Source: Promethearchaeota archaeon
Lineage (GTDB): Archaea; Asgardarchaeota; Lokiarchaeia; Sigynarchaeales; MK-D1
Assembly: GCA_016839865.1 (NCBI GenBank)
Contig: JAEOTN010000035.1
Location: 1 to 8,924, forward strand
Direction: 5' to 3'
Length of the DNA: 8,924 nt
The position numbers and the translations under genes are program-made. The stretch's first letter is position 1. Every line of letters starts with the position of its first letter. The notes below the pieces were generated by a model. That model ran no database searches. It saw only the letters and a list, made by a program, of their open reading frames with translations, and had not been told where the DNA came from. Shown here piece by piece: positions 1 through 8,924 of this stretch.

Positions 1-1
1 A

Positions 2-634
2 GAAAAAGCAGGTGTTACCCGTTTAAATATATCAATAAATGCGATAGATGAGAAGAAAGCTAAAAACCTTAGTGGAGTTCCACACTATGATGTAGATAGA
101 TTGGTGGACTTATTTGACATTATCATCCAATCGAATATCGACCTCCTCATAGCCCCTATTTGGTTCTTTACATATAATGATGAAGATATAATCCGAATCA
201 TTGAGATCGCCAAAAAATTACCTAAAAAGAAATCTTTGAATGCTACACCTTTATTGGGTATACAAAATTATCTGTTATACAAAACAGGAAGGAAATTTAG
301 GAAAGTAGAACCCCGCACATTTGATTATTTTTACTCAAGGCTTACAAAGTTGGAGAAAAAATATAACACGAAATTAAAATTAGGTCCCCTCGATTTTGGC
401 ATCCATTCTGCAGAACCCCTCTCTCCCCCTGTCAATGTAGGGGATAAAGTCCCTGTGAAAGTTATGTGTAAAGGAAGAACACACAATGAATATATTGGAG
501 CTTTAAATGAATTTTGGGCAGTCAAGGTGCTATCCCCTATCCCTTTAGCGGTTACAAAGGTAGTAACCGTTACGGTGATTAAACAAAAAATACGAGAGAA
601 TTTAATCACAGCAAGATTTGAAGGGAAATTTTGA
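2..634 (+). CDS. Radical SAM protein with C-terminal TRAM domain (COG2100-like), 5' end missing
   Basis: The frame is open from the window edge, so 210 C-terminal residues are seen. The first visible residues (GVTRLNISINAID, then LSG) look like the late part of a radical SAM barrel; the CxxxCxxC cluster motif would lie upstream, outside the window. A middle segment with LGIQNYLLYKTGRKF and later LGPLDFGIH matches what I remember of the archaeal COG2100 Fe-S oxidoreductases. Residues from about 141 (PPVNVGDKVPVKV) to the end form a small beta-rich TRAM domain, a presumed RNA-binding module also found in tRNA-modifying methylthiotransferases. The substrate of this family is not known to me; a role in tRNA or rRNA modification is inference. 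Internal TTG or GTG codons near 101 are not real starts, because the family-like sequence continues upstream of them. A T-rich terminator follows the stop. Confidence 0.82.
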   Translation, partial: EKAGVTRLNISINAIDEKKAKNLSGVPHYDVDRLVDLFDIIIQSNIDLLIAPIWFFTYNDEDIIRIIEIAKKLPKKKSLNATPLLGIQNYLLYKTGRKFRKVEPRTFDYFYSRLTKLEKKYNTKLKLGPLDFGIHSAEPLSPPVNVGDKVPVKVMCKGRTHNEYIGALNEFWAVKVLSPIPLAVTKVVTVTVIKQKIRENLITARFEGKF

Positions 635-636
635 TA

Positions 637-675
637 TTCCTCTAGTGAGTAGGAAATCCTCTTTTTAGATTTTTT
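637..675 (+). terminator. Archaeal T-rich terminator after the radical SAM gene
   Basis: Three bases after the TGA stop there is a weak stem, TTCCT (637-641) with AGGAA (651-655) around a 9-base loop. It is followed by two T-runs, CTTTTTAGATTTTTT (661-675). Archaeal RNA polymerase terminates mainly on T-runs, so the T-tracts are the main evidence; the 5-bp stem may be incidental. Confidence 0.5.
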
Positions 676-745
676 CGGAGTTTATATTGATTCTAGTCTA
701 ATTTAGAAGGAATCCAAACTGATCTACGGGGGGTTTTAAGCGTAT

Positions 746-1288
746 TTGAAAAATCCAAACAGTGATTTATTTAGCTCATACTTAACATCGAATGATTTCA
801 CAACTGGGCATGGCTTGTTAGATGTCCAAGTGAGTTTTAAACTGACGTTCAAGAATTCTCACATCTTTCTAATACAGTATTTCTTTAAGTTTTTCTCCTT
901 AATCCCCACATTGGTTTATTATAATCATCATTCAGTGTTTTACTTTCTATCTTCTTGCCAGAACCGTTTGATCAATGCGAAATTAACAAAAATCAAAGCT
1001 ACATTCTATAGGAAATTCACTAAACATGTGTATTTCATTTCGTATGATGAAAAGACTACATTAGGAAATCTAATTCAAGAATTATTCCCTCATGTCCCAT
1101 TTCATTTTATAGAATATGAAATCAATAAACGAAATGAAAAATTAATCTCAATTTTCGCTTATGTAAGAGAATCTCGACTGAAATTCTGTTTGGGTAGGAA
1201 AGGTCAATATATAGAGAGTGTTAATGATATAATTCACCATATTTTGGATCCTATAATCACTGTATATATTCGGTCAATCGACGTTTGA
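746..1288 (+). CDS. Small protein with Era-like KH domain; N-terminal half doubtful
   Basis: From the TTG at 746 the frame gives 180 residues; a TAA at 737-739 excludes any earlier start and there is no ATG in the frame. The C-terminal half (about 112-180) aligns by eye with the type II KH domain of the GTPase Era: FPHVPFHFIEYEI corresponds to the PHS-type entry strand, then NEKLISIFAYVRES, the GxxG loop GRKG (150-153), and a final strand ITVYIRSID. Such KH domains bind single-stranded RNA. No P-loop or other G motif precedes it. Residues 1-90 are rich in Phe, Tyr and Ser and their codons lack the purine-first bias seen later, so this part may not be coding. A GTG at 1028 would give an 86-residue KH-only protein. 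Either a solitary KH protein or a remnant of a longer gene is possible. The next gene starts 47 bp downstream on the same strand. Confidence 0.5.
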   Translation: MKNPNSDLFSSYLTSNDFTTGHGLLDVQVSFKLTFKNSHIFLIQYFFKFFSLIPTLVYYNHHSVFYFLSSCQNRLINAKLTKIKATFYRKFTKHVYFISYDEKTTLGNLIQELFPHVPFHFIEYEINKRNEKLISIFAYVRESRLKFCLGRKGQYIESVNDIIHHILDPIITVYIRSIDV

Positions 1289-1335
1289 AATGTAATATTT
1301 TTAAATGCAGTGTTCAAGTGATATAAAGAGAAAAA

Positions 1336-1854
1336 TTGTCTCATATATCATTGAAAGTCCTCATTCTTGGCTCCGAGAATGTTGGAGAGCTGAATTTTCG
1401 AAAGATAGTGGACCGATACTTTAAAACTGATTACAAAAAAATAGTTGGAGTTAATGTTTTATCCAAAGCAATAGGTATAGAAATTGACAATAAGCAAATA
1501 AATGCCTTAGTGTCCTTGTGGGATATATCTACAAAAACTAGATTCGAAGAAATACGGAAATTATTTTACACAGGTGGGACGGGCGCTTTTTTTGTGTTTG
1601 ATCTAAGTAAACCACAAACTTGGTATCACATTATTGAGTTCTATAAAGAAATTGACTTTGTATTAGAAAAGATCCCATTTGTAGTCGTAGGAAATCTTGA
1701 CAAAGGCAAGGAAATTGCAGTGAATCCCCAAGATATTAAAGAATGGGTTAAAAATCACAATGGAATATTTATTCAGATTGATACTGATGATTTTTCCCTC
1801 CTGGAGACGACATTTCTGAATTTAGTCAAGAAAATCGTTGTGTATGAGGATTAA
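1336..1854 (+). CDS. Rab/Ras-like pseudoGTPase (G motifs degenerate)
   Basis: The 172 residues follow the Rab/Ras fold throughout: strand 1 and P-loop region (SLKVLILGSENVG), switch I region (YKKIVGVNV), LVSLWDIS at the Walker B/switch II position, the typical FYTGGTGAFFVFDLSKP segment, strand 5 (PFVVVGN) and a C-terminal helix. The nucleotide-handling residues are gone. The P-loop GxxxxGK(S/T) reads GSENVGEL (12-19), with no lysine and no Ser/Thr. The switch I threonine position is hydrophobic. DTAGQE is DISTKT (63-68), without the glycine and catalytic glutamine. NKxD is NLDK (120-123), and no SAK-like G5 motif is seen. It is therefore unlikely to bind or hydrolyse GTP in the normal way. 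It starts at TTG, with a possible TATA-like TTTTTAAA about 33 bp upstream and no Shine-Dalgarno. The LRR genes follow immediately, suggesting a shared complex. Family identity is strong; loss of activity is inferred from motifs. Confidence 0.8.
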   Translation: MSHISLKVLILGSENVGELNFRKIVDRYFKTDYKKIVGVNVLSKAIGIEIDNKQINALVSLWDISTKTRFEEIRKLFYTGGTGAFFVFDLSKPQTWYHIIEFYKEIDFVLEKIPFVVVGNLDKGKEIAVNPQDIKEWVKNHNGIFIQIDTDDFSLLETTFLNLVKKIVVYED

Positions 1855-1891
1855 GGTCATATTATATGTGAAAGGGAAATTGAATGGCAGA

Positions 1892-3073
1892 ATGTCCATA
1901 GATGAGAAAAAAGCATTAGTTGAATTTTTGGCAGATATTGACCAAACTTCGAACGAGGACATACTCCAACGTAGAAAAACATGTTTCTTCTCTGGAAAAC
2001 TTGTTAGTGTAGACCTTTCAAATTTAAACATGATAAATCTGCCACCAACATTAAAAAAATTCTCATACTTACGGAAAATTTACCTAAAATATAATCAAAT
2101 CAGAAAAATCCCGGCTGATATTTGTGAATTGTCCCATATTCGAACTCTTAACCTAAGAAACAACTCTCTTTCGTCTGTTCCTCCTTGTTTGAAGAATTTA
2201 AAATCACTTAGAAAATTAGACATTCGTGAAAACTCATTTTCTGAGATTCCTGAAGAATTATTTTACCTTGAAAATCTCCGTGAAATCAACTTTAGTAACA
2301 ATCCCATCAAAGAACTAAATCCAAATATATCAAAACTATCAAAATTACAGGTACTTATAGCCAAAAATATAGGCATATACACATTCTCTGGATTCCCTCT
2401 TCCTTTAAAAAAACTTCATACATTGGATTTAGGAGGGAATAATTTATCGTCACTACCCGATTCTCTCGATACGATCAATAATCTTCAGGTGTTAAATTTG
2501 CAGAAATGCCAATATACTGAAATACCGAAAGAAATTTCTCAACTTCAAAAATTGGTTAGATTAGATTTTCGTTCCAACAAAATTACAGAGATTCCACCTG
2601 CTTTGTTCTCTCTCTCCTTAATAAAAAGAATCGATCTTATTTCGAATTACATAAAACAAATCCCTAATTCCTTTCAAAAGGTCAGAAAATTAAAGGTGCT
2701 TCGTCTAGCAGATAACTACATTAAAAATCTCCCTGATAGCTTGATTCATCTAAACCAATTGACTCATTTGGAATTACATCATAACCAATTGCAAAATATT
2801 CCAAATTCCATTTTGAATCTGAAAAATCTACGCGAATTAAATTTATCTAATAATTTAATCACTGAACTACCAGAAAGGATCGATTGTCTTAAATCTTTAA
2901 GGTTTCTCGATATTAGTAATAATCCATTTGAAACCCTACCTACGACTCTGGTGCACTTACCACAATTAATTGGATTATGGTTATCGAAAAACATGATGGA
3001 GTGTCCAAAAAATGTGAAAATTATTGAATCGCTACAACGGAAAAATTGTTCAGTACAGATAAAACTAGGGTAA
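1892..3073 (+). CDS. Leucine-rich repeat protein 1 (14-15 repeats of 23 residues)
   Basis: Starting from the ATG at 1892 the protein has 393 residues. A short N-terminal helical region (about 1-36) ends in a cap with FFSGKLVSVDLSNL. Fourteen exact 23-residue repeats follow, then a fifteenth that degenerates into the C-terminal cap. The repeat pattern is LxxLxLxxNxLxxLPxxLxxLxx, the type found in SHOC2, plant PIRL and Roco proteins. The sixth repeat has lost the Asn and Pro positions. No signal peptide or membrane segment is seen, so the protein should be a cytosolic binding scaffold. In-frame starts at 1838 (TTG) and 1844 (ATG) would overlap the preceding pseudoGTPase gene. I prefer 1892 because its N-terminus lines up with that of the paralogue downstream; the choice is not certain. 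It lies between the pseudoGTPase gene and the second LRR gene, most likely in one transcript. Confidence 0.88.
   Translation: MSIDEKKALVEFLADIDQTSNEDILQRRKTCFFSGKLVSVDLSNLNMINLPPTLKKFSYLRKIYLKYNQIRKIPADICELSHIRTLNLRNNSLSSVPPCLKNLKSLRKLDIRENSFSEIPEELFYLENLREINFSNNPIKELNPNISKLSKLQVLIAKNIGIYTFSGFPLPLKKLHTLDLGGNNLSSLPDSLDTINNLQVLNLQKCQYTEIPKEISQLQKLVRLDFRSNKITEIPPALFSLSLIKRIDLISNYIKQIPNSFQKVRKLKVLRLADNYIKNLPDSLIHLNQLTHLELHHNQLQNIPNSILNLKNLRELNLSNNLITELPERIDCLKSLRFLDISNNPFETLPTTLVHLPQLIGLWLSKNMMECPKNVKIIESLQRKNCSVQIKLG
2000..2965 (+). repeat. Tandem LRR array, 14 units of 69 bp
   Basis: Fourteen consecutive protein repeats of exactly 23 residues, with no insertion or deletion, give a strict 69-bp coding period. 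Repeats are conserved at the Leu, Asn and Pro framework positions but strongly diverged at the DNA level and at surface positions. This indicates old duplication under structural constraint and not a recent DNA expansion. Confidence 0.88.
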
Positions 3074-3076
3074 AAT

Positions 3077-4267
3077 GTGTATAAAATGATTGATGGTCAA
3101 ATAGATGGGGATTCAAAGATCTTTTACCTCATTATTCAGGAACTGAAGTTAAGCGAAAAAACCAAAAAGATACTAAAACGTAGTAATACTGTTTTTTCGG
3201 GAGATCGACTAATATCGCTAAATCTGGCAAATTTACATATTCAAGTTTTACCTCAGCTCTTTTGTGAGCTGAAAAACTTACATCATCTCAATCTTTCCTC
3301 TAATTTTTTGACTGAAATACCCAATTGGATTGATGATTTAGACAAACTTGAATATTTAAACCTACAAAGCAATAATCTCACAACTTTACCGGAAAATCTT
3401 AGCAAATTGACCAATCTCCAATATTTAGATATTGGAAGGAACGACATTCGAACTTTACCATATGTCATAGGCCGATTAACGAATTTGGAGTATTTAAATA
3501 TAAAAACTAATGAAATTCTTGAACTTCCATCTAGTTTTTGGAACTTACGTAATCTAATAAAATTGGATATGCGTGGAAATAAACTGTCTTACTTGCCTTC
3601 TTCTATCTCAAATTTCTCTAAGCTCCAATTTCTGAATTTGCAGAGAAATAATTTTACTTCACTTCCTTCCGAATTATGCTCATTGCCAAGATTAATAAGA
3701 CTAGACATAAGAGACAACGAGATTGCTGCGTTGCCCAACAATTTTGCACAAATTAAATCTCTTAAACGGCTAGAGATTGGTTTTAACCGACTTTCTTCAC
3801 TCCCTGATAACATAGGAACTATGGATAATCTTGAAGAATTGCAATTATATAAAAATCGGTTGAAAAATCTCCCCGAGAGTCTAGGAGTTTTAGACAAATT
3901 ACGAAAATTAGATGTTCAACACAATTATCTAAAAGAGATCCCTCAAAAATTATGTAATTCAAAAAATTTGGTAGAATTATTGGTCAACGATAATAATATT
4001 GAAACTATACCGGATAATATTCATAAATTGAACAAGCTAACTATATTCCATCTACAAAATAATAAAATTCATTCACTTCCACTAAGCATTAATTCTATTC
4101 TTTTGGATTACATAGATATTTCTGGAAATCCAATACAAAAATTTCCCTTTACAATTGAATTCCTTGAAAACCTGCGATGTCTTGTTGTGGATGAATTCCA
4201 ACTTCAAGAATGGAAAAAAGAATTAGATATAATTCAGGAAAAAGTTAGAGCAGTTCCGTTAGGTTAG
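3077..4267 (+). CDS. Leucine-rich repeat protein 2, paralogue of the upstream LRR gene
   Basis: This 396-residue protein begins at GTG 3077, or at ATG 3086 (393 residues); the first is 3 bp after the previous stop and has a weak AGGG just upstream. Its N-terminal region (1-44) resembles that of its neighbour: a helix, then NTVFSGDRLISLNLANL as repeat cap. Fourteen LRR units follow, all of 23 residues except the thirteenth, which has 22. A C-terminal cap with two charged helical stretches closes the protein. The consensus LxxLxLxxNxLxxLPxxLxxLxx is more regular than in the first LRR protein. There are no membrane or secretion signals. The shared N-terminal cap and near-identical length show a tandem gene duplication. 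The concave-surface residues differ, so the two proteins probably bind different partners or cooperate on one. The stop codon overlaps the stop of the convergent CYTH gene. The partner is unknown; the adjacent pseudoGTPase is the obvious candidate. Confidence 0.88.
   Translation: MYKMIDGQIDGDSKIFYLIIQELKLSEKTKKILKRSNTVFSGDRLISLNLANLHIQVLPQLFCELKNLHHLNLSSNFLTEIPNWIDDLDKLEYLNLQSNNLTTLPENLSKLTNLQYLDIGRNDIRTLPYVIGRLTNLEYLNIKTNEILELPSSFWNLRNLIKLDMRGNKLSYLPSSISNFSKLQFLNLQRNNFTSLPSELCSLPRLIRLDIRDNEIAALPNNFAQIKSLKRLEIGFNRLSSLPDNIGTMDNLEELQLYKNRLKNLPESLGVLDKLRKLDVQHNYLKEIPQKLCNSKNLVELLVNDNNIETIPDNIHKLNKLTIFHLQNNKIHSLPLSINSILLDYIDISGNPIQKFPFTIEFLENLRCLVVDEFQLQEWKKELDIIQEKVRAVPLG
3209..4171 (+). repeat. 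Tandem LRR array, 14 units with a 69-bp period
   Basis: Fourteen LRR units are present, twelve of exactly 23 residues, then one of 22 and one of 23. The one-codon contraction in unit 13 is the only break in register. As in the upstream array, conservation is in the protein framework and not in the bases. Confidence 0.87.
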
Positions 4268-4812
4268 AAATATTGTATTAGGAATTCTGGGTAAGAAGTA
4301 TTTCCCTTTATTCGATCAATTCCTAGATTATTTTTTAAGAAATTATTAATGGCGTGAAAGTTTTGACTTTCAATTTCTATTGAATGCCATATTTTGTGGT
4401 GATTTTTAACGATGACTTTCTCTACGGTCACCTGATCTACTAGTGCTTTTTTTCGTTCTTTTTCCAACTTTACAAATTCATTTTCTCTCATAGATATAAT
4501 TGGTAGTATTTTTTCCGCAATAGGATGTTTTTTCAGCATTTTGATAATTTCATCTATGCTGTCGTCATAGATGGGAGTTTTAATCCGTTTCTCCCATAAC
4601 TCATAATGTTTTTTCTTAGATCTGAGTATTTTTAGTTCTAAAAGCTGGGAATTGCCCAAATATGAACGGATTTTCAATCCATAATTAGGTTTGTGTAAAT
4701 TTAAATACAAATCTGAACGAATTTCAGCAGCTACGCCCATTAATTTTTCTTCAATGATAGAAATCCATGATGGAACCTCTTTTTCAGAAAAGAAAATTCT
4801 CCATTCCCACAT
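4264..4812 (-). CDS. Small CYTH-like (triphosphate tunnel fold) protein
   Basis: The 182-residue protein has features of the CYTH superfamily: a first strand MWEWRIFF, then IRSDLYLNL followed by GLKIR (45-49), the strand LLELKIL (57-63), YELWEKR (70-76), a charged helix around KLEKERKKALVD, a strand VTVEKVIV and a late WHSIEIES (142-149). The alternating acidic and basic residues pointing into a beta-barrel are typical of proteins that bind triphosphates or polyanions with a metal. I do not recognise a named subfamily, and the standard ExExK start is not clear, so activity is unknown. The start is well supported by AGGAGA six bases upstream. The gene is 9 bp behind the VTC-like gene, whose stop codon overlaps that Shine-Dalgarno. 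This suggests translational coupling and a joint role. Its own stop overlaps the stop of the convergent LRR gene by 3 bp. Confidence 0.68.
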   Translation of the reverse strand: MWEWRIFFSEKEVPSWISIIEEKLMGVAAEIRSDLYLNLHKPNYGLKIRSYLGNSQLLELKILRSKKKHYELWEKRIKTPIYDDSIDEIIKMLKKHPIAEKILPIISMRENEFVKLEKERKKALVDQVTVEKVIVKNHHKIWHSIEIESQNFHAINNFLKNNLGIDRIKGNTSYPEFLIQYF

Positions 4813-4817
4813 AATAA

Positions 4818-4823
4818 TCTCCT
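4818..4823 (-). promoter_or_regulatory. Shine-Dalgarno for the CYTH-like gene, overlapping upstream stop codon
   Basis: On the minus strand AGGAGA lies 5 bases before the ATG at 4812 and shares bases with the TAG stop (4824-4822) of the VTC-like gene. It is the clearest ribosome binding site in the window, fixes the start of the small gene and suggests coupled translation. Confidence 0.7.
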
Positions 4824-6453
4824 AACTAATAAATTCCATAAGTTGGTCTTCAAACAACTCGATATCAAAATCTTCGATATCGATAGGATGAATCATCGTA
4901 GGAGCAAATTCGTTGTAAAATTCTGTTAATTCCTCATAAATTCTCTTTTGAATATCCATATTTACTGTGTTTTTTGCACCTATATATCTCATTTTGCAAT
5001 AAAGCTCCGAACGGATGTCAGTTCCCCGTGTTTGCTGGTTTTTTTCGATTGTTAACTTATATACTCTATCAGAGTTATTGTGTTTGACTAAAAATCCGTA
5101 ACTTCTTAAAAATGCATATCCATCAATAGAAATTGATGGTAATAGGTAGTCATTTAGACTGGTAACAGAATTTACTATAACCTCTCTTAAAGGAATTTCA
5201 TTTTTTTCGGTAATATAAAACTCTGGAGTGTCAGTCTTTATTGGGGTGCTTTTAGGAGGAAGAAAATATTGAATTTTCGGACCATGAATACGAATTACCA
5301 TAGAGGGGATCGGAAATCCGAGAAAACCTGAGACATAATTCTCATTTTTTATTAACATACGAGCATCTTCGTCATATAAGGAGAAATTCTTGGATGATCG
5401 GATTAGTTTATACAAATATCCCGTTATATTTCCATACCTATACCATGAGAAATCTACTGGAAAATATCCTGATATTTGTTTTCCTACCGGACCTGTCCAT
5501 AAATTCTGGTTCTGGATGTAATTTTCAGAAACCAATGTTGTTCCTCGCCATTTTTTGGAGATAAATGCTAAACATCCATATTTCCGTAGGATGCCACGTA
5601 TTTGAGTATCTAAGGTCTTCTCCTGCCTTATCATATCGGGATCGACTTTGAATTCTAAACGGCAAAATCTCTCGCGATCTAAGTATTCTCCTATAATATT
5701 TGGATTCTGTAAGAAATTTTCTGAATTGAGAAAATCAAGTGCATAATATTCTACTCCCGGATCAATGGTTATTCGGATAGTGCGTTTCAAATTCACATTT
5801 TCGGGAACTAAATGGATGCGAGAGTATTGAGTCATTAAGTAAGGAACCAATGTTTTTTGATGTAGTGTACGAATTTGGCTATTGAGCAGATTCCGAAGTT
5901 CTGGACTTAATCGTTCATCTAATATCGAAGGAACACATAATAAGGTTACAATCTCATCAAGGGTCAAATTTCCTTTTATTTCCTCCGAAATATCTTCCTT
6001 GCGTAATCTGCTTTTAGTTTTGAACGTAGATTGTTGTAATAATCCATCTTCAGAAGCCCTTTGAATGCGATAAATAATATCATCCCTCAAATTCTTCTGA
6101 GAAGAAATTAGTTTCTGATCTTGAGAATTTTTTTCTGAGAACTTGTGGAAATAAATTTCATCATGATTTAAAGTGGACTTTATCTCCAACAGATTGAATC
6201 GACTTTTTCCGGTGAATTCAACATGGTTCTCTTCCCCATTTTTATCATAAATTCGTCCCTTAATCGAAATTCCTGGTCGAACACCAAGCTTACTTCCGAA
6301 ATAGATAGTTTTTGTCACAGGAGAGCTTGGAAATGTTTGAATATTAAATCCAATTTTTAGAAAATCCTGCATTAATAAATTGAGATCTCTTGAATAGAAC
6401 ACGTAACGTAATTCATTTCGCTCTAAGTCAATAGGACGCAATGCTTTTTGCAT
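4822..6453 (-). CDS. VTC-like polyphosphate polymerase homologue with long C-terminal extension
   Basis: The N-terminal 310 of 543 residues match the VTC catalytic domain, a triphosphate tunnel fold that makes inorganic polyphosphate from ATP in yeast Vtc4. Visible landmarks in order are RNELRYVF (12-19), TKTIYF (47-52), VRPGISIKGRIY (58-69), HVEFTGKSR (77-85), YSRIHL with R212, RTIRITIDPG with R227 and D231, CRLEFK with E267 and K269, and ISKKWRG with K300. These correspond to the tunnel arginines, the metal-binding glutamate and the SK(Y/F) lysine of the family. There is no SPX domain and no transmembrane segment, so any product would be cytosolic. Residues 311-543 are not explained by the VTC domain; around 445-490 they contain GYAFLRSYGFLV, VYKLTIEK and IRSELYCKMR, which could be a second CYTH-like unit. 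The ATG at 6453 is preceded by an AGGATGA element. Family assignment is by eye from conserved motifs; polymerase activity is inferred. Confidence 0.72.
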   Translation of the reverse strand: MQKALRPIDLERNELRYVFYSRDLNLLMQDFLKIGFNIQTFPSSPVTKTIYFGSKLGVRPGISIKGRIYDKNGEENHVEFTGKSRFNLLEIKSTLNHDEIYFHKFSEKNSQDQKLISSQKNLRDDIIYRIQRASEDGLLQQSTFKTKSRLRKEDISEEIKGNLTLDEIVTLLCVPSILDERLSPELRNLLNSQIRTLHQKTLVPYLMTQYSRIHLVPENVNLKRTIRITIDPGVEYYALDFLNSENFLQNPNIIGEYLDRERFCRLEFKVDPDMIRQEKTLDTQIRGILRKYGCLAFISKKWRGTTLVSENYIQNQNLWTGPVGKQISGYFPVDFSWYRYGNITGYLYKLIRSSKNFSLYDEDARMLIKNENYVSGFLGFPIPSMVIRIHGPKIQYFLPPKSTPIKTDTPEFYITEKNEIPLREVIVNSVTSLNDYLLPSISIDGYAFLRSYGFLVKHNNSDRVYKLTIEKNQQTRGTDIRSELYCKMRYIGAKNTVNMDIQKRIYEELTEFYNEFAPTMIHPIDIEDFDIELFEDQLMEFIS

Positions 6454-6525
6454 GATTTCATCCTTCCATAAAATGAGGTAGGAAACATAGAGAATCCAAT
6501 CACGACTCTCTCGACAAAAACTCTC

Positions 6526-6538
6526 TTTAATATATATT
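6526..6538 (-). promoter_or_regulatory. Candidate TATA box for the VTC-like/CYTH-like operon
   Basis: On the minus strand the sequence AATATATATTAAAG, inside an A/T-rich stretch, lies about 75 bp before the VTC-like ATG. A start site near 6505 would leave a leader of about 50 bases. Within it, two copies of AGAGAGT (6526-6520 and 6511-6505) occur in direct orientation 15 bp apart. This is a prediction from composition and position only. Confidence 0.4.
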
Positions 6539-6549
6539 CGAATCGGATT

Positions 6550-6598
6550 AAAAAAGATATCTAAAGGTTAAGAAGAAATAGAAATAGGATATATAATA
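6550..6598 (-). terminator. Pyrimidine-rich terminator region after uL2
   Basis: Read on the minus strand directly after the uL2 stop, the DNA is a long pyrimidine-rich run with CTATTTCTATTTCTTCTT and then ATCTTTTTT just before the promoter of the next operon. T-tracts of this kind are usual archaeal terminators. It supports separate transcription of uL2 and the VTC-like operon. Confidence 0.45.
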
Positions 6599-7318
6599 CT
6601 ACTTTTTCGTACCAGTCTTTCTGGCTGCAATTAAACCTACTTTTCTACCAGGAGGTGCGTTTCTACTAACAGTTGTTGGTTTGTGAGGGCTTTTATGGCC
6701 ACCACCACCAAATGGATGACTCGCTGCTGTCATAGCTACACCAGAAGTGCGAGGCCAAACACCGTGTCTAGTCTTCATTAAATGGAATTTCTTTCCCGCC
6801 TTAGTAAAAGGTTTGATTTGCCTACCCCCTCCACTCACAACTCCAATTGTGCATCGGGAGTTTAGAGGAATTCTCTTGATCTTACCCGAGGGTAAACGGA
6901 TGTTCGCATGGGTTGGTGTTTTAGTCATCATTACAGCATAGGTTCCAGATCCCCGAACAAATTTTCCACCATCGTCTTTTTGACCTTCAATATTGTATAT
7001 ATAGGTGGATTCTGGCACATTTTTCAGCAATAAGATATTGCCAACTTTTATTTCTGTTTTATCACCCACTTCGACTGTGTCTCCCACTTTAATTCCTTCA
7101 GGAGGGAGGTACAATCCCTTTTTGCCATCTTCGTATTGGATTAACGCAACCGGACATCCTCTTCCAGGATCGTGGAGCAGATCTTTTACAGTCGCTTTCA
7201 ATGGATTTTCATTATTCTGAAAGTATCGGTATTTGATTTTTCCTCGGCGTTTATGAGTAGGAGATTGGAAATTTGGAGTTCCCCGACCTCTCCTCTGCAC
7301 TAATATTCGTTTTCCCAT
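6599..7318 (-). CDS. rpl2: Large subunit ribosomal protein uL2 (archaeal L2)
   Basis: The 239-residue protein has the archaeal/eukaryotic uL2 sequence end to end: start MGKRILVQRRGRG, LLHDPGRGCPVALIQY, LPPEGIKVGDTVEVG, a Gly-rich GGKFVRGSGTYA, NSRCTIGVVSGGGR, and the C-terminal signature HPFGGGG, then PTTVSRNAPPGRKVG and LIAARKTG. uL2 is a core protein of the 50S subunit that supports the peptidyl transferase centre, and length is normal. The ATG at 7318 is chosen over the in-frame GTG at 7327 because MGKR is the canonical family N-terminus; GTGAT just upstream may act as Shine-Dalgarno. Before HPFGGG the protein has GVAMTAAS where archaeal proteins usually have an Asn after the Met and Asp or Asn before the His. 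The gene lacks its usual S10-cluster neighbours (uL23 upstream, uS19 downstream) and is divergent from pan. Confidence 0.97.
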   Translation of the reverse strand: MGKRILVQRRGRGTPNFQSPTHKRRGKIKYRYFQNNENPLKATVKDLLHDPGRGCPVALIQYEDGKKGLYLPPEGIKVGDTVEVGDKTEIKVGNILLLKNVPESTYIYNIEGQKDDGGKFVRGSGTYAVMMTKTPTHANIRLPSGKIKRIPLNSRCTIGVVSGGGRQIKPFTKAGKKFHLMKTRHGVWPRTSGVAMTAASHPFGGGGHKSPHKPTTVSRNAPPGRKVGLIAARKTGTKK

Positions 7319-7393
7319 GTATATCACTGTGTTGTGGGTATCATTTTGAATTACTATTGGATGGCTATACCAATTATCCCATATTTTTGAATT

Positions 7394-7411
7394 TTGTCAT
7401 TTGTGTGACAA
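7394..7411. promoter_or_regulatory. Inverted repeat TTGTCA-N6-TGACAA between uL2 and pan, possible operator
   Basis: A perfect dyad of two 6-base arms around a 6-base spacer sits in the divergent uL2-pan intergenic region, just upstream of the candidate pan TATA box. Size and spacing suit a dimeric helix-turn-helix regulator. Such a repeat can also arise by chance, and no second copy was noticed in the window. Confidence 0.35.
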
Positions 7412-7424
7412 CGATAGAGAATAC

Positions 7425-7435
7425 ATACTTATACA
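7425..7435 (+). promoter_or_regulatory. Candidate TATA box for pan
   Basis: ATACTTATACA lies about 49 bp before the ATG at 7479, after an A/G-rich stretch (ACGATAGAGAAT) that could act as BRE. Transcription would start near 7456, leaving a leader of about 22 bases. No Shine-Dalgarno is visible before the ATG. Prediction from position and sequence only. Confidence 0.35.
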
Positions 7436-7478
7436 AAACTTTTTTTCGTAATATTTTCATAAAAACTTGGACAATAAA

Positions 7479-8603
7479 ATGGACGAAAGTAAAAGAAATA
7501 ATGAAAACAAGCGATTACGTGTAAAAATTGATGAATTGACAAAGGAAAGAGATCTCTATAAACATAACTTTCAACGATTACAGAGTCAAATTCAACGTAC
7601 TAAACCCCCCTTATTAATTGCATCTGTTACTAGGATCTTTGAGGATGGGTATTGTATTATTCATACTCCCTCGGGTGCGGATTTTCTTGTTCAAAATCCT
7701 TTTCGTGACTTAAGTCCTGGGGATTCAGTTGGAATAGATCAAACCACTTTTAACCTTATCAAAATTCTTCCTCCAAATGTAGATAGATTTGTAGCTGGTA
7801 TGGAACTAGATGAAAGACCAGAAGAAACTTATGAAGATGTAGGAGGTCTTGACGAAGTTATCATTTCGCTTAGAGAAGTAGTAGAATTGGCAATAACTAA
7901 TCCTCAGATTTTCAAAACTATTGGGATCACTCCTCCTAATGGAGTATTGTTGGAAGGGGATCCTGGGACAGGAAAGACTTTATTAGCACGTGCAGTAGCA
8001 AATGCCACACAGGCAACATTTATCCGATTAGTGGGATCTGAGCTTGTACAAAAATATATTGGAGAAGGTGCTCGATTAGTTAGAGAATTGTTTGCTTTGG
8101 CTCGAGATCGTTCCCCATGTATATTATTTATTGATGAAATTGATGCAATCGCTTCAAAAAGAACACCTGATTCACAAGTTTCCGATCGAGAAGTACAAAG
8201 AACATTGATGCAATTATTAGCAGAAATGGACGGATTTAATGAATTAGGAAATGTCAAAATACTTGCTGCAACCAATCGTCCTGATATTTTGGATCCTGCA
8301 ATTTTGAGACCTGGAAGATTTGATAGGATAATTCATATTCCAGAGCCCGATGCGACCGGTAGATTAGAAATTTTTAAAATTCATACACGAAAAATGCCTA
8401 TGAAGAATGTTAAACTTGGGTTATTATCCCAAAAATGGGAAAAACTCACAGGAGCTGATATCAAGGCAATTTGTATCGAAGCAGGATTAAATGCAATAAG
8501 AAATAACCGATCTAGCGTCGTTCAAACCGATTTTGAAATTGGGTATAACCGATATTTCCGGAAACTGCAAGAAAAACGTGTTGGTGCAGCAGTTTATACA
8601 TAA
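7479..8603 (+). CDS. pan: Proteasome-activating nucleotidase PAN (AAA+ ATPase)
   Basis: PAN forms the hexameric ATPase ring that unfolds proteins and feeds them to the 20S proteasome. From the ATG the protein has 374 residues (an in-frame TTG at 7467 would add four). Order of parts: a coiled coil (about 5-42), an OB domain (about 45-105), the AAA+ module beginning YEDVGGLDE, Walker A GDPGTGKT (160-167), pore loop KYIGEG with aromatic-hydrophobic-Gly, Walker B ILFIDEID (215-222), sensor 1 AATNRPD, arginine-finger region RPGRFDR, and a helical lid with LTGADIKAICIEAG. The protein ends in VYT, a HbYX motif that docks in the proteasome alpha ring and opens the gate. Two oddities: Walker A has Asp where most PANs have Pro (eukaryotic Rpt2 has Glu there), and the N-terminal coiled coil is shorter than in well-studied PANs of about 400-430 residues. 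No 20S genes are nearby. The gene appears monocistronic. Confidence 0.95.
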   Translation: MDESKRNNENKRLRVKIDELTKERDLYKHNFQRLQSQIQRTKPPLLIASVTRIFEDGYCIIHTPSGADFLVQNPFRDLSPGDSVGIDQTTFNLIKILPPNVDRFVAGMELDERPEETYEDVGGLDEVIISLREVVELAITNPQIFKTIGITPPNGVLLEGDPGTGKTLLARAVANATQATFIRLVGSELVQKYIGEGARLVRELFALARDRSPCILFIDEIDAIASKRTPDSQVSDREVQRTLMQLLAEMDGFNELGNVKILAATNRPDILDPAILRPGRFDRIIHIPEPDATGRLEIFKIHTRKMPMKNVKLGLLSQKWEKLTGADIKAICIEAGLNAIRNNRSSVVQTDFEIGYNRYFRKLQEKRVGAAVYT

Positions 8604-8608
8604 ATTTC

Positions 8609-8924
8609 CTATTTTTCTTCTTTTTCCACTTGTTCTCCCCAATAATGTTCCCTAGGAATAGGATCTAACGTAGTAGTTATATCTTTGATATTTTCTTCAA
8701 TTCCTTGCATCAATAGATATCCTGAATTTAGTTCTCTATTCGTGATTTCTCCTGCAACGTTGGTTGTCATGATTTTTTCCACTTCTTTTACATTACGAGT
8801 GTGACCTAACGCCCATATCATTTTTGCATAAGCCGCGGATGGAAGCATGTTTGCTCCTTCAATCACACCTAATGCCAACATATCTCTTCCAGTTTCATAC
8901 ACTCGAAGATTAGTATACCCGTAT
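8609..8924 (-). CDS. C-terminal part of an asparaginase-family protein (L-asparaginase or GatD), 5' end beyond window
   Basis: About 104 C-terminal residues are seen, reading in from the window edge as GYTNLRVYETGRDMLALG. The segment VYETGRDML, GVIEGANMLPSAAYAKM, IWALGHT and then TTNVAGEI is the C-terminal domain pattern of type I asparaginases and of GatD, the asparaginase-like subunit of the archaeal GatDE amidotransferase that makes Gln-tRNA(Gln). The MLP wording leans slightly towards GatD; the divergent acidic tail gives no help. Catalytic threonines and the N-terminal GatD-specific domain would lie outside the window, so the two cannot be separated here. The GTG at 8902 is an internal valine and not a start. 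The gene is convergent with pan, with 5 bp between the two stop codons. Confidence 0.75.
   Translation of the reverse strand, partial: YGYTNLRVYETGRDMLALGVIEGANMLPSAAYAKMIWALGHTRNVKEVEKIMTTNVAGEITNRELNSGYLLMQGIEENIKDITTTLDPIPREHYWGEQVEKEEK

Follow-up and report, generated by a model that had tools for sequence, protein, structure and literature searches.

The genome fragment analyzed in this study (the window, 8,924 nucleotides of contig JAEOTN010000035.1 from a Promethearchaeota archaeon) carries a conserved unit of four genes, at positions 1892-6453, in which two LRR protein genes, LRR1 and LRR2, run on the forward strand and face two reverse-strand genes for proteins with predicted tunnel folds, MWEW and VTC-like. 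The linkage of these four genes is well supported. Our preferred explanation, held with moderate confidence, is that the LRR pair would scaffold a polyphosphate or triphosphate complex, to which a Rab-derived pseudoGTPase encoded directly upstream was recruited in the window's sub-lineage. The genes of the window are as follows:

2-634: radical-SAM-like protein, partial, scoring below the Pfam cut-off
746-1288: 180-aa ORF of an unnamed family
1336..1854, + strand: apparently Rab-derived pseudoGTPase, 172 aa (Pfam Ras, E = 1.8e-18), with motif loss; sub-lineage-specific neighbour of the cassette
1892..3073, + strand: LRR1, 393 aa from ATG 1892; LRR_8 match, 23-residue repeats
3077..4267, + strand: LRR2, 396 aa, starting 3 bp past LRR1; LRR_8 match, 23-residue repeats
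4264..4812, - strand: MWEW protein, 182 aa; predicted CYTH/TTM-like triphosphate-tunnel fold, gene convergent with LRR2
4822..6453, - strand: VTC-like tandem tunnel protein, 543 aa, by predicted fold
6599-7327: ribosomal L2, an ordinary neighbour
7467-8603: PAN-like AAA ATPase, an ordinary neighbour
8609-8923: end of GatD, an ordinary neighbour

Conservation of the four-gene cassette

Two profiles recovered the VTC-like protein from the same eight among 227 genomes of the phylum, and in seven of these (G001, G002, G155, G156, G162, G046 and G053) the complete cassette was present, with MWEW adjoining VTC-like and the LRR1-LRR2 pair adjoining MWEW. In the eighth, G038 (VTC-like at L037 7520-9181), there was no LRR or MWEW match within 17 kb. 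Matches to MWEW were found in 10 of the 227 genomes, namely the seven with the cassette together with G072, G073 and G033. The G033 match (43 residues, E 5.6e-5) was taken as chance, as no cassette gene was found around it. Those in G072 and G073 are distant relatives (L040 638-1357 and L041 1-494) on short contigs, with no LRR match beside them; each adjoins an opposite-strand ORF with what was read by eye as a DnaJ-like start.

Two of the seven cassettes belong to the first relatives of the locus that were found, both from Lokiarchaeota: SDNX01000009 (L001, genome G001) and JAFGBS010000004 (L002, genome G002), in keeping with the Asgard origin presumed by the first-pass annotation. A third match, L003 from Paenibacillus, spanned 69 bases and was dropped as spurious. 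The window, L001 and L002 share one gene order throughout (radical-SAM-like, 180-aa ORF, pseudoGTPase, LRR1, LRR2, MWEW, VTC-like, L2, PAN-like, GatD), with the labels in L001 and L002 assigned by eye and by alignment. Around the other five cassettes (G155, G156, G162, G046 and G053) no ORF of at least 80 aa matched the HMMs of the remaining genes of the block, which were pelota, radical SAM, the 180-aa ORF, the pseudoGTPase, L2, PAN, GatD, GatE and GNAT (pelota, GatE and GNAT being labels given by eye), within scored regions of 13-19 kb, some of which meet a contig end early (13.4 kb in G162). The absence of the other genes of the block around five of the seven cassettes indicates that the cassette outlives its flanks. 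In three of these five distant cassettes a NUDIX gene lies directly upstream of LRR1 (L034 6113-6610, L035 2944-3444 and L036 12493-13014), which fits phosphoanhydride chemistry.

Both LRR proteins match Pfam LRR_8 at E<1e-43, and the spacing of their repeats is mostly 23 residues or a multiple of it, as the first-pass annotation had stated. Alignment with relatives favored ATG 1892 over TTG 1838 as the start of LRR1, so that no overlap with the G-domain gene is required. LRR1 and LRR2 overlap or lie within 24 bp of each other in all eight cassettes (the window's and the seven others), and the tail-to-tail ends of LRR2 and MWEW overlap by 4-23 bp in six of the eight, including that of the window. 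Maximum-likelihood analysis of 32 LRR sequences (one of the 17 loci picked for comparison yielded no row) placed the eight cassette LRR1s in one clade with a support of 100/100, separate from the eight LRR2s and from 16 further LRR proteins encoded in the phylum. The LRR2s grouped together in only 64% of 200 bootstrap trees, which does not resolve a single origin for them. We infer that LRR1 and LRR2 are old paralogues held in a fixed order. LRR2 profile matches at E<=1e-50 occurred in 65 of the 227 genomes, among up to eight candidates scored for each genome listed; since LRR proteins are this common, the fixed order of the genes carries more weight than their mere proximity. A search of the genome contigs for LRR2 gave 31 stretches that fitted a pattern, none of them a relative.

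A Rab-like domain with degenerate nucleotide motifs

The identification of the window's G domain as Rab/Ras-like by the first-pass annotation was confirmed by the Pfam Ras match (67.1 bits) and by a PDB sequence search, in which the best 60 of 177 matches were all Rab or Ypt by name. Its description as degenerate also holds for the window protein, in which the P-loop reads GSENVGEL, DISTK stands in place of DxxGQ, and both NKxD and SAK are lost. Across the family the loss is graded. From 5.8 billion proteins searched, 42 candidates were scored and 10 members obtained at E<=1e-10, one of them the window's own protein and the others 55-73% identical (two of these are fragments). GK[ST] of G1 is kept in five of the nine alignment rows that cover the P-loop, and the variants include GE[LIV] in the window protein and two relatives and a shortened loop in one. 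G3 is changed in all ten rows (DIS[STG][KN] for DxxGQ in nine; the remaining row, from a fragment, has DIVVR), the K of NKxD in G4 is missing from all nine rows covering that region, and ETSAK of G5 is lost in all nine rows that reach it. No member keeps the full G1-G5 set of nucleotide motifs of Rab/Ras small GTPases. In G001 and in G002 the best-scoring other match was a canonical Rab-like GTPase (GPAGVGKTSL, WDIGGQE, GNKLDL, ETSAKD). By similarity, the pseudoGTPase apparently derives from such a Lokiarchaeal Rab-like GTPase, and its motifs suggest a Rab derivative without guanine recognition in which, in the window's branch, the P-loop Lys has gone too.

The pseudoGTPase is not decaying and is under purifying selection, with pN of 0.25-0.29 versus pS of 0.71-0.83 in three pairs, values of which only the contrast carries meaning because the synonymous sites are near saturation. 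The same two genomes, G001 and G002, also hold partly degenerate Rab-like GTPases at L057 6393-6911 (GPAGSGKRGL with GNNLD) and L058 6697-7248 (GPAGSGKEKL, WDIGNQE, GNHLE), so that loss of G motifs recurs there.

At E<=1e-36 an orthologue of the pseudoGTPase was detected in 2 of the 227 genomes, G001 and G002, with up to 15 candidates scored for each genome listed. In all three loci at which it was located (the window, L001 and L002) it is directly upstream of the LRR pair. The gene trio highlighted by the first-pass annotation is kept in order in L001 and L002, while the other 225 genomes have no orthologue at this threshold. Together with the lack of a pseudoGTPase-HMM match around the five other cassettes, this goes halfway towards the refutation that the annotation had set for its own reading. 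Of the accompanying description of three genes back to back with almost no spacing, the three forward-strand ORFs stand, and the tight gap between the G domain and LRR1 is found only in the window (37 bp, compared with 114 bp for L001 and as much as 736 bp for L002). The 736 bp in L002 (10520-11255) perhaps mark a lost gene; they contain no ORF longer than 45 aa except ones overlapping the flanking genes.

Because collinearity in these two genomes extends over the entire block, the conserved order of the trio is weak evidence on function, and it is quite possible, if somewhat short of probable, that the four-gene cassette is the unit and the pseudoGTPase an unrelated gene merely sharing a stable neighbourhood. 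This alternative departs from our preferred explanation on the pseudoGTPase only. It would account for the collinear block, for the 736 bp ahead of LRR1 in L002, in which no separate long ORF lies, and for the lack of a pseudoGTPase match near the five other cassettes. On the other hand, the gene is immediately upstream of the LRR pair in each of these three loci, the window, L001 and L002, and LRR proteins can reportedly partner Ras-like proteins, as in the SHOC2-MRAS-PP1C holophosphatase. The pseudoGTPase looks like a local addition to the cassette.

The 180-aa ORF on the other side of the pseudoGTPase has relatives in 40 of the 227 genomes at E<=1e-4. No pseudoGTPase-HMM match was found beside any of eight such loci (about 3 kb each, L008-L015), whose contexts differ, and a tie between this ORF and the G protein outside the block was dropped. 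A weak KH (NusA-like) similarity was seen in one of three members of this ORF family and not in the window's own. A role in anti-phage defence was also rejected, as none of six proteins matched PADLOC at E<=1e-3.

Predicted tunnel folds of the VTC-like and MWEW proteins

The predicted structure of the VTC-like protein consists of two tandem tunnels, with domain limits that we set at approximately residues 12-315 and 320-525. The first has the VTC tunnel fold and is nearest to yeast VTC; the second is nearest to RNA triphosphatases, RESC1/RESC2 and Mediator Med18/20 chains, a likeness of fold only. Twelve charged residues (K65, R67, E90, K92, K145, K147, R149, R212, R227, E267, K269 and K300) are invariant in 47 of 47 rows; the 4 shorter of 48 relatives were left out of alignment A11. 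The N-terminal domain has its motifs in the order shared by 11 VTC proteins from the phylum (by hhalign, E 0.0008 at a probability of only 24%), and its invariant basic and Glu positions, as mapped by this weak profile alignment, are collinear with those of VTC with conservative changes. The window protein is below the gathering score of Pfam PF09359 (18.8 versus 23 bits), a family precomputed for 5 of the 48 VTC-like relatives listed, and it has no Pfam SPX match. Position R16 of the VTC-like protein corresponds to Vtc4 K200, which we presume to be of functional importance, and K65 corresponds by motif to Vtc4 R264; with these two replacements, polymerase activity may be absent. Vtc4 R264 is described as essential in an excerpt of the published account (PMC8749416).

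The MWEW protein was predicted to form a single triphosphate tunnel of the CYTH/TTM fold. Nine charged residues (E3, R5, K47, R49, E59, K61, K75, K118 and E131) are invariant in 30 of 30 rows, and strand 1 reads xWEWR in all 30, where x is never Glu (3 of 29 rows were left out of alignment A12). This sets MWEW apart from CYTH/TTM proteins such as SaTTM, ygiF and ThTPase, whose signature, as given in an excerpt of one account, is an N-terminal ExExK (PMC8233210). The window protein also has no Pfam CYTH match, and one of 30 family members has one at E 0.026. PDB sequence searches returned no tunnel protein for either family (best E 0.3 for VTC-like, with no VTC entry, and 1.8 for MWEW). Profile comparison detected no sequence similarity among MWEW and the two VTC-like domains, and the kinship of the three is therefore one of fold only.

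We also considered that the tunnel proteins might act on nucleic acid or nucleotides, by RNA 5'-triphosphate binding or hydrolysis, rather than on polyphosphate, with the LRR pair as a recognition module. We regard this as unlikely.

Comparison with Roco proteins and other known systems

That the pseudoGTPase and the two LRR proteins form a functional unit, a split Roco-like module as the first-pass annotation had it, was not borne out and is very doubtful: the three genes are neighbours on a single strand in all three loci (the window, L001, L002), the pseudoGTPase is under purifying selection and its G domain passes the Pfam Roc cut-off of 27 (51.1 bits, E=1.9e-13), but this match is weaker than that to Ras, the G domain is closest to Rabs and matches Rab structures better, the trio order is inseparable from the collinearity of the whole block, and an orthologue at E<=1e-36 is confined to 2 of the 227 genomes, whereas what recurs beside the LRR pair elsewhere is the tunnel genes. 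Roco proteins (LRR-Roc-COR) are alike in that LRRs and a Ras-like domain are encoded together; they differ from the window's proteins, which are separate chains with degenerate G motifs. The first-pass annotation was correct that COR is missing, as no COR was among the Pfam matches of ten window proteins, the pseudoGTPase and LRR proteins included, at E<=0.01. We accordingly rejected membership of the Roco family, for which an excerpt of a published definition calls for Roc in tandem with COR (PMC4721548).

Yeast VTC, in which Vtc4 acts with Vtc3 or Vtc2, differs in other respects from the arrangement described here, where two modelled tunnels fill 543 residues with no Pfam SPX match, the protein scores below the Pfam VTC cut-off and an LRR pair adjoins. 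The SHOC2-MRAS-PP1C complex is alike by analogy, as an LRR protein, a Ras-like protein and a phosphate enzyme are separate chains in both; here, the enzyme would be a tunnel protein, and the G protein is degenerate and optional and its binding putative. Eukaryotic pseudoGTPases of the CENP-M type are also alike in having a Ras-like fold with non-working nucleotide motifs, and differ in that the apparent origin here, by similarity, is a Lokiarchaeal Rab-like GTPase. In an excerpt of the source, such proteins are described as scaffolds (PMC10211241).

A proposed LRR-scaffolded phosphate-tunnel complex

In our preferred explanation, the two gene pairs that face each other, LRR1-LRR2 and VTC-like-MWEW, would encode one putatively soluble complex. 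The co-conservation of two LRR proteins with three tunnel domains suggests that phosphate is handled by a scaffolded complex, in which LRR1 and LRR2 would most likely work as a pair, as scaffold or sensor, to hold the tunnels and regulate them, two of them contributed by VTC-like in a single chain and the third by MWEW. The first VTC-like domain would probably bind, transfer or polymerise phosphate, as polyphosphate or a triphosphate compound. The C-terminal VTC-like tunnel and that of MWEW could be accessory subunits, comparable to Vtc3, which accompanies Vtc4 in VTC. In the window's sub-lineage, a Rab-type GTPase would have lost GTP recognition and joined the LRR pair; it would probably serve as an adaptor or binding partner that needs no nucleotide and binds through its Rab surface and not through GTP.

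We speculate further, and only tentatively, that this is an Asgard LRR-scaffolded machine with three tunnels in two proteins, a counterpart of the eukaryotic VTC complex, and that a Rab-derived pseudoGTPase was captured by it in one lineage to serve as a regulatory subunit. If true, this would be an LRR-G-protein-phosphate-enzyme assembly built from separate chains outside eukaryotes. Judged on the best-matching titles and the openings of abstracts, no description of such a cassette was found in the open-access literature.

LRR proteins and Ras-like GTPases are numerous in these genomes and, to our knowledge, few of them have assigned partners. The stability of the four-gene unit despite its changing flanks offers a concrete and testable set of partners for two LRR families. 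The pseudoGTPase represents a prokaryotic Rab-type protein that lacks the motifs for GTP recognition and yet is under purifying selection, and the cassette as a whole points to phosphate-tunnel chemistry, of polyphosphate or triphosphate, that LRR proteins may control in these archaeal relatives of eukaryotes.
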